From Halobellus limi (GTDB lineage Archaea; Halobacteriota; Halobacteria; Halobacteriales; Haloferacaceae): 64,000 nt of DNA. Shown here in pieces: positions 1 to 64,000 of this stretch; position 1 is the first letter of the stretch, and each line of letters starts with the position of its first letter. The notes under the pieces were generated by a model, which saw only the letters and a list, made by a program, of their open reading frames with translations, did no database searches and was not told where the DNA came from. Position numbers and translations under genes: made by a program. The stretch is from NCBI RefSeq assembly GCF_004799685.1, contig NZ_CP031311.1, positions 2,046,001 to 2,110,000 of the forward strand, read 5' to 3'.

Positions 1-1
1 C

Positions 2-361
2 TTCGCCTCGCCGGAGGTCGCGGGCGTCGGCGCCTCGGAGAGCGACCTCCGCGCCGCCGAGCGCGAGTACGCGACGAACACCTACCGCTACGGGGACACC
101 GCCCGCGGCGACGCGATGAAGGCCGAGGGGTTCGTGAAGGTGCTGATCGACCTTGAAGGGGAGATCCTGGGCTGTCACATCGTCGGGCCGGAGGCGTCGT
201 CGCTGATCCAGGAGGTCGTCGTCGCGATGAAGTCCGGATCGGGGACCGTTCGGGACGTCCGCGAGGCCGTTCACATCCACCCGGCGCTGCCGGAAGTCGT
301 CCAGCGGGCCTTCTCCGGGCAGTTCACTCGCGGTGGCGGCGGACACCAACACCACCACTGA
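2..361 (+). CDS. Dihydrolipoyl dehydrogenase/mercuric-reductase-like flavoprotein, C-terminal part
   Basis: The gene enters from the left edge; only the last 119 codons are present. The visible part is the dimerisation domain of pyridine-nucleotide-disulfide oxidoreductases. It contains the GCHIVGPEA segment and the HIHPALPEVV motif, whose His and Glu form the acid-base pair of the partner subunit's active site in this family. These enzymes pass electrons between NAD(P)H, FAD and a disulfide. The CxxxxC active site and nucleotide-binding domains lie outside the window, so lipoamide dehydrogenase cannot be separated from mercuric-reductase-like or other homologues. The C-terminus is Gly- and His-rich (HQHHH at the end), which is unusual and could bind metal or simply be a tail. 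Confidence 0.85.
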   Translation, partial: FASPEVAGVGASESDLRAAEREYATNTYRYGDTARGDAMKAEGFVKVLIDLEGEILGCHIVGPEASSLIQEVVVAMKSGSGTVRDVREAVHIHPALPEVVQRAFSGQFTRGGGGHQHHH

Positions 362-449
362 TCGCGCTCCCGGCCAGTGACACGCGTGTAACTCCGTTAC
401 CGGATCGTTCGCGTGAGCTTTTGATGCTCCCGAGAGTACCGGAGAGTGG

Positions 450-806
450 ATGACGAAAGCAGCCATCGTAATTCTGGCAGGAACGGACGGACACGCGAAC
501 GTCGGCCGAGTCGTGAACGGACTCGAAACGGCCAAGGAGTTCGCCGAGACAGACGGCGACGAGGTCGAACTCATCTTCGACGGCGCGGGGACCCAGTGGA
601 TCCCGGAACTCGAAGACGAGGACAGCGACTACCACGAACTCTACCAGGCCGTCCGCGAGAACGCCTCGGCCTGCGACTTCTGTTCGGGCGCGTTCGGCGT
701 CGCCGACGCCGTCGCCGACGCCGGCGTCGTGACGCTCGACGACCACGAGGGGCACCCGAGCATCCGCTCGCTGGTCGACGACGACTACGAGATCATCACG
801 TTCTAA
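450..806 (+). CDS. DsrE/DsrF-like family protein
   Basis: A 118-residue protein with the alpha/beta fold pattern of the DsrE/DsrF/YchN superfamily: an N-terminal hydrophobic strand (KAAIVILAG), a central acidic region, and a Cys pair in CDFCSGAFG near residue 74. Family members carry or sense sulfane sulfur through such cysteines, but many haloarchaeal copies have no known role. The ATG is supported by a TATA-like GCTTTTGAT about 25 bases upstream (418-425), which fits a leaderless transcript. The next gene on the same strand is a TauE/SafE permease, a family often linked to sulfite or sulfonate movement, so a sulfur-related role is plausible but is only inferred. Confidence 0.85.
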   Translation: MTKAAIVILAGTDGHANVGRVVNGLETAKEFAETDGDEVELIFDGAGTQWIPELEDEDSDYHELYQAVRENASACDFCSGAFGVADAVADAGVVTLDDHEGHPSIRSLVDDDYEIITF

Positions 807-916
807 CCCGGTCCGGACGTCCCGACGCGAGCGGAACCGCTATTCTCGACCACCCCCTACGGACGGGCAGCCCCGTTCGGCGACCCGAACGGGCGAACGG
901 AGGACGCCGACGAAAG

Positions 917-1702
917 ATGACGCCGACACTCACGTTGACGCTAGTCGCGGCGGTGACGCTCGTCGTTGTCGTCGCCGGCGCCACGAACGGCCTCGCCGGG
1001 TTCGGGTTCGCCGTCGTCGGGACGATGGCGCTCGCGACCGTGATCGACCCGGCGACGGCCGTCGTGTTCATGATCGTCCCGATCCTCGCGGTGAACGTCT
1101 CACTGGTGCGCGACCTCTCGTCCGAGGAGCTACGCACCTGCAGCCGACGCTTCTGGCCGCTGATCGCCGCCGCGCTGGTGGGCACCGTGGTCGGGATGGC
1201 CGCCCTCGACAGCGTGCCCGAGGCGCCGCTCAGAGTCGGTCTCGGGCTCCTCTCGCTCGGGTTCGTGCTCACCGCGCAGCGGCGGTTCCCGCTCCCACCG
1301 TGGCTGGCCGTCGGCGACAGCGACGCCGGACGGACGCCGCTTTCGATGGCCGGCGTCGGCGCCGTTTCGGGCCTCCTGTTCGGCGGCACCAACGTCGGCG
1401 TGCAGCTGATCGCGTACCTCCGGAGCTTCGATCTCTCCCACGGGCTGTTCGTCGGCGTCGTCGCGTTGGTGTTCCTGGGTCTGAACGGGATCCGGGTGAT
1501 TCTCGCGGCTGCCCTCGGCCTCTATCCGAGTGCGACCGTGGCCGGGGCCTCGGTCGTCGCGGTCGTGCCTGCCGTCGCCGGCGTCGCCATCGGCAAGCGC
1601 CTCCGCTCCGCGGTCGGCGAGCGGCCTCGACGGGTCCTGGTCCTCGGCCTCCTGACTCTCGTGGGCGTCCGACTGGTGACCGGCGGACTCGGCATCGCGT
1701 GA
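917..1702 (+). CDS. TauE/SafE (TSUP) family membrane permease
   Basis: A 261-residue very hydrophobic protein with about eight predicted membrane segments and the TSUP signature near the N-terminus (GATNGLAGFGFAVVG), followed by a second related half (GAVSGLLFGGTNVGVQ). TSUP proteins export or import sulfite, sulfonates or other organic anions; substrate cannot be read from sequence. The reading frame is open further upstream, but the residues before 917 are Arg-rich and non-hydrophobic. ATG 917 places the first membrane helix directly at the N-terminus, as in the family. It lies 110 bases after the DsrE-like gene on the same strand. Confidence 0.88.
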   Translation: MTPTLTLTLVAAVTLVVVVAGATNGLAGFGFAVVGTMALATVIDPATAVVFMIVPILAVNVSLVRDLSSEELRTCSRRFWPLIAAALVGTVVGMAALDSVPEAPLRVGLGLLSLGFVLTAQRRFPLPPWLAVGDSDAGRTPLSMAGVGAVSGLLFGGTNVGVQLIAYLRSFDLSHGLFVGVVALVFLGLNGIRVILAAALGLYPSATVAGASVVAVVPAVAGVAIGKRLRSAVGERPRRVLVLGLLTLVGVRLVTGGLGIA

Positions 1703-1798
1703 CTCGTCCGGCCCCGATCGCCGTGATTCGAGACGTTCACGCGACCGACCGTCGACGGCGTCCGTCGGAGCAACCTAGTAGCGTTTGCGAGCCTTCGA

Positions 1799-2122
1799 TC
1801 ACTCCCGGCGCTCGAACCGGTAGGTCAGGACCTCGTCGCTGTCGTCCCACTCGAAGCTACCGGGATGGACCCGCTTCATCCGTTCTTTGTACGCCGCCAG
1901 CGACTCCGATCCCTCCCGCTGTGCGTCGGCGTCGGTGAACTCACCGAGCGTTCGGCGTTCGACGCTCGTCACCACGAACGTCTCGCCATCGATCTCGAAG
2001 GTGTCTCCCTCGCTGGCGTAGCGGTTGCTCGCGCCGCGGGTCAACTGCGTGATGTCCCCGTCGCGGACCGACTGCTGTACGCGGTCGTTGGGCAGAAGCT
2101 CTCTGGCGTCGATTTCCGACAT
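1799..2122 (-). CDS. ASCH domain protein
   Basis: A 107-residue protein resembling ASCH domains, which have a PUA-like beta-barrel thought to bind RNA. The N-terminus MSEIDARELLPNDRV, the segment TRGASNRYASEGDTFEIDG and the later VTSVERRTLGEFTDADA match the usual order of strands in this group. The frame extends upstream to 2221, but ATG 2122 was chosen because it starts the conserved domain and is preceded by a T-rich box (2142-2151 on the complement) at leaderless spacing. It faces the TauE/SafE gene convergently. No partner gene suggests a specific RNA target. Confidence 0.8.
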   Translation of the reverse strand: MSEIDARELLPNDRVQQSVRDGDITQLTRGASNRYASEGDTFEIDGETFVVTSVERRTLGEFTDADAQREGSESLAAYKERMKRVHPGSFEWDDSDEVLTYRFERRE

Positions 2123-2369
2123 AGCGTCGCGTAGGATCGCCGCCGCCAAAACCCCATCGCGTACGTCCGCCGACCGTTCGCGTAGCGCCTTCGGTCTTCG
2201 AGCGTCGCGGGAGACCGACAATCCGACACCCCCGGTATCGACGTTCGGTCGGCAGCGCGGGTAGAAGGGCGATTTTCGCCGCGGTCTTGCCGTGGCTCGT
2301 CCGTCGGATCGAAGCGGACGGGCCGGGCCGGTACCGTCGCTCGGCCGCGGACGGTCGAACGCCGGCTCG

Positions 2370-2377
2370 TATAAATA
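2370..2377 (+). promoter_or_regulatory. TATA box of the alpha/beta hydrolase gene
   Basis: TATAAATA, a near-consensus archaeal TATA box in a GC-rich context. Transcription should begin near 2400, giving a leader of about 30 bases before ATG 2433. It argues against a start at 2292, which lies upstream of the promoter. Confidence 0.7.
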
Positions 2378-2432
2378 CTGCCGGACCGATCCGGCACCAC
2401 TGTCACACGAGCGGCGCCACTCGTTCGAAGTG

Positions 2433-3326
2433 ATGGCGACGCAGAAATCACGGTCGTCGCGACCGGGGACGACCCGCGGCGACGAAGCGGTCCGGACCGT
2501 TCGGTCGGCGACCGCCGGCGAACTCGCCTACACCGAATACGGCCCGGCGAGCGGGACGCCCGTGGTCTGGTTTCACGGCACACCGGGGTCCCGCCGTCTC
2601 GGGAGCCTGTTCGAGGCCGCCGCGACGGACTGCGGCGTTCGCTTGCTCGCATTCGATCGCCCGGGATACGGTCGGTCCCCGCCCTGGCCGAGTCGGACCG
2701 TCCGGGACGGAGCGCAGTGCGCCGCAGCCGTCCTCGACGATGCGGACGTCGACAGCGCCGGGGCGGTCGCGTTCTCGGGCGGTGCCCCGTACGCGCTCGC
2801 GGCGGCCGCGACGCGGTCGGACAGGATCGACCGCGTCGACCTCGTCAGCGGCGCGGTGCCTCCCGAGATGACCGAGGAACCGCCCGCGATACAGCGGCTC
2901 CTCCGCGGGATGGCGGCGGCGACGCCGCGCCTACTCCGCGGGCTCTTCCGCGGCCAGGCGTGGCTCGCGCGGCACCGGGAGCCGTCGTTCGTCGTCTCCC
3001 AGTATACGGCGGGCGACGCGACGGAGGGGATCCCGGAGCGTGCGGCCGAGGTCGTGCGGGCGGACTTCGTCGAGGCGCTCTCTCGGTCCCGCCGCGGCGT
3101 GGTGACCGAGTTCCGGCACGCTGGGGGCGACTGGAACGTCCCGTTCGACGAGATCGACGCAGACGTGTGCCTCTGGCACGGCGCGCTGGACACGAACGTG
3201 CCGATCGCTGGCGCTCGGCGCCTCGAGTCGGCCCTCCCGACCGCCACGTTACGCGTCCTCGACGACGCCGATCACCTCCGAACGCTGTTGGAGAGCGTCC
3301 CAGAGATCCTGGCGGGCTACGACTGA
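2433..3326 (+). CDS. Alpha/beta hydrolase
   Basis: A 297-residue alpha/beta-hydrolase-fold enzyme. The oxyanion-hole motif HGTPGS is at about residues 48-53, DRPGYGRS at 75-82, and the nucleophile elbow AFSGGAPYA places the catalytic Ser at about 115. The acid is probably the Asp in LWHGALDTNVP and the base the His in DDADHLRTLL near the C-terminus, so the triad looks complete. The SGGAPYA elbow is typical of a broad group of uncharacterised hydrolases, and substrate cannot be assigned. ATG 2433 was preferred over the longer frame because a TATA box lies at 2370-2377, inside what would otherwise be coding sequence. Confidence 0.85.
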   Translation: MATQKSRSSRPGTTRGDEAVRTVRSATAGELAYTEYGPASGTPVVWFHGTPGSRRLGSLFEAAATDCGVRLLAFDRPGYGRSPPWPSRTVRDGAQCAAAVLDDADVDSAGAVAFSGGAPYALAAAATRSDRIDRVDLVSGAVPPEMTEEPPAIQRLLRGMAAATPRLLRGLFRGQAWLARHREPSFVVSQYTAGDATEGIPERAAEVVRADFVEALSRSRRGVVTEFRHAGGDWNVPFDEIDADVCLWHGALDTNVPIAGARRLESALPTATLRVLDDADHLRTLLESVPEILAGYD

Positions 3327-3740
3327 CGCTCTCGAAGGCACGGGAAAGCCGAACCGGAACGGGGTGCGTGCTCACACGCTCGGTCGCACGACGGCGTGTG
3401 ATCGAGTGGGTGAAGACTTGCAAACGCTACGATGGATGCGGGTATGCTCTCTTTCGTGTCGGCTTCCCGACGGGGCGAAGGAGGTACTGTTCAGATAACG
3501 AGAGAAGTGGAATCGGCGGTGAGACGTACTCGAAAGCCCCCGCCGTCTCGACTCCCGGGACTCGCTGCGGTCCTCAGACTCCGTCCTGCGGTCCTTACGT
3601 CGTCCAGGTTCGTCGAGACGGCGGCCCCTTTCAATCCCACCCAGCGGTGGTGTTCCGGCAGCAATCGCTTATTTGAACACTGCCGGCGAAGGACACCCGG
3701 GAATTGAAATGCCGACTGTACGAAGCCCGCGTGACGGCGG
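3327..3740. other. Gene-free 414-base stretch with a 12-bp inverted repeat
   Basis: I find no convincing gene here; short open frames in the stretch have low-complexity, Arg/Pro-rich translations typical of GC-rich noncoding DNA. It contains an inverted repeat with arms at 3540-3551 (CCGCCGTCTCGA) and 3613-3624. The 61-base loop holds two copies of TGCGGTCCT. Directly after the right arm is CCCCTTTCAATCCCA (3625-3639), whose complement ends in GATTGAAAGGGG. A TATA-like CTTATTTGAA at 3669-3678 probably serves the regulator at 3741. Confidence 0.6.
3540..3624. repeat. Inverted repeat, 12-bp perfect arms around a 61-base loop
   Basis: Arms CCGCCGTCTCGA (3540-3551) and TCGAGACGGCGG (3613-3624) are perfect complements. 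The loop contains the direct repeat TGCGGTCCT twice (about 3566 and 3587). It could be the remnant of a small mobile element end, a structured RNA or a hairpin terminator; no transposase gene is nearby. Confidence 0.55.
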
Positions 3741-4457
3741 ATGAAACGCGTCCAGTTCACGGCGACCTATCCCGCGGAGTTCGTTCACCCGCTTCACCGC
3801 GGGGTCATCGAACGCGAATCCATCAGCCGAGCCGAGTTGTTGACGTGGAGTCCAACGGCGGAGGCGACGGCGTTGCTCTGGTTCGACGGCCCTCCGAACG
3901 CCGCGGCAGCGGCCCTCCGAGCTATCGACTCGCTTCTCGTCTACGACCTCGTCGAGGGTCCCGACGGGACGTACGCGTTCCTCCGGCAGGACGAGTTCGA
4001 GCTTGCGGCGGAGTTGCTGGAGCTGATCGCGGACGCGGAGGTCGTCTTCGTGCCCCCCGTGGTCTTTCTCGATACCGGAGCGGTCCGGTTCGAGGCCGTC
4101 GGCGAGGCCACGGCGCTCAGTGCGTTCTACGAGCTGCTCTCGGACCTCGGTGAGACGACGATCGATCGGGTTCACGCGTTCGAACGGACGCGGTCGGCGT
4201 CACGGCTCACCGACCGACAGCGGGCCGCGTTGGACGCAGCCGTGGAGGTGGGGTACTACGACGTGCCCCGGGACGGCGCCATCGCCGACGTCGCAGCGAC
4301 GCTCGACTGTTCGACGAGCACGGCCGGCGAGTTGGTTCGGAAGGCCGAGGCCGCGGTGATCCGCGACTACACCGAGACGGGTGACCACCGCCGCGGCGGG
4401 CGACGGTGTTTCCGTCATCGGTCCCTCGGACCTCGAAGCTACAAACAGGCGAGGTGA
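3741..4457 (+). CDS. HTH_10 (bacterio-opsin activator-like) transcriptional regulator
   Basis: A 238-residue regulator. The N-terminal 150 residues resemble the BAT-type sensory region of haloarchaeal regulators (MKRVQFTATYPAEFVHPLH at the start). A HTH_10 DNA-binding domain runs from about 154 to 210, beginning LTDRQRAALDAAVEVGYYDVPR, the hallmark of this family, followed by DVAATLDCSTSTAGELVRKAE. About 25 basic residues follow the domain (HRRGGRRCFRHRSLG), a longer tail than usual. HTH_10 proteins regulate diverse haloarchaeal genes and the target cannot be read here. No receiver or GAF domain is present, unlike the larger relative at 20,049. Confidence 0.88.
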   Translation: MKRVQFTATYPAEFVHPLHRGVIERESISRAELLTWSPTAEATALLWFDGPPNAAAAALRAIDSLLVYDLVEGPDGTYAFLRQDEFELAAELLELIADAEVVFVPPVVFLDTGAVRFEAVGEATALSAFYELLSDLGETTIDRVHAFERTRSASRLTDRQRAALDAAVEVGYYDVPRDGAIADVAATLDCSTSTAGELVRKAEAAVIRDYTETGDHRRGGRRCFRHRSLGPRSYKQAR

Positions 4458-4680
4458 GTGCCTCGGGGCTTCGAGACACTTCTCACGGGAGCGGTTCTCG
4501 ACGACTGTGGACTCGACGTGCGGATTTCCGACGGCGATTGTCTGCCGTCTGTGCCGGCGTTCGTCCGCCGACCGAAAGGCGGCGGTACGTTCGATTGCCC
4601 CGTCGCGTTTGCTTGCCCTCGGATGGGAGTAAACGGGCGTCGGAATTACAGAAAACCACCGGACAGCGAAGGGGTAAGAG

Positions 4681-4755
4681 TGCTCCGTCAGGGATTCGAA
4701 CCCTGGTCCTTGCCGTGAGAGGGCAAGATGATTGGCCGGACTACACCAACGGAGC
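4681..4755 (-). tRNA. tRNA-Glu (anticodon CUC)
   Basis: On the complement the sequence folds into a complete 75-base cloverleaf. The acceptor stem is GCTCCGT with ACGGAGC and discriminator A. The D arm contains GGTGTAGTCCGGCCAATCA, the anticodon stem is TTGCC/GGCAA around loop CTCTCAC, and the T arm is CCAGGGTTCGAATCCCTG. The loop puts CTC at positions 34-36, so it reads GAG codons as glutamate. CCA is not encoded and there is no intron. Nothing else is evident in the 224 bases between the previous gene and this tRNA. Confidence 0.96.
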
Positions 4756-4857
4756 CATCTTGCACTCCCTGCTATCGCCGGGATGTGTAAAACGGTTCCG
4801 TTTTGCCCCCGCCGTGCGGTGGTGTCCCGAACCCAGAACGGCGCGAATGCGGGTCAG

Positions 4858-5610
4858 CTACGCGTCGTCCTCGGTATCGTCGGCGTCGGCAGCCGACCCG
4901 TATTCGTCGATCACGTCGGCGATTTCGTCGTCGGAAACGACCCGATAGCCGTCCGTCGTGACCGTGGCAACGGTCACGCTCTCGGCGTCGAGGTCGTCGT
5001 TGGACTCCAGCAGTGACCGAACCGCGATTTCGACGCCGTCGTCGATCGAGAGGTCCTCGGACCAGTTGGATTCGAGGAACTCCTGGATGTCGTCACGACC
5101 CGAGCCGATCGCGACCGCCCGCCACTCCTGTGGCGCGCCCGAGGGGTCGGTCTGGTAGAGACGGGGCTCCGATCCCGAATCGTCCATCCCGGCGATCAGC
5201 AGTGCGGCCCCGAACGGCCGGGTCCCGCCGTACTGCGTCGTCTCCTGGATCTCGTCGGAGAGGGTCTTGGTGAGCGTTTCGACGCCGAGCGGTTCGCCGT
5301 AGCGCAGGCGGTTCCGCTGGGCGGCCGTCCGCGCCCCGTCGATCAGTCGGCGGGCGTCCGCGACGTGGCCGGCCGACGCCGCTCCGAGGAAGTCGTCGAG
5401 TTTGTGCAGCTTCTCGATGCTCTCGCCCTCCATCAGCGGTGAACTGGTCCGCCGCTGTGCGGCGAGCACGACGCCCTCTGCAGTCCGGATACCGAGACTC
5501 GGGGCTCCGCGCTTGACCGCTTCGCGAGCGTACTCGACCTGGTAGATGCGCCCGTCCGGGGAGAAGAGCGAGGTCCCCCGATCGTACGCCTGCTGGTCGT
5601 TTCGGTTCAT
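4858..5610 (-). CDS. psmC: Proteasome alpha subunit (alpha2/PsmC type)
   Basis: A 250-residue 20S proteasome alpha subunit. The N-terminal segment YDRGTSLFSPDGRIYQVEYA is the A-type signature that forms the gate and outer ring of the barrel. Haloarchaea usually have two alpha subunits. The start MNRNDQQAYDRGTSLFSP looks like the alpha2 (PsmC) type known from Haloferax, not PsmA, but that assignment is from memory of the family. The C-terminus is acidic and lacks an obvious HbYX motif. A TATA-like box on the complement (5635-5644) sits at leaderless distance from the ATG. The subunit should co-assemble with beta and alpha1 subunits encoded elsewhere and receive substrates from PAN or CDC48 ATPases. 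Confidence 0.93.
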   Translation of the reverse strand: MNRNDQQAYDRGTSLFSPDGRIYQVEYAREAVKRGAPSLGIRTAEGVVLAAQRRTSSPLMEGESIEKLHKLDDFLGAASAGHVADARRLIDGARTAAQRNRLRYGEPLGVETLTKTLSDEIQETTQYGGTRPFGAALLIAGMDDSGSEPRLYQTDPSGAPQEWRAVAIGSGRDDIQEFLESNWSEDLSIDDGVEIAVRSLLESNDDLDAESVTVATVTTDGYRVVSDDEIADVIDEYGSAADADDTEDDA

Positions 5611-5692
5611 CTACCCTCACTCCGACCCGTGGACGGATAAAGCCACCACCGGCACACGTTTTTACCGGAACCCCAGTCAGCGTCGCCGGTGT

Positions 5693-5878
5693 TCAGGAGT
5701 CGACGTCGACGACGTCGGCCCCGGGCGCGTTCTCCTTGACGCTCTCGACGCCCTGTTTGGCCTTCTGTTTCGTCGCGTATCCCTCGCCGCTGTCGGCGAT
5801 GATGTTGCCGTTTGCGTGGACGAGTCGCCAGCGGTACTTCCCGGAGCGGTCCTCGTACACCTCGAACGTGGCGCTCAT
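5693..5878 (-). CDS. DUF1508 (YegP/HVO_2922-like) small protein
   Basis: A 61-residue protein with the DUF1508 pattern: FEVYEDRSGKYRWRLVHANG followed by a second strand-turn-strand and YATKQKAKQGVESVK. Homologues such as YegP and Haloferax HVO_2922 form small dimeric beta-sheet folds. Their function is unknown; some are up-regulated in stress. One DUF1508 unit is present, whereas bacterial YegP often has two. A T-rich TATA-like box (complement of 5905-5912) lies about 27 bases upstream of the ATG. Confidence 0.9.
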   Translation of the reverse strand: MSATFEVYEDRSGKYRWRLVHANGNIIADSGEGYATKQKAKQGVESVKENAPGADVVDVDS

Positions 5879-5970
5879 ACGGCTTGGAATTCGGCGGCGC
5901 GACGCAAAAGCGTACCCCCGACGTCACCGGGGTCGGTCGGGGGCACCGAGGGCGGGCCGCCTCATACCGA

Positions 5971-6522
5971 TCACTCCTCGACGCGCTCGTACGTCACGAA
6001 GTCGAACTCGTCGTGGGACTCACGCGACGTTTCGATCCACTCCTCGTCGTTCCAGACCGGAAAGCGCGTGTCGCCCTCGTAGGCGCCGTCGATCTCGGTG
6101 AGGACGAGTCGCGTCGCGTAGGGGAGGAACTGCTCGTAGACGCGGCCGCCGCCCGCGACGTACGCCGTCTCGACGCCCCGCTCCTCCGCGTCGGCTTCGG
6201 CCCGTTCGAGGGCATCTGCGACGGAGTTCGCGAGCACCGCACCCTCCGGAAGGTCGAGCGACCGCGAGGAGAGCACGACGCTCGTCCGGTCGGGGAACGG
6301 TTCGCCGAGGGCGTCGACGACCGTCTCGTAGGTCTTCCGACCGACGATCACCGGGTGTCCGGTCGTCGTCCGCTTGAAGTGCTTCAGGTCCTCCGAGTAG
6401 TGCCACGGCATCCCGCCGTCGCGGCCGATGACGCCGTTCTCCGCGACGGCGGCGACGAGGACGATTTCGAGGTCGGTGTCGACGGTCGCGTCGTCGACCC
6501 CTGCGTCCCGCTCCGCCGTCAT
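5971..6522 (-). CDS. folA: Dihydrofolate reductase
   Basis: A 183-residue dihydrofolate reductase that regenerates tetrahydrofolate with NADPH. The N-terminal motif AENGVIGRDGGMPWHYSEDL (about residues 30-49) holds the substrate-binding region with the conserved Met-Pro-Trp. VIVGRKTYE and YVAGGGRVYEQ are the NADPH-binding and glycine-rich segments. About 20 extra N-terminal residues precede the core. The ATG at 6522-6520 overlaps the stop codon of thyA (TGATG), so the two are translationally coupled. This pairing is logical because thymidylate synthase converts methylene-tetrahydrofolate to dihydrofolate, which DHFR recycles. Confidence 0.95.
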   Translation of the reverse strand: MTAERDAGVDDATVDTDLEIVLVAAVAENGVIGRDGGMPWHYSEDLKHFKRTTTGHPVIVGRKTYETVVDALGEPFPDRTSVVLSSRSLDLPEGAVLANSVADALERAEADAEERGVETAYVAGGGRVYEQFLPYATRLVLTEIDGAYEGDTRFPVWNDEEWIETSRESHDEFDFVTYERVEE

Positions 6523-7519
6523 CACTCGGCCACCGCGAACCTGATCCCCGGCGCGGGGTCGTACCCCGACAGTTCGACGTCGTCGAAGGACAGTTCGTCC
6601 AGGGGGACGTCGGCGACGTCGATGGCGGGCCGCTCGCGGGGCTCGCGGGCGCACTGTTCGAGCAGCCCGGGCACGTGGTCGTACCGCTCTTCGCCGTCGG
6701 CCTCCGGCGGGGCTGTCGCTTCGAGCCACTCGCGGACCTCCCGGTAGCCGGATCGGTCCTCGACGGCCGCGACCCGCGACTGCAACTCGTCGAGGTTGTC
6801 GGCGTACCACGCGCCGCGCTCGCCCGCCCCGCAGTAGATGTGCGAATCGACGACGGAGTGCGCGAAGCTCCCCGGTTCGAACCCGGTCCGCTGCGCGATG
6901 GCGGTCGCAAGCAGCGAGTACGCCGCGATGTTGAACGGGATGCCGAGCGCGACGTCGCCGGAGCGCTGGTGGAGGTGGACGTTCAGCTCGTCGCCCTGGA
7001 CGTTGAGCACGAACGTGTAGTGACACGGCGGCAACGTCGAGACGGCGGCGTTCGCCGGGTGCCACGCGTTGACGACGATTCGTCGGGAGTTGGGGTTCTC
7101 GCGCAACTGATCGAGGACGTACTGAATCTGGTCGAACGTCCCCTCGTCGTTCATCCAGCGGTGCTCGTCCTCGGGCCAGGATTCGCCCGGGAGCCCCTCC
7201 TCGGGGACGGGGTACCGCCGCCAGAAGCGCCCGTAGGCGGTGTCGAGGTGGCCCTCCTCGTCGGCCCAGGCGTCCCAGATACCGGTCTCCTCGCGGAGGT
7301 TCCGGATGTGTTCCTCGCCGGAGAGGTACCAGACGAACTCGTGGATCAGCGAGTTCCACCGCCCCCCGAGAGGTCCTTCGTGGTGAGAAGCGGGAAGCCC
7401 TCCGAGAGGTCGACTTCGTAGTGGCGGCTGAAGGCCGAGATGGTGTCCACGCCCGTGCGGTTCGGCTTGTGTCCCCCGGTTTCGAGGACGTCGGTGACGA
7501 GGTCGAGATATTGGCGCAT
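6522..7519 (-). CDS. thyA: Thymidylate synthase ThyA, reading frame broken by one base at 7362-7367
   Basis: Read on the complement, ATG 7519 opens a typical ThyA start ([20 protein letters not shown]) running to [11 protein letters not shown]. The remainder, from [17 protein letters not shown] to the stop at 6522, is in another frame. The break is at a run of six C (7362-7367 on the plus strand); a seventh restores Ser-Gly-Gly-Arg and a protein of about 332 residues. The catalytic Cys in [10 protein letters not shown], the phosphate/dUMP motif [14 protein letters not shown] and the C-terminal region are intact. ThyA methylates dUMP using methylene-tetrahydrofolate. Because the coding sequence is otherwise well preserved and three other genes here fail at the same kind of run, a sequencing error is more likely than a pseudogene. 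Confidence 0.9.
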
Positions 7520-7593
7520 ACGGATCGGGTTGGCGTACGTTGTTCGCCCCGCAATCTTGAATCGTTCGGGTGCTCGCGAATCGCCGTCCGACA

Positions 7594-7601
7594 GTTAAGT
7601 G
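7594..7601 (+). promoter_or_regulatory. TATA-like box for the gene at 7625
   Basis: GTTAAGTG lies 24 bases before ATG 7625. This is the spacing of haloarchaeal leaderless promoters and it fixes the start against a longer open frame reaching 7421. Confidence 0.5.
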
Positions 7602-7624
7602 ACCGCGCCGCAAACGGCTCCCCG

Positions 7625-8851
7625 ATGGCGACGCTCGCAGAGCCCGCGGTGCTCGCCGCCGCGAAGGACGCGCTCTACCCCGACCTCGAAACCCGAGACG
7701 ACCAGTACGCCGTCACGGAGACGCAGTTCACGGCCGATTCGTGGGGCGAGTGGCCCGTCCCCGACGACGTCCGCGAGCGGCTCCGACCCTTCAACTCGAT
7801 CCGGCTCGAATCGGGCGAGCCCGACCTGCTCGGCGTCGGCCCGCCGGCCGGCGAGGTACTCGACGGGTCCGTCGCGAGCGCGCCCGTCGTCGCCGTCGAG
7901 GCGAAGGGCCGCCGCGAGAGCGGGACCGTCGACGTCGCCCGCGGCATCGAGCAGGCGCACGCCCGCCTCTCGGAGGTGAACCTCGGCTACGTCGCCGCGC
8001 CCGCGACGAGCGTCACCGAGACGGCGCGGTCGCTGGCGCGCGAACTGAACGTCGGCGTCGTCGGCGTCGAGGGTGTCGAGACCGCGACGGTCCTCGAACC
8101 GCCGCGCGTGACCGGCGCGGGCGAGTTCTCCACGGGCGTGGAGGCGATCCGGTTCCGGGCGCGCACCCACCAGTTGACCGACGGGAGCTTCCCGGTGAAC
8201 CACCCGAAGAACTACCTCGGCTACCCCCTCGCGATCGCGGCCGACGACGACACCGACGCGGCCTACGAGGAGCACGTCATCCGGCTCGCGGGCGACGGCC
8301 GCCGGGGCGCGGTCCTCCTCGGGCTCGTTGAGGGCCGCGGCGCCGACCGGCTCACGCACCTCGGTCGCGAGGTCGTCCGCTTCGCACGCGCGGAGTGCGG
8401 GAGCGTCGAGTCGGCGCTCGCCCGCTTCGATTCGTGGACGGGACGGTCGATCCGCTTCACCGAACTCGCGCCGCGCTGGGCACAACTCGCCCGGAGCGTG
8501 ACGATGGGGTACGAGCCGACGCGGCTCGTCGTCGAGGCGCTGGAGCGGCTCCACGCCGACGGCGTCCGGCCGGCGACGCTCCCGCAGGTCGCGGCGGCGG
8601 CCTGCGAGATCAACCGCCCGCTGGCCGTCGAGGTGTTCTTCACCGAGGGCGGCCGCGACGCCGTGCTCGAACGCGATGGGGCCCTTCGAGCGGAGGCGCT
8701 CGACGATCCGGGCGTGTACAAGACGGGGATCCACTTCCAGTACAAGGCGCAGCTCTACCACGTCGGACTCCTGACCGAACGCGGGACCGACGACAGGGCC
8801 GCCGCGCTGGCGGACGCGTGGGCGCTCGAACACCCGGTCGGACGGCGGTAG
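7625..8851 (+). CDS. Uncharacterised protein with a PD-(D/E)XK-nuclease-like N-terminal region
   Basis: A 408-residue protein that I do not recognise as a named family. Residues 60-127 show the pattern of a PD-(D/E)XK fold: Asp67 in GEPDLLGVG, a strand with VVAVEAKG giving Glu92-x-Lys94, and Gln110 in ARGIEQAHARL on the following helix. This arrangement is seen in restriction-like nucleases and archaeal Holliday-junction resolvases, but also in inactive relatives. The remaining 280 residues are helical with no motif I recognise (YKTGIHFQYKAQLYHVGLL near the end is well ordered). It sits alone after the thyA/folA operon, divergent from it. A nuclease activity is an inference from the residue pattern only. 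Confidence 0.8.
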   Translation: MATLAEPAVLAAAKDALYPDLETRDDQYAVTETQFTADSWGEWPVPDDVRERLRPFNSIRLESGEPDLLGVGPPAGEVLDGSVASAPVVAVEAKGRRESGTVDVARGIEQAHARLSEVNLGYVAAPATSVTETARSLARELNVGVVGVEGVETATVLEPPRVTGAGEFSTGVEAIRFRARTHQLTDGSFPVNHPKNYLGYPLAIAADDDTDAAYEEHVIRLAGDGRRGAVLLGLVEGRGADRLTHLGREVVRFARAECGSVESALARFDSWTGRSIRFTELAPRWAQLARSVTMGYEPTRLVVEALERLHADGVRPATLPQVAAAACEINRPLAVEVFFTEGGRDAVLERDGALRAEALDDPGVYKTGIHFQYKAQLYHVGLLTERGTDDRAAALADAWALEHPVGRR

Positions 8852-8902
8852 CAAGCGTCCAGTCCGACGGCGGTAGCGAACACCCGGTCGGACGGTGGTG
8901 GC
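8828..8902 (+). repeat. Imperfect direct repeat (two 25-bp copies)
   Basis: A unit GAACACCCGGTCGGACGG followed by CGGTAGC occurs at 8828-8852, covering the 3' end of the upstream gene, and again at 8878-8902 with two changes. The sequence between the copies also contains the partial word CCGACGGCGGTAGC. This looks like a local tandem duplication of the gene's end. Confidence 0.7.
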
Positions 8903-8914
8903 GAGTCCGCAGGT

Positions 8915-8922
8915 ACATATAC
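8915..8922 (+). promoter_or_regulatory. TATA box of the zinc-ribbon gene at 8945
   Basis: ACATATAC ends 22 bases before ATG 8945, predicting a leaderless transcript. Confidence 0.6.
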
Positions 8923-8944
8923 GAAGGCGAGACCACACCCCTCG

Positions 8945-9253
8945 ATGACACGGACGCTCCGCGTCGTCGGCGACGACCGATCGTTCACGATCACCGGCGT
9001 CGAGAGAGGCGAGTGGGAGGGGATGGACGACGCGTGCCCGGCCTGCGGCGGCCGCGAGTTCGATCACGTCGCGACCGCGGGCGGACACTACGGCGTCCGC
9101 GACGGGACCGCCGTGTTGCGCTCGGACTTCTGGGGCGCCGACCGGGCGGTCCGCACGCGCTGTCGGGACTGCGGAACGGTGCTCCACAAGCACCCGGCGT
9201 TCGATCTGCTGTTCGGCCCCGACGCCGACGGGGGCGCAGGGTTCGATCCCTGA
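8945..9253 (+). CDS. Zinc-ribbon-like protein, function unknown
   Basis: A 102-residue acidic protein with two Cys pairs, CPAC (residues 31 and 34) and CRDC (73 and 76), spaced like a split zinc ribbon. Between them is GGHYGVRDGTAVLRSDFWGAD. His residues near 80 (VLHKHPAFDLLFGPD) could add ligands. Such proteins may bind nucleic acid or proteins, but no function can be read. It has its own TATA box and is separated from its neighbours by short intergenic regions, so it appears monocistronic. Confidence 0.8.
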   Translation: MTRTLRVVGDDRSFTITGVERGEWEGMDDACPACGGREFDHVATAGGHYGVRDGTAVLRSDFWGADRAVRTRCRDCGTVLHKHPAFDLLFGPDADGGAGFDP

Positions 9254-9285
9254 CGGCGGGGACGAGCCTTGACGGACCACCAATA

Positions 9286-9293
9286 CCTATACG
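9286..9293 (+). promoter_or_regulatory. TATA-like box of the MFS gene
   Basis: CCTATACG ends 23 bases before GTG 9316. The spacing supports the GTG start and a leaderless mRNA. Confidence 0.55.
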
Positions 9294-9315
9294 TCGTCCG
9301 GTCGTCGCGGCGGAC

Positions 9316-10872
9316 GTGAGGGGAAACGGGCGCGAAACCGGGGGACCGAGCGGCACCGGGGGTGTCGGGTCGCCGCCGGAACGGGCCGCCACCGGCGGCG
9401 ACGGCGGCGACGAATCCAGTGACACCGACGTCACCGACGGCGACAAGCCCAGTGGCACTGACGCCACCGACGGCGGCAGGACCGGTAGCACAGACGGTGG
9501 TAGAACGAACGTCACCGGCCACGGTCCGCCGGACGCCGATGGGTGGCTCTACGGGTGGGCACTCGGGTACGCGGCGGTCGGCGCGGCGTCGCTTCTCGTG
9601 CCCCTCTACGCCATCGACCTCGGTGCCGGGGCGCTCGTGGTCAGCCTGATCGCGGCGACGGCCGCCTTCGCCGGGGTTCCCGGGGCGATCCTCTGGGGGC
9701 GGCTGGTGACGCGGACGCGACGCCGCCGGCCCTTCGTCCTGGTCGCGCTCGGACTCGCGGCGGGCGTGTTCCTCCTCCTCCCGTTTCTCGCCTCGCCGTG
9801 GACGGTACTGCTCGCGAACGCGGCGCTGTGGTTCGTCGTCGCCGCCGCCGCTCCGGTCCTGAACGTCATCGTCGTCGAGGGGTTCGACCCCGCGCGGTGG
9901 ACACAGCGGTTCGGACTGCTGAACCACTACCAGGGCTACGGCTGGCTGGCCGGACTCGTCGCCGGCGGCGTCTGGTCGACCGTCGCCGGCGCGCAGTTCG
10001 GAATTGAGGCGCTCGCCGCGAAGCGGCTGTTCTTCGTGCTCAGCGCCGTCGTCGCGCTCGGCGGCGTCGCCGTCGTGCTGCTCCGGTATCCAGAACCGGC
10101 GACGCTCTCAGACCAGCGGTTCAGGCGGCTTTCGAGCCGAGTCCGTTCCGCCGGCGGGACGACCACGCGGGCCACGTGGGCGGTCCCGTTCAGTCCCGGA
10201 CGGATCCTCTGGGGACTCCGCGACCTCGGAATCGGCCGGACCGGCGGTTCACGCCGCTCGGGCCGGGACGTCCTCTCCCGGCTCCGGACCCGCTTTTCGG
10301 GGGCGCTGCTCAGATATCTCCTCGGGGCCGTCGTCTTCTTCGCCGGCTTCTCGGCGTTCTTCGGACCGCTTCCGGCGTACCTCGTCGACTCCGGGTACGC
10401 GACCGACGAGGTGTTCGGCCTGTTCATCCTGAGCGCCGCGGCGTCGGCCGCGGCGTACGCCAGCGCCGGGACGGCCGCCTCGAAGTACGACCCCTTCCGT
10501 CTGCAGGCCGGCGCGCTGCTCTTTCGAGCCGGGTCGTTCCCGATCGTCGCCGTCGTCGGCGCCGCCGTCGCCCCGCCCGCCGGTCTGATCGCCGTCGGCG
10601 CGCTCTTCCTGGCCATCGGCGCCTCCTGGGCCGTCATCGCGGTGACCGCGACCGGACTCGTTTCGAGACTGGCTCCCGATTCGGTCCGGGCGGAAGCGCT
10701 CGGGGTCTACACGGCGGTCGGAAGCCTCGGCGGCGGTGTCGGGAGCGTGTTCGGGGGGTCGATCGCCGACTGGGTCGGCTACCTTCCCGCGTTCGTCGTC
10801 GCCGGCGGGTTCGTCGTCGGCGGCTTCCTCGTCGCCGCGAGCGCGAGGGGGACGAGGCCCGCTTCGACCTAG
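9316..10872 (+). CDS. Major facilitator superfamily transporter
   Basis: A 518-residue membrane protein with about 12 predicted helices in two halves, separated by a basic cytosolic loop around residues 270-330. The loop between helices 2 and 3 (GRLVTRTRRRRPFVLVALG) matches the MFS motif A pattern, and the second half repeats it weakly. About 70 Gly/Ser/Thr/Asp-rich residues precede the first helix, which is unusual for MFS and probably disordered cytosol. A GTG at 9316 was chosen because the TATA-like box at 9286-9293 lies 23 bases before it. Substrate cannot be deduced; drug or sugar export are both possible. No regulator is adjacent. Confidence 0.85.
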   Translation: MRGNGRETGGPSGTGGVGSPPERAATGGDGGDESSDTDVTDGDKPSGTDATDGGRTGSTDGGRTNVTGHGPPDADGWLYGWALGYAAVGAASLLVPLYAIDLGAGALVVSLIAATAAFAGVPGAILWGRLVTRTRRRRPFVLVALGLAAGVFLLLPFLASPWTVLLANAALWFVVAAAAPVLNVIVVEGFDPARWTQRFGLLNHYQGYGWLAGLVAGGVWSTVAGAQFGIEALAAKRLFFVLSAVVALGGVAVVLLRYPEPATLSDQRFRRLSSRVRSAGGTTTRATWAVPFSPGRILWGLRDLGIGRTGGSRRSGRDVLSRLRTRFSGALLRYLLGAVVFFAGFSAFFGPLPAYLVDSGYATDEVFGLFILSAAASAAAYASAGTAASKYDPFRLQAGALLFRAGSFPIVAVVGAAVAPPAGLIAVGALFLAIGASWAVIAVTATGLVSRLAPDSVRAEALGVYTAVGSLGGGVGSVFGGSIADWVGYLPAFVVAGGFVVGGFLVAASARGTRPAST

Positions 10873-10920
10873 GCGGGGCGACGACCGTCCGACGCTACGA
10901 AACCCGAGGCACAGAGCGGG

Positions 10921-11409
10921 CTACGCCGCGCTCTCCGTCTTCGTGGGGGAGATCCAGACGACGAGTTCGTCTTCCCGTCGGACGATTCCCTCGATGAAGT
11001 CGCTGCGCTCCATCGGCGGGTCCTCGACGTCGTCCATCGAGACGCGGAGGACCTGATCGACCTCGTCGACGAGCCAGCCGATCGCGGCCTCGTCCTCGAA
11101 CTGTTTCGCGTCGAAAATCACGATACGGCTGGCCTCGCCGGTTTCGCCGACGTTCAAAAGCGTCTTCGGGTTGACGATCGACGTGGTTCGTCCGCGGAGG
11201 TCCATCACGCCCTCGACGAACTCGGGGGCGTTCGGAACCGACGTGAGCGATCCGCGATCGACGATTTCGGAGACGTAGTCGATGTCGACGCAGTACGTCT
11301 CGCCCCCGAGCTCGAATTCGAGCACCTGCATCTGGCGGGCGGTGGCGTCGCCGTCGTCTGTCGCGGCGGGGTCGGACGCGCCCGCCGCCACGGGTTGTTC
11401 CTGTGACAT
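10921..11409 (-). CDS. cheW: Chemotaxis coupling protein CheW
   Basis: A 162-residue CheW. About 35 low-complexity residues precede the SH3-like double barrel (QVLEFELGGETYCVDIDYVSEI through VWISPTK). CheW links transducer (methyl-accepting) proteins to the CheA kinase. The conserved VDRGSLTSVPNAPEFVEGVMDLRG stretch is the interaction surface for CheA and receptors. ATG 11409 was chosen over the upstream in-frame codon at 11442 because it begins the typical Ser/Gln-rich start. The gene diverges from the cheB-cheA-cheR-cheF run. The 147-base gap has a TATA-like box in each direction: ATTTATT on the complement near 11474-11480, and CTTAAG at 11523-11528. Confidence 0.95.
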   Translation of the reverse strand: MSQEQPVAAGASDPAATDDGDATARQMQVLEFELGGETYCVDIDYVSEIVDRGSLTSVPNAPEFVEGVMDLRGRTTSIVNPKTLLNVGETGEASRIVIFDAKQFEDEAAIGWLVDEVDQVLRVSMDDVEDPPMERSDFIEGIVRREDELVVWISPTKTESAA

Positions 11410-11556
11410 AGTGGCGTCGCCGGCGACCCCGACGAGGGTCACCGGTTGCTACGTCGTGCTGGCGGCGAGACCGGCAATAAATGTACGCACGCTATTATCA
11501 CGGCTGATTCTCGCCGGCGAGCGCTTAAGTCCCCCAGTCAGGAAGCGTCGATAGAG

Positions 11557-11625
11557 ATGAGCGGGTACGAACACGCCGTCGATCGGTGGGGCGACGGCGA
11601 CGAAGACGGGAGCGGCGGGCGATGA
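11557..11625 (+). CDS. 22-codon micro-ORF coupled to cheB
   Basis: ATG 11557 opens a 22-residue frame (MSGYEHAVDRWGDGDEDG and four more residues) whose stop codon overlaps the cheB start as ATGA (11622-11625). A TATA-like CTTAAG at 11523-11528 puts the expected transcription start close to this ATG, so it would be the first frame on the messenger. The peptide is acidic after an amphipathic start and matches nothing I know. It may be a real microprotein, a translational-coupling leader for cheB, or chance; sequence alone cannot decide. Confidence 0.45.
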   Translation: MSGYEHAVDRWGDGDEDGSGGR

Positions 11626-12851
11626 GTGCGGCCTCTGAACCGGGCGGCGGCGGCGATCGAACGCGGGCGGTCATCGTCGACGATTCGCGGTTCATGCGGA
11701 CGCTCATCCGGAGTCTGCTCGAAGAGGGCGGTATCGAGGTCGTCGGCGAGGCGAAAGACGGGTCGGCCGCACTCGAGACCGTGCGCGAACACGACCCCGA
11801 CGTCGTGACGATGGACATCGAGATGCCGACGATGAACGGCCTCGAAGCCGTCGACGCGATCATGGACGGCCACCCGACCCCCGTGCTGATGCTCTCGGCG
11901 CACGCCGAGGAGGACGCCGACGTGACGTTCGAGGCCCTGGATCGGGGCGCGGTCGACTTCGTGACCAAGCCCGGCGGCGAGGTCACCTCGTCGATGCCGC
12001 GCGTCAAGAAGGAACTCGTCGAGAAGGTCGAATCCGCCGCCCGGGTGGACCTCTCGGCGAACGCTCGGGCGGCGACGCGTGAGCGGCGCGGTGACGCGGG
12101 CGGCGCGGGAGCATCCGGGGCGACTGTGGGATCCGAGGCCGGCAGTTCGGCGACGAACGCCGCGAGCGAGACGCGGCCGTCGTCGACCGGGCAGTCCGGG
12201 ACGACGGACCGCCCGGCGCCCGACACCGGGGCGGCGTCGACGGCGGAGGCCGACTCCGGGCGAACCTACCCGGACGTCGGAACCCTCGTCGTGGGCGCGT
12301 CGACCGGCGGACCGAACGTCGTCGAGCGCGTCCTCGCCGGGCTTCCCCGAGCGGCGAACCTCCGCGTCCTGGTCGTCCAGCACATGCCCGAGGGCTTCAC
12401 CTCGCGGTTCGCCACGCGACTCGACGAACGGTCGGCGTACGCCGTCCGCGAGGCCAAGTCGGGCGAGCGGATCGAGGCCGGAGAGGCCCGGGTCGCCCCG
12501 GGGGGCACCCACCTCCTCGCCACGGGCGACCGGAGCGGTCGACTGAAACTCGAACTGACCGACACCGAACCGATCCACGGCGTCCGCCCGGCGATCGATC
12601 TCACGATGGCGTCGGCCGTCGAGACCGTCTCCGACTCGCTGTGCGGGATCCTGCTCACCGGGATGGGTCGCGACGGCGTCGACGGGATGGAGCGCATCGA
12701 CCGCGGCGGCGGTCACACCATCGCCCAGGACGAGGCGACGTCGGCGATCTTCGGGATGCCGCGTCGGGCGATCGAGACGGGCTGCGTCGACGTCGTCGCG
12801 CCCGCCGAAGAGATCGCCGAGAACGCACTGCGGTACTTCGCGGAGGAGTGA
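11622..12851 (+). CDS. cheB: Chemotaxis response regulator/protein-glutamate methylesterase CheB
   Basis: A 409-residue two-domain CheB. The receiver domain (about residues 15-130) has the acidic pocket VIVDDSRFM and phospho-acceptor Asp65 in TMDIEMPT, then the conserved Lys in FVTKPGG. A Ser/Ala/Gly-rich linker of about 90 residues follows. The C-terminal esterase contains the catalytic Ser in GASTGGPN, the His in QHMPEGF and the Asp in TGMGRDGVDGM. CheB removes methyl groups from transducers when phosphorylated by CheA, giving adaptation. Its ATG overlaps the stop of the 22-codon ORF and its stop lies three bases before cheA, so the run is one operon. Confidence 0.96.
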   Translation: MSAASEPGGGGDRTRAVIVDDSRFMRTLIRSLLEEGGIEVVGEAKDGSAALETVREHDPDVVTMDIEMPTMNGLEAVDAIMDGHPTPVLMLSAHAEEDADVTFEALDRGAVDFVTKPGGEVTSSMPRVKKELVEKVESAARVDLSANARAATRERRGDAGGAGASGATVGSEAGSSATNAASETRPSSTGQSGTTDRPAPDTGAASTAEADSGRTYPDVGTLVVGASTGGPNVVERVLAGLPRAANLRVLVVQHMPEGFTSRFATRLDERSAYAVREAKSGERIEAGEARVAPGGTHLLATGDRSGRLKLELTDTEPIHGVRPAIDLTMASAVETVSDSLCGILLTGMGRDGVDGMERIDRGGGHTIAQDEATSAIFGMPRRAIETGCVDVVAPAEEIAENALRYFAEE

Positions 12852-12854
12852 CAG

Positions 12855-15370
12855 ATGGACGACGAACTCTACCAGGAATTCATCACCGAGTCCGAAGAGA
12901 GCATCACGCAGTTGAACAACTCGCTTCTGGACCTGGAGTCGAACCCGGAGAACACGGAAGCGATCGACGACATCTTCCGACAGGCCCACACGCTGAAGGG
13001 GAACTTCGGCGCGATGGGGTTCGACAACGCCGCGAAGGTCGCCCACTCCGTCGAGGATCTGCTCGACGCGGTCCGGAACGGGGAGATCGAGGTCACCCAC
13101 GAGCGGATGGACCTCGTCTTCGACGGGATGGACGAGATCCTCGACATCCTCCACGAGATCGAGGCCGAGGGGGAGTCACAGCGGGATCCGAGCGACCTCG
13201 TCGAGGAGATCCGCGCGGCCGCATCACCGGACGCGGAGGCCGGTGCCGACGCGGACGGCGGGGGGAGGCCGACGCGGAGAATGCGGCGGCCGGAGCGGAC
13301 GCAAACGCCGACGGTGAGGCGCTCGACCTCGCCGCCGACGTGCTCGACCTCGACGACCCGGAAGTCGCGGACGCGGACGAGCTCTTCCACGCGAGGATCG
13401 AACTCGACGCGGGCGATATGAAGGGCGTCGACGCGGGGCTCTTCGTCGGCGGTCTCCCGGACGACCTCGCGGTGGTCGGGGCCGAGCCGGCCGTAGAAGA
13501 GATCGAGGAGGGCGAGTTCGACGAGGACTTCGTCGTCTTCGTCGCGGACGTCCCCGAACTGGAACTCGAACCGCTCCTCGAAGACCTCTGGAAGGTCGAG
13601 TCGGTGACGCTGACGGACGTCTCCTCGCTCGTCGAGAGCGGACCCACCGGCGAGCGCGGGACGGGTGAGCCCGAAACGACGGCGGAAACAACGACCGACG
13701 CGAGCGAGGGTTCGGGAGCCGAAGACCCCGAAGCGACGACCGGCGACGTCGACGCCGATTCCGCTGCGGCCGCGGTCGACGCGGTCGTCGACGCCTACAC
13801 CTCCGGCGGCGCGTCGACCGGCGGCACGGACGCAGGTGGCAGCGACACCGAAGCCGTCGGAACCGACCCCGATACCGACGTCGCAGAGAGCGGTTCAGGC
13901 GACGACAGTGAGGCGGCTCCGAGCGTCGGAGATGACGCTGAGGAGGTGAGCAGCGACACCAGCGACGGCCAGCGGTCCGGTGGTCGTGACGAGCGACCGG
14001 ACTCCGGCGGCAGCGACGGAAGCGGGAATGCCGACAGCGACGGAAGCGGAAATGCCGACAGCGACGGAAGCGGAAATGCCGACAGCGACGAGAAGAAGCG
14101 TTCCAACGGTGACGACGCGGACGACGACAGCAGCACGGACGAGACGCCGTCGATCTCGGAGGTGAAGTCCGTCCGGGTCGACGTCGACCAACTGGACGAA
14201 CTCCACAGCCTCGTCGAACAGCTGGTCACGAGCCGGATCAAGCTCCGGCAGGCGGTCGGCGAGGACGAGACCGCGGGGAGAGACACCCTCGACGAACTCG
14301 ACAAGATCTCCTCGAACCTCCAAGACACGGTGATGGACATGCGGCTGATCCCGCTGAAGAAGGTGTTCGACAAGTTCCCGCGGCTAGTCCGCGACCTCGC
14401 CCGAGAGGAGGAAAAGCGAGTCAGCTTCTCCGTCGAGGGCCAGGACATCGAACTCGACCGGACGATCCTCGACGAGATCTCCGACCCGCTGATGCACGTG
14501 CTCAGAAACGCCGTCGACCACGGCATCGAACCGCCCGAAGAGCGGGCGGCCGCCGGCAAGTCCAAGACCGGGTCGGTCGAGTTGCGCGCCGAGCGCGAAC
14601 ACGACACGGTCGTCATCACCGTCGAGGACGACGGGGCCGGCATCGACGCCGACGTGATCAGAGAGAAGGCCGCCGAGAAGGGGATCCGCCCGCGCGAGGA
14701 GCTGGCTGAGCTGCCCGACGAGGAGATCTACGAGTACATCTTCCACCCCGGCTTCTCGACCAACGAGGAGATCACCGACGTCAGCGGGCGCGGCGTCGGG
14801 ATGGACGTCGTCAAGACGACGGTCGAGTCTCTCGACGGGTCGGTGAACGTCGACAGCACGCTGGGGGAGGGAACCGAGATCTCGATCCGGCTCCCCGTGT
14901 CGGTCGCGATCATCAAGGTGCTGTTCGTCCAGATCGGCGGCCGGGAGTTCGGCGTCCCGATCAAGTACATCGACGAGATCTCCCAGCAGACGCGGATCCA
15001 GCGGGTCGACGGCGCCGAAGTGATCGTCCACGAGGAGAAGATCTTCCCGCTGATCCGACTTCGCGAAGCGCTCGAACTCGGCTCCGCGCGCGCCGATTCG
15101 GGGATGATCGTCCGAGTCCGACCCGCGGACCGACAGGTCGCACTCCGCTGCGACGGCGTCTCGCGACAGGAGGAGGTCGTCGTCACGCCGTTGCAGGGGC
15201 CGCTCCGAGGGACCGACGGGCTCTCGGGGACCGCCGTCGTCGGCGACGGCAACGTCGTCCCGATCCTGGACGTCAACTCCCTGCCGATCCCCGACGAGGG
15301 CAAACAGGCGCGTCGGCAGTGGGCGCCGCCGGAGGACGACGGTTCCGAGGCCGAGGGGGCCGCCGACTGA
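12855..15370 (+). CDS. cheA: Chemotaxis histidine kinase CheA, frame broken by one base at 13260-13265
   Basis: ATG 12855 opens a CheA whose HPt domain has the phosphorylated His45 in QAHTLKGNFGAMGF. The frame is lost in a run of six G at 13260-13265 within an Ala/Asp/Gly linker. A seventh G restores about 838 residues. Downstream, in the other frame, come a P2-like response-regulator-binding region, a long acidic linker with three tandem 8-residue repeats, the dimerisation helices, the ATPase with HVLRNAVDHGIEPP (N box) and GRGVGMDVVKTTVESL (G boxes), and a CheW-like C-terminal domain. CheA passes phosphate to CheY and CheB. All catalytic motifs are intact, so the break is probably a sequence error. 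Confidence 0.92.
14015..14086 (+). repeat. Tandem 24-bp repeat (three copies) in the cheA linker
   Basis: Three adjacent units of GACGGAAGCGGAAATGCCGA plus CAGC (14015-14038, 14039-14062, 14063-14086); the first has one change. They encode Asp-Gly-Ser-Gly-Asn-Ala-Asp-Ser three times in the linker before the dimerisation domain. Copy number probably varies between strains. Confidence 0.9.
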
Positions 15371-16218
15371 TGGCCCTCGGAACCGACACGGACGGGACGG
15401 ACGGGTTCGACGAACTGCTGGAGTTCGTCGAGTCGTCGCTGTCCTTCGCGACGAGTTCGTACAACCGGTCGTACCTCGATCGACGGATCTCAGCGCGGAT
15501 GCGGCGTCGGGACGTCGAAGAGTACGGCGCTTACCAGGCGCTACTCCGGGAGGACGAGGAGGAACGGGAGGCGCTTTTGAACGCCCTCAGCGTCAACGTC
15601 ACGAGTTTCTTCAGGAACCCGGAGGTCTGGGAGGGGCTCAGAGAGATCATCGCGGAACTGAGCGAGAGCGGCCGGACGCGGATCTGGAGCGCCGCCTGTT
15701 CGGACGGCCGCGAGGCGTACTCGGCGGCGATGCTCGCGCTCGACGACGACCGGATCGACGACGGCCGAGTCGAGATTCTCGGGACCGACATCAAGCCCGA
15801 GATCCTCCGCGCGGCGCGACGCGGGGAGTATCACGCCTCGGAGACGAACGACCTCGAAGAGCAACTCGAACCGCTGGCCGACAGCGAGCGGTACGTCGAG
15901 CGGGACGGCGACACCTACAGCGTCACCGACGAGGTCCGCGATCTCGTCTCGTTCCGGAGACACGATCTGGTCCAGGAGAATCCGCCGCGGACGTTCGATC
16001 TCGTCGTCTGTCGGAACCTGTTCATCTACATCAACAAGGGGGCCAAGGAGGCCATCTTCGAGACGCTCGGCTCGGCCGTCGAGCCCGGCGGGTACCTGAC
16101 GATCGGGATGACCGAAACCGTGCCCTCCTCGTGTCGGGACCGGTTCGAGCCGGTGGAGAAGCGGCTCAGGATCTACCGCGACACGGCGAAGAAGGAGACG
16201 TCGCGATCCCGGAGGTGA
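15370..16218 (+). CDS. cheR: Chemotaxis protein methyltransferase CheR
   Basis: A 282-residue CheR that methylates glutamates on transducer proteins using S-adenosylmethionine. The N-terminal helical domain (about 1-75) contains YLDRRISARMRRR. The SAM-binding motif is IWSAACSDGREAYSAAMLAL, where a Thr-Gly-Glu-Glu found in many CheR is replaced by Asp-Gly-Arg-Glu. FDLVVCRNLFIYIN near residue 215 is the family's second signature. The ATG shares its A with the cheA stop (TGATG at 15368-15372), so translation is coupled. It opposes CheB in adaptation. Confidence 0.95.
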   Translation: MALGTDTDGTDGFDELLEFVESSLSFATSSYNRSYLDRRISARMRRRDVEEYGAYQALLREDEEEREALLNALSVNVTSFFRNPEVWEGLREIIAELSESGRTRIWSAACSDGREAYSAAMLALDDDRIDDGRVEILGTDIKPEILRAARRGEYHASETNDLEEQLEPLADSERYVERDGDTYSVTDEVRDLVSFRRHDLVQENPPRTFDLVVCRNLFIYINKGAKEAIFETLGSAVEPGGYLTIGMTETVPSSCRDRFEPVEKRLRIYRDTAKKETSRSRR

Positions 16219-16225
16219 GGCAGCC

Positions 16226-17125
16226 GTGAAACCAGGCGAAACGAAGATCGCGGACTCGCGCGGGCGGTTCCTGCAGGCGCTCCGCAACGGCCGCGAGCGG
16301 AACGACGCCGCGTGGACGAACGGCCGCATCCTGCTCTCGAACCGCCGGATCGTGCTGGCGGGCACGGGTGGCAAGCGGACGTTCCCGCTCTCGGAGATCG
16401 ACCACATCGGCGGCCGCTTCGACGTCAACCAGCGCGTCGCGACCGTCGCCGACTACCTCGCGCTTCAGTTCGACGACGGCGAGGACGTCATCCTCGTCGC
16501 CCCGGCGGAGTTCGAGGAGTTCAAGACGGACCTCTACGACGCGATCCTCTCCTCGACGCAGTTTCTCGTCCGTCACCCCGCCGTCGAGGGCGGCGTCGTG
16601 CAGAACACCGAGTGGGTCGGCGGGCGGATCGCAGTCGAGGGGGACGCCGACGCGGAGGCGCAGGCGGTGAACATCGCGACGGTCACCGGCACGTTCGTCG
16701 AGATCCCGCTCGACGACATCGGCGACATCGCGATCGGGCGGCGAACGGTTAGAGAGGAGCAGCGCAAGGTCGTCGAGGTCGAACACTCCGACGAATCGAC
16801 GAGCGTTCAGACGTACATCTCCGGCCCCGAACGGCCGGTGGGCGTCCTGAGTTCGCTCTTGCGCATCGGCGAAGAACAGACCGAGACGTCGCTGGATCTC
16901 TCCCAACAGGACAAACAGGTACTGATGGCGCTGTACTCCGGCGTCTCGCCGTTCGACATCCCGCAGTTTCTCGGGATCGACGTCGACCAGGTCGAAGAGC
17001 TGTTCGTCCGGCTGATCGATCACGACGTCTTAGACGAGGTGCGGATCCGCCACGAGGTGGAGCTGAACGCCAGGGGACGTTCGATCGCGGCCGACGCGAT
17101 CGACGAGCACGGCGCGGAGATGTGA
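16226..17125 (+). CDS. cheF: Chemotaxis protein CheF
   Basis: A 299-residue member of the archaea-specific CheF family (formerly DUF439). In Halobacterium, CheF proteins bind CheY and connect the bacterial-type chemosensory system to the archaellum motor; this is established for the family. Here the protein starts with GETKIADSRGRFLQALRNGR and has the PH-like mid region GRILLSNRRIVLAG. A C-terminal winged-helix-like segment begins SQQDKQVLMALYSGVSPFDI. It is seven bases downstream of cheR and closes the operon. No cheY, cheC, cheD or archaellum genes are within the window. Confidence 0.95.
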   Translation: MKPGETKIADSRGRFLQALRNGRERNDAAWTNGRILLSNRRIVLAGTGGKRTFPLSEIDHIGGRFDVNQRVATVADYLALQFDDGEDVILVAPAEFEEFKTDLYDAILSSTQFLVRHPAVEGGVVQNTEWVGGRIAVEGDADAEAQAVNIATVTGTFVEIPLDDIGDIAIGRRTVREEQRKVVEVEHSDESTSVQTYISGPERPVGVLSSLLRIGEEQTETSLDLSQQDKQVLMALYSGVSPFDIPQFLGIDVDQVEELFVRLIDHDVLDEVRIRHEVELNARGRSIAADAIDEHGAEM

Positions 17126-17177
17126 CCGGTGCGGAACGGGCGCGGCTGCCCACCGGGCGGCCCCCCGCGACCGCCGA

Positions 17178-17594
17178 TCAGCCGCGGGCGATCGACAGGA
17201 TTTCCGTCCGCGCGTCGCCGGCGCAGTCGCGACCGCCGCGCCCGAAGTGTACGGTGTTCGCGTTCACCGGATCGCTGAGCAGCCCGCCGCTGTCGACCGG
17301 AACGCCGACCTGCTCGATCTGGAGGTAGCCGATCGTGACGCCCTTTGCGAAATCGACGCCGCTGATCTCGTCGGCCGGGATCGTCTTGTCGTCGAACCGC
17401 GAGCGAGCGACGCGCTCGATGCGGACGCGGTCCGCGTAGACTATCAGGGTCCCGTCCTGGAACTCACAGACCAGCGTGGCGTCGGGGTGGCGTTCGCTCG
17501 GAGTCGAACCGGCGTCGTCGCCGTCGTCTCCCTCCGCGACGTCGCTGTCGTCTCTCTTCTCACCGCCGTCGCGGCCCCACGGGAGGATGCCCAT
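17178..17594 (-). CDS. PH-like domain protein of unknown function
   Basis: A 138-residue protein. After an acidic N-terminus of about 45 residues comes a compact region with alternating strands (TLVCEFQDGTLIVYADRVRIERV, then FDDKTIPADEISGVDF and GYLQIEQVGVPV) resembling bacterial PH-like or DUF4429-type folds. CheF also has a PH-like region, so its position just after cheF, converging on it, is suggestive but may be accidental. A TATA-like TTTTGCG box (complement of about 17616-17623) sits at leaderless distance. Function is unknown; a chemotaxis role is only a guess. Confidence 0.75.
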   Translation of the reverse strand: MGILPWGRDGGEKRDDSDVAEGDDGDDAGSTPSERHPDATLVCEFQDGTLIVYADRVRIERVARSRFDDKTIPADEISGVDFAKGVTIGYLQIEQVGVPVDSGGLLSDPVNANTVHFGRGGRDCAGDARTEILSIARG

Positions 17595-17679
17595 CGGTCG
17601 CTCGTACGTCCGAAGGTCGCAAAAGCGTTCGCCCGATCGGTACGCCGGACTGACCGCGCCGGCTCTCGGCGACGAGAGT

Positions 17680-17687
17680 TTATATAC
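17680..17687 (+). promoter_or_regulatory. TATA box of candidate ncRNA, copy A
   Basis: TTTATATAC around 17680-17687 is the strongest TATA box in this part of the window. It points at the hairpin beginning at 17709 (22-base spacing), not at any protein start. Copy B has the same spacing. Confidence 0.7.
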
Positions 17688-17704
17688 GAACGGGCGGCCA
17701 GGGC

Positions 17705-17823
17705 GGCTGTGACGTAGGATTCACCCCGCGTCGGGTCGCGGTTGCTCGGCACGTCGGCGCGGGAGCGAGCGCGACGACCGCTTCGCCCGGCCGTCGTCGC
17801 GAGCGGGTGCCGACTGTTCGCCA
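17705..17823 (+). ncRNA. Candidate structured noncoding RNA, copy A
   Basis: No protein gene occupies 17595-17876 on either strand. The predicted RNA starts near 17708. Hairpin 1 is GTGA (17709-17712)/TCAC (17721-17724) with loop CGTAGGAT. Hairpin 2 is CCGCG (17726-17730)/CGCGG (17737-17741) with loop TCGGGT. Then TCGGCAC (17746-17752) can pair with GTGCCGA (17807-17813) around an inner hairpin of GCGACGAC (17771-17778) and GTCGTCGC (17793-17800). It ends CTGTTCGCCA (17814-17823). A second copy at 33325-33453 has near-identical ends, the same pairings and a different interior. Family not recognised; exact ends are estimates. Confidence 0.65.
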
Positions 17824-17876
17824 CTCGCGACGGCAGCGGGTCGATCGACACCCCCACCGGCGTGCGTCCTCGTCCT

Positions 17877-19619
17877 TCACTCGCCGGACCACTCGGCGTC
17901 CGAGAGCGTCCGCTGGACCGCCTCCTCGCCGACGGCGAACGCCAGCGCCTCGAACCCGCGCCGCTCAGCGCGGTCCCGCGCGTTCGCGACGAGTCGGGAG
18001 ACGATGAACTCCGGCGTCGACTTCCCGACCGTGCCGAACCGCGGCTGGTAGTCGACGCGGAGTTCCAACTCTTCGGTCAGCCCCTCCGCGAAGATGCCGT
18101 CGATGCGCGCCTCCGGCGGCAACGGACTCAGATCCTCGGCCAGATGCGTCACGTAGACGCCGAGGGCGTCGCGGTCGACGGTCAGGTCGACGAGGCCGTT
18201 CAGCAGGTCCGCGGCCCGACCGGGTTCGGTGATCGCCTCGAACTCGTCGACGAGCATCAGCGTCCGTTCGCCTGTCGACAGCGGCGGCACGATCGATTTC
18301 AGCGTCGATTCGAGGACGCCGGCGTTGAAACTGGCGTGCCGGCGGTGGAAGACGATCGTGTCGAAGCGGCCGACGTCGGCGCGGTCGGCCGGGACGGGCA
18401 GTCCCATCGACGCGAGGAGGACGACCTGCGCGAGCGTTTCGAGGAGCGTCGTCTTCCCGCCGGAGTTCGCCCCCGTGAGGACGGCGACGCGGTCGCCCGA
18501 CGGCGGCTCCGGGTCGCCGTCGACGTCGTGCGTCCCGACGCCGTACGTCACGGGCTGGACGTCTCCGGAGAGCGTGAGGTTCCGCGCGCCCGCCACCGCG
18601 AGTCCGTCGTCGACGAGCCGCGGCCTCGTCAGGTCGTGGGCGGCCGCGAAGCGACCCAGCGAGAGGTCGAACGCGATCTCGGAGACCGCGTCGACGGCGA
18701 CGTCGACGTCCCCGCGCGCGGCCTCGACGTCCTCACGCAACTCGGCGGCGACGGCCGCCTCGCGTTCTTCGACCTCCGCGTCGAGTTCCGACAGGAGCGT
18801 CCGCAACGAGGTCGACGCGAAGTCCGCCTCGTCGCGGGCGTCCTCGGCCACGGCGGCCTGCACGCGCCCCCGTCTGACGTCCGCCTCGCTCGCGACGTAC
18901 TCGACGAAGGCGGATCGGAACTCCTCGAAGCTCCGGACGCCGCGCTCGCGGACGGATTCGAGGACGTCGAGCGCGCTCGACTCCAGTTCGGCGACGGCGT
19001 CCCGACGCTCTCGGAGCCGATCGAGTTCCTGATCGGTGCCGGACGCGACGGTGCCGTCCTCGTCGACGGTGCCGAGCGCGTCCACGGCGGCCCGAAGGGC
19101 CTCGTCGTCGAGGTCGTCCAGGGCGGCGAACGTGCCGCCGCGGAGGCCGGCCTCCCGGAGCGCCAGCGCCGTCTCGACCGCGACGCGGTCGGAGCCGCCG
19201 GCGTCGTCGTAGGCGTCGAACGCCGAGCGGATCGCCTCGCGGTCGTCCGCAGCCAGGTCGATCCACGCGTCGCGGGCCGCGAGCACGCGGTCGAGTCGGG
19301 CCGCCCGTTCGTCGACGTCCGCGAGCGGGGTCAGCACCCGGATCCGATCGGCGGCGTGCTCCGTGAGCGCGTGCTCGCTCGCGAGCGTCAGCAGGTCGTC
19401 GTAGACGTCGCGGGCGTCGCGCGTGCCGAGCGTCTCGATGCCCGCCGCACCGTTGGCCCGTCGGAGGATCCGAACCGCGCGCCCCCGCGAGATGCCGGCG
19501 TCGGCGAGCGCGCGGATGTCAGCGCCCTCGATGGCCTCGACGGCTCTCTCGACGCCGAGCGTCTCCCGGAGCCGTTCGCTCGTCTTCGGGCCCACCCCCC
19601 AGTAGTCCTCCAGTCGCAT
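17877..19619 (-). CDS. MutS-family ATPase with N-terminal helix-hairpin-helix (MutS5-like)
   Basis: A 580-residue protein of the MutS-related ATPase family. The N-terminal 60 residues resemble a helix-hairpin-helix domain (WGVGPKTSERLRETLG, then GISRGRAVRILRRA). A long helical region with charged coiled-coil segments follows. The ABC-type ATPase has Walker A in LTGANSGGKTTLLETL, the Walker B region MLVDEFEAITEPGR, and a C-terminal helical end. No MutS mismatch-recognition domain I with its Phe-x-Glu motif is seen, so it is more like the MutS5/MutSb group of archaeal DNA-binding proteins, whose role is unclear (recombination or structure binding), than a mismatch-repair MutS. Confidence 0.88.
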   Translation of the reverse strand: MRLEDYWGVGPKTSERLRETLGVERAVEAIEGADIRALADAGISRGRAVRILRRANGAAGIETLGTRDARDVYDDLLTLASEHALTEHAADRIRVLTPLADVDERAARLDRVLAARDAWIDLAADDREAIRSAFDAYDDAGGSDRVAVETALALREAGLRGGTFAALDDLDDEALRAAVDALGTVDEDGTVASGTDQELDRLRERRDAVAELESSALDVLESVRERGVRSFEEFRSAFVEYVASEADVRRGRVQAAVAEDARDEADFASTSLRTLLSELDAEVEEREAAVAAELREDVEAARGDVDVAVDAVSEIAFDLSLGRFAAAHDLTRPRLVDDGLAVAGARNLTLSGDVQPVTYGVGTHDVDGDPEPPSGDRVAVLTGANSGGKTTLLETLAQVVLLASMGLPVPADRADVGRFDTIVFHRRHASFNAGVLESTLKSIVPPLSTGERTLMLVDEFEAITEPGRAADLLNGLVDLTVDRDALGVYVTHLAEDLSPLPPEARIDGIFAEGLTEELELRVDYQPRFGTVGKSTPEFIVSRLVANARDRAERRGFEALAFAVGEEAVQRTLSDAEWSGE

Positions 19620-19715
19620 ACCGGCATCTCCAGCGGGACCGTCTTGTAGGTTGGCGGTCCGGCGGCGGTGCTGGGCACCCAGCGGGGACCCGAACCACGG
19701 CCCCTGTCCGGATTC

Positions 19716-19880
19716 TTACAACGAGGAGACGCGTCGCGACCGGGCGTCGCGGACGGCCGCTCCCTCGCGGATCGCGTCCTCGCATCGGGGGCACACGCGC
19801 GCGTTCTCGAACCCGTCGGGGGCGAACACGCGGACGTAGTCGCGCGAGACGAACGAACCGCAGTTCTCGCACTCAGGCAC
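19716..19880 (-). CDS. DUF7563-like small zinc-ribbon protein (GTG start)
   Basis: A 54-residue protein read directly from the complement: GTG 19880, then PECENCGSFVSRDYVRVFAP, a middle segment NARVCPRCEDAIREG and a Ser/Arg-rich end with TAA at 19716. Two CxxC pairs form a classic zinc ribbon, and the layout matches the short haloarchaeal DUF7563 family. No in-frame ATG exists upstream before a stop, so GTG is the likely start. A 13-codon ATG frame (19914-19873) overlaps the start region. Function unknown; zinc ribbons of this size often mediate protein or RNA contacts. Confidence 0.8.
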   Translation of the reverse strand: MPECENCGSFVSRDYVRVFAPDGFENARVCPRCEDAIREGAAVRDARSRRVSSL

Positions 19881-20048
19881 GGGACTCCACCTCGGTGACG
19901 GATCGGTCGGTCATATCCACCTGTGTCGAAGCGTCCCACACCCCTAACACGGAACCCTACGTCGTTAGGCCGCGTCGACCGAGCGGCGTATCGGCCGAGT
20001 GAGGGGCAACTATTTGTCGATGGAATCGTTCCCTCGCAATACGCAGTG

Positions 20049-21929
20049 ATGCTATCTGAGGGAGTGCCGGGCGACGCGGCGGCGGCCTCCGACCCGGAGA
20101 GCGCCGAAGCGGACCCGGTCGTCCTCGTCGTCGACGACGACAGAGACCTCGCGGACACCTGCCGGTACTGGCTCCGCGACGACTACGAGGTTCGCGTGGC
20201 CTACGGCGGGGAGTCCGCCCTCGATCAGATGGACGACGCCGTCGACGTCGTCCTCCTGGACCGTCGGATGCCGGACCTCTCGGGCGACGAGGTCCTCGAC
20301 GAGATCGACGCCCGGGGGTACGACTGCCGCGTCGCGATGATGACCGCGGTCGAACCCGACACCGACATCGTCGACATGCCGTTCGACGAGTACCTCGTCA
20401 AGCCGGTCGACGAGGACGACCTCAGAGAGACCGTCGAGGAACTGCTGGTCCGCTCGGAGTTCGACGACCGGATCAGGGAGTACTTCGCGCTGGTTTCGAC
20501 GGAGACGGTCCTCGACGAACGGGACGTCGGCGAACTGGGGAACCCCGACGTCCTCGACGATCTGACGGAGCGAGTCCGAGCGCTCAGAGACGAGCGCGAA
20601 TCGGAGATCCGCGAGCGCGAACGCCAACTGGATCGGATCCGGCGGATCAACGACTTCATCAGGGAGATCGACCGCGCGCTGGTCGACGCGACGACCCGCG
20701 AGGACATCGCAGACAGCGTCTGTGCGACCTTCGAGGCGTCGCCGTACGAGGGCGCGTGGGTCGCCCGATACAACCGCGCGACCGACACCGTCGAGTGCCA
20801 GTCGGCGTCGGATTCGGTCGCCGCGCCCTTCGGGATCGAGGCGTCCGGGTCGTCGCCCGTCGAGGGGATCGAGACTGACTCGACCGTCGGAGACGGCGTG
20901 GCTCCGGAAACGGTCGAGGACGCACCGGTGGCGCCCGCCGACGTCGTGCGAGAGGCGGTCGAAACCGGCGCGGTCGTGACCGCGACCGTATCGCCGAGCC
21001 ACGCCAGCGCGGTGCTGACGGAGGCCGACCCGTCGGACGCCGAACGGAGCATCGTGGCGGTCCCGATCGGGTACCGCGAGACGGTCTACGGCGCGTTGGT
21101 CGTCTACGTGCGCGGCACCGTGACCGACGAGGAGCGCTCGATGCTGCGAGACGTCGGCGAGACGGTCGGTCACGGGATCAACGCCGCGGAGTCGAAGCAG
21201 TTGCTCTACAGCGACACCGCGGTCGAACTGGAGTTCGAGCACGGCGACACCCGCGATCTGATCGTCGACCTCTCACTGGAGTTCGAGACGACCGTCAGAC
21301 TGGAGGGGACCGCACTCGCCGACGGCGGGGTCGTTTCCTGTTACGTGGCCGTCGAAGGCGTCGACCCCTCGGCGGTGCTGTCGGCGATCGCCCCGCTGGA
21401 GGCGCTCGTGGACGCCCGCATCGTCACCGAAGAGAACGAGGAGGCGGTGCTCGAACTCCGACTGACCGCGGCGTCGGCCGTGGTGACCCTCGTCGAACTG
21501 GGCGCGACCGTCGAGTCGTTCGTCGCCACGCGCGGCGAGGGTCGACTCGTCGTCAGGGTCCCGACCGGATCGGACTTGCGGGCACTCACCGACGCCGTCC
21601 AGTCCTCGTTTCCGGACGCCTCGGTGGTGGCCAAACGCGAGGTCGAGGACGCCGTGCAGTCGACCTCGTCGTTCCGCCGGCAACTCGACGAGAAGCTGAC
21701 CGACAGACAGCGCGACGTGATGGAGACGGCGCTCGCCTCGGGGTACTTCGAGTGGCCGCGGGGGAGCACGGCCGAGGAGGTCGCCTCCTCGCTGGGGATC
21801 GCGGCGCCGACGTTCCACGAGCACCTCCGCTCGGGCGAGCGGAAACTCATCGAGGCGTTCTTCTCCGAATCGTCGGACGAGCGGCGAGCGGGGGAGCGCG
21901 ACCGCGACGCGGCGGCCGACGAGAGGTGA
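20049..21929 (+). CDS. Response regulator with GAF, BAT and HTH_10 domains
   Basis: A 626-residue regulator. The N-terminal receiver (about 23-135) has Asp30/31 and phospho-acceptor Asp71 in VVLLDRRMPDLSG, with the conserved Lys in EYLVKPVDEDD. A HalX-like helical segment rich in Arg/Glu follows (about 140-225). Next come a GAF-like sensory region (about 225-385), a BAT region (about 395-545), and the HTH_10 domain beginning LTDRQRDVMETALASGYFEWPR (about 555-610). It probably receives phosphate from an unlinked haloarchaeal histidine kinase and controls transcription. ATG 20049 was chosen over the longer frame because it is 36 bases after a TATA-like CTATTTG (20009-20015). Confidence 0.9.
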   Translation: MLSEGVPGDAAAASDPESAEADPVVLVVDDDRDLADTCRYWLRDDYEVRVAYGGESALDQMDDAVDVVLLDRRMPDLSGDEVLDEIDARGYDCRVAMMTAVEPDTDIVDMPFDEYLVKPVDEDDLRETVEELLVRSEFDDRIREYFALVSTETVLDERDVGELGNPDVLDDLTERVRALRDERESEIRERERQLDRIRRINDFIREIDRALVDATTREDIADSVCATFEASPYEGAWVARYNRATDTVECQSASDSVAAPFGIEASGSSPVEGIETDSTVGDGVAPETVEDAPVAPADVVREAVETGAVVTATVSPSHASAVLTEADPSDAERSIVAVPIGYRETVYGALVVYVRGTVTDEERSMLRDVGETVGHGINAAESKQLLYSDTAVELEFEHGDTRDLIVDLSLEFETTVRLEGTALADGGVVSCYVAVEGVDPSAVLSAIAPLEALVDARIVTEENEEAVLELRLTAASAVVTLVELGATVESFVATRGEGRLVVRVPTGSDLRALTDAVQSSFPDASVVAKREVEDAVQSTSSFRRQLDEKLTDRQRDVMETALASGYFEWPRGSTAEEVASSLGIAAPTFHEHLRSGERKLIEAFFSESSDERRAGERDRDAAADER

Positions 21930-21955
21930 GGACGTCGCGGTCTTCGCCCGACGGC

Positions 21956-22156
21956 TCAGGCGTCGTTCATCCGCTGGGCGCGTTCGTCGCCGCAGGCGCG
22001 ACACTTCGTCACGCGGTAGGGTTCACGCGAAAACGCGCGGTTCGTCTCCTTCTTGCTCTCGGTCTTGAGTTCGATCGAAACCTCGTGTGGCGTCCGAGTG
22101 CCGCACTCCTCGCAGTACTCGGTCAGTTCGGTCAGCGTCGGTTGGCTCTTGGACAT
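21956..22156 (-). CDS. DUF7835-type zinc beta-ribbon protein
   Basis: A 66-residue basic/acidic mixed protein with two CxxC pairs, CEECGTRTPHEVSIEL and KCRACGDERAQRM, forming a zinc ribbon. The layout matches a short haloarchaeal family described as putative zinc beta-ribbon (DUF7835). It resembles ribosomal or RNA-associated ribbons in size and charge, but no function is known. It converges with the response regulator upstream. In the 133 bases between it and the acyl-CoA dehydrogenase end there is a 5-2-5 inverted repeat, ACCCT-AC-AGGGT (22203-22214). Confidence 0.82.
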   Translation of the reverse strand: MSKSQPTLTELTEYCEECGTRTPHEVSIELKTESKKETNRAFSREPYRVTKCRACGDERAQRMNDA

Positions 22157-22289
22157 CGTGGTTCAGTACCCGAAGGTATGGACGAAATCCCAATCACTAC
22201 CGACCCTACAGGGTTAGGGACACACGTCGACGGTCGCTGAACGGGAAGATGTCGAAGAAGAGAGAACAGCCGATCGCCGTTACCGCCGT

Positions 22290-23441
22290 TCACACGCCGC
22301 CCTGTCGGTAGATGAGGTTCCGCTGGATCTCGTTTGCGCCCTCGTAGATGACGGGAATGCGGACGTCGCGGTAGACCCTGGAGATGGGGTACTCTTCGAG
22401 CACCGAGCGGCCGCCGTGGAGCTGCATCCCGCGTTCGGCGCAGTGCATCGCCGTCTCGGTGGACTTCGTCTTCGTCGCGGCCGCCCAGAACCCGGCGTCT
22501 TCGCCGTTTGCGACTTTGTGCGCCGCCCGCCAGTTGAGCGCTCGGGCGGCCTCGAACTCCATCCGCATATCCGCGAGGATGTGCTGGGTCGACTGGAAGT
22601 CGGCGACGTCGCGGCCGAACGCCTCCCGGTCGTGGACGAACGCCCAGGTCTCCTCGATGGCGCGCGCCGCGAGGCCGACGCCGTGCCCGCCCACGACGAC
22701 GCGGCCGTGGTTGAAGAAGTCCGCGAGGACGTAGAACCCGCCGCCCTCGGTCCCGACGAGGTTCTCCTCGGGGATCTCGCAGTCGTCGAAGATTATGTGC
22801 CCCTGTTTGGAGGCGCGCATCCCGATCTTCTCGGGGATGTGTTCGGCCTCGTACCCCGGCGCGTCGGTCTCGACGATGAACATCGAGTAGTTCGAGTACC
22901 GGTCGTCGCCGTCGCCGGTCTTCGCGTACACCGTCAGCCAGTCGGCCTCCACGGCGTTTCCGATCCAGTACTTCTCCCCGTTGAGCACCCAGCCGTCGTC
23001 GGTCCGCTCGGCGGTCGTCGTCATCCCGGCCATGTCCGAACCGGTCTGCGGTTCCGAGACCGCGAGTCCCGAGATCTGCTCGTTCGCCGCGACCGGCCGG
23101 AGGTACTCGTCTTTCTGTTCCTCGGTACCGTACTTTTCGACGATCTCACACCCGAACGAGGCCAGCATCAGCGTCAGCGCGATGCCGGCGTCGGCGGCGT
23201 AGAACTCCTCGTTGATCGCGAGGATCTGTTCGAGGTCGTATCCCTTCCCGCCGTACTCCTCGCCGATGTCTTGAGCGACCAGGCCGGCGTCCATCCCCGC
23301 CTCCAGAACCTCCCAGGGGTACTCCGCCGAGTCGAAGTACTCCTCGGCGTTCGGTCGGATGTACTCGTCGGCGAACTCCCGCGCCTCGCGCTTGACCTCG
23401 CGAGCGTGCTCCGGCACCACGGATTCGTCGAGAAGATCCAT
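22290..23441 (-). CDS. Acyl-CoA dehydrogenase
   Basis: A 383-residue FAD-dependent acyl-CoA dehydrogenase that introduces the first double bond in beta-oxidation of acyl-CoA. The FAD-binding motif ISGLAVSEPQTGSD is near residue 120. The later MQLHGGRSVLEEYPISRVYRD contains the second family signature. YEGANEIQRNLIYRQ holds the usual catalytic Glu in the C-terminal domain. The usual length is about 380, so it is complete. It has its own leaderless promoter (TATA-like box at 23464-23471) and an upstream inverted repeat. The upstream gene on the same strand is an acyl-CoA-ligase-like protein and the methylmalonyl-CoA genes follow, which suggests fatty- or organic-acid use. Confidence 0.95.
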   Translation of the reverse strand: MDLLDESVVPEHAREVKREAREFADEYIRPNAEEYFDSAEYPWEVLEAGMDAGLVAQDIGEEYGGKGYDLEQILAINEEFYAADAGIALTLMLASFGCEIVEKYGTEEQKDEYLRPVAANEQISGLAVSEPQTGSDMAGMTTTAERTDDGWVLNGEKYWIGNAVEADWLTVYAKTGDGDDRYSNYSMFIVETDAPGYEAEHIPEKIGMRASKQGHIIFDDCEIPEENLVGTEGGGFYVLADFFNHGRVVVGGHGVGLAARAIEETWAFVHDREAFGRDVADFQSTQHILADMRMEFEAARALNWRAAHKVANGEDAGFWAAATKTKSTETAMHCAERGMQLHGGRSVLEEYPISRVYRDVRIPVIYEGANEIQRNLIYRQGGV

Positions 23442-23463
23442 ACGGGACGCTCACGTGCCACGA

Positions 23464-23471
23464 GCAAATAA
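23464..23471 (-). promoter_or_regulatory. TATA-like box of the acyl-CoA dehydrogenase gene
   Basis: TTATTTGC on the complement, ending about 22 bases before ATG 23441, predicts a leaderless transcript. Confidence 0.6.
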
Positions 23472-23481
23472 CTCTCGGAAC

Positions 23482-23497
23482 TTTGAAAAACTTCAAA
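23482..23497. promoter_or_regulatory. Inverted repeat TTTGAA-N4-TTCAAA, candidate operator
   Basis: A perfect 6-bp inverted repeat with a 4-base spacer, in an AT-rich patch within GC-rich DNA. It lies 10 to 26 bases upstream of the TATA-like box of the acyl-CoA dehydrogenase and just after the stop codon of the ligase-like gene. The position suits an activator site; no regulator is adjacent. Confidence 0.45.
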
Positions 23498-23504
23498 CTC
23501 GTTT

Positions 23505-25603
23505 CTAGATTTCTTCGTCGGGTTCGGAGCCGGGTTCGTCCGCAGCCTCGTCGTCGCTTCCGATGTCGGGAGCGGATTCGCCCACGTCCTCCGCGTCGCG
23601 CTCTTCGTCGCCGCCGCTTTGATCGCCGGCTTCATCACCGCCGTCGCTTTGATCGCCGGCTTCACCACCACCGCCGCTTTGGTCACCGGCTTCACCACCA
23701 CCGCCGCTCTCGCCGCGTTCGCTATCCTCGCTCCGATCAGCTTCCGCATCGTCGCCTTCGCCGCGCTCGTTCCGAGCGCTGTCGTCGCTATCGACCGGGT
23801 CGCTCACCTCGGCCGTGTCGTCCGTTCGGTCCCCGGAGTCCGCCACGCCCGAATCGACGGCGTCGTCTTCGGCACCGCCCGAGCGGCTCTCGGTGGTCTC
23901 CGCCGGAGCACGCTGCGCTCCGTCGTCGAGCTCGTCGCTCCGCTTCCCCGCGTCCGAGAGCGCTTCTCGGACCGCGTCCCGGTCGACGGTTCCGGAGACC
24001 GTCCGCGGCAGCGACTCCGAGACCGCGAGCGTCTTGGGGAGTTTGAACCCGGCCAGCCGTTCGCGGGCGAACTCGATCAGATCCGCTCGGTCGATCGCGT
24101 CCTCCTCGGGGACGACCATCGCCGAGACGCGCTCGCCCCACTGCGCGTCCGGAACGCCCACGACGGCCGCCTCGCGAACGTCCGGATGAGAGCGGAGGAC
24201 GTCGACGACCTCGCCGGGGTCGACGTTCTCCCCCCGGTGACGATGCGGTCGTCCACGCGGTTCAACACCGTGAGCGCGCCGCTGTCGTCGCGGACGCCGG
24301 CGTCGCCGGTGTGGAGTCCGAACGGACCGAACGAGTCGGCGTTCGCGTCCGCGTCGCCGTAGTACCCGGGCGTCACGGTCGGCCCGTCGACGACGAGTTC
24401 GCCCGACTCGCCCGACGGAAGCGGCGTTCCCTCCTCGTCGACGACGGTCACCCGGGTCAGAAAGAGGGGTCGGCCGACGGTACCGGGGTTCGCGAACGCC
24501 TCCCGGGGGCGCGCGGTGGCGATCTGGGAGGCGGTCTCGGTCATCCCGTAGGTCGGATACACCGGAACCGAGTAGTTCCGGCACCGCTCGATGAGGTCCG
24601 TCGGGGCGGGAGCGCCGCCGAGGAGGACGACGCGGAGCGACTCCGAGAGCGTCCCGCGGCGGTCGAGCATCCGGCGGAGCATCGTCGGGACGAGCGAGAC
24701 GGCGGTGGCCTCGTACCGCTCCAGGTCGTCGGCGGCCGCCCCCGCGTCGAACCCCTCGCGGAAGACGACCGTCATCCCGTACAGCGGCATCCGGAGAATC
24801 GGCGCGATCCCGCCCATGTGATGCAGCGAGAGCGTCACCAGCCAGCGGTCGTCCGGGTCGAAGCCGAGCCGGAACACCGAGGCGACCGCGCTCGCGAGCA
24901 GGTTGCCAGTCGTCAGTTGGACCGCCTTCGGATCGCCCGTCGTCCCGGAGGTGAAGAGCACGAGTTGCCGGTCGTCGAGGGACCACTCCGCGGGCGAGAC
25001 CGACTCGGCGACCACGCCCGAGAGCGGCGCCGCGATCTCCGTTCTCGGCTCGTCGACGGTGAGCACGCGCGCCATCTCGGAATCGGAAGCGGTGTTCCCC
25101 TCGCCGTGGTCCCCCTCGCCGTCGTCTCCGGGTTCGGTGCTCTCCGCCGCGGTCCCGTCGTTCGCCGCATCGTTCGCAGCGCGCTCCGTCTCGCTCCCGG
25201 CGTTCGTTGCATCGCTCCCGGCGTTCCCGGTCTCGCCGCCCCCCGCCGCGCGCACGACGGCGTCGACGACGGTCGCCTCGGTCTCGCCGCTGCAGACGAC
25301 CGTCGACACGTCCGCGGTGTCGATCTGGCCGGCGAGTTCCCGGGCGGTGAGCGACTCGCCCATCGGGACGAGCGTGACGCCGAGCCGCATCGCCGCGTGG
25401 ACGAGACAGACGTACTCGAGTCGAGCGTCCAGCACCGCGCCGAGGTGCGTTCCGGGCTCGACGCCCGCGGCGGCGAGCCGACCGGCGAGGTCGTCGACGA
25501 GCGTGTCGAGGTTCCCGAACGTGTAGACGTCGCCCGTGGCGGCGACGACGAGCGCCTCGCCGTCGGGATCGATCTGAGCGCGGTGAGAGAGCCAATCGCG
25601 CAT
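23505..25603 (-). CDS. menE: MenE-like AMP-dependent acyl-CoA ligase, frame broken by one base at 24230-24235
   Basis: ATG 25603 opens an adenylate-forming ligase with the signature LVLFTSGTTGDPKAVQL, PTYGMTETASQIA and GYYGDADANADSFGPFGLHTGD. The frame is lost after RIVTGG at a run of six C (24230-24235). A seventh restores ENVDPGEVVDVLRSHPDV and the catalytic Lys region FKLPKTLAVSESLPRTVSG, giving about 699 residues. Closest in style is MenE (o-succinylbenzoate-CoA ligase, menaquinone synthesis), but no other men gene is near and other acyl-CoA ligases are possible. Two additions are odd: an acidic insert around residues 135-185 and an acidic tail of about 160 residues with a repeated GGGGEAGDQS unit. 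Confidence 0.85.
23611..23700 (-). repeat. Tandem 30-bp repeat in the tail of the MenE-like gene
   Basis: Three adjacent 30-base units (23611-23640, 23641-23670, 23671-23700) plus a partial unit, differing at a few bases. They encode imperfect Gly-Gly-Gly-Gly-Glu-Ala-Gly-Asp-Gln-Ser copies in the acidic C-terminal tail. Confidence 0.85.
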
Positions 25604-25702
25604 CTCACTTACGTTGGCGACGGCAGCGGCCTAAACTGTACTGCTGTCGCCTCCGCGGGAGCGATCGCATCGACCCAGCCCCGGCGGCGCTCGGGGCGTC
25701 GT

Positions 25703-26104
25703 TCACCCCTCGCCGGCGTGTTCGACGTACTCGACGAGGACGCCGCCGGTCGACTTCGGGTGCAGGAAGGCGACCTCGTGGCCCCACGCGCCCGGCCTGG
25801 GTTCCTCGTCGACGAGGTCGACGCCGGCGTTCCGGGCCCGGTCGAGAGCGGCCGCGACGTCGTCGGTCCGGAGCGCGACGTGGTGAACTCCGGGGCCCTG
25901 CCGGTCGAGAAAGCGCGCGATCGCCCCGCCGTCGGCCGGTTCGAGCAGTTCGAAGTAGCCGCCGCCGAGGTCGAGAAATCGGATCGCCATCCCCTCGAAG
26001 GTCTCCTCGTGAACCACGGGCGCGTCGAAGAGCGTCTCGAACGTCGCTGCGAGGTCCGCCCCGTCGGTCGTCGCGACCCCCAGGTGGTCGAAAGCTACCG
26101 TCAT
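25703..26104 (-). CDS. mce: Methylmalonyl-CoA epimerase
   Basis: A 133-residue vicinal-oxygen-chelate protein that interconverts the R and S forms of methylmalonyl-CoA. Metal ligands include the His in FDHLGVATTD, the Glu in GGYFELLEPA, the His in GVHHVALRTDD and the Glu in VLVEYVEHA. ATG 26104 begins the domain and has a TATA-like box (complement of 26128-26137) at leaderless distance, so the longer upstream frame is rejected. It lies 109 bases downstream of the mutase gene on the same strand, a usual pairing. Confidence 0.94.
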   Translation of the reverse strand: MTVAFDHLGVATTDGADLAATFETLFDAPVVHEETFEGMAIRFLDLGGGYFELLEPADGGAIARFLDRQGPGVHHVALRTDDVAAALDRARNAGVDLVDEEPRPGAWGHEVAFLHPKSTGGVLVEYVEHAGEG

Positions 26105-26213
26105 ACCCGGATCGTCGCGGGAGCGAGAGATAAACGTGGTCCCGTATCGACCTCGGTACGCGGCTGCGCCGCGTTTCGAGCGCCGCCGCGGCTGTCGTCC
26201 GAGACCGCCCACG

Positions 26214-27889
<1,676 letters not shown>

Positions 27890-28006
27890 ACTCGATGGTG
27901 TACGTCCGACCGGTATTGAACCTGTCCGACGGTCGGGCGCTCGGCCGGAGCGCCGGAGACCGACGGAAGGAACAGGTCCATTACGGAAGCCGACGAACGG
28001 CGATCC

Positions 28007-28465
28007 ATGGCCGAAGAAGTCGACCCCGAACGAGTCCGCGGCGGTCGGATGACCGACGCGGAGATCGACGCCTTCCTCGAAGCGCAGGGAACCGGCGTGC
28101 TCTCACTGGCCGACGGCAGTCGGGCCTACGCCGTCCCGATCTCGTTCGGGTACGAGCGGGGCCGTGCCGTGTTCTCCTACTGGCAGTTCAGATCCGACAG
28201 TCAGAAGGTCGCCTACAGCGACGCGACCGAGCGGGCGTGTCTGGCGGTCTACGACATCGAATCCCAGCACGACTGGCAGAGCGTCCTCGCGTTCGGCCCG
28301 ATCCGAGAGCTCACGCCCGGGGAGTGGGGAGACGTGGGCGAACTGCTCGACGAGAACGCGTGGTCTCCGGACCTCACGGGCGTCGGCCGCAGGCAGCTCT
28401 CGATCGTCGGCTACGAGATGGAGATCGAGGAAGTGACCGGCCTCCAGCGGCGGCCGGAGCGCTAG
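28007..28465 (+). CDS. Pyridoxamine-5'-phosphate-oxidase-fold (PPOX) family protein
   Basis: A 152-residue protein of the split-barrel flavin-binding PPOX family. [22 protein letters not shown] is the usual opening helix and first strand. [20 protein letters not shown] continues the barrel, and [18 protein letters not shown] follows. Haloarchaea have many such paralogues of unknown substrate; some bind FMN, F420 or heme. It diverges from the mutase gene; the 117-base gap holds both promoters. Confidence 0.88.
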
Positions 28466-28606
28466 CCGGGTCGACGGCTTTCGCACACGGAGCCGCAGCG
28501 ACGGCCGTCCGCGTCCGACCGCCACGGCCGCGTCGACACGCGTCGCTCGCCTTCGCGAGGCGCGTTCGCCACGCTTTTGCTATCGGCCCCCTCGGATCGG
28601 GCAACT

Positions 28607-29014
28607 ATGTTTGGCGGAGGCGGTATGAACCCGCGGAAGATGCAGCAGATGATGGAACAGATGGGCATCGACGTCACCGAACTCGACGTCGAGGAGGTCG
28701 TGATCAAGACGGGCGAGGAGGACCTCGTCTTCTCCGACGCGCAGGTGACCCGGATGGACGCCCAGGGACAGCAGACCTACCAGGTCGTCGGCGAACCCGA
28801 ATCGCGGGAGTCGACGGCGGGCGGTTCCGGCTCGACGGCCGAACTCGACGGCGACGAGCGCGGCGACGGCGACGAGAGCGGTGGCGACGCCGGGATCCCC
28901 GAGGACGACGTCGAACTCGTCGCCCAGCGCGCCGGCGTCGGCTCGGAGACCGCGCGCGAGGCGCTCGAAGCGACCGACGGCGACCTGGCGGCCGCGATCG
29001 CCCGACTGGAGTGA
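28607..29014 (+). CDS. nac: Nascent polypeptide-associated complex protein (archaeal NAC)
   Basis: A 135-residue archaeal NAC that binds ribosomes and nascent chains as a homodimer. The N-terminus [20 protein letters not shown], the NAC domain with [20 protein letters not shown], a Gly/Asp-rich linker of about 40 residues and a C-terminal UBA domain ([20 protein letters not shown]) are in the expected order. ATG 28607 fits the family; an in-frame codon at 28577 would add ten unrelated residues. A TATA-like CTTTTGC at 28574-28580 is consistent. The stop overlaps the next gene's GTG by four bases. Confidence 0.95.
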
Positions 29015-29742
29015 GCTACCTCCTCGTCCACGACGACCGGGAGTACCTCCGCGCGCCGGGCGACGAGCTACAGACCGACCTCGGCGTCTTAGACGTGCCC
29101 GAGAACGTCGAACCAGGCGACGTCCTGGAGACGCATCTGGGCGAGCCCTTCGTCGTCCGCCGGCTCCGCGGCCCGGACTTGTTCAACCACTTCGAGCGGA
29201 CGGGCGCGCCGATGATGCCGCGGGACGTCGGGCTCGTCGTCGGCCACACCGGGATCGCCGCGGGCGACCGCGTGCTCGACGCCGGCACCGGCACGGGCGT
29301 CCTCGCCGCCTACCTCGGCCGGATGCACGCCGACGTCGTCTCCTACGAGATCGACCCCGACTTCGCCGAGGTCGCCCGGGAGAACATGCGACTCGCTGGC
29401 GTCGACGACCGCGTCGAGGTCAGAGCGGGCGACCTCTCGGCGGAACTCGACGCCGCCGTCGACGACGGGCCGTTCGACGCGATCACGCTCGACACCGGCG
29501 ACGCCCCCGAGATCGTCGCGCGCGCCCCGGACCTCCTCGCCGACGGCGGCCGCGTCGCCGTCTACTCGCCGTTCGTCGAGAACAGCCGCGAGGCGGTCGA
29601 GGCCGCCCGGGATGCCGGCCTCGTCGACGTCGAGACCTACGAGACGATCCAGCGGGAGATGGACTTCGGCGAGCGCGGCTCCCGCCCTTCGACCGCGGGC
29701 GTCGGCCACACGGGCTATCTGACGTTCGCGCGAAACGAGTAG
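29011..29742 (+). CDS. trmI: tRNA (adenine-N1)-methyltransferase TrmI
   Basis: A 243-residue class I methyltransferase resembling archaeal TrmI, which methylates A57/A58 in the tRNA T loop. It starts with a GTG inside the nac stop (GTGA, 29011-29014). The short N-terminal domain precedes the SAM motif [17 protein letters not shown], then [20 protein letters not shown] and [10 protein letters not shown]. The opening segment includes [20 protein letters not shown], typical of TrmI. Tight coupling with nac links two translation-related functions. Confidence 0.93.
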
Positions 29743-29806
29743 TCCCGTCGTCGACGCACGGCGCGTTTCTCTGTTCTTCTATCCGTACCGTATCGTCGGC
29801 CTCGAC

Positions 29807-30400
29807 CTACCGGATCGACCGTAGCATCGAGAACAGTTCGTCGCGAGCGCGTTCGGGATCCAACGACTCCGGGTCGGGGACCGACAGGGGGTACGCCCCG
29901 CCGCCGAGGAGGAACTCGCCGTCCCCCGCCGGCCACGCCGCGAAGTACGCCTCGACGGGGACCGACCGGTCTTCGAGGCGGACCGCCGCGCGGAACCGGA
30001 CCGCCTCCACCGTCGGCCTATCGCCCTCCTCACCGTCCGAGCCGGCGTCGCCGTCGGAGAGGTCGAACCGGTGCGTGTCGGCCCGTTCGACCGACTCGAA
30101 CCCCCGGTCTCCGAGCACTTCGACGAACCTGGCGGTCGCGCGGTCGGTGACGAGTCGCGTGAGCGGCCCCGACGGCGACTTCGCGGGCGAGATCCGGAGG
30201 CGGCTCGCGAAGACGAAGCGCCACGTCGTCTCGGCCCCCGTCGCCGCGGCCAGTCGCTCGCGGAGGTCGCTGTCCTCGTAGATGCGTGTATGGGCGGTGA
30301 CGGTCACGACGCGGACGTCGAACGGCGTCGTCACCTCCTCGGAGACCAGCCGCCACCCCGCCGGGGGGTCGAGCGCCGGCGGGGGGATATCAACGGTCAC
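29807..30400 (-). CDS. Conserved haloarchaeal protein of unknown function
   Basis: A 197-residue acidic protein without a signal peptide or membrane segments. It begins MTVDIPPPALDPPAGWRLVS and contains alternating strands (VRVVTVTAHTRIYED and later TTWRFVFASRLRISP), then VEAYFAAWPAGDGEFLLGGGAYPL near the end. A Gly/Asp/Glu linker around residues 115-130 is typical of salt-adapted proteins. I do not recognise a family and no catalytic motif is evident. It converges on trmI. Confidence 0.75.
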   Translation of the reverse strand: MTVDIPPPALDPPAGWRLVSEEVTTPFDVRVVTVTAHTRIYEDSDLRERLAAATGAETTWRFVFASRLRISPAKSPSGPLTRLVTDRATARFVEVLGDRGFESVERADTHRFDLSDGDAGSDGEEGDRPTVEAVRFRAAVRLEDRSVPVEAYFAAWPAGDGEFLLGGGAYPLSVPDPESLDPERARDELFSMLRSIR

Positions 30401-30528
30401 GCAGGCGGGTTCGGGCGCGTCCGACTTAATTCGGGGCGGCGGAGACGAGAGTAATCGTTACGAGTCGAGTGATGGAGCCGCAGGTCGGGACGGCCGAACC
30501 GCCGGCGACAGCGGGGGGCGAGGGCCGA

Positions 30529-30852
30529 TCAGTGATCGTCCTCGCGCCACTTGTGGCCGCACTCGACGCAGGTGAAAAAGCGGGTCTCCGACTCGTCGGC
30601 CGATCGGATCTGCTTCATCTCGTACCGCGCGCGGTCGTGGCCGCACTCGGGGCAGATCACCGTGGTCGTCGGCCCGATCTCGGCGTCGTCGACGTCGGAC
30701 ATGTCGACGACCTCGCTGTCCTCGCGCTCCGCCGTCGAGGTCATATCGGCCTCCTTGTCGGCGTCGCGGGCCTTCTCGTAGCCGCAACTGCCGCAGACCC
30801 AGACGTCGCCGTCGGTCTTCATCATCGAACCGCATTCGTCGCAGAACTCCAT
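30529..30852 (-). CDS. tfs: Transcription factor S (TFIIS-like RNA polymerase cleavage factor)
   Basis: A 107-residue TFS, which stimulates RNA polymerase to cleave backtracked transcripts. The N-terminal zinc ribbon has CDECGSMMKTDGDVWVCGSCG. The C-terminal ribbon has CPECGHDRARYEMKQIRSAD, then ETRFFTCVECGHKW. The catalytic Asp-Glu tip lies in RSADESETRF, so it should be active. The linker is acidic. A TATA-like GTTTAAGTC (complement of 30879-30887) lies at leaderless distance from the ATG. Confidence 0.96.
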   Translation of the reverse strand: MEFCDECGSMMKTDGDVWVCGSCGYEKARDADKEADMTSTAEREDSEVVDMSDVDDAEIGPTTTVICPECGHDRARYEMKQIRSADESETRFFTCVECGHKWREDDH

Positions 30853-31025
30853 TATACCCCGACGGAAGACGCTTCAGCGACTTAAACACCGGGATCGAGC
30901 GCCCGCCGGACCGGTCGCGTATCCGACAGGGCGGTGTGGTGACGCGCCCCTGACGCGGACGGATTTCGACGCCTCTCCGACGCGGATGTTGAAACGTCTT
31001 AGTACCGCGGGACGAACGGGGTGGT

Positions 31026-31544
31026 GTGACAGAGAATCGAGCCCTCTCAGAGCAGGCCCAAGAACGGCTCGCCGACGTCGTCCGCCTCCAGCCGACGAAG
31101 AACAAGGAGCTTCAAGACCAGTGGGGAATGGATTCCGGGAGCGAGGTCCACCAGTACCTCGAAAGCGAACTCAAGGACTACTACTACCGCGACGACAACA
31201 GCCTCATCCGCGCGACCGCCGAGGCGGCCGACCTCGTGGACGTCGATCCCGGCGTCGAGGGGGGCGAGGAGGCGGAGGGCGGCGTCCCGTCGGTGATCCG
31301 CGTCCCGGAACTCGAAGCGCAGGTGTTCGAGGTCCTTGCGGGTCACGACGAGCGATCCGAGAGCGTCGTGAGCGTCCTCAACAAGGTCCGCGACGCCTTC
31401 GACGCGGACCCGCCGGTCGAGGACGTCCGCCAGGCGCTCCAGAGCCTCCGGCGGAAGGGGGCTGTGGAAGTGATCTACCGGACGGTCCCGACGTTCCGCC
31501 TCGCCGCGCCGCGCGGGGAGATCGACGTCGAAGTGACGGACTGA
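31026..31544 (+). CDS. DUF5797 family protein
   Basis: A 172-residue protein with a GTG start at 31026. The N-terminal half has a winged-helix-like look (QERLADVVRLQPTKNKELQDQW followed by GSEVHQYLESELKDYYYRDD). The C-terminal half has a second helical repeat (LNKVRDAFDADPPVEDVRQA, then LQSLRRKGAVEVIYRT). It matches the haloarchaeal DUF5797 family, uncharacterised, possibly DNA-binding. A TATA-like GTCTTAGTACC (30996-31006) supports the start. Its stop codon touches the left arm of the inverted repeat described next. Confidence 0.82.
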   Translation: MTENRALSEQAQERLADVVRLQPTKNKELQDQWGMDSGSEVHQYLESELKDYYYRDDNSLIRATAEAADLVDVDPGVEGGEEAEGGVPSVIRVPELEAQVFEVLAGHDERSESVVSVLNKVRDAFDADPPVEDVRQALQSLRRKGAVEVIYRTVPTFRLAAPRGEIDVEVTD

Positions 31545-31624
31545 TACTGATTACTCTTGTCTCTTACCGCCGAGCGCCACCCCCGTTGACAACGCTCGAC
31601 GGGACAAAGCGAGAGTAATCAGTA
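31545..31624. repeat. 13-bp perfect inverted repeat between convergent genes
   Basis: Arms TACTGATTACTCT (31545-31557) and AGAGTAATCAGTA (31612-31624) are perfect complements separated by 54 bases. The spacer contains a second inverted pair, CGAGCG (31571-31576) and CGCTCG (31593-31598), so a nested hairpin can form. It starts one base after the stop codon of the DUF5797 gene, which converges with the next gene. A related word, GAGAGTAATC-TACGA, occurs near 30449. Confidence 0.6.
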
Positions 31625-31701
31625 CGATTCCGTCGGTCCGCGGAGCCGTACGGACGCGACTCCGCGCCTCGTGTCTGACCGGACTCCCGCGCGTCGGGCC
31701 G

Positions 31702-32715
31702 TCACTCCCGTTCGATCTCTCGCTCGCGGACCCGCTCGCGTCGGCGGCGAAGCAGCCGCTTGATTCCCTTTCCGGGCCCGCCCTCGATCGGCCACCCGCG
31801 GCTCCGCCAGGCGGGCGGTTCGGGTTCGAACTCCGGACACGACCCGGCGCACTCGGCCGCGGTCTGTGATCGGTCCTTCGCGGCGCAGCGGGGGAGGAGC
31901 GCGCGCCCGAACCGCCGGAGCTCGAAGTGCCTGCAGTCCGGTCGCATCGTCTCGTGGTAGGAGCGCCACCCCCGTCCGTAGGCGCGCTCCGCGAGTTCGA
32001 GCCGTCGCCGCCGGTGCTCGTCGTCGTTCCCGTCACCTTCGGGCGTCACCTCGCTGGGGTACCACTCGACGGACGCGACCGGCTCGTCGTCGAGTCCGTC
32101 GGTCCCGTCGGCGTCGATCGACAGCGTCAGAATTCCGACGTCGACGGGAAGATCCTCCAGCAGCGCGGGCTCGACGCGGCTCCCGGTAGACTCGGTCGCC
32201 ACCCACACCTCGTCGGCGAGGGCGGTCTCGACGTCGTGTTCCAACTGTCCGGCGAGCGCCCGCGCCGCCGACGCGTCGAGGTCGGGCTTGTTCTCGACGG
32301 CGACGATCCGCCGGAGCCAGTCCGGATACGGCGCGATCCGTCTGATCTCGATCCGGTTTCCCCGCCGGCGCTTCTCGACGACGCCGCGGTCGGCCGCCCG
32401 GTGGACGGCCGCGCGGACGTACCGCCACGGGTAGCCCGGGTCGGGGAGCGCGTCCCGGTACCACGCCCACTCCTCGGGGGCGTTGCGGACGACGTGCAGG
32501 AGGTCCGAATCGAGCTCGCGCCCGCCGAACTGCCGGCGGGCCGCGAGACCCTCGGGGTCGCACTCGAGGACGACGGTGTCCCAGCGGCGCTGCTGCGTTC
32601 CGAGCTGTCGCGAGACGAGGACGGGACTCTCGCGGGCCGACTCGGGCGGCCACGACGTCTCCGCCCACCGGCAGACGAGCAGCTCGAACCCGAACTCGGC
32701 GTCTCCGGGGTACAC
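31702..32715 (-). CDS. DUF5787 family protein
   Basis: A 337-residue protein beginning at GTG 32715 (YPGDAEFGFELLVCRWAE), matching the haloarchaeal DUF5787 layout. A wHTH-like stretch (AWYRDALPDPGYPWRYVRAA, then VHRAADRGVVEKRRRGNRIE) is followed by DWLRRIVAVENKPDLDASAA. The Glu-x-Lys in VAVENKPD, with preceding acidic residues and a following LEHDVETALADEVWVATES strand, resembles a restriction-like nuclease core. The C-terminus has several Cys (DCRHFELRRFGRALLPRC, later CAGSCPEF), reminiscent of an iron-sulfur or zinc site as in Cas4/AddB-type nucleases. This is a pattern reading only; no function is established. Confidence 0.8.
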   Translation of the reverse strand: MYPGDAEFGFELLVCRWAETSWPPESARESPVLVSRQLGTQQRRWDTVVLECDPEGLAARRQFGGRELDSDLLHVVRNAPEEWAWYRDALPDPGYPWRYVRAAVHRAADRGVVEKRRRGNRIEIRRIAPYPDWLRRIVAVENKPDLDASAARALAGQLEHDVETALADEVWVATESTGSRVEPALLEDLPVDVGILTLSIDADGTDGLDDEPVASVEWYPSEVTPEGDGNDDEHRRRRLELAERAYGRGWRSYHETMRPDCRHFELRRFGRALLPRCAAKDRSQTAAECAGSCPEFEPEPPAWRSRGWPIEGGPGKGIKRLLRRRRERVREREIERE

Positions 32716-32733
32716 GCGTGTCGACTCCGCCGC

Positions 32734-33195
32734 CTACGCGAGGTACTTCCCGTCCTCGGTCTCGCCGTTCTCGGCGGCCAGTTGATCCAGGTACTCGTGG
32801 GCCCGCTCGAATATCTCGCGGGGGCCGTCCTGCGTGATGGTGTTGAGCGCCTGCTCGTAGTCCCGCCACTGGAGGTCGCGGTGCTCGTTCGAGAGCTCCG
32901 CGCTCGCCTCGAACGACCGCGCGATGAACAGGTGGACGGTCTTGTGGATCGTCTTGCCGTTCGCCTCGAAGACGTAGTCGTACTCCTCGCGGAACCCGTC
33001 GATGAGACGGAAGTCCTCGATCCCCGCCTCCTCTTTCACTTCCCGAATCGCCGTCTGCTGGAGCTCCTCTTCGCCCTCGACCCCGCCTTTGGGGAACTCC
33101 CAGTCCCCCGGTCGGCTCTTCAGGAGCAAATACTCCCGTTCGCCGCGGGTGTCGCGGAAGAGGATCGCTCCAGCGCTTACCGCTTCCACTGTCAT
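32734..33195 (-). CDS. Nudix hydrolase, bis(5'-nucleosyl)-tetraphosphatase-like
   Basis: A 153-residue Nudix protein. The Nudix box GGVEGEEELQQTAIREVKEE followed by AGI (about residues 37-59) has all conserved Gly and Glu positions. YLLLKSRPGDWEFPKGGVEG resembles diadenosine-tetraphosphate hydrolases, which clear Ap4A; other nucleotide substrates are possible. A TATA-like box (complement of 33218-33227) precedes the ATG at leaderless distance. Upstream lies the 470-base gap holding the second ncRNA copy. Confidence 0.9.
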   Translation of the reverse strand: MTVEAVSAGAILFRDTRGEREYLLLKSRPGDWEFPKGGVEGEEELQQTAIREVKEEAGIEDFRLIDGFREEYDYVFEANGKTIHKTVHLFIARSFEASAELSNEHRDLQWRDYEQALNTITQDGPREIFERAHEYLDQLAAENGETEDGKYLA

Positions 33196-33298
33196 TAGCT
33201 ACACAAACCAGACAGGACGTTAAGAGGCTATCGGACGTTGGAGGCGGCGACCCCGGGTGCGGCCGCGAACCGGTCGGACGCCCGCGGCGACGGTCGAC

Positions 33299-33307
33299 TT
33301 CATATAC
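33299..33307 (+). promoter_or_regulatory. TATA box of candidate ncRNA, copy B
   Basis: TTCATATAC lies 22 bases before hairpin 1 of copy B, the same spacing as copy A. The bases between the box and the hairpin (CGGGCGGCCAGGG) are conserved as well. Confidence 0.65.
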
Positions 33308-33324
33308 GATCGGGCGGCCAGGGG

Positions 33325-33453
33325 TGCTGTGACGTAGGAGTCACCCCGCGTCGAGTCGCGGTTGCTCGGCACGCCGACGCGGGGACGACGGTGGCGGCCG
33401 CCGGTGCAGCGAGGAGCCGGCTGCCGTCCCGTGCGCGTGCCGACTGTTCGCCA
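33325..33453 (+). ncRNA. Candidate structured noncoding RNA, copy B
   Basis: Hairpin 1 is GTGA (33329-33332)/TCAC (33341-33344), loop CGTAGGAG. Hairpin 2 is CCGCG (33346-33350)/CGCGG (33357-33361), loop TCGAGT. TCGGCAC (33366-33372) can pair with GTGCCGA (33437-33443). The interior is unlike copy A but also has a hairpin, GGGAC (33382-33386)/GTCCC (33426-33430). The 3' end CTGTTCGCCA (33444-33453) equals that of copy A. Within the shared block the copies differ by only six bases, two of them in the hairpin loops and none in a stem. The rest of 33196-33665 shows no other gene. Confidence 0.65.
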
Positions 33454-33665
33454 GATTGCGTGCCCTAGGAAGGTGAGGTGACGGGGCCTCGGAGTGGCCC
33501 GCGGCCCGCTCCGGGAGCTGCGGGACTCCAGTCGGTGCACTCGGTCGTCGCCCGGCGCGGAAGCGGGCGGCTCGCCAGCGACGTCGCCGGCGGGAGCGAC
33601 CGTCCGATGGATGTACTTTTACCGCTCGGTGCCGACGTCTCTCCTAACCCAGCGAGATCCCAGCC

Positions 33666-33998
33666 ATGACCTTCGTCACGAAGCTCCGCTTCCAGTCGGG
33701 GAACCGCTACGAACTGGAATCGGAAGTCTCAGACCTCAAGTCGATGCTCGAACGCAAGGGCGCGGAGTGCAAGGGCCCGCACGCGGACCCGCCCGAGCGA
33801 ATCACCGTCCCGCAGTACAAGTCGCTGCAGCCCGGCGACGCGTTCTCGGCGTGGGATTACACCGTCTACTCGCGGCAACTCGAGATCCACGGCAACGACC
33901 ACATCGCTCGCGAAGTCGGTCACATGGACTTCCCCGAGAGCCTCCACGTCGAGATCGAGGTCGAACAGCAGAAGCCCGCCGGCCACCTCCAGAAGTAG
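33666..33998 (+). CDS. uS10/mL48-like ribosomal-type protein
   Basis: A 110-residue protein related to ribosomal protein S10 but distinct from the canonical rpsJ product. MTFVTKLRFQSGNRYELESE is the first strand-helix unit, RITVPQYKSLQPGDAFSAWD lies in the loop, and YSRQLEIHGNDHIAREVGH is near the end. Haloarchaea have such an additional uS10-like protein annotated as uS10/mL48 family; whether it joins the ribosome is not known. A TATA-like ACTTTTACC (33615-33623) is about 43 bases upstream. Confidence 0.85.
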   Translation: MTFVTKLRFQSGNRYELESEVSDLKSMLERKGAECKGPHADPPERITVPQYKSLQPGDAFSAWDYTVYSRQLEIHGNDHIAREVGHMDFPESLHVEIEVEQQKPAGHLQK

Positions 33999-34178
33999 CG
34001 TCGCGTCGGAACCGGCGACCGAAGCGCGGGATCGTCGTCGACGATATCCGAACCGAAGGATCGTCGTCGGCGACACCCGAACCGCAGGTCGGAGCCCGAC
34101 GCAGCCGAGGCGTGGGATCGAGATCGACGCCGTAGGCATCCGAATCCGGGATCGGCGCCGACGGATCGAGCCCCGTGG

Positions 34179-34442
34179 TCAGCCCTCGTTTTGCAGCACT
34201 TCGACGACGCGGGCGGTCCCGCGGTGCGTCGACTCGTCGAACGACTCGATCTCGATCGTGACTTTCGCGTCCACGAGCGACTGGTCCGCATCGGGCAGCT
34301 CCAGGACCGTGTCGCCGACGCGGACGAGCAACCCGTCGTCGGTTCGACCGGTGACGAACGCCGGGACCTCGTCGCCGACCTCGAAGGACGGCGTCGACGA
34401 GCGGAAGCGGAGGCCGGCCAGGAATTTGTCGAGGCGGCTCAT
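34179..34442 (-). CDS. DUF7513-like small OB-fold-type protein
   Basis: An 87-residue acidic protein: MSRLDKFLAGLRFRSSTPSF, then a strand-rich core GDEVPAFVTGRTDDGLLVRVGD and an end VVEVLQNEG. The core has the five-strand look of a small OB or TRAM-like barrel, which often binds RNA. It matches an uncharacterised haloarchaeal family (DUF7513 in my recollection). Its ATG overlaps the NhaC stop by four bases (ATGA), so it is co-translated with the antiporter, although no functional link is evident. Confidence 0.82.
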   Translation of the reverse strand: MSRLDKFLAGLRFRSSTPSFEVGDEVPAFVTGRTDDGLLVRVGDTVLELPDADQSLVDAKVTIEIESFDESTHRGTARVVEVLQNEG

Positions 34443-35959
34443 ACGCGGCTCACCTCCTCGCTCGCGCGGTCGGAGACGTACTCGCGGCCGTAGCCGGTCC
34501 ACGCCGCAAGCAGGAAGACCGCCACGAGGAACCAGCCGTGGAAGACGAACGGGAACACCGAGGCGGGGTTGACGACCATCGCCTGCGTGAACCACTCGTA
34601 CTGCTCGGGGAGCCGCTGCATCGCCGAGTAGCCGGCGAGCAGGCCGCCGCCCCACGGGAAGATGTAGCCGAGCGCCGCCGTGTTGGCGTCGAGGATGTTC
34701 GCCCGCCGGTAGCCGTTGATGTTGAACCGACGCCCGAGCGTCTTGATGTACGGCGCGATGGCGATCTCGGCGGCGGTGTTGATCGTGATCATCGCGTTGA
34801 CGATCGCCGTCCCGAGGACCATCGTCGTCTCCGCGCGGCGGACCGAGGTCGCGACGCGTTCGAGCAGGAACTCCTGGATCGCGTCGAAGCCGCCGCCGCG
34901 CTGCATCAGCTGTGCCGCCGCGACGATCAGGAGCACGAGGACGATCAGCGGGAAGAAGCCCACCGCGCCGGTGTAGAGGCTCCCCGAGACCGTCGCGCTG
35001 CCGGGATCGACGGGGACGACCAGCGCGCCGAGGATCGGGACCGCGTCCATCGACTGGACGAGCGCGGACTCGCGGGACCCCTCGAAGGCGAGGATCGCCG
35101 AGGCCTCCGAGAGCCCGAGCACGAGATTCAGTACCACCGAGAGGACGATGCCCCACGAGATCGCCTCGACGATGTGTCGGCCGCGGACCGCGGTCACGAT
35201 CACGACGGCGATCGAGGCGAGGTGGACCAATCCGAGCGCGGTCCCCTCGCCGCCGGTCGAGGCGGCGGCGACGGACGTGCCCTGCATCGTCTGGCCGACG
35301 ATCAGGTACGCCGCGAACGCGAAGACGGCCGCGACGATCGCGTACTTGAACCGCGAGGCGACGACGCCGCCGATGTCGGCGTCCTGCGTCACCGCGGAGA
35401 CGATCGTCGTGTCGCTCACGGGCGCGAGGTTGTCGCCGAAGACCGCCCCCGAGAGGATCGCGCCGAAGAGGAGGATCGGGCTCGCGCCGACCGCGACGCC
35501 CGCGGGGAACACCAGGGCGGTGAACGCGATCGCGGTCCCGTAGCCGGTCCCGATCCCCGTCGCCAGGAGCGCCGCGAGGATGAACGTGATCGCGGGGAAC
35601 AGCGCCGCGCCGACGCGGACGGCTTCTGCGGCCCAGACGAGGCCGTCGACGAAGCCGCCGACCTGGATGGTCTCGGCGAACATCCCCGCCCACAGCCAGG
35701 CGACGATCGCGGTCGCGGCGACCCGCTGGGTCATCCCGTCGAAGAGGATGTCGGCGTAGGTCTTCCAGGAGCCGCGGACGAAGAACATCCCGACGATCAG
35801 TCCGACCAGGATCCCCACGATGAGGCCGCTGGTGTCGCCGATGCCGAGCAGTCCGCTCTGGACGATCGCCCAGAGGATGAAGAAGGCGATGGGGATCGCA
35901 CTGGCGGCACGCCCCCCATAGAACCGGAGCGCCGTCGATTCGTCGGTGCTGGTACTCAT
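34439..35959 (-). CDS. nhaC: NhaC-family Na+/H+ antiporter
   Basis: A 506-residue membrane protein with about 11-12 predicted helices. The NhaC family segment FGDNLAPVSDTTIVSAV (about residue 175-190) and the Asn/Thr-rich TAIVNAMITINTAAEIAIAP are typical. ILSGAVFGDN is the ion-coupling region by homology. NhaC proteins exchange external H+ for internal Na+; related members of the family carry malate/lactate or amino acids, so substrate is not certain. In a halophile it would help keep cytosolic Na+ low. It is followed by an overlapping small OB-like gene. Confidence 0.9.
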   Translation of the reverse strand: MSTSTDESTALRFYGGRAASAIPIAFFILWAIVQSGLLGIGDTSGLIVGILVGLIVGMFFVRGSWKTYADILFDGMTQRVAATAIVAWLWAGMFAETIQVGGFVDGLVWAAEAVRVGAALFPAITFILAALLATGIGTGYGTAIAFTALVFPAGVAVGASPILLFGAILSGAVFGDNLAPVSDTTIVSAVTQDADIGGVVASRFKYAIVAAVFAFAAYLIVGQTMQGTSVAAASTGGEGTALGLVHLASIAVVIVTAVRGRHIVEAISWGIVLSVVLNLVLGLSEASAILAFEGSRESALVQSMDAVPILGALVVPVDPGSATVSGSLYTGAVGFFPLIVLVLLIVAAAQLMQRGGGFDAIQEFLLERVATSVRRAETTMVLGTAIVNAMITINTAAEIAIAPYIKTLGRRFNINGYRRANILDANTAALGYIFPWGGGLLAGYSAMQRLPEQYEWFTQAMVVNPASVFPFVFHGWFLVAVFLLAAWTGYGREYVSDRASEEVSRV

Positions 35960-36092
35960 CGGCCGAGTTGTGGAAAGCGTGCCGGATAAACGAACCGATC
36001 CGTCAGGCGATCGGGGCGGGGGTCGGCCGCACGGCCGCGCCCACGGAACCGCTGCCGACGTGATTTTACCGTCCGCCCTCCCAGGAGACGGT

Positions 36093-37364
36093 ATGACCGC
36101 GTCCGATCTCGTCGAACTCCGACGCGACCTGCACCGCCACCCCGAACCCGCCTGGCGCGAGTTCTACACCACCGCGCGAATCGTCGAGGAACTGGAGGAA
36201 CGCGACCTCGACGCGCTCTACGTGGGACCGGAGGCGCTCGCCGAGGGGGACCGCGTGGGCGTTCCCGACGAGGACGAACTCGACGCCTGGCTCGATCGCG
36301 CCAGCGACGCCGGGGCGCGAGGAGACGTCTTAGAGCGACTCGCGGGGGGACTCACCGGCGCGGTCGCGGTCGCCGAACGCGGCGACGGCCCCACGGTCGC
36401 CCTCCGCGTCGACATCGACGGGCTCCCCATCGAGGAGTCGGCGGCGAACGAGCACCACCCCGCGGCCGCGGGCTTCCGCTCGGAGAACGAGGGCTACATG
36501 CACGCCTGCGGCCACGATGCCCACGCGACGATCGGAATCGGCGTTCTGGACGCCGTCCTCGACAGTGACTTCGCCGGCACGCTGAAGGTGTTCTTCCAGC
36601 CCGGCGAGGAGCGGATCGTGGGAGGCGAACCGATGGCGAATTCGGGCCACCTCGACGACGTCGACTACCTGCTCGCGGTACACGTCGGTCTGGACCACCC
36701 GACCGGCGAGATCGTCGCCGGGGTTGACGGGTTCCTGGCCGTCTCGCAGTTCGAGGCCGAGTTCGTCGGAAATCCCTCGCACGCGGGGGCCCGCCCCGAA
36801 GAGGGCGACAACGCGATGCAGGCGGTCGCGACGGCGATCGAGAACCTCTACGGGATCCCGCGGCACGGCGACGGCGCGACGCGCGTCAACGTCGGCGTCG
36901 TCGAGGGGGGAACCGCGACGAACGTCGTCGCCGAGCGCGTCGCGATCGAGGGCGAGGTCCGCGGCGAGACCACCGAGCTGATGGAGTATATGGACGACCG
37001 GGCCCGCCGCGTCCTCCGGTCGGCGGCCGAGATGCACGGCTGCGACGTCGAGACCGCCACCGCCGGTCGCGCGCCGTCGACGCGGAGCGACGACGGACTC
37101 CGCGAGGTCGTCGCGGCCGTCGCCCGCGACACCGACGGGGTCACGTCGGTGCTCGAATCGGACCACCTCGGCGGGAGCGAGGACGCGACGTACCTGATGC
37201 GGCGCGTGCAGGAGCGCGGCGGGTACGCGGCGTACGTCGGCGTCGGCACCGACCACCCCGGCGGCCACCACACGGCCACCTTCGACGTCGACGAGGCGAG
37301 CATCGACCACGGCGTCGAGGTGCTCTCCCGAGCGGTCGTCGAACTCGGCGCGCGTCGGCCCTGA
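36093..37364 (+). CDS. M20-family amidohydrolase (AbgA/HipO-like)
   Basis: A 423-residue metallopeptidase of the M20D group. Motifs in order: LRRDLHRHPEPAWREFYT at the start, VALRVDIDGLPIEES, the metal ligands in MHACGHDAHATIGIG (around residue 140), VFFQPGEERIVGG with catalytic Glu, then the dimerisation-domain SHAGARPEEGDNAMQ and the late metal His in DHPGGHHTATFDVD. Members cleave amides such as N-acyl amino acids or p-aminobenzoyl-glutamate; substrate is not determined. An insertion of about 55 residues after residue 45 (DALYVGPEALAEGDR and on) is also seen in AbgA-like proteins. TATA-like GATTTTACC (36061-36069) gives a leaderless start. Confidence 0.9.
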   Translation: MTASDLVELRRDLHRHPEPAWREFYTTARIVEELEERDLDALYVGPEALAEGDRVGVPDEDELDAWLDRASDAGARGDVLERLAGGLTGAVAVAERGDGPTVALRVDIDGLPIEESAANEHHPAAAGFRSENEGYMHACGHDAHATIGIGVLDAVLDSDFAGTLKVFFQPGEERIVGGEPMANSGHLDDVDYLLAVHVGLDHPTGEIVAGVDGFLAVSQFEAEFVGNPSHAGARPEEGDNAMQAVATAIENLYGIPRHGDGATRVNVGVVEGGTATNVVAERVAIEGEVRGETTELMEYMDDRARRVLRSAAEMHGCDVETATAGRAPSTRSDDGLREVVAAVARDTDGVTSVLESDHLGGSEDATYLMRRVQERGGYAAYVGVGTDHPGGHHTATFDVDEASIDHGVEVLSRAVVELGARRP

Positions 37365-37500
37365 GCCGATCGCTCGCGCGACGACGGTAACTCTCGCGAC
37401 AATCTGCCCGGCCGCGTCGCCGATCGGGCGGTGAAACACGTCCGACCACCGTCAGACTCTCCGGAAAGTATTTGATCCGGATTCAGTGATACACACAGGG

Positions 37501-39873
37501 ATGAACAGTCGAACTATCGACGTGGTGACCGACTGGGAGACGGTCGCCGCGCCGGACGGATACGAGGGGCTCCACGAACTCGCCGACGGGGAGTTCAGCG
37601 GGGCCGTCTCCGCCGGGATGACCTGGGCGTTCTTCTTGAACGGCCGCGTCGTCGGCGTCTTCGAGGGGGACATCGAGGACTTCGAGCACGCCGAACTGAC
37701 CGCCTACCGCGCGGCAGATCCGAGCCTTCCGCTCCTGTTCTCGATGCGGGAACGCGGGGGGGAGACACGGGCGAGTTACTACACGAACGAGACGCCGCTG
37801 TCGGAGGCGGACGAGACGCTGTCGAACGGCGGCTTCACCGGCTACATCGAGCTTTCCGAGAACGTGCTCTCCGGGGATTACTACGTCGTCTACCACGGCG
37901 GGAAGTCGATGAGCGCCGCCTTCGTCGGGAGTTCCGAACGCCTGATCACGGGCGAGGAGGCCTTCGAGAAGGCCGCCGACGAGGTGGGGATCTACGAGGT
38001 GATCGACGCCGACGTCGAACTCGTCGAGATTCCGGAACCGCCGTCGGCGGCCGCCGAGGACGACGACGGGGAGTCGCCCGTAGTCGGCGACGCCGGGGGA
38101 GAGGACGAAACCGGAGACGGACCCGACGAGGCGGCCGAACGGGGCGACGATATCGAGAGCGAGGCGGACGCGCCGGAGGAGGCCGAACGGGAGGACGAAA
38201 GCGAGTCCGACGAGCCCGAGGCCGGACCGGACCCGGTCGCGGAGGCGGAGGCGGACGACGGGACGGAGGCCGAGACGGAAGCCGACGCCGGCGTGGCGAC
38301 CGCGAAGACCCCCGGCGACGACTCCTCCGAACCGACCGCGCGGGACGCCGATCGAGAGGACCCGTCCCCGCGGGCTGACGCCGAGGAAGAGTCGGCCGAG
38401 CGGGATCCGCGGGGACCGGACGCCGACGCGACGGCGGAAACGGGGACGACGGATGGCGAGAGCGAGACGACCCCGGACCGTCCCGCCGACCCGGCGTCCG
38501 ACGGCCAGCGCCCCGAACGGTCGCAACCCGAGGCGACGGCGGACGCCGGCCCCGACGAAGCCGCCGTGCCGGAGGGACCGGCGGCCGCCGGAGCGGAGAC
38601 CGACCAGTCGAGCGGGGGGAGCGCCGTCTTCTCCGACGAGGAGCGCTGGCGCGAGGCGAAGACCATCCCGTCGCTCGACCCGAGCGCGTCCAGCGGGAAC
38701 GGGACCACCGGCGGGACGGGCGGCGAGGAGTCCGAGCGGCGGTCCGCGCGCGAGCGCGTCGCGCGGATGCAGCGGGACCGGAGCGCGCGCAAGGCTGCTC
38801 GCGAGCGCGCGGGGTCTGCGTCTCAGACGTCGGCGTCACCGGCGAAGGCGAGCGCGCGGGAGTCCTCTCCGGCGGCGGGTGAGGGGATCGAGCGCCTGAA
38901 GAAACGACTCTCGCGGGCACGGGACAGGGTCGAATCGCTCGAAGCCGAGCGGGAGGAACTGGCAGCGGAACGGGACGAACTCGAATCAGAGCGCGCCGAG
39001 AGAGACCAGCGGATCGAGGAACTCCAGGCCGAGCGCGAGGAGCACCGCGAGCGCATCGAAGAACTCGAAGCCGAACGCGACGCCCTCGAAGCGGAGGTCG
39101 AACGTCTCGAATCGGAACTCGAAGCGGTCTCGTCGGATGGGGAAGTCGCGGGGGAGGCGACGATGTCGCCCGAACAGGCGCTCTCGGGGACGAACCTGTT
39201 CGTCCGGTACGACCGGAAGGGAGAGGCGACGCTGGAACACGCACACGACGGCGAGGCCACGCGCGAGGACGTCAGCGGCAACCTCCGGCTCGAACACCAC
39301 ACCACCTTCGAGACCGACGGACTGGTCGTCGACGGGCGCCCGTACGCGGAGTTCTTACACGACAGCACCGAGTACTCCTTCGCGCACTGGCTCGTGACCG
39401 ACCTGCTCTATGAGATCGGCCAGACCGGAAACCGTTCGGGGCTCGCGGGCGTGTTCGACGCGATACCCGACGTCGACCGCATCGAACTGTACGGCACGGT
39501 CGGCGTCGAGACCGACGAGGGCGTCGAGCAGCGCGACTTCGACGTCATCTTCCGCGACAAGATGGGCGATCCGCTGTTCGTCGCGGACATCAACGCCTCC
39601 AGGAACGCGACGACGGAGGCGATGGTCGACTCGCTCGTGACCAACACCGGCACCATCGCGGCCGAGGACGACTCGCTCGCGGCGGGGTTCTACGTCACCG
39701 AATCCTTCTACGAACCGGGGGCGCTGGAGACGGTCGCAGAGGAGACCGGCGGCGGACTGCTCTCTCGGTCGAGCAAACTGTCGTACGTGAAACTGTCGCG
39801 AAAGCGCGGCTACCACCTCTGTCTCGCCGAGGCGCGAAACGGCGAGTTCCACCTGAACGTCCCGGATCTATAG
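37501..39873 (+). CDS. Large uncharacterised acidic coiled-coil protein (DUF7527-like)
   Basis: A 790-residue protein in four parts. An N-terminal globular domain (about 1-165) includes ELADGEFSGAVSAGMTWAFF and SNGGFTGYIELSENVLSGDY. A very acidic disordered stretch runs about 170-460. A coiled coil with heptad-like Glu/Arg repeats covers about 460-550 (ESLEAEREELAAERDELES). A C-terminal globular domain spans 550-790. The C-terminal part has RDFDVIFRDKMGDPLFVADI, like a degenerate PD-(D/E)XK core. It matches what I recall as DUF7527. There is no membrane segment, so it is likely cytosolic. Function unknown; the modular design suggests a scaffold or DNA-associated protein. Confidence 0.82.
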   Translation: MNSRTIDVVTDWETVAAPDGYEGLHELADGEFSGAVSAGMTWAFFLNGRVVGVFEGDIEDFEHAELTAYRAADPSLPLLFSMRERGGETRASYYTNETPLSEADETLSNGGFTGYIELSENVLSGDYYVVYHGGKSMSAAFVGSSERLITGEEAFEKAADEVGIYEVIDADVELVEIPEPPSAAAEDDDGESPVVGDAGGEDETGDGPDEAAERGDDIESEADAPEEAEREDESESDEPEAGPDPVAEAEADDGTEAETEADAGVATAKTPGDDSSEPTARDADREDPSPRADAEEESAERDPRGPDADATAETGTTDGESETTPDRPADPASDGQRPERSQPEATADAGPDEAAVPEGPAAAGAETDQSSGGSAVFSDEERWREAKTIPSLDPSASSGNGTTGGTGGEESERRSARERVARMQRDRSARKAARERAGSASQTSASPAKASARESSPAAGEGIERLKKRLSRARDRVESLEAEREELAAERDELESERAERDQRIEELQAEREEHRERIEELEAERDALEAEVERLESELEAVSSDGEVAGEATMSPEQALSGTNLFVRYDRKGEATLEHAHDGEATREDVSGNLRLEHHTTFETDGLVVDGRPYAEFLHDSTEYSFAHWLVTDLLYEIGQTGNRSGLAGVFDAIPDVDRIELYGTVGVETDEGVEQRDFDVIFRDKMGDPLFVADINASRNATTEAMVDSLVTNTGTIAAEDDSLAAGFYVTESFYEPGALETVAEETGGGLLSRSSKLSYVKLSRKRGYHLCLAEARNGEFHLNVPDL

Positions 39874-39917
39874 GATTCGGGACGGAGACGAGATACGGAA
39901 AAACGCTCGACTGGGCG

Positions 39918-40223
39918 TCAGTTCTCGACTTCGACGGTCTCTTCGATCTTCATCTCGTCGAGTTTGTCGACGATCTCGTCGAGTTTCCCGTCGAGTTCGT
40001 CGACGAACTCCGCGGTCCGTTCGGTCGTGATCGCACCCTGGCTCGACGGTTCGATGAGGTTCTCCTCTTCGAGGACGCGGAGCGAATAGCGCACCTTGTG
40101 GTGGGGGTAGCCGGTCTCGTTCGACATCTTCACGATCCCGATGGGTTCGCTCTCGATGACCATTCTCAGGACCTGCAAGTGGCGTTCGAGCATATCCACT
40201 TCCTTTTCGAGTCGGTCTATCAT
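39918..40223 (-). CDS. Winged-helix DNA-binding protein
   Basis: A 101-residue protein. The first 60 residues form a winged-helix pattern: a leading helix MIDRLEKEVDMLERHLQVL, then IGIVKMSNETGYPHHKVRYS with the recognition helix, and LRVLEEENLIEPSSQGAITT as wing. The C-terminal 35 residues are a charged coiled coil (FVDELDGKLDEIVDKLDEMK) for dimerisation. It is probably a transcriptional regulator; its target is unknown. TATA box ATTTAAAT (40250-40257) lies 26 bases upstream, giving a leaderless transcript. An ATG-ACA-TGA triplet run sits just before the start. Confidence 0.85.
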   Translation of the reverse strand: MIDRLEKEVDMLERHLQVLRMVIESEPIGIVKMSNETGYPHHKVRYSLRVLEEENLIEPSSQGAITTERTAEFVDELDGKLDEIVDKLDEMKIEETVEVEN

Positions 40224-40249
40224 GTCATCTGTTAACTTGTCTGGGCAGG

Positions 40250-40257
40250 ATTTAAAT
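40250..40257 (-). promoter_or_regulatory. TATA box of the winged-helix gene
   Basis: ATTTAAAT, palindromic and AT-only in GC-rich surroundings, lies 26 bases before ATG 40223 on the complement. Confidence 0.65.
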
Positions 40258-40503
40258 GTTGCCCTCCGGACCGCAGAACCGGCCGACGAGGGTCGGAACT
40301 CCCGACCCGCACGGGTGTTGTTACCGAGTACGAGCGGGGGTGTAAATAACGGTTCGGGTCGATTCTCACGCGGCGCATCGGTGGGGCCTCGCGCGAGGGG
40401 GTCCGTCGGGACCGGGCGGTGGAGTCGTCCGGTCGAGCCGTCCCGATCCTCCGGACGTTCGCGGACCGTAATGGGTTTTACGGGGCGCGGAGAACCGGCG
40501 TGT

Positions 40504-41829
40504 ATGACCGTCACGATCGTCGGCTCCCAGCTCGGCGACGAGGGCAAGGGCGCGCTCGTCGACCTGTGGGGAGGCGACGCCGACGTCGTCGCCCGGTATC
40601 AGGGCGGCGACAACGCCGGCCACACCGTCGTCGAGGGCGGCGACGAGTACAAGCTTTCGCTGGTGCCCAGCGGCGCCGTCCGCGACAAGGTCGGCGTGCT
40701 CGGAAACGGCTGCGTCGTCAACCCGAAGACGCTGTTCTCGGAGATCGACGACCTCCGCGAGCGGGGGCTCGACCCGGACGTCCGCGTGGCCCGTCGCGCG
40801 CACGTGATTATGCCGTATCACCGTCGGCTCGACGGCATCGAGGAGGAGGCGAAGTCCGACTCCGACCTCGACGCCGGAACGACGGGTCGCGGGATCGGCC
40901 CGACCTACGAGGACAAGGCCGGCCGCCGCGGCATCCGCATCGGCGACCTGCTCGACCCGGACGTGCTCCGCGACCGCCTCGAGTACGTCGTCCCCCAGAA
41001 GCGCGCGCTGGCCAGAGAGGTCTTCGGGGTCGATCCCGGCGAGGCCTTCGACGTCGACGCCGTCTTCGAGGAGTACCGCGAGATCGGCGAGCGTTTGAAA
41101 GAGGAGTCGATGACCGTCAACGCCGGGGAGTTCCTCGGCTCGCACCTGGACGACGGCGACGACGTCCTCTTCGAGGGCGCCCAGGGCACCTCGATCGACA
41201 TCGACCACGGAATCTACCCGTACGTCACCTCCTCGAACCCGACCGCCGGGGGGGCCTCCACCGGAACGGGGATCGGCCCGACCGTCGTCGGCCGCGGCGA
41301 GGTCGTCGGCATCGTCAAGGCGTACCTCTCGCGGGTCGGTACCGGGCCGCTCCCGACGGAACTGACCGGCGACGACGAGGACCTCGCCGACTACATCCGC
41401 GAGAAGGGCGGCGAGTTCGGCACCGTCACCGGCCGTCCCCGCCGGATCGGCTGGCTCGACATTCCGATGCTTCGCCACGCTTCCCGCGCCAACGGGTTCA
41501 CCGGCATCGCCGTCAACCACATCGACGTCCTCGCCGGCCTCGAGGAGGTAAAGGTGGGACACTCCTACGACCTCGACGGCGAGGAGCTGTTCACGATGCC
41601 CGCGACGACAGAGCGCTGGGGTCGCTGTGAACCGAACCTCCGCGAGTTCGACACCTGGCCGGAGGTCGACTGGACGGCCGTCGCCGAGGAGGGCTACGAC
41701 GCCATCCCCGAGAACGCGCGGACGTACCTCGAGTACGTCTCCGAGGAGGTCGGCGCCCCGGTCTACGCCGTCGGCGTCGGCCCCGACCGCGCGGAGACGA
41801 TCGAACTGGCGAACCCCTTCGAGGCGTAG
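40504..41829 (+). CDS. purA: Adenylosuccinate synthetase
   Basis: A 441-residue PurA that joins IMP and aspartate using GTP in the first committed step to AMP. The P-loop-like motif GDEGKG is at residues 11-16, with catalytic Asp12. GGDNAGHTVV holds the catalytic His. TTGRGIGPTYEDKAGRRGIR, SSNPTAGGASTGTGIGPT and RVGTGPLPTEL are the IMP and GTP loops. The start is supported by a TATA-like GGTTTTACG (40472-40480) at leaderless distance. The gene contains a run of seven G (41238-41244) that is in frame. Confidence 0.96.
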   Translation: MTVTIVGSQLGDEGKGALVDLWGGDADVVARYQGGDNAGHTVVEGGDEYKLSLVPSGAVRDKVGVLGNGCVVNPKTLFSEIDDLRERGLDPDVRVARRAHVIMPYHRRLDGIEEEAKSDSDLDAGTTGRGIGPTYEDKAGRRGIRIGDLLDPDVLRDRLEYVVPQKRALAREVFGVDPGEAFDVDAVFEEYREIGERLKEESMTVNAGEFLGSHLDDGDDVLFEGAQGTSIDIDHGIYPYVTSSNPTAGGASTGTGIGPTVVGRGEVVGIVKAYLSRVGTGPLPTELTGDDEDLADYIREKGGEFGTVTGRPRRIGWLDIPMLRHASRANGFTGIAVNHIDVLAGLEEVKVGHSYDLDGEELFTMPATTERWGRCEPNLREFDTWPEVDWTAVAEEGYDAIPENARTYLEYVSEEVGAPVYAVGVGPDRAETIELANPFEA

Positions 41830-41907
41830 GCGCGCGCTCGTTCCGGAGTTGGCCGCGGAGGTCGCGAACCCGTAGCCTTTTCACCGCCGCTTTCCTTCCG
41901 TAGCGTG

Positions 41908-42096
41908 ATGAAAGAGTCTCTGATGGACATCCTCTGTGACCCCCTCGACAAGAGCGACCTCGAACTCGAAGTCGACGAGCGCGACGGCGAGGAGATCATC
42001 GAGGGACGACTCGTCGGAACCGTCACGGGCGAAGTGTACCCCATCGAGGACGGCATTCCGAACCTGCTGCCGCCGGACATGCGCGACGAGGAGTGA
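41908..42096 (+). CDS. Trm112-family small protein
   Basis: A 62-residue protein with the Trm112 pattern: MKESLMDILCDPLDKSDLEL, then EEIIEGRLVGTVTGEVYPIE and DGIPNLLPPDMRDEE. Eukaryotic and archaeal Trm112 proteins activate and stabilise methyltransferases acting on tRNA, rRNA and release factors. Only one Cys remains (residue 10), so the zinc site of yeast Trm112 is absent, as in Haloferax Trm112. ATG 41908 was preferred over the GTG one codon earlier. Confidence 0.9.
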   Translation: MKESLMDILCDPLDKSDLELEVDERDGEEIIEGRLVGTVTGEVYPIEDGIPNLLPPDMRDEE

Positions 42097-42158
42097 GCGG
42101 GGACGGCCACCGTAGTACACCCTGAACGCTTTTACTCGTCGCCTCCGTTGTCACCGAC

Positions 42159-43133
42159 GTGTCAGAACCGCTCCGGGTGGAACTGAACCGCGAGTCCGTC
42201 CACGCCATCGACGTCCCCGACTCGTTCACCGCGGAGGGGCCGTTCCACGTCGAACTCCGCAACGACGGCGGCGCGGCCCACGTTCACCTCCACCTCGACG
42301 ACGACCTCTCGCGCGTCGCACGGCTCGACGACGTGAACCACTTCGTCGAGGCGGGTGCGAGAAAGCGGGTCCCGATCGGTGTCCGCCCGAATCTCGACCC
42401 GCGCACGGGGCGACTCAAGATCGTTTCGGGATACGGCGCGGAGGAAGCGTACGTGGACCTCACCGTCGTTCCGAAGTCGAGCGGGCGCGTGGACGCCGGG
42501 CGGACGCGGGACCGGCGAACCGGTCCGGGAGACCGCGCCGAGAGCGACGCGGCGGACTCCGCACGGGGACCGTCGGCACCGTCGCGGGCGGGAGGGGAGT
42601 CGAGCGAGGACGCCTCGCCGGGCGGAGCCACGGCGCCGGGCGGGTCCGGGGAACGCGACGGGGACGAAGTGAGCGGGGAGTCCGCGACGGCGGCAGACGG
42701 GTCCGCGGCGCGGGACCGACGCGTCGCCTCGGCCGGGGCGTCGACGGGCGATGAGGCGGGAGCGAGAAACGACAGAACGGGATCGAGAAACGACGGAGCG
42801 GAGCCGTCGAATCGAGCCCGCTCGACGTCCCCCGACGAGGGTGGGACCGCAGGCTCCGCGGCGGGGTCGACGGTCAGCGCGGCCGCGAGCCGATCGGGGT
42901 CTCGATCCACGCGTGAGGGGCTGAGAGACGCCGCCAGTCTCGAATCGCTGCCGAGTGGCGTCTCCGCCTGGCGGGAATCGCCCGAGGCGATCACGTTCCT
43001 CGCGCTGGCCGTCGTCGCGGTGGTCGTCGGCGTCGGCGTTATCGCCGTCGTCGGCGAACTCCTGCTCGCGTTCGTCGTCGCCGCCGTCGTCGCGGGGGCC
43101 GTCGCGGTCGCCGGGTGGCTCCTGCTCGGGTAG
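42159..43133 (+). CDS. DUF7524-like membrane-anchored protein (GTG start)
   Basis: A 324-residue protein with three parts. An N-terminal beta-sandwich-like domain (about 1-110) opens SEPLRVELNRESVHAIDVPD and includes FHVELRNDGGAAHVHLHLDD. A disordered Ser/Gly/Asp/Arg linker runs about 110-270. The end has two hydrophobic helices (ITFLALAVVAVVVGVGVIAV and LLLAFVVAAVVAGAVAVAGW). It is probably cytosolic with a C-terminal membrane anchor, since no signal peptide is seen. GTG 42159 has a TATA-like CTTTTACTC (42128-42136). It matches an uncharacterised haloarchaeal family. Confidence 0.8.
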   Translation: MSEPLRVELNRESVHAIDVPDSFTAEGPFHVELRNDGGAAHVHLHLDDDLSRVARLDDVNHFVEAGARKRVPIGVRPNLDPRTGRLKIVSGYGAEEAYVDLTVVPKSSGRVDAGRTRDRRTGPGDRAESDAADSARGPSAPSRAGGESSEDASPGGATAPGGSGERDGDEVSGESATAADGSAARDRRVASAGASTGDEAGARNDRTGSRNDGAEPSNRARSTSPDEGGTAGSAAGSTVSAAASRSGSRSTREGLRDAASLESLPSGVSAWRESPEAITFLALAVVAVVVGVGVIAVVGELLLAFVVAAVVAGAVAVAGWLLLG

Positions 43134-43163
43134 CGCTTCGCCGCCGCTCGCGGAGCGCGCCCC

Positions 43164-43298
43164 TCACTGGAGGTAGGACGGGTCCTCCGCGTCGCAGTTT
43201 TCTTCGTGGGCTTTCGCGTCGTCCTCGTCGTCGAGCAACAGTCCGCACTCCTCGCACTCGTACCAGGTCTGGCCGTCCCGTTCGACGGTCGATACCAT
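43164..43298 (-). CDS. DUF7128-like small C2H2-type zinc protein
   Basis: A 44-residue protein: MVSTVERDGQTWYECEECGL, then an acidic helix with AKAHEENC and the end DAEDPSYLQ. The CxxC pair followed by His and Cys on a helix forms a single classical zinc finger. It fits a conserved haloarchaeal family (DUF7128 by recollection). The reading frame extends upstream to 43388, but that part is Arg-rich and lacks similarity; ATG 43298 is the natural start. Its function is unknown. It converges with the DUF7524-like gene. Confidence 0.85.
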   Translation of the reverse strand: MVSTVERDGQTWYECEECGLLLDDEDDAKAHEENCDAEDPSYLQ

Positions 43299-43414
43299 AC
43301 CGTGAGCCACGTTGCCACGACTCAAAACGCTTCCCCCGTGACGCGTCGGCGGGCGAAACGCGCGACCGCGCTCTCTCGGGCAAGACAAAAGACCGGGCGA
43401 GCCGAATCGGGGGT

Positions 43415-45646
43415 ATGAGCGCGGACGACGCCCTCGAACTGACCGTTCGCGGGGCCGAAAAGCGAGACGCCGGGCGCGGCATCGCCCGGCTTCCGGAACC
43501 GGCGCGACGACGCCTGGGCGTCCTCAGCGGCGACACCGTCGTCGTCGCCGGCGAGCGAGAGACCGTGGCGAAGGTGTGGCCCGCGGGCGGCGACGTCCCG
43601 AACGACGTCGTCCTCGTCGACGCCGACACGCGGACGAACGCCGGCGCGAAGATCGGAACGACCGTCGAGGTTCGGAAGGTCGACGTCGACGACGCCGACT
43701 CGGTGACGCTGTCGATGCCCGAGGACGTCGCCTTCGCGGACGACGACCGCGCGGTCGAACTGATCAAGCGAGCCATCCGCGACCGGCCGATCAAGCCGGG
43801 CGGCCAGATCCACTTCGAGACGCTGAGCGACGACCCGTTCGTGGTCTCGGAGACGGTTCCGGAGGGGATGGTCCGCGTCACCGACGAGACGGAGCTCCGA
43901 CTGACACGCGAGGGGCGGCTGAGTCGCGTCGTCTCCTCCATCTCGGAGGGCGTTCGGGGCTCCGGCGGCGCCCGAGGGTCCGGCGGCGACGACGGCGGCC
44001 GAGGCGGGGGTGGGAGCGGAAGCGGCGGCACGGGCGGCGTCGCCGCCGACAGCGGCGTGTCGATCACCTACGAGGACATCGGCGGCCTCGACGAGGAACT
44101 CGACCTGGTCAGGGAGATGATCGAACTCCCGCTCTCGGAGCCGGAGGTGTTCGCCCACCTCGGGATCGACCCGCCGAAGGGAGTGCTCCTTCACGGGCCG
44201 CCGGGAACCGGGAAGACGCTGATCGCGAAGGCCGTCGCCAACGAGGTCGACGCCACGTTCGTCGACGTCTCCGGGCCCGAGATAATGTCGAAGTACAAGG
44301 GCGAGTCCGAGGAGAAACTCAGAGAGAAGTTCACCGACGCCCGCGAGAACGCGCCGGCGATCGTCTTCTTCGACGAGATCGACTCGATCGCGAGCAAGCG
44401 CGACGACGGCGGCGACGTGGAGAACCGCGTCGTCGGACAGTTGCTCTCGCTGATGGACGGCCTCGACGCCCGCGGCGACGTCGTCGTCATCGGCGCGACC
44501 AACCGGGTGGACACGCTGGATCCGGCGCTGCGCCGCGGCGGCCGCTTCGACCGCGAGATCGAGATCGGCGTGCCGAACGAGCAGGGGAGAAGAGAGATAC
44601 TCGACGTCCACACCAGGCGGATGCCGCTTTCCGACGACGTCGACGTCGACCGACTGGCCGCGCGAACGCACGGCTTCGTCGGCGCGGACCTCGAATCGCT
44701 GACGACGGAGGCGGCGATGATCGCGCTCCGTCGCGGGCGGCGGGCCGACGCCGAGGCGCCGATCACGGATCTGGAGGTGACCCGATCGGACTTCGAGGCG
44801 GCGATGGCCGCGGTCGAACCCTCGGCGATGCGGGAGTACGTCGCGGAGTCGCCGACGACGACGTTCGACGACGTCGGCGGCCTCGACGAGGCGAAGCGGA
44901 CCCTCGAACGCGCCGTGACGTGGCCGCTGACGTACGGCCCGCTGTTCGACGCCGCGAAGGCGGACCCGCCGACGGGCGTCCTCCTGTACGGCCCGCCCGG
45001 CACCGGAAAGACCCTCCTCGCGCGCGCCATCGCCGGCGAGAGCGGCGTCAACTTCGTCCAAGTCGCGGGCCCCGAACTGCTGGACCGCTACGTCGGCGAG
45101 TCCGAGAAGGCGGTGCGAGAGGTGTTCGAGCGGGCGCGACAGGCCGCCCCGGCGATCGTCTTCTTCGACGAGATCGACGCCGTCGCGACGAACCGCGACG
45201 CCGCGGGCGGCGACTCCGGCGTGGGCGAGCGCGTCGTCTCGCAACTGCTGACCGAACTGGATCGGCTGGCCGACCACCCGAACCTGGTGGTCCTCGCCGC
45301 GACAAATAGAAGAGGAGCGCTCGATCCCGCCCTCCTGCGACCCGGTCGGCTGGAGTCGCACGTCGAGGTCCCCACGCCGGACGAGGCGGCCCGGCGGGAG
45401 ATCGTCGACGTTCATCTGGAGGGAAAGCCGCTCGCCGACGACGTCGACCGCGACGAACTCGCCGCGGCGACCGAGGGCTACTCGGGGGCGGACGTCGCCG
45501 CCGTGGTCCGCGAGGCGGCGATGCGCGCGATCGAACGCGTCGCGACGGCCTACGAGGGCGAGGCCGCCAACGAACACGCCGACGAGGTCGTCGTCTCCGG
45601 AGCGGACTTCGAGGCGGCGCTGGAGGCGGTCGGGCCGTCGGGGTAA
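43415..45646 (+). CDS. cdc48: CDC48/p97-type AAA+ ATPase
   Basis: A 743-residue double-ring AAA+ unfoldase. The N domain (about 1-185) has the double-psi barrel opening LELTVRGAEKRDAGRGIARL. A Gly/Ser-rich linker of about 25 residues (186-212) is unusual for the family. D1 has Walker A GPPGTGKT at about 262 and Walker B FFDEIDSIASKR. D2 has Walker A at about 526 and FFDEIDAVATNR. Both arginine-finger regions look intact. Archaeal CDC48 unfolds substrates for the 20S proteasome; this one is one of several haloarchaeal paralogues and shows a shorter C-terminus without an HbYX motif. Confidence 0.94.
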   Translation: MSADDALELTVRGAEKRDAGRGIARLPEPARRRLGVLSGDTVVVAGERETVAKVWPAGGDVPNDVVLVDADTRTNAGAKIGTTVEVRKVDVDDADSVTLSMPEDVAFADDDRAVELIKRAIRDRPIKPGGQIHFETLSDDPFVVSETVPEGMVRVTDETELRLTREGRLSRVVSSISEGVRGSGGARGSGGDDGGRGGGGSGSGGTGGVAADSGVSITYEDIGGLDEELDLVREMIELPLSEPEVFAHLGIDPPKGVLLHGPPGTGKTLIAKAVANEVDATFVDVSGPEIMSKYKGESEEKLREKFTDARENAPAIVFFDEIDSIASKRDDGGDVENRVVGQLLSLMDGLDARGDVVVIGATNRVDTLDPALRRGGRFDREIEIGVPNEQGRREILDVHTRRMPLSDDVDVDRLAARTHGFVGADLESLTTEAAMIALRRGRRADAEAPITDLEVTRSDFEAAMAAVEPSAMREYVAESPTTTFDDVGGLDEAKRTLERAVTWPLTYGPLFDAAKADPPTGVLLYGPPGTGKTLLARAIAGESGVNFVQVAGPELLDRYVGESEKAVREVFERARQAAPAIVFFDEIDAVATNRDAAGGDSGVGERVVSQLLTELDRLADHPNLVVLAATNRRGALDPALLRPGRLESHVEVPTPDEAARREIVDVHLEGKPLADDVDRDELAAATEGYSGADVAAVVREAAMRAIERVATAYEGEAANEHADEVVVSGADFEAALEAVGPSG

Positions 45647-45678
45647 GTCGCTGTCTTGAACGCGCGTGGGTGTCGACC

Positions 45679-48534
45679 TCAGTCCCAGAACGACTGCGTC
45701 CGCGCGTACTGCCGCTCCTGTTCGAGGATGTCGCGGTAGAAGTCGGCCTCGTCCTCCCGCAGTTTCCCGATGATCCGGGCGGCCGTCTGCGGCCCGACGC
45801 CGCGCCCGGCGAGCGCGATCACGGCCTGCTTGCCGTGGCTCTGGACGAGACTCGCAGAGCGGTAGGCCCGCTCGACGAGGCGCTCTTCCTCGTCGTCGCG
45901 CTCGTCGGGATCGGCGCGGACCGCCGCGGGCGTCTCCTCGTCCCACGGATTGAGACAGGCGATCCGGGTCGCGCCGCACTCGGGGCACTCGGGCTGGTCG
46001 CGCACGCGACGCACCTTCGTCGTGTGTTCCCACTCCGAACAGTGGAGACAGAGCAGCCGGACGCGGTCGTTTCGAATCCGCTCTTCGATCGCCTCGATCA
46101 CGCTCGCGTCGGCGTTCTCGGGGACGAGCAGTTCGCGGCCGCTGGAGCGGCCGTCGACCCCGATCGGCGTCCGCTCCCGGGCGGTCGCCAGGGTGAGACG
46201 CTCTTTCTCGTCCCGGAGCCGGTCGAGCAGGTCCGCCGTCTCCTCGACGGCGAGGTCGACGTGGAACACCTCCCGGACGGCCTCGTCGTAGACGGGCGTG
46301 TCCTCCAGCGCCGCGAGCAGGCGATCGGCACCGAAGCGCTCTCGGCCCTGGTAGCGCTTGAGCGCGCCGAACTTCGCGGCGACCTGCGCGAGCGTGAACT
46401 TCAGCGCGTCGGAGTTCTTTAACGCGAGTTCGAGCACGGCCTCGACGTGGTCTGGATCGGTCGTCTCCAGCACCTCGACGACGTCGCGGGCGGACGCCCG
46501 CGAGGAGACCTCAAGTTCGATCCGGTAGGGGCTGATCTCCATCCCCACCGACGTGCCGGTTCGCTGCCCGACGAGCGCCGCGAGCAGTCGACCCAGCGTC
46601 TCGTTGACGCGGTGGCCGTACGGGCTGTTCAGCACGACCTGCCGGGCTTGCCCCTCGACGACGAGCCTCTCGGCCGTCGGAACCGGGTGGCCGGCCTCGA
46701 CCTGCCGCTCGATGGGTTCGAGCGCCGCTTCGAGCGTCGCCGCGTCGGTCGGATATCTGGCCCGAAGGTCGCGGGCGACCGCCGCCCGCGACGCCCCGCT
46801 CTCGAACTGCCCGGCGGCGACGTCGCGGATCTCGCCCACCTCGTTGGCGACGGCGGCCGGGACGGGGATCTCCGAGCCGGTCCAGGAGGGGACCTCGCCG
46901 CTCGGGTCCTCGATCGGCGTGACGTTCACCCGCGCCTCCTCGTCGTCGATGTCGTTGATCCGCCACATCTCGCCGCGCTGGACGAACGCCGCGCCCGGTT
47001 CGGCGAAGTTGACGACGAAGCGTTCGTCGAGCGTGCCGATCTGTCCCCGCGAGGAGATGTCGTGGACGTCGTAGGTCTCCTCGTCGGGGATCATCGAGAG
47101 GTTGGCGTAGAAGTACTGCCACGTCCCCCCGGACTTCTCAAGGCGGTCGGCCTCTTCGTCGAGCCACAGCAGGCGGTTCTTCGAGAGCTCTCTGACCACC
47201 TCGCGGAACGTCTCCGTATCGAGGTCCGAGAACGGATACGCCGCGGTCACGAGGTCGTAGGCCCGTCGCGCCGACACCTCGCCCTCGTCCATCACGACGC
47301 CGACGATCTGGTTGGCGACGGTGTCGAGGCTGGCGTGGTGGATCCGCGCGGGTTCGACTTCCCCGTCCTCCGCACGCCGGGCGATCGCGAGGGCTTCGAG
47401 CGTGTCGTCGGGGGAGGAGGTGACGAGCGTTCCCCGCGAGACCTCGTCGCGGCGGTGGCCCGCGCGGCCGACGCGCTGGAGGAGCCGCGAGACCTCTCTG
47501 GGACTGCCGTACTGCACCACGTGATCGACCCGGCCGACGTCGATTCCGAGTTCCATCGACGACGTGCAGACCAGGGCGTCGAGGTCGCCCGACTTGAACC
47601 GGTCCTCGACGTCGATCCGGACGTCCTTCGAGAGCGACCCGTGGTGGACCTCGATCGGCTCTCCGAGGGTCTTGAACCGCGAGCCGAGCGCTTCGGCCGT
47701 CTGTCGGGTGTTCACGAACACCAGCGTCGACTCGTGGTCGCGGACGACGTCCCGGATGGCCCGAACGTGGCTCCCGATCTCGTCGTCGGTGGCGAGTTTG
47801 CCGGCCAGCTTCTCGTCCTCGGGCGTTATCTCGGGGTGCGTGACGGTGAACGAGACGTCGCTGCCGACGTCGACCTCGACGATCTCGAAGTCCCGATCGC
47901 CGGTCAGAAACTTCCCGACCTCTTCGGGGGAGCCGACCGTCGCCGAGAGGCCGATCCGCTGGAACGGCCCCGCGAGCGCCCGCAGTCGCTCTAACGCGAC
48001 GGTCAACTGCGCCCCGCGCTTCGCGGAGGCGAGTTCGTGGACCTCGTCGACGACGACGTGGCGGACGTCCGAGAGCGCGCGTCTGAGTTTCTTGCCGGTC
48101 AGCATCGCCTGCAGCGTCTCCGGCGTCGTCACCAGCACGTCCGGGGGGTCGTCGGCCTGCTTGCCCCGCTGGTATTGGGTCGTGTCGCCGTGGCGGACGT
48201 CGATCTCGACGTTCAGCGTCTCTCCCCACCATTCGAGGCGCTGTCGCATATCTCGGTTGAGCGCCCGCAGCGGGGTGATATATAACGCAGAAAGGCCCTC
48301 GCGCTCGTCGGGGCCGGAGCGGACGATGGCGTCGAGGACGGGCAGCATCGCCGTCTCCGTCTTGCCCGTTCCGGTGGGCGCGATCACCAGGGCGTTCTTT
48401 CCGGCCGCGAGAGGGGGGATGGCGCGGCGCTGCGGCTCCGTCGGCGTCTCGAAGCCGCGGTCGGACAGCGCCGCGCGGACCGGTTCGCCGAGCGACGTGA
48501 AAGCGTCCATCCTCTGCGACGCGCCCTCTGACAT
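45679..48534 (-). CDS. lhr: Lhr-type large DEAD/DEAH helicase
   Basis: A 951-residue superfamily 2 helicase. Motif I is IAPTGTGKTETAML (about 48-61), motif II VVDEVHEL, motif III GLSATVG, motif IV region LVFVNTRQTAE and motif VI LQRVGRAGHRRDEV. A winged-helix and Lhr core domain follow, with NSPYGHRVNETLGRLLAALV, which is characteristic. Near the C-terminus there is a Cys cluster, CLHCSEWEHT and CPECGATRIAC, and a helix-hairpin-like end. Lhr proteins unwind DNA and RNA:DNA hybrids and are tied to repair. ATG 48534 is preferred to an in-frame GTG at 48543. A TATA-like CGCTTAATCC (complement of 48557-48566) fits. Confidence 0.93.
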   Translation of the reverse strand: MSEGASQRMDAFTSLGEPVRAALSDRGFETPTEPQRRAIPPLAAGKNALVIAPTGTGKTETAMLPVLDAIVRSGPDEREGLSALYITPLRALNRDMRQRLEWWGETLNVEIDVRHGDTTQYQRGKQADDPPDVLVTTPETLQAMLTGKKLRRALSDVRHVVVDEVHELASAKRGAQLTVALERLRALAGPFQRIGLSATVGSPEEVGKFLTGDRDFEIVEVDVGSDVSFTVTHPEITPEDEKLAGKLATDDEIGSHVRAIRDVVRDHESTLVFVNTRQTAEALGSRFKTLGEPIEVHHGSLSKDVRIDVEDRFKSGDLDALVCTSSMELGIDVGRVDHVVQYGSPREVSRLLQRVGRAGHRRDEVSRGTLVTSSPDDTLEALAIARRAEDGEVEPARIHHASLDTVANQIVGVVMDEGEVSARRAYDLVTAAYPFSDLDTETFREVVRELSKNRLLWLDEEADRLEKSGGTWQYFYANLSMIPDEETYDVHDISSRGQIGTLDERFVVNFAEPGAAFVQRGEMWRINDIDDEEARVNVTPIEDPSGEVPSWTGSEIPVPAAVANEVGEIRDVAAGQFESGASRAAVARDLRARYPTDAATLEAALEPIERQVEAGHPVPTAERLVVEGQARQVVLNSPYGHRVNETLGRLLAALVGQRTGTSVGMEISPYRIELEVSSRASARDVVEVLETTDPDHVEAVLELALKNSDALKFTLAQVAAKFGALKRYQGRERFGADRLLAALEDTPVYDEAVREVFHVDLAVEETADLLDRLRDEKERLTLATARERTPIGVDGRSSGRELLVPENADASVIEAIEERIRNDRVRLLCLHCSEWEHTTKVRRVRDQPECPECGATRIACLNPWDEETPAAVRADPDERDDEEERLVERAYRSASLVQSHGKQAVIALAGRGVGPQTAARIIGKLREDEADFYRDILEQERQYARTQSFWD

Positions 48535-48609
48535 CGGTGGCACTTCCGGCGCGAGCGGATTAAGCGCAGCGTTCGATCCGGACGAGCCGATCGAAGCGCA
48601 GCGAGCGCG

Positions 48610-48735
48610 TCACTCCCCGAGAAACCGGAGCGCGCCGCCGACGGCCGCGACGAGAGCGCCCGTGATGAAGGTCCCCGGAAGCGGAAGTGCGAAGAGCAAC
48701 CCACCGGCCAGCACCACTTTCGTCGACGTTCTCAT
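48610..48735 (-). CDS. Small two-helix membrane protein
   Basis: A 41-residue protein read from the complement: MRTSTKVVLAGGLLFALPLP, then GTFITGALVAAVGGALRFLGE. Two short hydrophobic helices surround a Pro-Gly turn. I recall similar short conserved membrane proteins in haloarchaea, but no function. The T-rich stretch upstream (complement of 48757-48765) may serve as its promoter. On the opposite strand immediately upstream is a start-less hydrophobic frame (48768-48860). Confidence 0.7.
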   Translation of the reverse strand: MRTSTKVVLAGGLLFALPLPGTFITGALVAAVGGALRFLGE

Positions 48736-48893
48736 ACGGGCGATTTCGTCCAGAGAGGGAAAAAGAGAGCGCCGGCGCCCCCGAGGAGTGGAACCTCGTC
48801 GTCGCCGCCGTCGGCGGGGCGGTCCTCTACGCGCTTGGCCTCCTCGTCGGCGCGGTTTGAGCGGCGAAGCCGGCGCGTCGACGCTCCATCGGA

Positions 48894-49733
48894 TCAGACC
48901 GACCGGTACGGACCCAGTCTGGTTCCGTCCAAGAGGAACGCCTCCGTCCCGTCGTCGACCAGAGCGTCGGGGAGGAACGGCGACAGGAAGCCCTGGCCGT
49001 CGACGTTCACCCAGGTGCCGCCCGAGCGGTCGTTGAACGCCGGGAACACCACGATCTCGGGATCCCGCCAGTCGAGTTCGTCGACGTCGAGGTCCAGGTG
49101 CTCGGCGAACGGCTCCGAACGGAGCGGCCCGCGGAGCCAGGCGCGCTCTTTGCGCCCGCCGCCGACGCTGTCTTCGAGGCGGACGGCGGGGTGCTCGTGG
49201 CCGACGCAGACCACGTCGCTCTCGACGACCTCACGCGCGGGCCAGGTGTGTCCGTGGACGAACCCGATCCGACCGAGTCGGACCCCGCCGCTGTCGGTGA
49301 TCCGGAGCCGATCCGCGTCGATCGACTCGAACCGCGCCGGGACGCCGACGTCGTGGTTGCCGCGGACCAGCGTCACGGAGACGCGATCGAGCACGGCTTC
49401 GAGCAGTTCGTCGAGTTCCTCGGCCTCTGCGTCGTTCGATCCGCCGATCCGGTGGCCCAGGTCCCCGAGGACGACCAGCCGGTCCGGATCGACCCGGTCG
49501 AGGAGGCCGAGCAGTCGGACCCGACGGACGGCGGCGTTGCTCTCCAGTTCGACGCCGCGCTCGTAGCGCAGGCCCGCCTCGATGCCGGCGTGGTAGTCGG
49601 CGACGACGAGCGCCCGCTCGCCGTCGATTCGAGCGACTGCAGCGGGCTCGCCCGGAACCGGCTCGACGAGCGGGTCGGATCGGTCGGCGGGTTCCGCAGT
49701 CGACGCCGAGACGTCCGAATCGGAGGGGGGCAC
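48894..49733 (-). CDS. rpe: Rpa1-associated calcineurin-like phosphoesterase Rpe
   Basis: A 279-residue metallophosphoesterase with GTG start at 49733. The metal-binding motifs are in order: ALVVADYHAGIEAGLRYERG, VLGDLGHRIGGS, VRGNHDVG, GFVHGHTWP and VGHEHPAV. It is the third gene of the rpa1-rpap1-rpe operon known from Haloferax, three bases downstream of rpap1. Its role with the single-stranded-DNA-binding complex is not fully known; phosphodiesterase or nuclease activity on DNA ends is a family-based inference. Confidence 0.92.
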   Translation of the reverse strand: MPPSDSDVSASTAEPADRSDPLVEPVPGEPAAVARIDGERALVVADYHAGIEAGLRYERGVELESNAAVRRVRLLGLLDRVDPDRLVVLGDLGHRIGGSNDAEAEELDELLEAVLDRVSVTLVRGNHDVGVPARFESIDADRLRITDSGGVRLGRIGFVHGHTWPAREVVESDVVCVGHEHPAVRLEDSVGGGRKERAWLRGPLRSEPFAEHLDLDVDELDWRDPEIVVFPAFNDRSGGTWVNVDGQGFLSPFLPDALVDDGTEAFLLDGTRLGPYRSV

Positions 49734-49736
49734 GGC

Positions 49737-51590
49737 TCAGATCGACTTCAGCGTCCCCTCGTTGGGTTCGTAGCACATCCCGCTCATCAGCGCCTCCTGG
49801 ATGGCCTCGGCGACGTCGTCGGGGTCCGCGCCGTACTCCTCGACGACGGCCGCGACGACGGCCTCGCGGTCGGCCCCGTCGCCGTCGTCGAGGTCGGCCA
49901 TCACGGAGACGGCGGCGTCTTCGAGGTCGACGTCGGCGGCCGATTCCGACTCGGCGGGGGTCGCCTCCGACTCCGCGCCGCCGGCGTCCGACGTCGCTCC
50001 GGTGGCTGCCGCGTCGCTTCCGGGTTCCTCCGAGGCAGCTCCGGCGTCTTCCGTCGAGAGTCCGGCGCCCTCCGTGGCGGCTCCGGCGTCCGCGTCGCTC
50101 TCGGCAATCGCCTCGTCTTCTTCCCCGGCGGCGTCGGCGGTATCGCCCTCGATCTCCGACTCCAGTTCGTCGACGTCGGGCACGTCGATGTCGGCCTCGC
50201 CCGGCTCGTCGACCTCGTTGCCGGTCTCGAACTCCGTGCCGTACTCGGCCTCGATCTCGGCGCGCTCCTCCTCGTCGAGCTCGTACATCTCGTCGTCGGC
50301 GATCCCGGCACCGGCGTCGGTCGAGGACTCCTCCGTCTCGGTCCCGAAGTCTCCGAGGTCGCCGGCTTCCGGCTCCTCGGAGTCGTCCGCGGGTGGCTCG
50401 GCGGCGGCGTCTTCGGACGACGAACCCGTCGCTTCGACGGAAGACGTCGTCGGTTCGGCGTCGGTCGCCGAACCCTCGGTGGCGGACTCACTCTCCCCGG
50501 CGAGGACGTCCGACTCGTCGACGGCACTCGGCGAGTCGGAGACGCTGGCTTCGTCGGCGGTGCTCGGCGAGTCGGAGTCGCTCTCGGCAGCAACGTCCGT
50601 AGACGGTGTTTCCTCTGCGGTGTCTGCGGACGGGGACGTCTCCGCGGAATCAACCGGGCCCTCGGCAGCGGCCGTCGCTTCGTTGCTCCCGGCGGCCGTC
50701 GTCTCGCTGCTCTCTTCGACCGCCGTCTCGCTGCTCTCGGCGGCCGTCGTTCCCCCGGGGGCCGTTTCCTCGCCGCCTTCGGCGACGCCGGCGGTTTCTC
50801 CCTCCGCTTCGGACGCCTCGTCGTCGACCGGAACCGCCGCGGCCGCGTCGCCGGGTGCCGCAGACGACGCGGCGACCGCCGGCAGCGGGCCGAGTTCCCG
50901 CGATCCCGGGTCGTTCGGGGAGGCGGTCGGCGCCTCGACGGCGTCGCGTTCGCCGGCGACCAGTTCGAGCGCCTGGACCGCCATCGACCGGATGCCTTCG
51001 AGGTAGTGCTCGGTCGGCCCGTAGTGATCGATTGCGAGCGCGACCCCCTGTGCGAGCGCGGACTCGACGCCGCGGGACTCCAACGCCGCGGTCAGGTCCT
51101 CGCCGCGGACGTCGAGGTCCAGCGCCGCGGCGGTCGTCGCGACGCGTTCGAGCGTCGCCTCCGCGGCGGCGACGACCCAGCGGTCCCGGGTGTCGGCGTC
51201 GACCTCGTTGAGGCTCTCGGGCCTGACGGAGGTGAATATCCGATCCGAGTCCTCCGGCTGGTAGGTCCGGGCCTTGCCCGTCAGAGAGACGAAACACGGC
51301 GGCGTGGCTCGATCGAGGAAGTTCATCGCGTCCGGCTGGTACTGGCCGGCGTAGGAGACGAAGGCGCCGGTCGGGTCGGCGATCCGTCCGCGGAGGATCT
51401 CCTCGTTGACCTGTTCGACCTCGGTGAGCGCGCCGACGGCGAACAGCCGGTTGACGCGCGCGCCGGTCGGCGTCACCACGTAGTTCGGCGCGCGCTCGTC
51501 GTCGCCCTCCGAGTACGACAGCGTCGCGTCGTCGAACTCGGCGGCGAAGAGGCGGCGGGCCACCTCCCGCCCCTGGGGCGCGTCGCTCAC
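49737..51590 (-). CDS. rpap1: Rpa1-associated protein Rpap1 (COG3390) with long acidic insert
   Basis: A 617-residue protein with a GTG start overlapping the rpa1 stop by four bases (GTGA). The N-terminal domain (about 1-200; REVARRLFAAEFDDATLSYS, then VTPTGARVNRLFAVGALTEV) is the COG3390 OB-like region that binds RPA. Residues about 215-540 are acidic, Ser/Thr/Ala/Glu-rich and repetitive (SSETA- and SDSPSTADE-like units). The last 60 residues (MADLDDGDGADREAVVAAVV through MCYEPNEG) form a winged helix resembling the RPA32 C-terminus. Haloferax Rpap1 forms a complex with Rpa1 in replication and repair. The acidic middle seems much longer than usual. Confidence 0.92.
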   Translation of the reverse strand: MSDAPQGREVARRLFAAEFDDATLSYSEGDDERAPNYVVTPTGARVNRLFAVGALTEVEQVNEEILRGRIADPTGAFVSYAGQYQPDAMNFLDRATPPCFVSLTGKARTYQPEDSDRIFTSVRPESLNEVDADTRDRWVVAAAEATLERVATTAAALDLDVRGEDLTAALESRGVESALAQGVALAIDHYGPTEHYLEGIRSMAVQALELVAGERDAVEAPTASPNDPGSRELGPLPAVAASSAAPGDAAAAVPVDDEASEAEGETAGVAEGGEETAPGGTTAAESSETAVEESSETTAAGSNEATAAAEGPVDSAETSPSADTAEETPSTDVAAESDSDSPSTADEASVSDSPSAVDESDVLAGESESATEGSATDAEPTTSSVEATGSSSEDAAAEPPADDSEEPEAGDLGDFGTETEESSTDAGAGIADDEMYELDEEERAEIEAEYGTEFETGNEVDEPGEADIDVPDVDELESEIEGDTADAAGEEDEAIAESDADAGAATEGAGLSTEDAGAASEEPGSDAAATGATSDAGGAESEATPAESESAADVDLEDAAVSVMADLDDGDGADREAVVAAVVEEYGADPDDVAEAIQEALMSGMCYEPNEGTLKSI

Positions 51591-52861
51591 GAGCGCACCT
51601 CCGCGAGCAGGGCGGTGGCACGCGCGCCCGGATCGTCGCTCGCGCGCTCGAACTCGCTCGCCTCGACGCTCGCGCCGTAGTCGTCGACCGAGAGGTTCCC
51701 GCGGACGCGGTACTCCCGACCGACGATCCGCTCGCGGATCTCGTCGGCGACGACCTCCTTGTCCATCGCGTCGCGGGCGGCCGTCATCGCCTCTTCCATC
51801 GTGCCGCCGTAGAGTTCCTCGGTGAGGTCGCGGTCGAGCACCGCCGTCACCGTGCCGGTGCCGTCGTCGACGATCGCCTTCACGCGCATGTCGTCCTCGC
51901 CGTCGACGTCGCCGTGGCTCCGGCACTGGCCGTTCTGGAGCACGCGCCCGCACTCCGGACAGCGCTCGATGAGCCCCGAGCCGTCGCGGACTTCGAGGAC
52001 GTTGCCGACGAGTTCGACGTCGAAGAGGCCGCCGGAGCCGACCGCCTCGGCGATGCCCATCCGCGGGGCCTCGTCGTCGACCTCGACGTCTCTCGCGAGC
52101 GGAGTGACCGTCGTGAACTCCGAGAGGTTCACCTGCGGGACGCCGCGGAACTCCCGGACGTACACGTCCTCGAACCGGAAGTCGTGGCCCTCGCGGAGTT
52201 CCGAGCGGGCCTTCCAGTCGGTGAAGGGGAGCCGTCCGGTCTCGTCGGCGACGACGCCCGAGCGGATCGTGGTCTCGCCGTCCCGGCCGTCGATGACGCG
52301 CTCCTCGGATTCGAGGACGCGCACTTCGACGTTCCGGCCGCGGTCGCCCGACCGGAGGTCGACGAGGTCCGAGTCGCCGCCGACCTCGTAGGGGGTCTCG
52401 ACGGGCGTCGTCTCGACGGCGACCGTCGAAGACTGGCCGACGTTCAGTTCGGGCCGGCCGTCCCACTCGCGGACGCCGGCGTTGCCGACGGTGATCGAGT
52501 CGCCGGGCTCGAAGCCGAAGTCCTCCCACGCGGTGTAGGAGATCGTCCCGGTCTCGTCGGCGAACTCGCCCTCGCGGATGACCTGTTCTTCGCCCTGGTA
52601 CTGGATCGATCGCTGGCCGACCGAGAGCACCCGCACGGTCACGGTGACGTTCCCGTCCTCGGGCGTGACGTCGGCGACGTCCTTCGTCGTGGGCGTCGCG
52701 TCGCCGCCGCCGCCGTCGCCGCCGTGCTTGCGGCGGACGCTCTGTTTGGCCTCGTCGATCGGCACGCTGTACGACAGCAGGTTCTCCAGATCGGATCGAA
52801 CCTCCGCTTTGTCAACCCCGAGGGCGGAGGCGAGCTCCTCGGCGTGTTCGTCTACGTCCAT
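51587..52861 (-). CDS. rpa1: Replication protein A (single-stranded-DNA-binding), Rpa1
   Basis: A 424-residue RPA. A short helical N-terminus (1-50) precedes OB folds at about 60-160 (VTVTVRVLSVGQRSIQYQGE), 165-270 (VEVRVLESEERVIDGRDGET) and a third region. A zinc finger CPECGRVLQNGQCRSHG at about 300-316 is followed by an OB-like C-terminal half. RPA coats single-stranded DNA in replication, repair and recombination. It starts the rpa1-rpap1-rpe operon. TATA-like CTTTTTATC (complement of 52887-52895) sits at leaderless distance from the ATG. Confidence 0.95.
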   Translation of the reverse strand: MDVDEHAEELASALGVDKAEVRSDLENLLSYSVPIDEAKQSVRRKHGGDGGGGDATPTTKDVADVTPEDGNVTVTVRVLSVGQRSIQYQGEEQVIREGEFADETGTISYTAWEDFGFEPGDSITVGNAGVREWDGRPELNVGQSSTVAVETTPVETPYEVGGDSDLVDLRSGDRGRNVEVRVLESEERVIDGRDGETTIRSGVVADETGRLPFTDWKARSELREGHDFRFEDVYVREFRGVPQVNLSEFTTVTPLARDVEVDDEAPRMGIAEAVGSGGLFDVELVGNVLEVRDGSGLIERCPECGRVLQNGQCRSHGDVDGEDDMRVKAIVDDGTGTVTAVLDRDLTEELYGGTMEEAMTAARDAMDKEVVADEIRERIVGREYRVRGNLSVDDYGASVEASEFERASDDPGARATALLAEVRS

Positions 52862-52886
52862 CGTCGTCGAACCTACAGCCGCCTGG

Positions 52887-52895
52887 GATAAAAAG
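52887..52895 (-). promoter_or_regulatory. TATA-like box of the rpa1 operon
   Basis: CTTTTTATC on the complement, 26 bases before ATG 52861. Confidence 0.6.
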
Positions 52896-52958
52896 GGTCG
52901 CCGAGACGGTCATCGTCGGACCGGTGACCGAGCGCGAAGCGATGCCGCCCGTCGCCGA

Positions 52959-53264
52959 TCACGCCGGATCGTCGATCCGCCGCGACACGAGGACGACGAG
53001 CGCGAGCGGCACGCCGAGGACGAGCGCGAGCGTCAGCCCGCCGTAGGCGGCGAAGCCGAGCGGCGTCGGCGGGAAGGGAACGAGAAAGAGAAACCGCGGC
53101 GGTTCGAGCCCCTCGACGAACGTCGCGATCAGGAACCCCGCCGTCGCGGTGACGAGGACGAGAAGGACGTACAGGCCGACGACGAGGCGCGGTCCCGCGA
53201 GCCCCGGCCGCGAGCCCTCCGGTCGCCGGTCGTCGTCCTCGGTGGGGTCTGTCGTCTCGCTCAC
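52959..53264 (-). CDS. Small haloarchaeal membrane protein, two to three helices
   Basis: A 101-residue protein with an acidic N-terminus of about 25 residues and hydrophobic segments at about 27-50 (LVVGLYVLLVLVTATAGFLI) and 70-93 (FAAYGGLTLALVLGVPLALV). The end is RRIDDPA. The loop between them has EPPRFLFLVPFPPTPLG. It matches a short conserved haloarchaeal family; function unknown. Its position between the RPA operon and the cytochrome oxidase region, divergent from the 27-residue peptide gene, may link it to the respiratory genes, but that is only an inference. Confidence 0.78.
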   Translation of the reverse strand: MSETTDPTEDDDRRPEGSRPGLAGPRLVVGLYVLLVLVTATAGFLIATFVEGLEPPRFLFLVPFPPTPLGFAAYGGLTLALVLGVPLALVVLVSRRIDDPA

Positions 53265-53353
53265 GTCCTCTCTGTGGTTCGGACGCGGTTAAGCCGCCCG
53301 CTCTTCGGTCGGGCGACCGACGCACCTTTGAGCACACACCACCAACGGAGCGT

Positions 53354-53437
53354 ATGAGCGATACAGACCTGCTGGGCGTCGTTCTGGGCGCGATCGCGAT
53401 CCTGATGTTCGCCACCGGCCTCTTTCTCGCGGTCTGA
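53354..53437 (+). CDS. 27-residue single-helix membrane peptide
   Basis: ATG 53354 opens MSDTDLLGVVLGAIAILMFA followed by TGLFLAV and TGA. The N-terminus is acidic and the remaining 20 residues form one transmembrane helix. A T-rich ACCTTTGAGC (53325-53334) is at promoter distance. After the stop there is a small hairpin CGGAC-GCAA-GTCCG (53444-53457). It resembles the single-helix accessory subunits of heme-copper oxidases (such as subunit IIa of ba3 oxidases) in size only. The coxA gene lies 210 bases away in convergent orientation. Confidence 0.55.
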   Translation: MSDTDLLGVVLGAIAILMFATGLFLAV

Positions 53438-53645
53438 TGCCGTCGGACGCAAGTCCGTGAGGCGTTCCGGCATCCCGGAGTGCGAAGAACCGACACAGTT
53501 ACGTCCGCGGTGTGAGTCCGTCGATAGTCCCCGACGGCCGAACCCGCCGGCGCCCGTCGTCGACTGCCCGGGCGCTGGTCGGTGACACGAACTCGAAGGA
53601 AAACGATCCGTCGGAGAACTGTCGAGACGAGGCGTTCGACCCGAC

Positions 53646-55433
53646 TTACGCGTCGGACGCGGTGTCGTCAGCGTCGTCGACGTGACCGCCGTCCGTCAGC
53701 GCGGTGTCGTCGTCCGCCTCGCCGCCGTCGGCGATCGCCGTCTGCTGTTTCTGGTCGAACCAGTCCCACTCGGCGGTGTAGAGGCCGGACTGACGGAGGT
53801 TCCACGGGTCGCCGCCGTCGATCTCCGGACCTTCGAGCCACGACTGGACAAAGTTCCAGACGAAGATGATCTGTCCGACGAGCAGGAGCAGCGCGCCGAC
53901 CGTCGCGACCTGGTGCAGCGTCGCGAACTGCGGGAGGAACGTCGCGTACCGGCGCGGCATCCCGCCGTAGCCGAGCAGGATCATCGCGAAGAACGTGATG
54001 TTCGTCCCGATCATCGACAGCCAGAAGTGCGCCTTCCCGAGGGTCTTCTGGTACATCCGACCGGTGTACAGCGGGAACCAGTAGTAGAGTCCCGAGAAGC
54101 CGGCGAAGGCGATCGCGCCCATCACGACGTAGTGGAAGTGCCCGACGACGTAGTAGGTGTCGTGGAGCACGAGGTCGACCGGAATCGACGCGAGGAAGAC
54201 GCCGGTGACGCCGCCGATGATGAAGTTCGAGACGAAGCCGACAGAGAACAGCATCGGCGTCGTGAGCCGGACCCGGCCGTTCCACATCGTCGTGATCCAG
54301 TTGAACGTCTTCACCGCGCTCGGTATCGCGATCGCGAGCGAGACGGCCATGAACGAGGCGCGCAGGCGCGGGTCCATCCCCGTCGCGAACATGTGGTGCG
54401 CCCAGACGCCGAAGGAGAGCACGCCGATCGCGAGCGTGGAGTAGACGACGAACTTGAACCCGAAGAGCCGACGCCCCGAGAAGCGCGGAATCACGTAGCT
54501 GACGATCCCCATCGGCGGCAGCACGAGGATGTACACCTCGGGGTGGCCGAAGAACCAGAACAGGTGTTGCCAGAGGATCGCGCCGCCCTCGCCGGAGAAG
54601 AACGTCGTTCCGAAGTTGCGGTCGAAGAGCAGCATCACGATCGCGCTGCCCAGGAGCGGGAACGCGAACAGGATGAGCCCCGACTGGGTGAGGATCGTCC
54701 ACGAGAAGATGTCGAGGTTCGCCCACGAGACGTCCTCGCCGCGTTCGGTGAAGATGGTCGCGATGAAGTTGATCGCCCCCATCGTCGCGGAGACGCCCGA
54801 GAGGTGCAGCCCCAGGAGCATCAGGTCGACGCCGGCGTTGGCCTGGTTACCCGCCCCGGCGCCGGTCGAAAGCGGCGTGTACATCGTCCAGGCGGTCTGC
54901 GCCGGGATGACGTCCGGTAGCGGGAAGAAGCCCGCCCAGATGAGCAGCGCCGCGGGCGGCAGCAGCCAGAACGCGATGGCGTTGATCCGCGGGAACGCCA
55001 TGTCGTCCGCGCCGATGAGAAGCGGGACGAGGTAGTTCGAGAACGCCGCGATGATCGGCGTCCCGAAGAGGAAGAGCATCGTGATGCCGTGACTCGTCAG
55101 AAGCGAGTTGTAGAACGTGTTCGAGATGAGCGACATCCCGGGATCGATGAGTTCGATCCGCATCACGACGACCATCAGGCCGCCGACGGCGAACGCGATG
55201 AGTCCGTAGGCACCGTAGAGGATGCCGATGTCCTTGTGGTCGACCGTCGTCAGCCACCGGATGACGCCGGACGGTTTCTCTTCGGAACCGTAGCTGTCCT
55301 TCTGCCCGAAGGCGCCGCCACCCGCGACGGGGGTGTACGAGCGCCAGTTTTCGACCCGCGCGAGCCACGCGGCGACGGCGACGAGGAAGAGCCCCATAAG
55401 CACCGTCAGTGCGAGCTGTCCGTTGACCTCCAT
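53646..55433 (-). CDS. coxA: Heme-copper terminal oxidase subunit I
   Basis: A 595-residue subunit I that reduces O2 to water and pumps protons. Visible ligands are the low-spin heme His in LLTSHGITMLFLFGTP; the CuB and active-site Tyr motif WFFGHPEVYILVLPPMG, with the A1-type Glu; the CuB His pair in VWAHHMFATGMD; and heme ligands in HDTYYVVGHFHYVVMG. There are about 13-14 membrane segments. One helix precedes the core (VNGQLALTVLMGLFLVAVAA), an added feature of haloarchaeal CoxA. The acidic C-terminal 35 residues are cytosolic. ATG 55433 is preferred to a TTG two codons earlier. Subunit II is not in the window. Confidence 0.96.
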   Translation of the reverse strand: MEVNGQLALTVLMGLFLVAVAAWLARVENWRSYTPVAGGGAFGQKDSYGSEEKPSGVIRWLTTVDHKDIGILYGAYGLIAFAVGGLMVVVMRIELIDPGMSLISNTFYNSLLTSHGITMLFLFGTPIIAAFSNYLVPLLIGADDMAFPRINAIAFWLLPPAALLIWAGFFPLPDVIPAQTAWTMYTPLSTGAGAGNQANAGVDLMLLGLHLSGVSATMGAINFIATIFTERGEDVSWANLDIFSWTILTQSGLILFAFPLLGSAIVMLLFDRNFGTTFFSGEGGAILWQHLFWFFGHPEVYILVLPPMGIVSYVIPRFSGRRLFGFKFVVYSTLAIGVLSFGVWAHHMFATGMDPRLRASFMAVSLAIAIPSAVKTFNWITTMWNGRVRLTTPMLFSVGFVSNFIIGGVTGVFLASIPVDLVLHDTYYVVGHFHYVVMGAIAFAGFSGLYYWFPLYTGRMYQKTLGKAHFWLSMIGTNITFFAMILLGYGGMPRRYATFLPQFATLHQVATVGALLLLVGQIIFVWNFVQSWLEGPEIDGGDPWNLRQSGLYTAEWDWFDQKQQTAIADGGEADDDTALTDGGHVDDADDTASDA

Positions 55434-55610
55434 AGGCAACTCTGAGGAACGAAAGGTAATGAAAGGTTCGGGACGATCCGACCGGATCCGTCGACCGCAA
55501 TCGGGCGATAGAATCCTCTACGCTCGACTTCACTGGTGGGAAGTCCGTCGGGACGGTGCCGAAGATCGTTCGGCGAAAAGGTTTTATTTTACGACCGGAC
55601 TCGGCGAGGG

Positions 55611-56024
55611 TCAGGCGTCCTCGTCGTCGCCGTCGGCCTCGGCGTTGCCTTCGGCGTCTTGGACATCGTCGGCATCTTCGGTGTCGTCTTCGACTGCCGG
55701 CGTCTCCTCGGCTTCGGGGTCGATCGCCGCCGGTCCGTGGTCCTCTTCGAGCGGTTTGGCGCCTCTGACACCGGCCTGCCCGGGGAGATACACCTCACCC
55801 GACTGTTCGCTGCCGGCGACCGCCCGGCCCGCGAAGTACGTGAGGATCGCGAGCAGCACGAACGGAACGGCCAGCAGTCCGAACTGGATCGCCGACGCGA
55901 GCGGGTCGATGCCGAACGGGGCGATCACCGCGAACGCGACGACGAAGAACGCGATGATGAACAGGGGGACGACGTTGACCGTGAGGTCCAAGAGCGTGTC
56001 CCGATCGAAGATCTTGTTCGCCAT
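55611..56024 (-). CDS. DUF6684 family membrane protein
   Basis: A 137-residue protein with two predicted helices (VNVVPLFIIAFFVVAFAVIA and IQFGLLAVPFVLLAILTYFA), then a Gly-rich turn and a very acidic C-terminal tail (about 50 residues). It starts MANKIFDRDTLLDLTVNVVP, the DUF6684 pattern. This family is commonly found beside haloarchaeal cytochrome oxidase genes, suggesting a role in oxidase assembly or as an extra subunit. A TATA-like CCTATTTGATT (complement of 56045-56055) precedes the ATG. Confidence 0.88.
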   Translation of the reverse strand: MANKIFDRDTLLDLTVNVVPLFIIAFFVVAFAVIAPFGIDPLASAIQFGLLAVPFVLLAILTYFAGRAVAGSEQSGEVYLPGQAGVRGAKPLEEDHGPAAIDPEAEETPAVEDDTEDADDVQDAEGNAEADGDDEDA

Positions 56025-56093
56025 ACCTGCCCGTTCCGGCGGAGAATCAAATAGGTTGTTGGTTCGCGGCCGCGGCGCCCGAGAGATGTCCCG

Positions 56094-56459
56094 TCAGTAC
56101 GTCGGGCCGCGGTCGGGACTGAACAGGATGCCGGCGACGCCGGCTGCGACGAGGATGACGGCGGCGGCGACGATCGCCAACCCTCGGTTCGGGAGGCCGA
56201 TGCGGGTGAACATGAACGACAGGCCCAGCACCGCGAGCGGCGCGGCGACGCCGATCAGTCCGCGCCACGGCGTCCGCGCGTACCCCGACTCGGTCGCCAT
56301 CCCGGCGACGCTCCCGCCGAAGAGGAGGAGCCCGCCGACGGCGATCGGGAACAGGCTGAAGAGGATGCCGAGCTCCGCGATCGGGATGCCGAGCGCGATG
56401 AACAGCGGCCACGGACTCGCCATTCGATACTGCTCCGAGAGCCCCGGTTCTGCGTCCAT
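56094..56459 (-). CDS. DUF7541-like membrane protein
   Basis: A 121-residue protein with about four predicted hydrophobic segments beginning with MDAEPGLSEQYRMASPWPLF and IALGIPIAELGILFSLFPIA, then GLLLFGGSVAG and two helices toward the end. It matches a short membrane family (DUF7541 by recollection) that accompanies heme-copper oxidase clusters. ATG 56459 was chosen over a longer frame because the opening MDAEPGLSEQYRMAS is typical and a TATA-like box (complement of about 56482-56489) is 25 bases upstream. Divergent from the DRG gene. Confidence 0.82.
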   Translation of the reverse strand: MDAEPGLSEQYRMASPWPLFIALGIPIAELGILFSLFPIAVGGLLLFGGSVAGMATESGYARTPWRGLIGVAAPLAVLGLSFMFTRIGLPNRGLAIVAAAVILVAAGVAGILFSPDRGPTY

Positions 56460-56610
56460 TGTCGGCTCTACGTCCCGAGAGCTACAAAGGGCTTCGATTT
56501 TTCGGCCCGTTCGGCCGTCGCCCCGGCCGCGGGAGCGACGGTCCCACGCGACGGACGGGCCCGCTCGGAAAGAACACCTTTTTCGACGCAGATAGCCGAA
56601 CGGTAACACG

Positions 56611-57723
56611 ATGGGACTGGAGGAAGAGATCGAAGAGATCCGCGAGGAGATCGCCGAGACGCCGTACAACAAGTCGACCGAGGCGCACATCGGCCGACTG
56701 AAGGCGAAGCTCGCGGAGAAGAAAGAGAAACTCGAAAACCAGTCCGGAAGCGGCGGCGGTCACGGCTACGCGGTCGAGAAGACGGGCGATGCGACCGTCG
56801 CCCTCGTCGGGTTCCCGAGCGTCGGCAAGTCGACGCTGATCAACGCGCTCACCAACGCCGACAGCGAGGTCGGCGAGTACGAGTTCACGACCCTCGACGT
56901 CAACCCGGGGATGCTGAAGTACAACGGTGCGAACATCCAGATCCTCGACGTCCCGGGGCTCATCGAGGGCGCGGCGGGCGGCCGCGGCGGCGGCAAGGAG
57001 GTCCTCTCCGTCGTCCGGACCGCCGATCTCGTCGTCTTCCTCCTCTCGGTGTTCGAGATCGAACGCTACGAGCGCCTGAGTCAGGAGCTGTACAACAACA
57101 AGATCCGCCTCGACACGTCGCCGCCGAACGTCACCATCTCCAAGCGCGGGAAGGGCGGCATCCAGGTGACGACCGCCGACGACGTCGACCTCGACGAGGA
57201 CACGATCGCCGGCGTCCTCCGCGAGCACGGCTACGTCAACGCCGACGTGACCGTCCGCGGCGACATCACGATCGACGAGCTCATCGACGGCATCATGGAC
57301 AACCGCGTCTACCTGCCGTCGATCGTCGCCGTCAACAAGGCGGACCTCATCGACCGCGACTACCTGCCGACCGTCGAGGAGGACCTCCGGGAGGTCGGCG
57401 TCGACCCCGAGGACGCCGTCTTCATCAGCGCCGAGGCCGAGAAGGGCCTCGACGCGCTGAAAGAGGAACTCTGGGACGCGCTGGGGCTCATCCGGGTGTA
57501 CATGGACAAGCCCGGCCGCGGCGTCGACTACGACGAGCCGCTGGTGCTGATGGAGGGCGAGAACACCGTCGACGACGCGCTCCGCAAACTCGGCGGGACC
57601 CTCGACGAGCGGTTCCGGTTCGCCCGCGTCACGGGTCCGAGCGCGAAGCACGACGAACAGCAGGTCGGCCGCGACCACGAACTACAGGACGAGGACATCC
57701 TCCGTGTCGTCTCGCGGAAGTGA
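56611..57723 (+). CDS. drg: DRG-family GTP-binding protein
   Basis: A 370-residue GTPase of the developmentally-regulated-GTP-binding (Obg-related) family. An N-terminal charged helix region leads to G1 GFPSVGKST at about 67, G2/G3 with TTLDVNPGMLKYNGANIQIL then DVPGLIEGAAGGRGGGKEVL, and G4 VNKADL. The C-terminal TGS domain includes IRVYMDKPGRGVDYDEPLVL. DRG proteins associate with ribosomes and translation factors. TATA-like ACCTTTTT (56576-56583) is upstream at 28 bases. The last 20 bases overlap the next gene's GTG. Confidence 0.95.
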   Translation: MGLEEEIEEIREEIAETPYNKSTEAHIGRLKAKLAEKKEKLENQSGSGGGHGYAVEKTGDATVALVGFPSVGKSTLINALTNADSEVGEYEFTTLDVNPGMLKYNGANIQILDVPGLIEGAAGGRGGGKEVLSVVRTADLVVFLLSVFEIERYERLSQELYNNKIRLDTSPPNVTISKRGKGGIQVTTADDVDLDEDTIAGVLREHGYVNADVTVRGDITIDELIDGIMDNRVYLPSIVAVNKADLIDRDYLPTVEEDLREVGVDPEDAVFISAEAEKGLDALKEELWDALGLIRVYMDKPGRGVDYDEPLVLMEGENTVDDALRKLGGTLDERFRFARVTGPSAKHDEQQVGRDHELQDEDILRVVSRK

Positions 57724-58390
57724 CGCCGTCGCCGACACCGTAACTGACGGTACCGTCCCCGCCGCCGGTAGAACGGATAGTATCGTCCCCGCCGCCGATA
57801 GAACGGGTGGTATCGTCCCCGCCGCCGATAGAACGGATGGTATCGTCGCTGCCGACGACGCCGACGGAACCGACAGGGAGGCCGCGACCACCGCGACGGG
57901 GGGCGTCGCCGACGACTCCCGTGTCGCCCGCGTCGCTCCCGGATCGCGTTCGACCGCCGGAACCGTTCTCCTGCTGCTCGCGCTGCTTTTCGTCCCCTGG
58001 TCGGTGCAGGTGTTCTCCGGACGCGACGCGACGTTCCTGTTCGCCTGGGGGCTGCTCAACACGGATCCGCCGTCGGTGACGACGCTCTATGAGTTCCTCT
58101 TCGTGTACACGCGCGGGCTGCCGGGGTACATCCTCGCGTGGCCGCTCTCGACCGTGCTGTACGCCCTCGCGCTTGCGAGCGCCGTCTCGGGCTGGCTGGT
58201 CGGGCGGGAGGACCCGCGCGTCACCGGCGGCCTGTTGGCGGTGGCGGCGGTCGCCCAACTGCAACTGGCGTGGGGGTTCGCGGTCCAGCCGACCCGCACG
58301 GCGTGGCCGGTCGGATCGGTCGCGTTGGTCGCTGTCGCGTGGTGGTGCTACTGGCCGGCGGTTCGCGCGTCGGTCGCTCCGGAGGCCTGA
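57704..58390 (+). CDS. TIGR04206-type membrane protein with tandem-repeat N-terminus
   Basis: A 228-residue protein with a GTG start at 57704, overlapping drg by 20 bases. Residues 10-80 are disordered with three tandem 10-residue repeats (VPAADRTDGI type). From about 85 there are about four to five membrane helices, including VLLLLALLFVPWSVQVFSGR and YILAWPLSTVLYALALASAV. The pattern matches the haloarchaeal family TIGR04206. Its function is unknown. The repeat region is expendable-looking and probably varies between strains. Confidence 0.82.
   Translation: MSSRGSDAVADTVTDGTVPAAGRTDSIVPAADRTGGIVPAADRTDGIVAADDADGTDREAATTATGGVADDSRVARVAPGSRSTAGTVLLLLALLFVPWSVQVFSGRDATFLFAWGLLNTDPPSVTTLYEFLFVYTRGLPGYILAWPLSTVLYALALASAVSGWLVGREDPRVTGGLLAVAAVAQLQLAWGFAVQPTRTAWPVGSVALVAVAWWCYWPAVRASVAPEA
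57751..57840 (+). repeat. Tandem 30-bp repeat (three units plus partial)
   Basis: Units at 57751-57780, 57781-57810 and 57811-57840, with a fourth partial copy to 57853. The core is TATCGTCCCCGCCGCCGATA followed by GAACGG. They encode the repeated Ala-Ala-Asp-Arg-Thr-rich segment of the TIGR04206-type protein. Confidence 0.9.
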
Positions 58391-58466
58391 CCCGACTCCC
58401 GGTTCGGGGCCCGTACCCGTCCGCGCTTCAGCACCCTTTTTGATCGCGGCGACCGATCCCTCGGGT

Positions 58467-59231
58467 ATGTCCGGAGTACTCGACCACGTGATGATGCGCG
58501 TCGAAGACCTCGAGGAGTCGCTCGAGTGGTACACGACGCACCTGAACTACGAGGAGAAGGGCCGCTGGGAGGCCGACACGTTCACGAACGTCTACCTCGG
58601 CCCCGAGGAGATGCACGAGGAGGGCGCGATGCTCGAACTCACCTACAACCACGACGACCGGACCTACGAGATGGGCGACGCGTGGGGCCACATCGCCGTC
58701 CGCGTCCCCGAGGGCGAACTCGAAGAGCACTACCAACGGCTGATGGACGAGGGCGTCGAGGACTACCGCGACCCCGAGTCCTGCGGCGGTCGCTACGCGT
58801 TCGTCGAGGACCCCGACGGCCACGAGGTCGAGATCGTCCAGCGGGATCCCGACCTGCCGACGTGGAGCCTCGATCACACGATGATCCGCGTCGAGGACGC
58901 CGACGAGGCGATCGGCTTCTGGACCCGGAAGTTCGAGTACGAACACGACGGCCGCTGGGAGTCCGACACTTTCGCGAACTACTTCATGAAGCCCGAGGGC
59001 GCCTCCGACGCCGCGATGACCGTCGAACTCACGTACAACTACGACGGCCGCTCGTACACGATGGGCGACGCGTGGGGCCACCTCTGCGTGCGCGCGGACG
59101 ACCTCCACGACTACTGGGAGACGCTGATGGAGCGCGAGGCCGAGGACTACCGCGACCCCGCCTCCTGCGACGATCGCTACGCGTTCACGACGGATCAGGA
59201 CGGCCACGAGATCGAAGTCCTGGAACCCTGA
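58467..59231 (+). CDS. Tandem-domain VOC (glyoxalase-like) protein
   Basis: A 254-residue protein made of two homologous VOC units. Each has a start HVMMRVEDLEESLEWYT or HTMIRVEDADEAIGFWT, a middle ELTYNHDDRTYEMGDAWGH or its partner, and an end DPDGHEVEIVQ / DQDGHEIEVLE. The conserved His and Glu in each unit are the expected metal ligands of glyoxalase I (lactoylglutathione lyase) and related enzymes. Haloarchaea lack glutathione, so methylglyoxal-glutathione is unlikely as a substrate unless another thiol is used. Internal duplication is clear at the protein level. A T-rich TATA-like box lies at 58434-58441. Confidence 0.9.
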   Translation: MSGVLDHVMMRVEDLEESLEWYTTHLNYEEKGRWEADTFTNVYLGPEEMHEEGAMLELTYNHDDRTYEMGDAWGHIAVRVPEGELEEHYQRLMDEGVEDYRDPESCGGRYAFVEDPDGHEVEIVQRDPDLPTWSLDHTMIRVEDADEAIGFWTRKFEYEHDGRWESDTFANYFMKPEGASDAAMTVELTYNYDGRSYTMGDAWGHLCVRADDLHDYWETLMEREAEDYRDPASCDDRYAFTTDQDGHEIEVLEP

Positions 59232-59323
59232 GGCGGCCGCAGACCGCAGCCCTCGACCCGTCGCGTCGCGGCTGGCGTGTCGCTGACGCGGTCTGTCGAC
59301 GGAGACACACGGAACGACAAGGG

Positions 59324-59330
59324 ATTTATT
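59324..59330 (+). promoter_or_regulatory. TATA box of artA
   Basis: ATTTATT ends 22 bases before ATG 59353. Confidence 0.6.
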
Positions 59331-59352
59331 CGTCAACTGCGTTCTCACACCT

Positions 59353-60276
59353 ATGCCCGGCCCCCTCTCCGACGCGCTCGCGTGGGTCGTCATCCTGACG
59401 TTCGCCGTCGGAGCGCTCTCTGCGGAGCGAAACGAACGGCTCGCGCGCTACGCCACGGTCGCCGCGTGGGTCGGCTTCGCGGTCTTCTGGCTGCAACTGG
59501 TCCCGCACTTCGCGTTCGTCCACAAGAGCTACGTCGAGGGCATCCTCTCGATCGCCGCCGTTCCCGCCTCGCTGTACACCGGCTACCTGCTGTGGGGCGG
59601 CCGCGACTCGCTTTTCGTCCTCTCGCGAGCGGTCGCCGCGATGGGGATCATCTACCTCCCGTTCGAGACGATTCCGGCGTTCACGCTCTTCGGACTCGCC
59701 GTTCCCGCGCCGCGCGGCGTGCTGATGGAGACCGTCGCCGACCAGACGGCGTTCCTGGTGAACGCACTCGGCTACCACCCGGAGATGATCGTCGGCGATC
59801 AGGGGTATCACAACACGTTCCTCTTCTTCGACGGCGACCACCGACTGACCGTCGCCGTCGTGCTCGCGTGCACGGGACTGGGAAGCATCGCCATCTTCGC
59901 CGGCCTGATCGCCGCGGTGAAGGCCCCGCTCCGCCGGAAACTCCGCGCGATGGCCATCGCCGTGCCGATCATCTACGCGCTGAACCTGCTGCGGACGACG
60001 TTCATCACCATCGCCTTCGGCGAGCAGTATATGCAGTGGTTCGTCGACGAGGTTCTCCTGCTTTTCGGCTCCTCTGACCCCTATATGGTCTCGTTTTTCA
60101 TCTCCGATCGGATCATCAGCCAGTTGCTCGCGGTCGTCGTTCTGGTCGGGATCACCTACCTCGTGGTCCGGGAACTGCCGGAGCTGCTGACGGTCATCGA
60201 GGACGTGCTCTTCCTCGTGACCGGCGACGAGTACGACCTGGAATCCGAACTCGGGCTGAACCGGCCGGGCGCCTGA
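59353..60276 (+). CDS. artA: Archaeosortase A
   Basis: A 307-residue integral membrane transpeptidase with about eight helices. The catalytic residues fall at Cys173 (LACTGLGS), Arg214 (NLLRTTF) and Arg253 (SDRIISQ), the same positions reported for Haloferax ArtA, where the Cys is essential. ArtA recognises C-terminal PGF-CTERM tripartite signals on surface proteins such as the S-layer glycoprotein and exchanges that signal for a lipid anchor. No PGF-CTERM substrate is in the window. The 121-base region upstream contains a TATA box for a leaderless transcript. Confidence 0.96.
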   Translation: MPGPLSDALAWVVILTFAVGALSAERNERLARYATVAAWVGFAVFWLQLVPHFAFVHKSYVEGILSIAAVPASLYTGYLLWGGRDSLFVLSRAVAAMGIIYLPFETIPAFTLFGLAVPAPRGVLMETVADQTAFLVNALGYHPEMIVGDQGYHNTFLFFDGDHRLTVAVVLACTGLGSIAIFAGLIAAVKAPLRRKLRAMAIAVPIIYALNLLRTTFITIAFGEQYMQWFVDEVLLLFGSSDPYMVSFFISDRIISQLLAVVVLVGITYLVVRELPELLTVIEDVLFLVTGDEYDLESELGLNRPGA

Positions 60277-60312
60277 GCCCGCGGTGTCGGTCCGACCCGG
60301 CCGGAGTCGAAC

Positions 60313-61092
60313 TCACCGCTCGTTTTCGGCCAGCGCGTCCGCGGGTGCGCCGCCGAGCGTCGCGAGCGCGTCGGATTCGAGATGGTGGAGGTCGCCGGGG
60401 ACGACGAGCAGGTGCAGCGGATCGCCGAAATCCCGTTCGGCCAGCGCGGAGAGTCGGTCGGCCGCGACGGTGGGGTCCGGACTCCCCGCGCGAGCGACGG
60501 CGACGCCGAGGACGTCTTGCCAGTCCTCGGCGAGCATCTCCGCCGCGACGTCGGCGGTCATATACTCGCCGCGGTCGGCCTTGATATCGAGGTAGACGAC
60601 GGTGTGTAGGCCGCGCTCGCGGTTGGCCTCGATGGAATCGACGACGCTCTGTGGAACGCCGTCAGCCCCGTGCGCGTAGGGGAACGGCAGGGTGACGGCC
60701 TTCCCGAAGCGGTAGTTCTGGAGGCCGGTGAGTCCGCTGGCTGCCGTCTGGGCCGTGACGCCGTGGACGACCCGCGTCTCGATGCCGCGCTCGATCGCGC
60801 GGAGTCGGAGGTCGACGTGGGTCGTCGAGATCATCGTGTCGCCGGCGGTCAGGAAGGCGACGTCCTCGTCCTCGGCGGCGTCGAGGATCTCTTCGGGGTG
60901 CTGTTCGACGCCCGCGCGGTCGCGCACCTCGACGTCGATTCCGTGCGCGTCCGAGAGGTCCTCGACGGTCGCGCCGACGAGGTGACTCGTGTAGAACTCC
61001 GCGAACGCGCGGTCGGCGTCGGCGAGCGCGTCGCGACCTTCGACGGTGATCGAGCGCTCGTCGTAGAGGCCGAGACCGATGAACGTGAGCAT
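60313..61092 (-). CDS. dphB: Diphthine synthase
   Basis: A 259-residue SAM-dependent methyltransferase that trimethylates the ACP-modified His of elongation factor 2 in diphthamide synthesis. MLTFIGLGLYDERSITVEG opens the first domain. FLTAGDTMISTTHVDLRLRA is the SAM-binding region, and GLTGLQNYRFGKAVTLPFP and GDPLHLLVVPGDLHHLESDA complete the pattern. A TATA-like GCTTTTACG (complement of 61117-61125) lies 25 bases upstream. It converges on artA. Confidence 0.95.
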   Translation of the reverse strand: MLTFIGLGLYDERSITVEGRDALADADRAFAEFYTSHLVGATVEDLSDAHGIDVEVRDRAGVEQHPEEILDAAEDEDVAFLTAGDTMISTTHVDLRLRAIERGIETRVVHGVTAQTAASGLTGLQNYRFGKAVTLPFPYAHGADGVPQSVVDSIEANRERGLHTVVYLDIKADRGEYMTADVAAEMLAEDWQDVLGVAVARAGSPDPTVAADRLSALAERDFGDPLHLLVVPGDLHHLESDALATLGGAPADALAENER

Positions 61093-61164
61093 AGGGGCTC
61101 TGGGCGGCCGGTGCGTAAAAGCGGCCTGAAAGCCGTCCCCAGAGGCGGGACCGGACTGCGGGCG

Positions 61165-61383
61165 CTATTCGGCGTCGAGCAGTCCGAGGTCGTCGGCGAC
61201 GGCGTCCGCCAGCGCGTCGGCGAGGACGGGGTCCACCTGGGCGATCTCCTCGCCGTCGTGACGGTGGTCGTTGTGGGTGTCGATCGACTCACGGAGTTCC
61301 GACAGCGGCACTCGCGAGGTCGTCCCGCAGTCCTCACAGACGATCGGGACTGTCGGCTCGTCGTCGGTCTCCTCGTCGGTCAT
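61165..61383 (-). CDS. Small haloarchaeal protein with one Cys pair
   Basis: A 72-residue acidic protein: MTDEETDDEPTVPIVCEDCG, then TTSRVPLSELRESIDTHNDH and an Ala/Asp-rich helical end. Residues CEDC at 16-19 and His residues at 37, 40 and 42 (THNDHRH) could bind zinc. ATG 61383 begins the conserved part; the frame reaching 61716 upstream is low complexity. A TATA-like GTTTTCAC (complement of 61404-61411) fits. Function unknown. Confidence 0.78.
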   Translation of the reverse strand: MTDEETDDEPTVPIVCEDCGTTSRVPLSELRESIDTHNDHRHDGEEIAQVDPVLADALADAVADDLGLLDAE

Positions 61384-61511
61384 ACCCGACAGTCGGACGA
61401 CAGCTGTGAAAACTGGTCCGGTTTCCGCGGGCTGCCGTCGAAAGCAGCGCGACGAGCGGGCCGGTGTGAGCGCTTTTCGGGCCCGACGCCACGAGAAGGC
61501 GGCGTGAGCGC

Positions 61512-62087
61512 TCACCGACGGTCGCGACGCCACCACGACTGTGAAGGCGGCGCGAGCGCCAGCAGCCACGCGCCGAACATCACGACGCCGCCGAGTTCCG
61601 GCAGGGCGAAGCCGTCGCCGGGGCGGATCCCGTACGACCACAGTATCCATCCGGCGACGTGCCCGGCCGCGAGCATAAGGCTCACGCGACCGGTCGGAGA
61701 CGCGCGCCGCCGCCAACCGTCGAGCGTCACTGTCGCCGTGGCGAGCAGGAAGAAGGCGATCGCAGCGGGGAAGTGCGGCTCCGTCCCGGCCGGAAAGACG
61801 CCGACGAGCGCCATCGCGAGCAGCGAGAGCGCGTAACCGACGGCGAGAGGGGACGAATGCGGGCGCAGCGCGAGCGCGTACGCGAGTCCGAGCGCGGCGC
61901 CGCCGACGAGGCCGCCGTTGAAAAGCAGCGCGACGAGCGGGTCGGCGGCGACCCCGAGGTCAGAGAGGGCGCTCTCGGTCCACGAGAAGGTCGGCGAGAG
62001 AAGCGTCGCTGCCAGCACGGTCGAACTCGTGAAGACCGCTCCGACCGGTCCGGCGAGGCGCGCGGCGGGCGAGTCTCCGGCCGTCAT
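61512..62087 (-). CDS. DUF998 family membrane protein
   Basis: A 191-residue protein with about six predicted helices. It begins with a short charged stretch and VGAVFTSSTVLAATLLSPTF, then FSWTESALSDLGVAADPLVA, the DUF998 hallmark, and later VGVFPAGTEPHFPAAIAFFL. DUF998 proteins are found in archaea and bacteria without a known activity. The gene lies 36 bases downstream of coxC on the same strand and may be co-transcribed, so a link to respiration or membrane maintenance is possible. Confidence 0.9.
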   Translation of the reverse strand: MTAGDSPAARLAGPVGAVFTSSTVLAATLLSPTFSWTESALSDLGVAADPLVALLFNGGLVGGAALGLAYALALRPHSSPLAVGYALSLLAMALVGVFPAGTEPHFPAAIAFFLLATATVTLDGWRRRASPTGRVSLMLAAGHVAGWILWSYGIRPGDGFALPELGGVVMFGAWLLALAPPSQSWWRRDRR

Positions 62088-62123
62088 CGAATCACCGCGA
62101 GAAACGGAACCGGTTCGCCGCAG

Positions 62124-62984
62124 CTACGCGCCGACTTCCGCGCCGACGTAGAGGACGACGACGAGGAACACCCAGACGACGTCGACGAAGTGCCAGTACA
62201 TCGACGCCGTGCTGACGGAGACGTGCCGTTCGGCCGAGTACTGACCGAAGAGCGCCCGGACGAAGACGATGCCGAGGAGTACCGCACCGAGGCTGACGTG
62301 GAGTCCGTGCAACCCGGTGAGGCCGAAGAACGCCGAGGCGAAGAAGCCCGACGTCAGCGTGAAGCCCTCGTGGATGATGAACTCGTAGTACTCGTAGATC
62401 TGTCCGCCGATGAAGACCACGCCGAGGAGCAGCGTCACGGCGAGACCCCCGACGAACTTCGCGCGGTCGTCGTTCCGGATCGCGACGTGCGCGTAGTGCA
62501 GCGTGATCGACGAGAGGATCAGGATGAGCGTGTTGCCGATGACGAGCGACGTCGTCAGGTTCGGCACGCCGACGAAGATCGAGCCCCAGTCGCCGGCGCG
62601 GATGTAGAAGTAGTAGCCGAACAGCGCGCCGAACGTCGCCAGTTCAGAGCCGAGGAACGCGAGCATCCCCCAGCGGAGTTTGTTCGCGCTCTTGGCGTCG
62701 GCGTCGCGCTCCCAGAACTTGATCACGAACGCGTGATACACCCAGCCGTACAGTCCGACCAAGAAGATGCCGATCGTGACGACGAGCGCGGCGGGCCCGG
62801 CGATCGGGCTGACGATCGCGCCGTCGCCGCGTCCGAGGATGTACAGCGCGGCCGCGACGTAGACCCCCGCCGCACCGAGTGCGGTGACGAACGGCCACCA
62901 ACTCGCCTCACCGAACCCACGGGGCCAGTCCTCCACCGCGGGGAGGTGATGTCCGTGGTCGTCGTGTGCTTCTTCGGTACCCAT
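62124..62984 (-). CDS. coxC: Heme-copper oxidase subunit III
   Basis: A 286-residue subunit III. Seven predicted helices include WGMLAFLGSELATFGALFGYY with the conserved Glu of the family, and SAFFGLTGLHGLHVSLGAVL near the end, the typical segment before the last helix MYWHFVDVVWVFLVVVLYVG. The His-rich N-terminus (HDDHGHH) is a haloarchaeal feature. ATG 62984 is preferred over the upstream frame since a TATA-like GGCTTTTTAGTC (complement of 63006-63017) is 22 bases before it. Subunit I is at 53,646-55,433; no subunit II gene lies between. Confidence 0.94.
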   Translation of the reverse strand: MGTEEAHDDHGHHLPAVEDWPRGFGEASWWPFVTALGAAGVYVAAALYILGRGDGAIVSPIAGPAALVVTIGIFLVGLYGWVYHAFVIKFWERDADAKSANKLRWGMLAFLGSELATFGALFGYYFYIRAGDWGSIFVGVPNLTTSLVIGNTLILILSSITLHYAHVAIRNDDRAKFVGGLAVTLLLGVVFIGGQIYEYYEFIIHEGFTLTSGFFASAFFGLTGLHGLHVSLGAVLLGIVFVRALFGQYSAERHVSVSTASMYWHFVDVVWVFLVVVLYVGAEVGA

Positions 62985-63134
62985 AGGCGTCCGTTTCGAT
63001 CCGACGACTAAAAAGCCTCCCAAAACACGCGGCCGACGGGGGGCGTCCGACCCGGCCGGTCGGGCCGACGGACGGCTCCCACCTGATCACGCCGAACGGA
63101 CGGACGACCATCCGCTCACCCCCGCCGACCCGTC

Positions 63135-64000
63135 TCAGTCGGCGTTCGAGGGCGACGCGTGATACGGACCCGCGGCGACCTCCCGGCGGAGTTCCTCTAA
63201 GGAGTCGCGGCTGCCGCCGTCCCGCATCTCGGTGACGACCGCGAGCACCTCCTGTCTGGAAATCTTCACGCCCTTCGCGGAGAGCGCGTCTTCCGGCCGC
63301 GAGAGCAGTTCCCGGAGGGTCCCGACGGCGAGGAGGAACGGGATGGCCCACGCCTCGAGGGTGTTGCCGTCGCGGAGCGGCACCGTCTCCAGGTACGTCT
63401 GTGCGTCGTCGAGGAACGACCCGGCGAACTCGGCCGTTCGGCGCACGACCGACGCGGCGTTCTCCTCGTGTTCGTCCTCGATGATCTCCTCCTGGGGGAC
63501 GCCGGCGTCGCGGAGCCACTCCGCCGGGAGGTACACGTTGTCCTCGGCGGTGTAGTCGTCGTAGACGTCCTTCGAGATGTTGACGAGTTGCAGGAGCAGC
63601 CCGAACTCCTCGGCGGTGTCGTACAGCCGGCGACGGCGGTCGGCCGCGACGTCGTGGCGCGTCACGAGGTTCGTGATGAGGTTGCCGACCGTCCCCGCGG
63701 CGTAGTAACAGTACTCCTCTAACTCGCTACGGGTCTGGATCCGGAGCCCGCCGCGGTCGTCGTAGCGCTCGACGAACTCGGCCATCCCCTGAACCAGCTC
63801 TCTCGCCGGCGGGACGACGGCGTGCTGGACGTCCTCCGGGAGGCTCTGGAAGGTCTGCAGCACTCGTGGCGAATCGCGCACGACCGCCCAGTCGTCGGTC
63901 ATCTCCTCCTCAGCGGGGAGGTGTGGCTCGACCTCGCTCGCGAACCGCTCGGCGCCGGTGTCGTCGTCGGGATCGAGGACGGCGTCGTACGTGCGGAGCA
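63135..64000 (-). CDS. Squalene/phytoene synthase family protein (5' end outside window)
   Basis: The gene runs off the right edge. 288 codons are in the window, reading from LRTYDAVLDPDDDTGAERF at the edge to the stop at 63135. An ATG at 63902 is internal; the reading frame continues upstream of it with family-like sequence. The motif NISKDVYDDYTAEDNVYLPAE holds the second Asp-rich substrate-Mg site of trans-isoprenyl diphosphate synthases (head-to-head). YCYYAAGTVGNLITNLVTRH precedes it. Squalene and phytoene synthases cannot be firmly separated; the layout is closer to haloarchaeal squalene synthases, which make isoprenoid membrane lipids. Confidence 0.88.
   Translation of the reverse strand, partial: LRTYDAVLDPDDDTGAERFASEVEPHLPAEEEMTDDWAVVRDSPRVLQTFQSLPEDVQHAVVPPARELVQGMAEFVERYDDRGGLRIQTRSELEEYCYYAAGTVGNLITNLVTRHDVAADRRRRLYDTAEEFGLLLQLVNISKDVYDDYTAEDNVYLPAEWLRDAGVPQEEIIEDEHEENAASVVRRTAEFAGSFLDDAQTYLETVPLRDGNTLEAWAIPFLLAVGTLRELLSRPEDALSAKGVKISRQEVLAVVTEMRDGGSRDSLEELRREVAAGPYHASPSNAD

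Follow-up and report, generated by a model that had tools for sequence, protein, structure and literature searches.

Translational coupling between overlapping, co-directed genes has been described in Haloferax volcanii, where overlaps of 4 nt are the commonest (354 gene pairs), overlaps of 8 nt come to 62 pairs and longer ones are rare (Huber 2023, PMC10666635), and 13 of the 14 overlapping pairs tested from H. volcanii and Escherichia coli were strictly coupled (Huber 2019, PMC6728339). According to the latter work, the Shine-Dalgarno (SD) motif is not functional in de novo initiation in haloarchaea and helps coupling in H. volcanii to varying degrees, without being essential. The adjacent chemotaxis genes of E. 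coli are likewise translationally coupled (PMC2716512), and short upstream open reading frames (uORFs) acting as ribosome loaders have already been proposed in general, with a mycobacterial interspersed element as the natural example (PMC12548453). Short uORFs of 15-31 aa in front of ordinary genes are also listed from H. volcanii, in which 72% of the protein-coding transcripts are leaderless (Babski 2016, PMC4983044); the list is confined to 5'-UTRs of 150-250 nt, includes no chemotaxis gene and does not state overlap with the next gene as a criterion. All comparisons with published systems made here refer to the accessible parts of the respective publications.

The locus considered here lies in the window, the whole 64,000-nt stretch of Halobellus limi DNA that was analysed, and consists of a mini-ORF ending on the start of the chemotaxis methylesterase gene cheB (Table 1). 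Together with its relatives in other genomes, it resembles the H. volcanii pairs in its co-directed 4-nt (commonest) and 8-nt overlaps and in the SD-like sequence within the upstream ORF, a likeness that would lead one to expect the downstream gene to depend strictly on the upstream one (PMC6728339, PMC10666635). Whereas the pairs named for H. volcanii consist of protein genes, the upstream ORF here has 13-56 codons and no conserved sequence, and stands at the head of an operon. Similarly, the coupled neighbours in E. coli are protein-coding (PMC2716512), whereas no protein gene lies 5' of cheB here and the coupling device stands alone. The proposed role, delivery of ribosomes only, is that of PMC12548453; unlike the mycobacterial example, the cheB uORF is archaeal, predicted to be leaderless, present in 17 genera and situated at the place of cheY. 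No published report of a cheB uORF was found in the literature searched by title and abstract, nor do the accessible parts of PMC12482152, PMC12542753 and PMC3579733 contain anything on it. What looks new is the wide and strict retention of the ORF without a conserved peptide, and its position at the place of a relative's gene.

Table 1 Features of the cheW-cheB region, in coordinates of the window
Feature	Position	Strand	Remarks
cheW	10921-11409	-	Divergent, same intergenic region as cheB; Pfam
Palindrome TTATCACGGCTGAT	11495-11508		Divergent cheW-cheB promoter; candidate operator
TATA-like box CTTAAG	11524-11529	+	First base 33 nt before mini-ORF ATG
Mini-ORF (uORF)	11557-11625	+	22 codons; predicted leaderless; stop overlaps cheB start by 4 nt
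Purine-rich, SD-like stretch	11608-11619	+	5' of cheB start; only moderate in the window's genus
cheB, chemotaxis methylesterase	11622-12851	+	Receiver and CheB domains
cheA, first part	12855-13421	+	188 codons; frame-shifted in this sequence; 3 nt 3' of cheB

The mini-ORF encodes the peptide MSGYEHAVDRWGDGDEDGSGGR, and its TGA (11623-11625) overlaps the cheB ATG (11622-11624), confirming the 22-codon frame and the overlap that an earlier note on this DNA had described. The downstream product (P0001) is CheB by its Pfam matches (CheB_methylest 1.9e-58; Response_reg 7.3e-27). Since the uORF frame remains open 5' of the ATG as far as a TTG at 11446, the uORF start rests on the ATG, and the position of this ATG relative to CTTAAG is near that expected for a leaderless start. 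In a scan of the window, for which 50 genes were called roughly and a loose rule treated 44 of them as heads, no head gene other than cheB had an ATG mini-ORF at TATA spacing that ends on the start of the gene. Because 22-codon frames are often open by chance in G+C-rich DNA, a single copy would prove little, and it is the comparison across the family that carries the proof. Downstream in the same operon, the cheA frame shifts near a run of six G (approximately 13260-13265), so that the 188 codons are followed by a stop, and cheA measures 739-911 codons in five relatives (L037, L038, L039, L042 and L048); the shift may be real or may reflect an error of sequencing.

A family search recovered cheB at E ≤ 1e-30 in 132 of 170 genomes, and the cheB loci of 92 of these 132 were examined (12 from the window's genus and 80 others), the other 40 of the 132 belonging, by subtraction, to g21. 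By E-value and identity, the best of the named relatives were Halobellus rufus and H. salinus. At 80 of the 92 loci, representing 17 of the 20 cheB-bearing genera, the space between promoter and cheB holds a short ORF that starts with ATG. Every one of the 80 overlaps the cheB start as we took it, by 4 nt in 65 cases, 8 nt in 12 and 14 nt in three, and these last would count as the least typical cases, given how rare longer overlaps are in H. volcanii. For 86 loci the uORF ATG was defined as the first ATG 50-70 nt past the palindrome of the promoter, and it was placed by hand at L146 (where the rule was corrected), L161, L163, L164, L171 and L172. As the cheB start we used whichever in-frame start lies closest to the stop of the uORF, a rule that can favour overlap elsewhere than at the 39 of the 80 loci where only one cheB start is possible, 6-60 nt from the receiver motif. 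At seven of 85 palindrome loci a nearer ATG occurs 43-44 nt past the palindrome, about 20 nt from the TATA-like box, which we judged too close for the transcript. One locus (L154, g28) was excluded from the uORF count because cheY directly precedes cheB there.

The promoter-proximal ATG is that of cheB itself, in frame, at 11 of the remaining 91 loci (one in g3 and ten in g21), so the uORF is not indispensable. At the g21 loci (L186-L195) and at L171, where this ATG is in frame with cheB, cheB itself thus appears to be leaderless, and a frame change could turn the uORF into an N-terminal extension of cheB and back. As a separate observation, five of 17 genomes of the window's genus (G011 and G013-G016) gave no cheB match at E ≤ 1e-30; the chemotaxis operon may have been lost from them, two of the five genomes being 68-72% complete.

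A spacing of 30-35 nt between TATA box and ATG is expected where the transcript starts at or close to the ATG. Of 91 loci, 88 have a TATA-like hexamer, from a list made after viewing the sequences, at this distance 5' of the promoter-proximal ATG. All 80 uORFs start with ATG, and the cheB genes behind them start with ATG in 46 cases and with GTG in 34. Before the cheB start, at the end of the uORF, pairing with what we take to be the anti-SD letters of the 16S tail averages -10.4 kcal/mol, compared with -4.6 kcal/mol in shuffled sequences, and falls below -8.4 kcal/mol at 54 of the 80 loci. Strong SD-like pairing is seen in g4, g6, g7, g14, g20, g23, g24 and g26; the mean for the window's genus, -8.8, is moderate, and the value for g16, -5.8, is weak. 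The comparison of the region upstream of cheB in relatives, which the earlier note had suggested, thus found start, frame and overlapping stop retained at 80 of 92 loci, with an SD-like sequence before cheB, and the part of that note which read the frame, at the operon's head, as translationally coupled to cheB is supported.

We examined 32 cheB loci outside the family (L196-L222 and L043-L047; at most 31 are distinct, L045 and L211 being one stretch), a set that leaves aside order matches lacking loci (f9, f14, f15 and f16 among them) as well as L223-L224, which belong to g21. At 22 of the 32, cheY lies directly 5' of cheB and overlaps it by 4 nt. These 22 come from six of the nine other haloarchaeal families that contributed loci (f6, f7, f8, f10, f12 and f17; named representatives are Halorussus and Natronorubrum), and one locus in f11 has cheY before cheB with a 7-nt gap. 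A short ORF that is not cheY precedes cheB at six loci (L043, L044, L196, L215, L216 and L219), overlapping it by 4 to 14 nt except at L196, where the two are separated by one base; neither cheY nor a clear short ORF was seen at L046, L220 and L221, L220 being without a uORF. Annotated plasmid copies amounted to five records, all bacterial. The spread of the cheY-cheB order over families, rather than a tree, leads us to infer that it is the older one. In the window's genome approximately 220 kb separate cheY from cheB, and the ORF that follows cheY is taken for cheC; in H. volcanii cheY is likewise found in another cluster (PMC2841640). A palindrome similar to that of the cheW-cheB promoter also stands 53 nt ahead of the ATG of this genome's cheY, and the strict palindrome stands 62-68 nt before cheY in 10 of the 24 loci with cheY ahead of cheB. 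These spacings are not identical to those of the uORF (54-67 nt), and several cheY-cheB loci have a wider gap between the TATA box and the cheY ATG than separates the box from the uORF ATG. As far as these sequences go, then, the uORF occupies the position of cheY elsewhere and follows the same kind of promoter.

The observed architecture, the conservation of frame and overlap, the absence of measurable constraint on the peptide and the cheY arrangement elsewhere argue for a reading that we consider probable, namely that the uORF is a cis-acting ribosome-loading ORF which, in the place of cheY, converts leaderless initiation into termination-reinitiation on cheB. The cheB operon transcript would begin on the ATG at 11557, or no more than a few bases from it, and ribosomes would enter by leaderless initiation on the uORF AUG, translate 22 codons, terminate at the TGA within the cheB start and reinitiate on cheB. 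Selection would act on the AUG at the 5' end, the open frame and the stop at the cheB start, and not on the peptide. After cheY had left, the short ORF would have taken over, or been left, as the ribosome donor, if the direction of change was the one suggested above. More tentatively, at a little under even chances, the uORF may be a ghost-gene ORF, a leaderless and sequence-indifferent donor that succeeded cheY and is selected for AUG, frame and stop only; it perhaps stands for a general, overlooked class at the heads of archaeal operons that no longer contain a coupled gene. Frames are usually judged real by the conservation of their protein, and here the evidence points to a frame that is kept in 17 genera while the protein drifts, so that the usual screens for small proteins would discard the uORF. 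The locus also offers, in the genetically tractable Haloferax, a test case for ribosome loading on genes that are possibly poor leaderless starters, as the GTG-initiated cheB genes may be, and for the fate of a coupled gene whose partner sits elsewhere.

The uORF might alternatively belong to an attenuator or riboswitch-like leader, in which its translation senses something and thereby sets the expression of the cheB operon, much like the regulatory leader peptide that the earlier note had entertained. Its position between promoter and operon would suit such a role and leaves room for regulated use. RNA folding over the uORF is ordinary, however, with a mean z of 0.11 over 34 genus-and-length classes and one class below -2, on which ground a structured leader was rejected, and no shared peptide or codon run was found among the uORFs, whose peptides were compared by eye. 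We therefore regard an attenuator-type leader as unlikely.

The same note had also offered an uncharacterised chemotaxis microprotein, and a peptide with a function of its own, as a microprotein or a regulator, encoded where the operon begins, could explain why peptide starts of the form M(S/R/C)G(Y/H/C)(E/D) recur at 11 of the 12 loci of the window's genus and MSG(Q/L/E)RN at all 15 g9 loci. We measured pN/pS in six equal-length sets from five genera (g1, g6, g9, g18 and g20), 12 genera having too few sequences of equal length, and found no purifying selection on the peptide in any of the six, with values of 1.30 in g1 (22 codons), 1.57 and 1.44 in g18, 0.85 in g9, and 4.27 in g20 and 2.88 in g6, these last two sets being only 13-14 codons long. 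The corresponding values for cheB in the same genomes, over 60 receiver codons, are 0.12-0.24, and the uORF stretches read in the two shifted frames give 0.35-1.07. Only in g9 does the uORF frame (0.85) lie below its shifted frames (1.03 and 1.07), a slight lean towards constraint that would favour a peptide function; in the other sets it is no lower than they are. Nevertheless, third codon positions of the uORFs are no more variable than the others, and the peptides differ in sequence between genera (again by eye) and in length from 13 to 56 codons. Composition points the same way, as lysine and arginine make up 17.6% and aspartate and glutamate 7.5% of the 80 uORF peptides, compared with 6.6% and 22.1% in the CheB starts, and acidic residues outnumber basic ones in only eight of the 80, although the window's own peptide is among these eight. 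On pN/pS and composition the microprotein was rejected and we consider it highly unlikely, so that the microprotein half of the earlier reading is not supported.

No more probable, in our estimate, is that the frame is a chance opening in an ordinary 5' untranslated region and that cheB has an initiation site of its own. Short frames being so often open in this G+C-rich DNA, the single genome would fit such a view, as would the SD-like sequence 5' of cheB, except that the SD motif is reported as non-functional for de novo initiation in haloarchaea (PMC6728339). The family comparison led us to reject it. Counting one locus for each of the 34 classes, we found no stop in 1058 codons of the uORF frame versus 12 and 16 in 1024 codons each of the other two frames, and 16.7 in-frame stops would be expected from Markov shuffles of the same classes; by this measure the uORF frame is under selection. 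The overlap is also maintained where lengths change within a genus, as in g1, with uORFs of 18, 22, 53, 54, 55 and 56 codons, and where the distance from palindrome to ATG shifts by 1 or 2 nt, as it does within g1, g9, g18 and g26. Moreover, at the 15 loci in seven genera where the uORF is in the other frame relative to cheB (overlaps of 8 or 14 nt), its stop is supplied by early cheB codons, in 14 of the 15 through a CGT followed by A or G, although CGT accounts for 6.3% of the arginine codons in the cheB frames of these loci. Least credible of all is a functionless relic, decaying from cheY or from a former N-terminal extension of cheB. Such an origin would suit the position in cheY's place and the in-frame promoter-proximal ATG of g21, but a relic should have gathered stops and lost its frame, as none of the 80 uORFs has, and no similarity of the uORFs to cheY was seen by eye.

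The reading of the uORF as a ribosome-loading ORF leaves the palindrome of the promoter to be considered in its own right. The pattern TTATCANNNNTGAT has six exact matches in the genome and its reversed control none; besides the site in the window (11495-11508), these lie at 2278728, 2280053, 1988939 and 2332942 of G000:C1 and at 42210 of C3. Within the family, a looser form of the pattern with an ATG 50-70 nt further on was found at 86 of 92 loci, one of which (L146) was misplaced. Since it is found both between cheW and cheB, in their divergent promoter, and ahead of cheY, the palindrome is a candidate operator, which may be recognised by a regulator of chemotaxis or motility. Of the other sites, that at 1988939 (L225) has on one side, 140 nt away, the beginning of a 319-codon ORF with a signal-like, Cys-containing start, and the site at 2332942 (L229) lies 75 nt from the start of an ORF with 479 codons or more.
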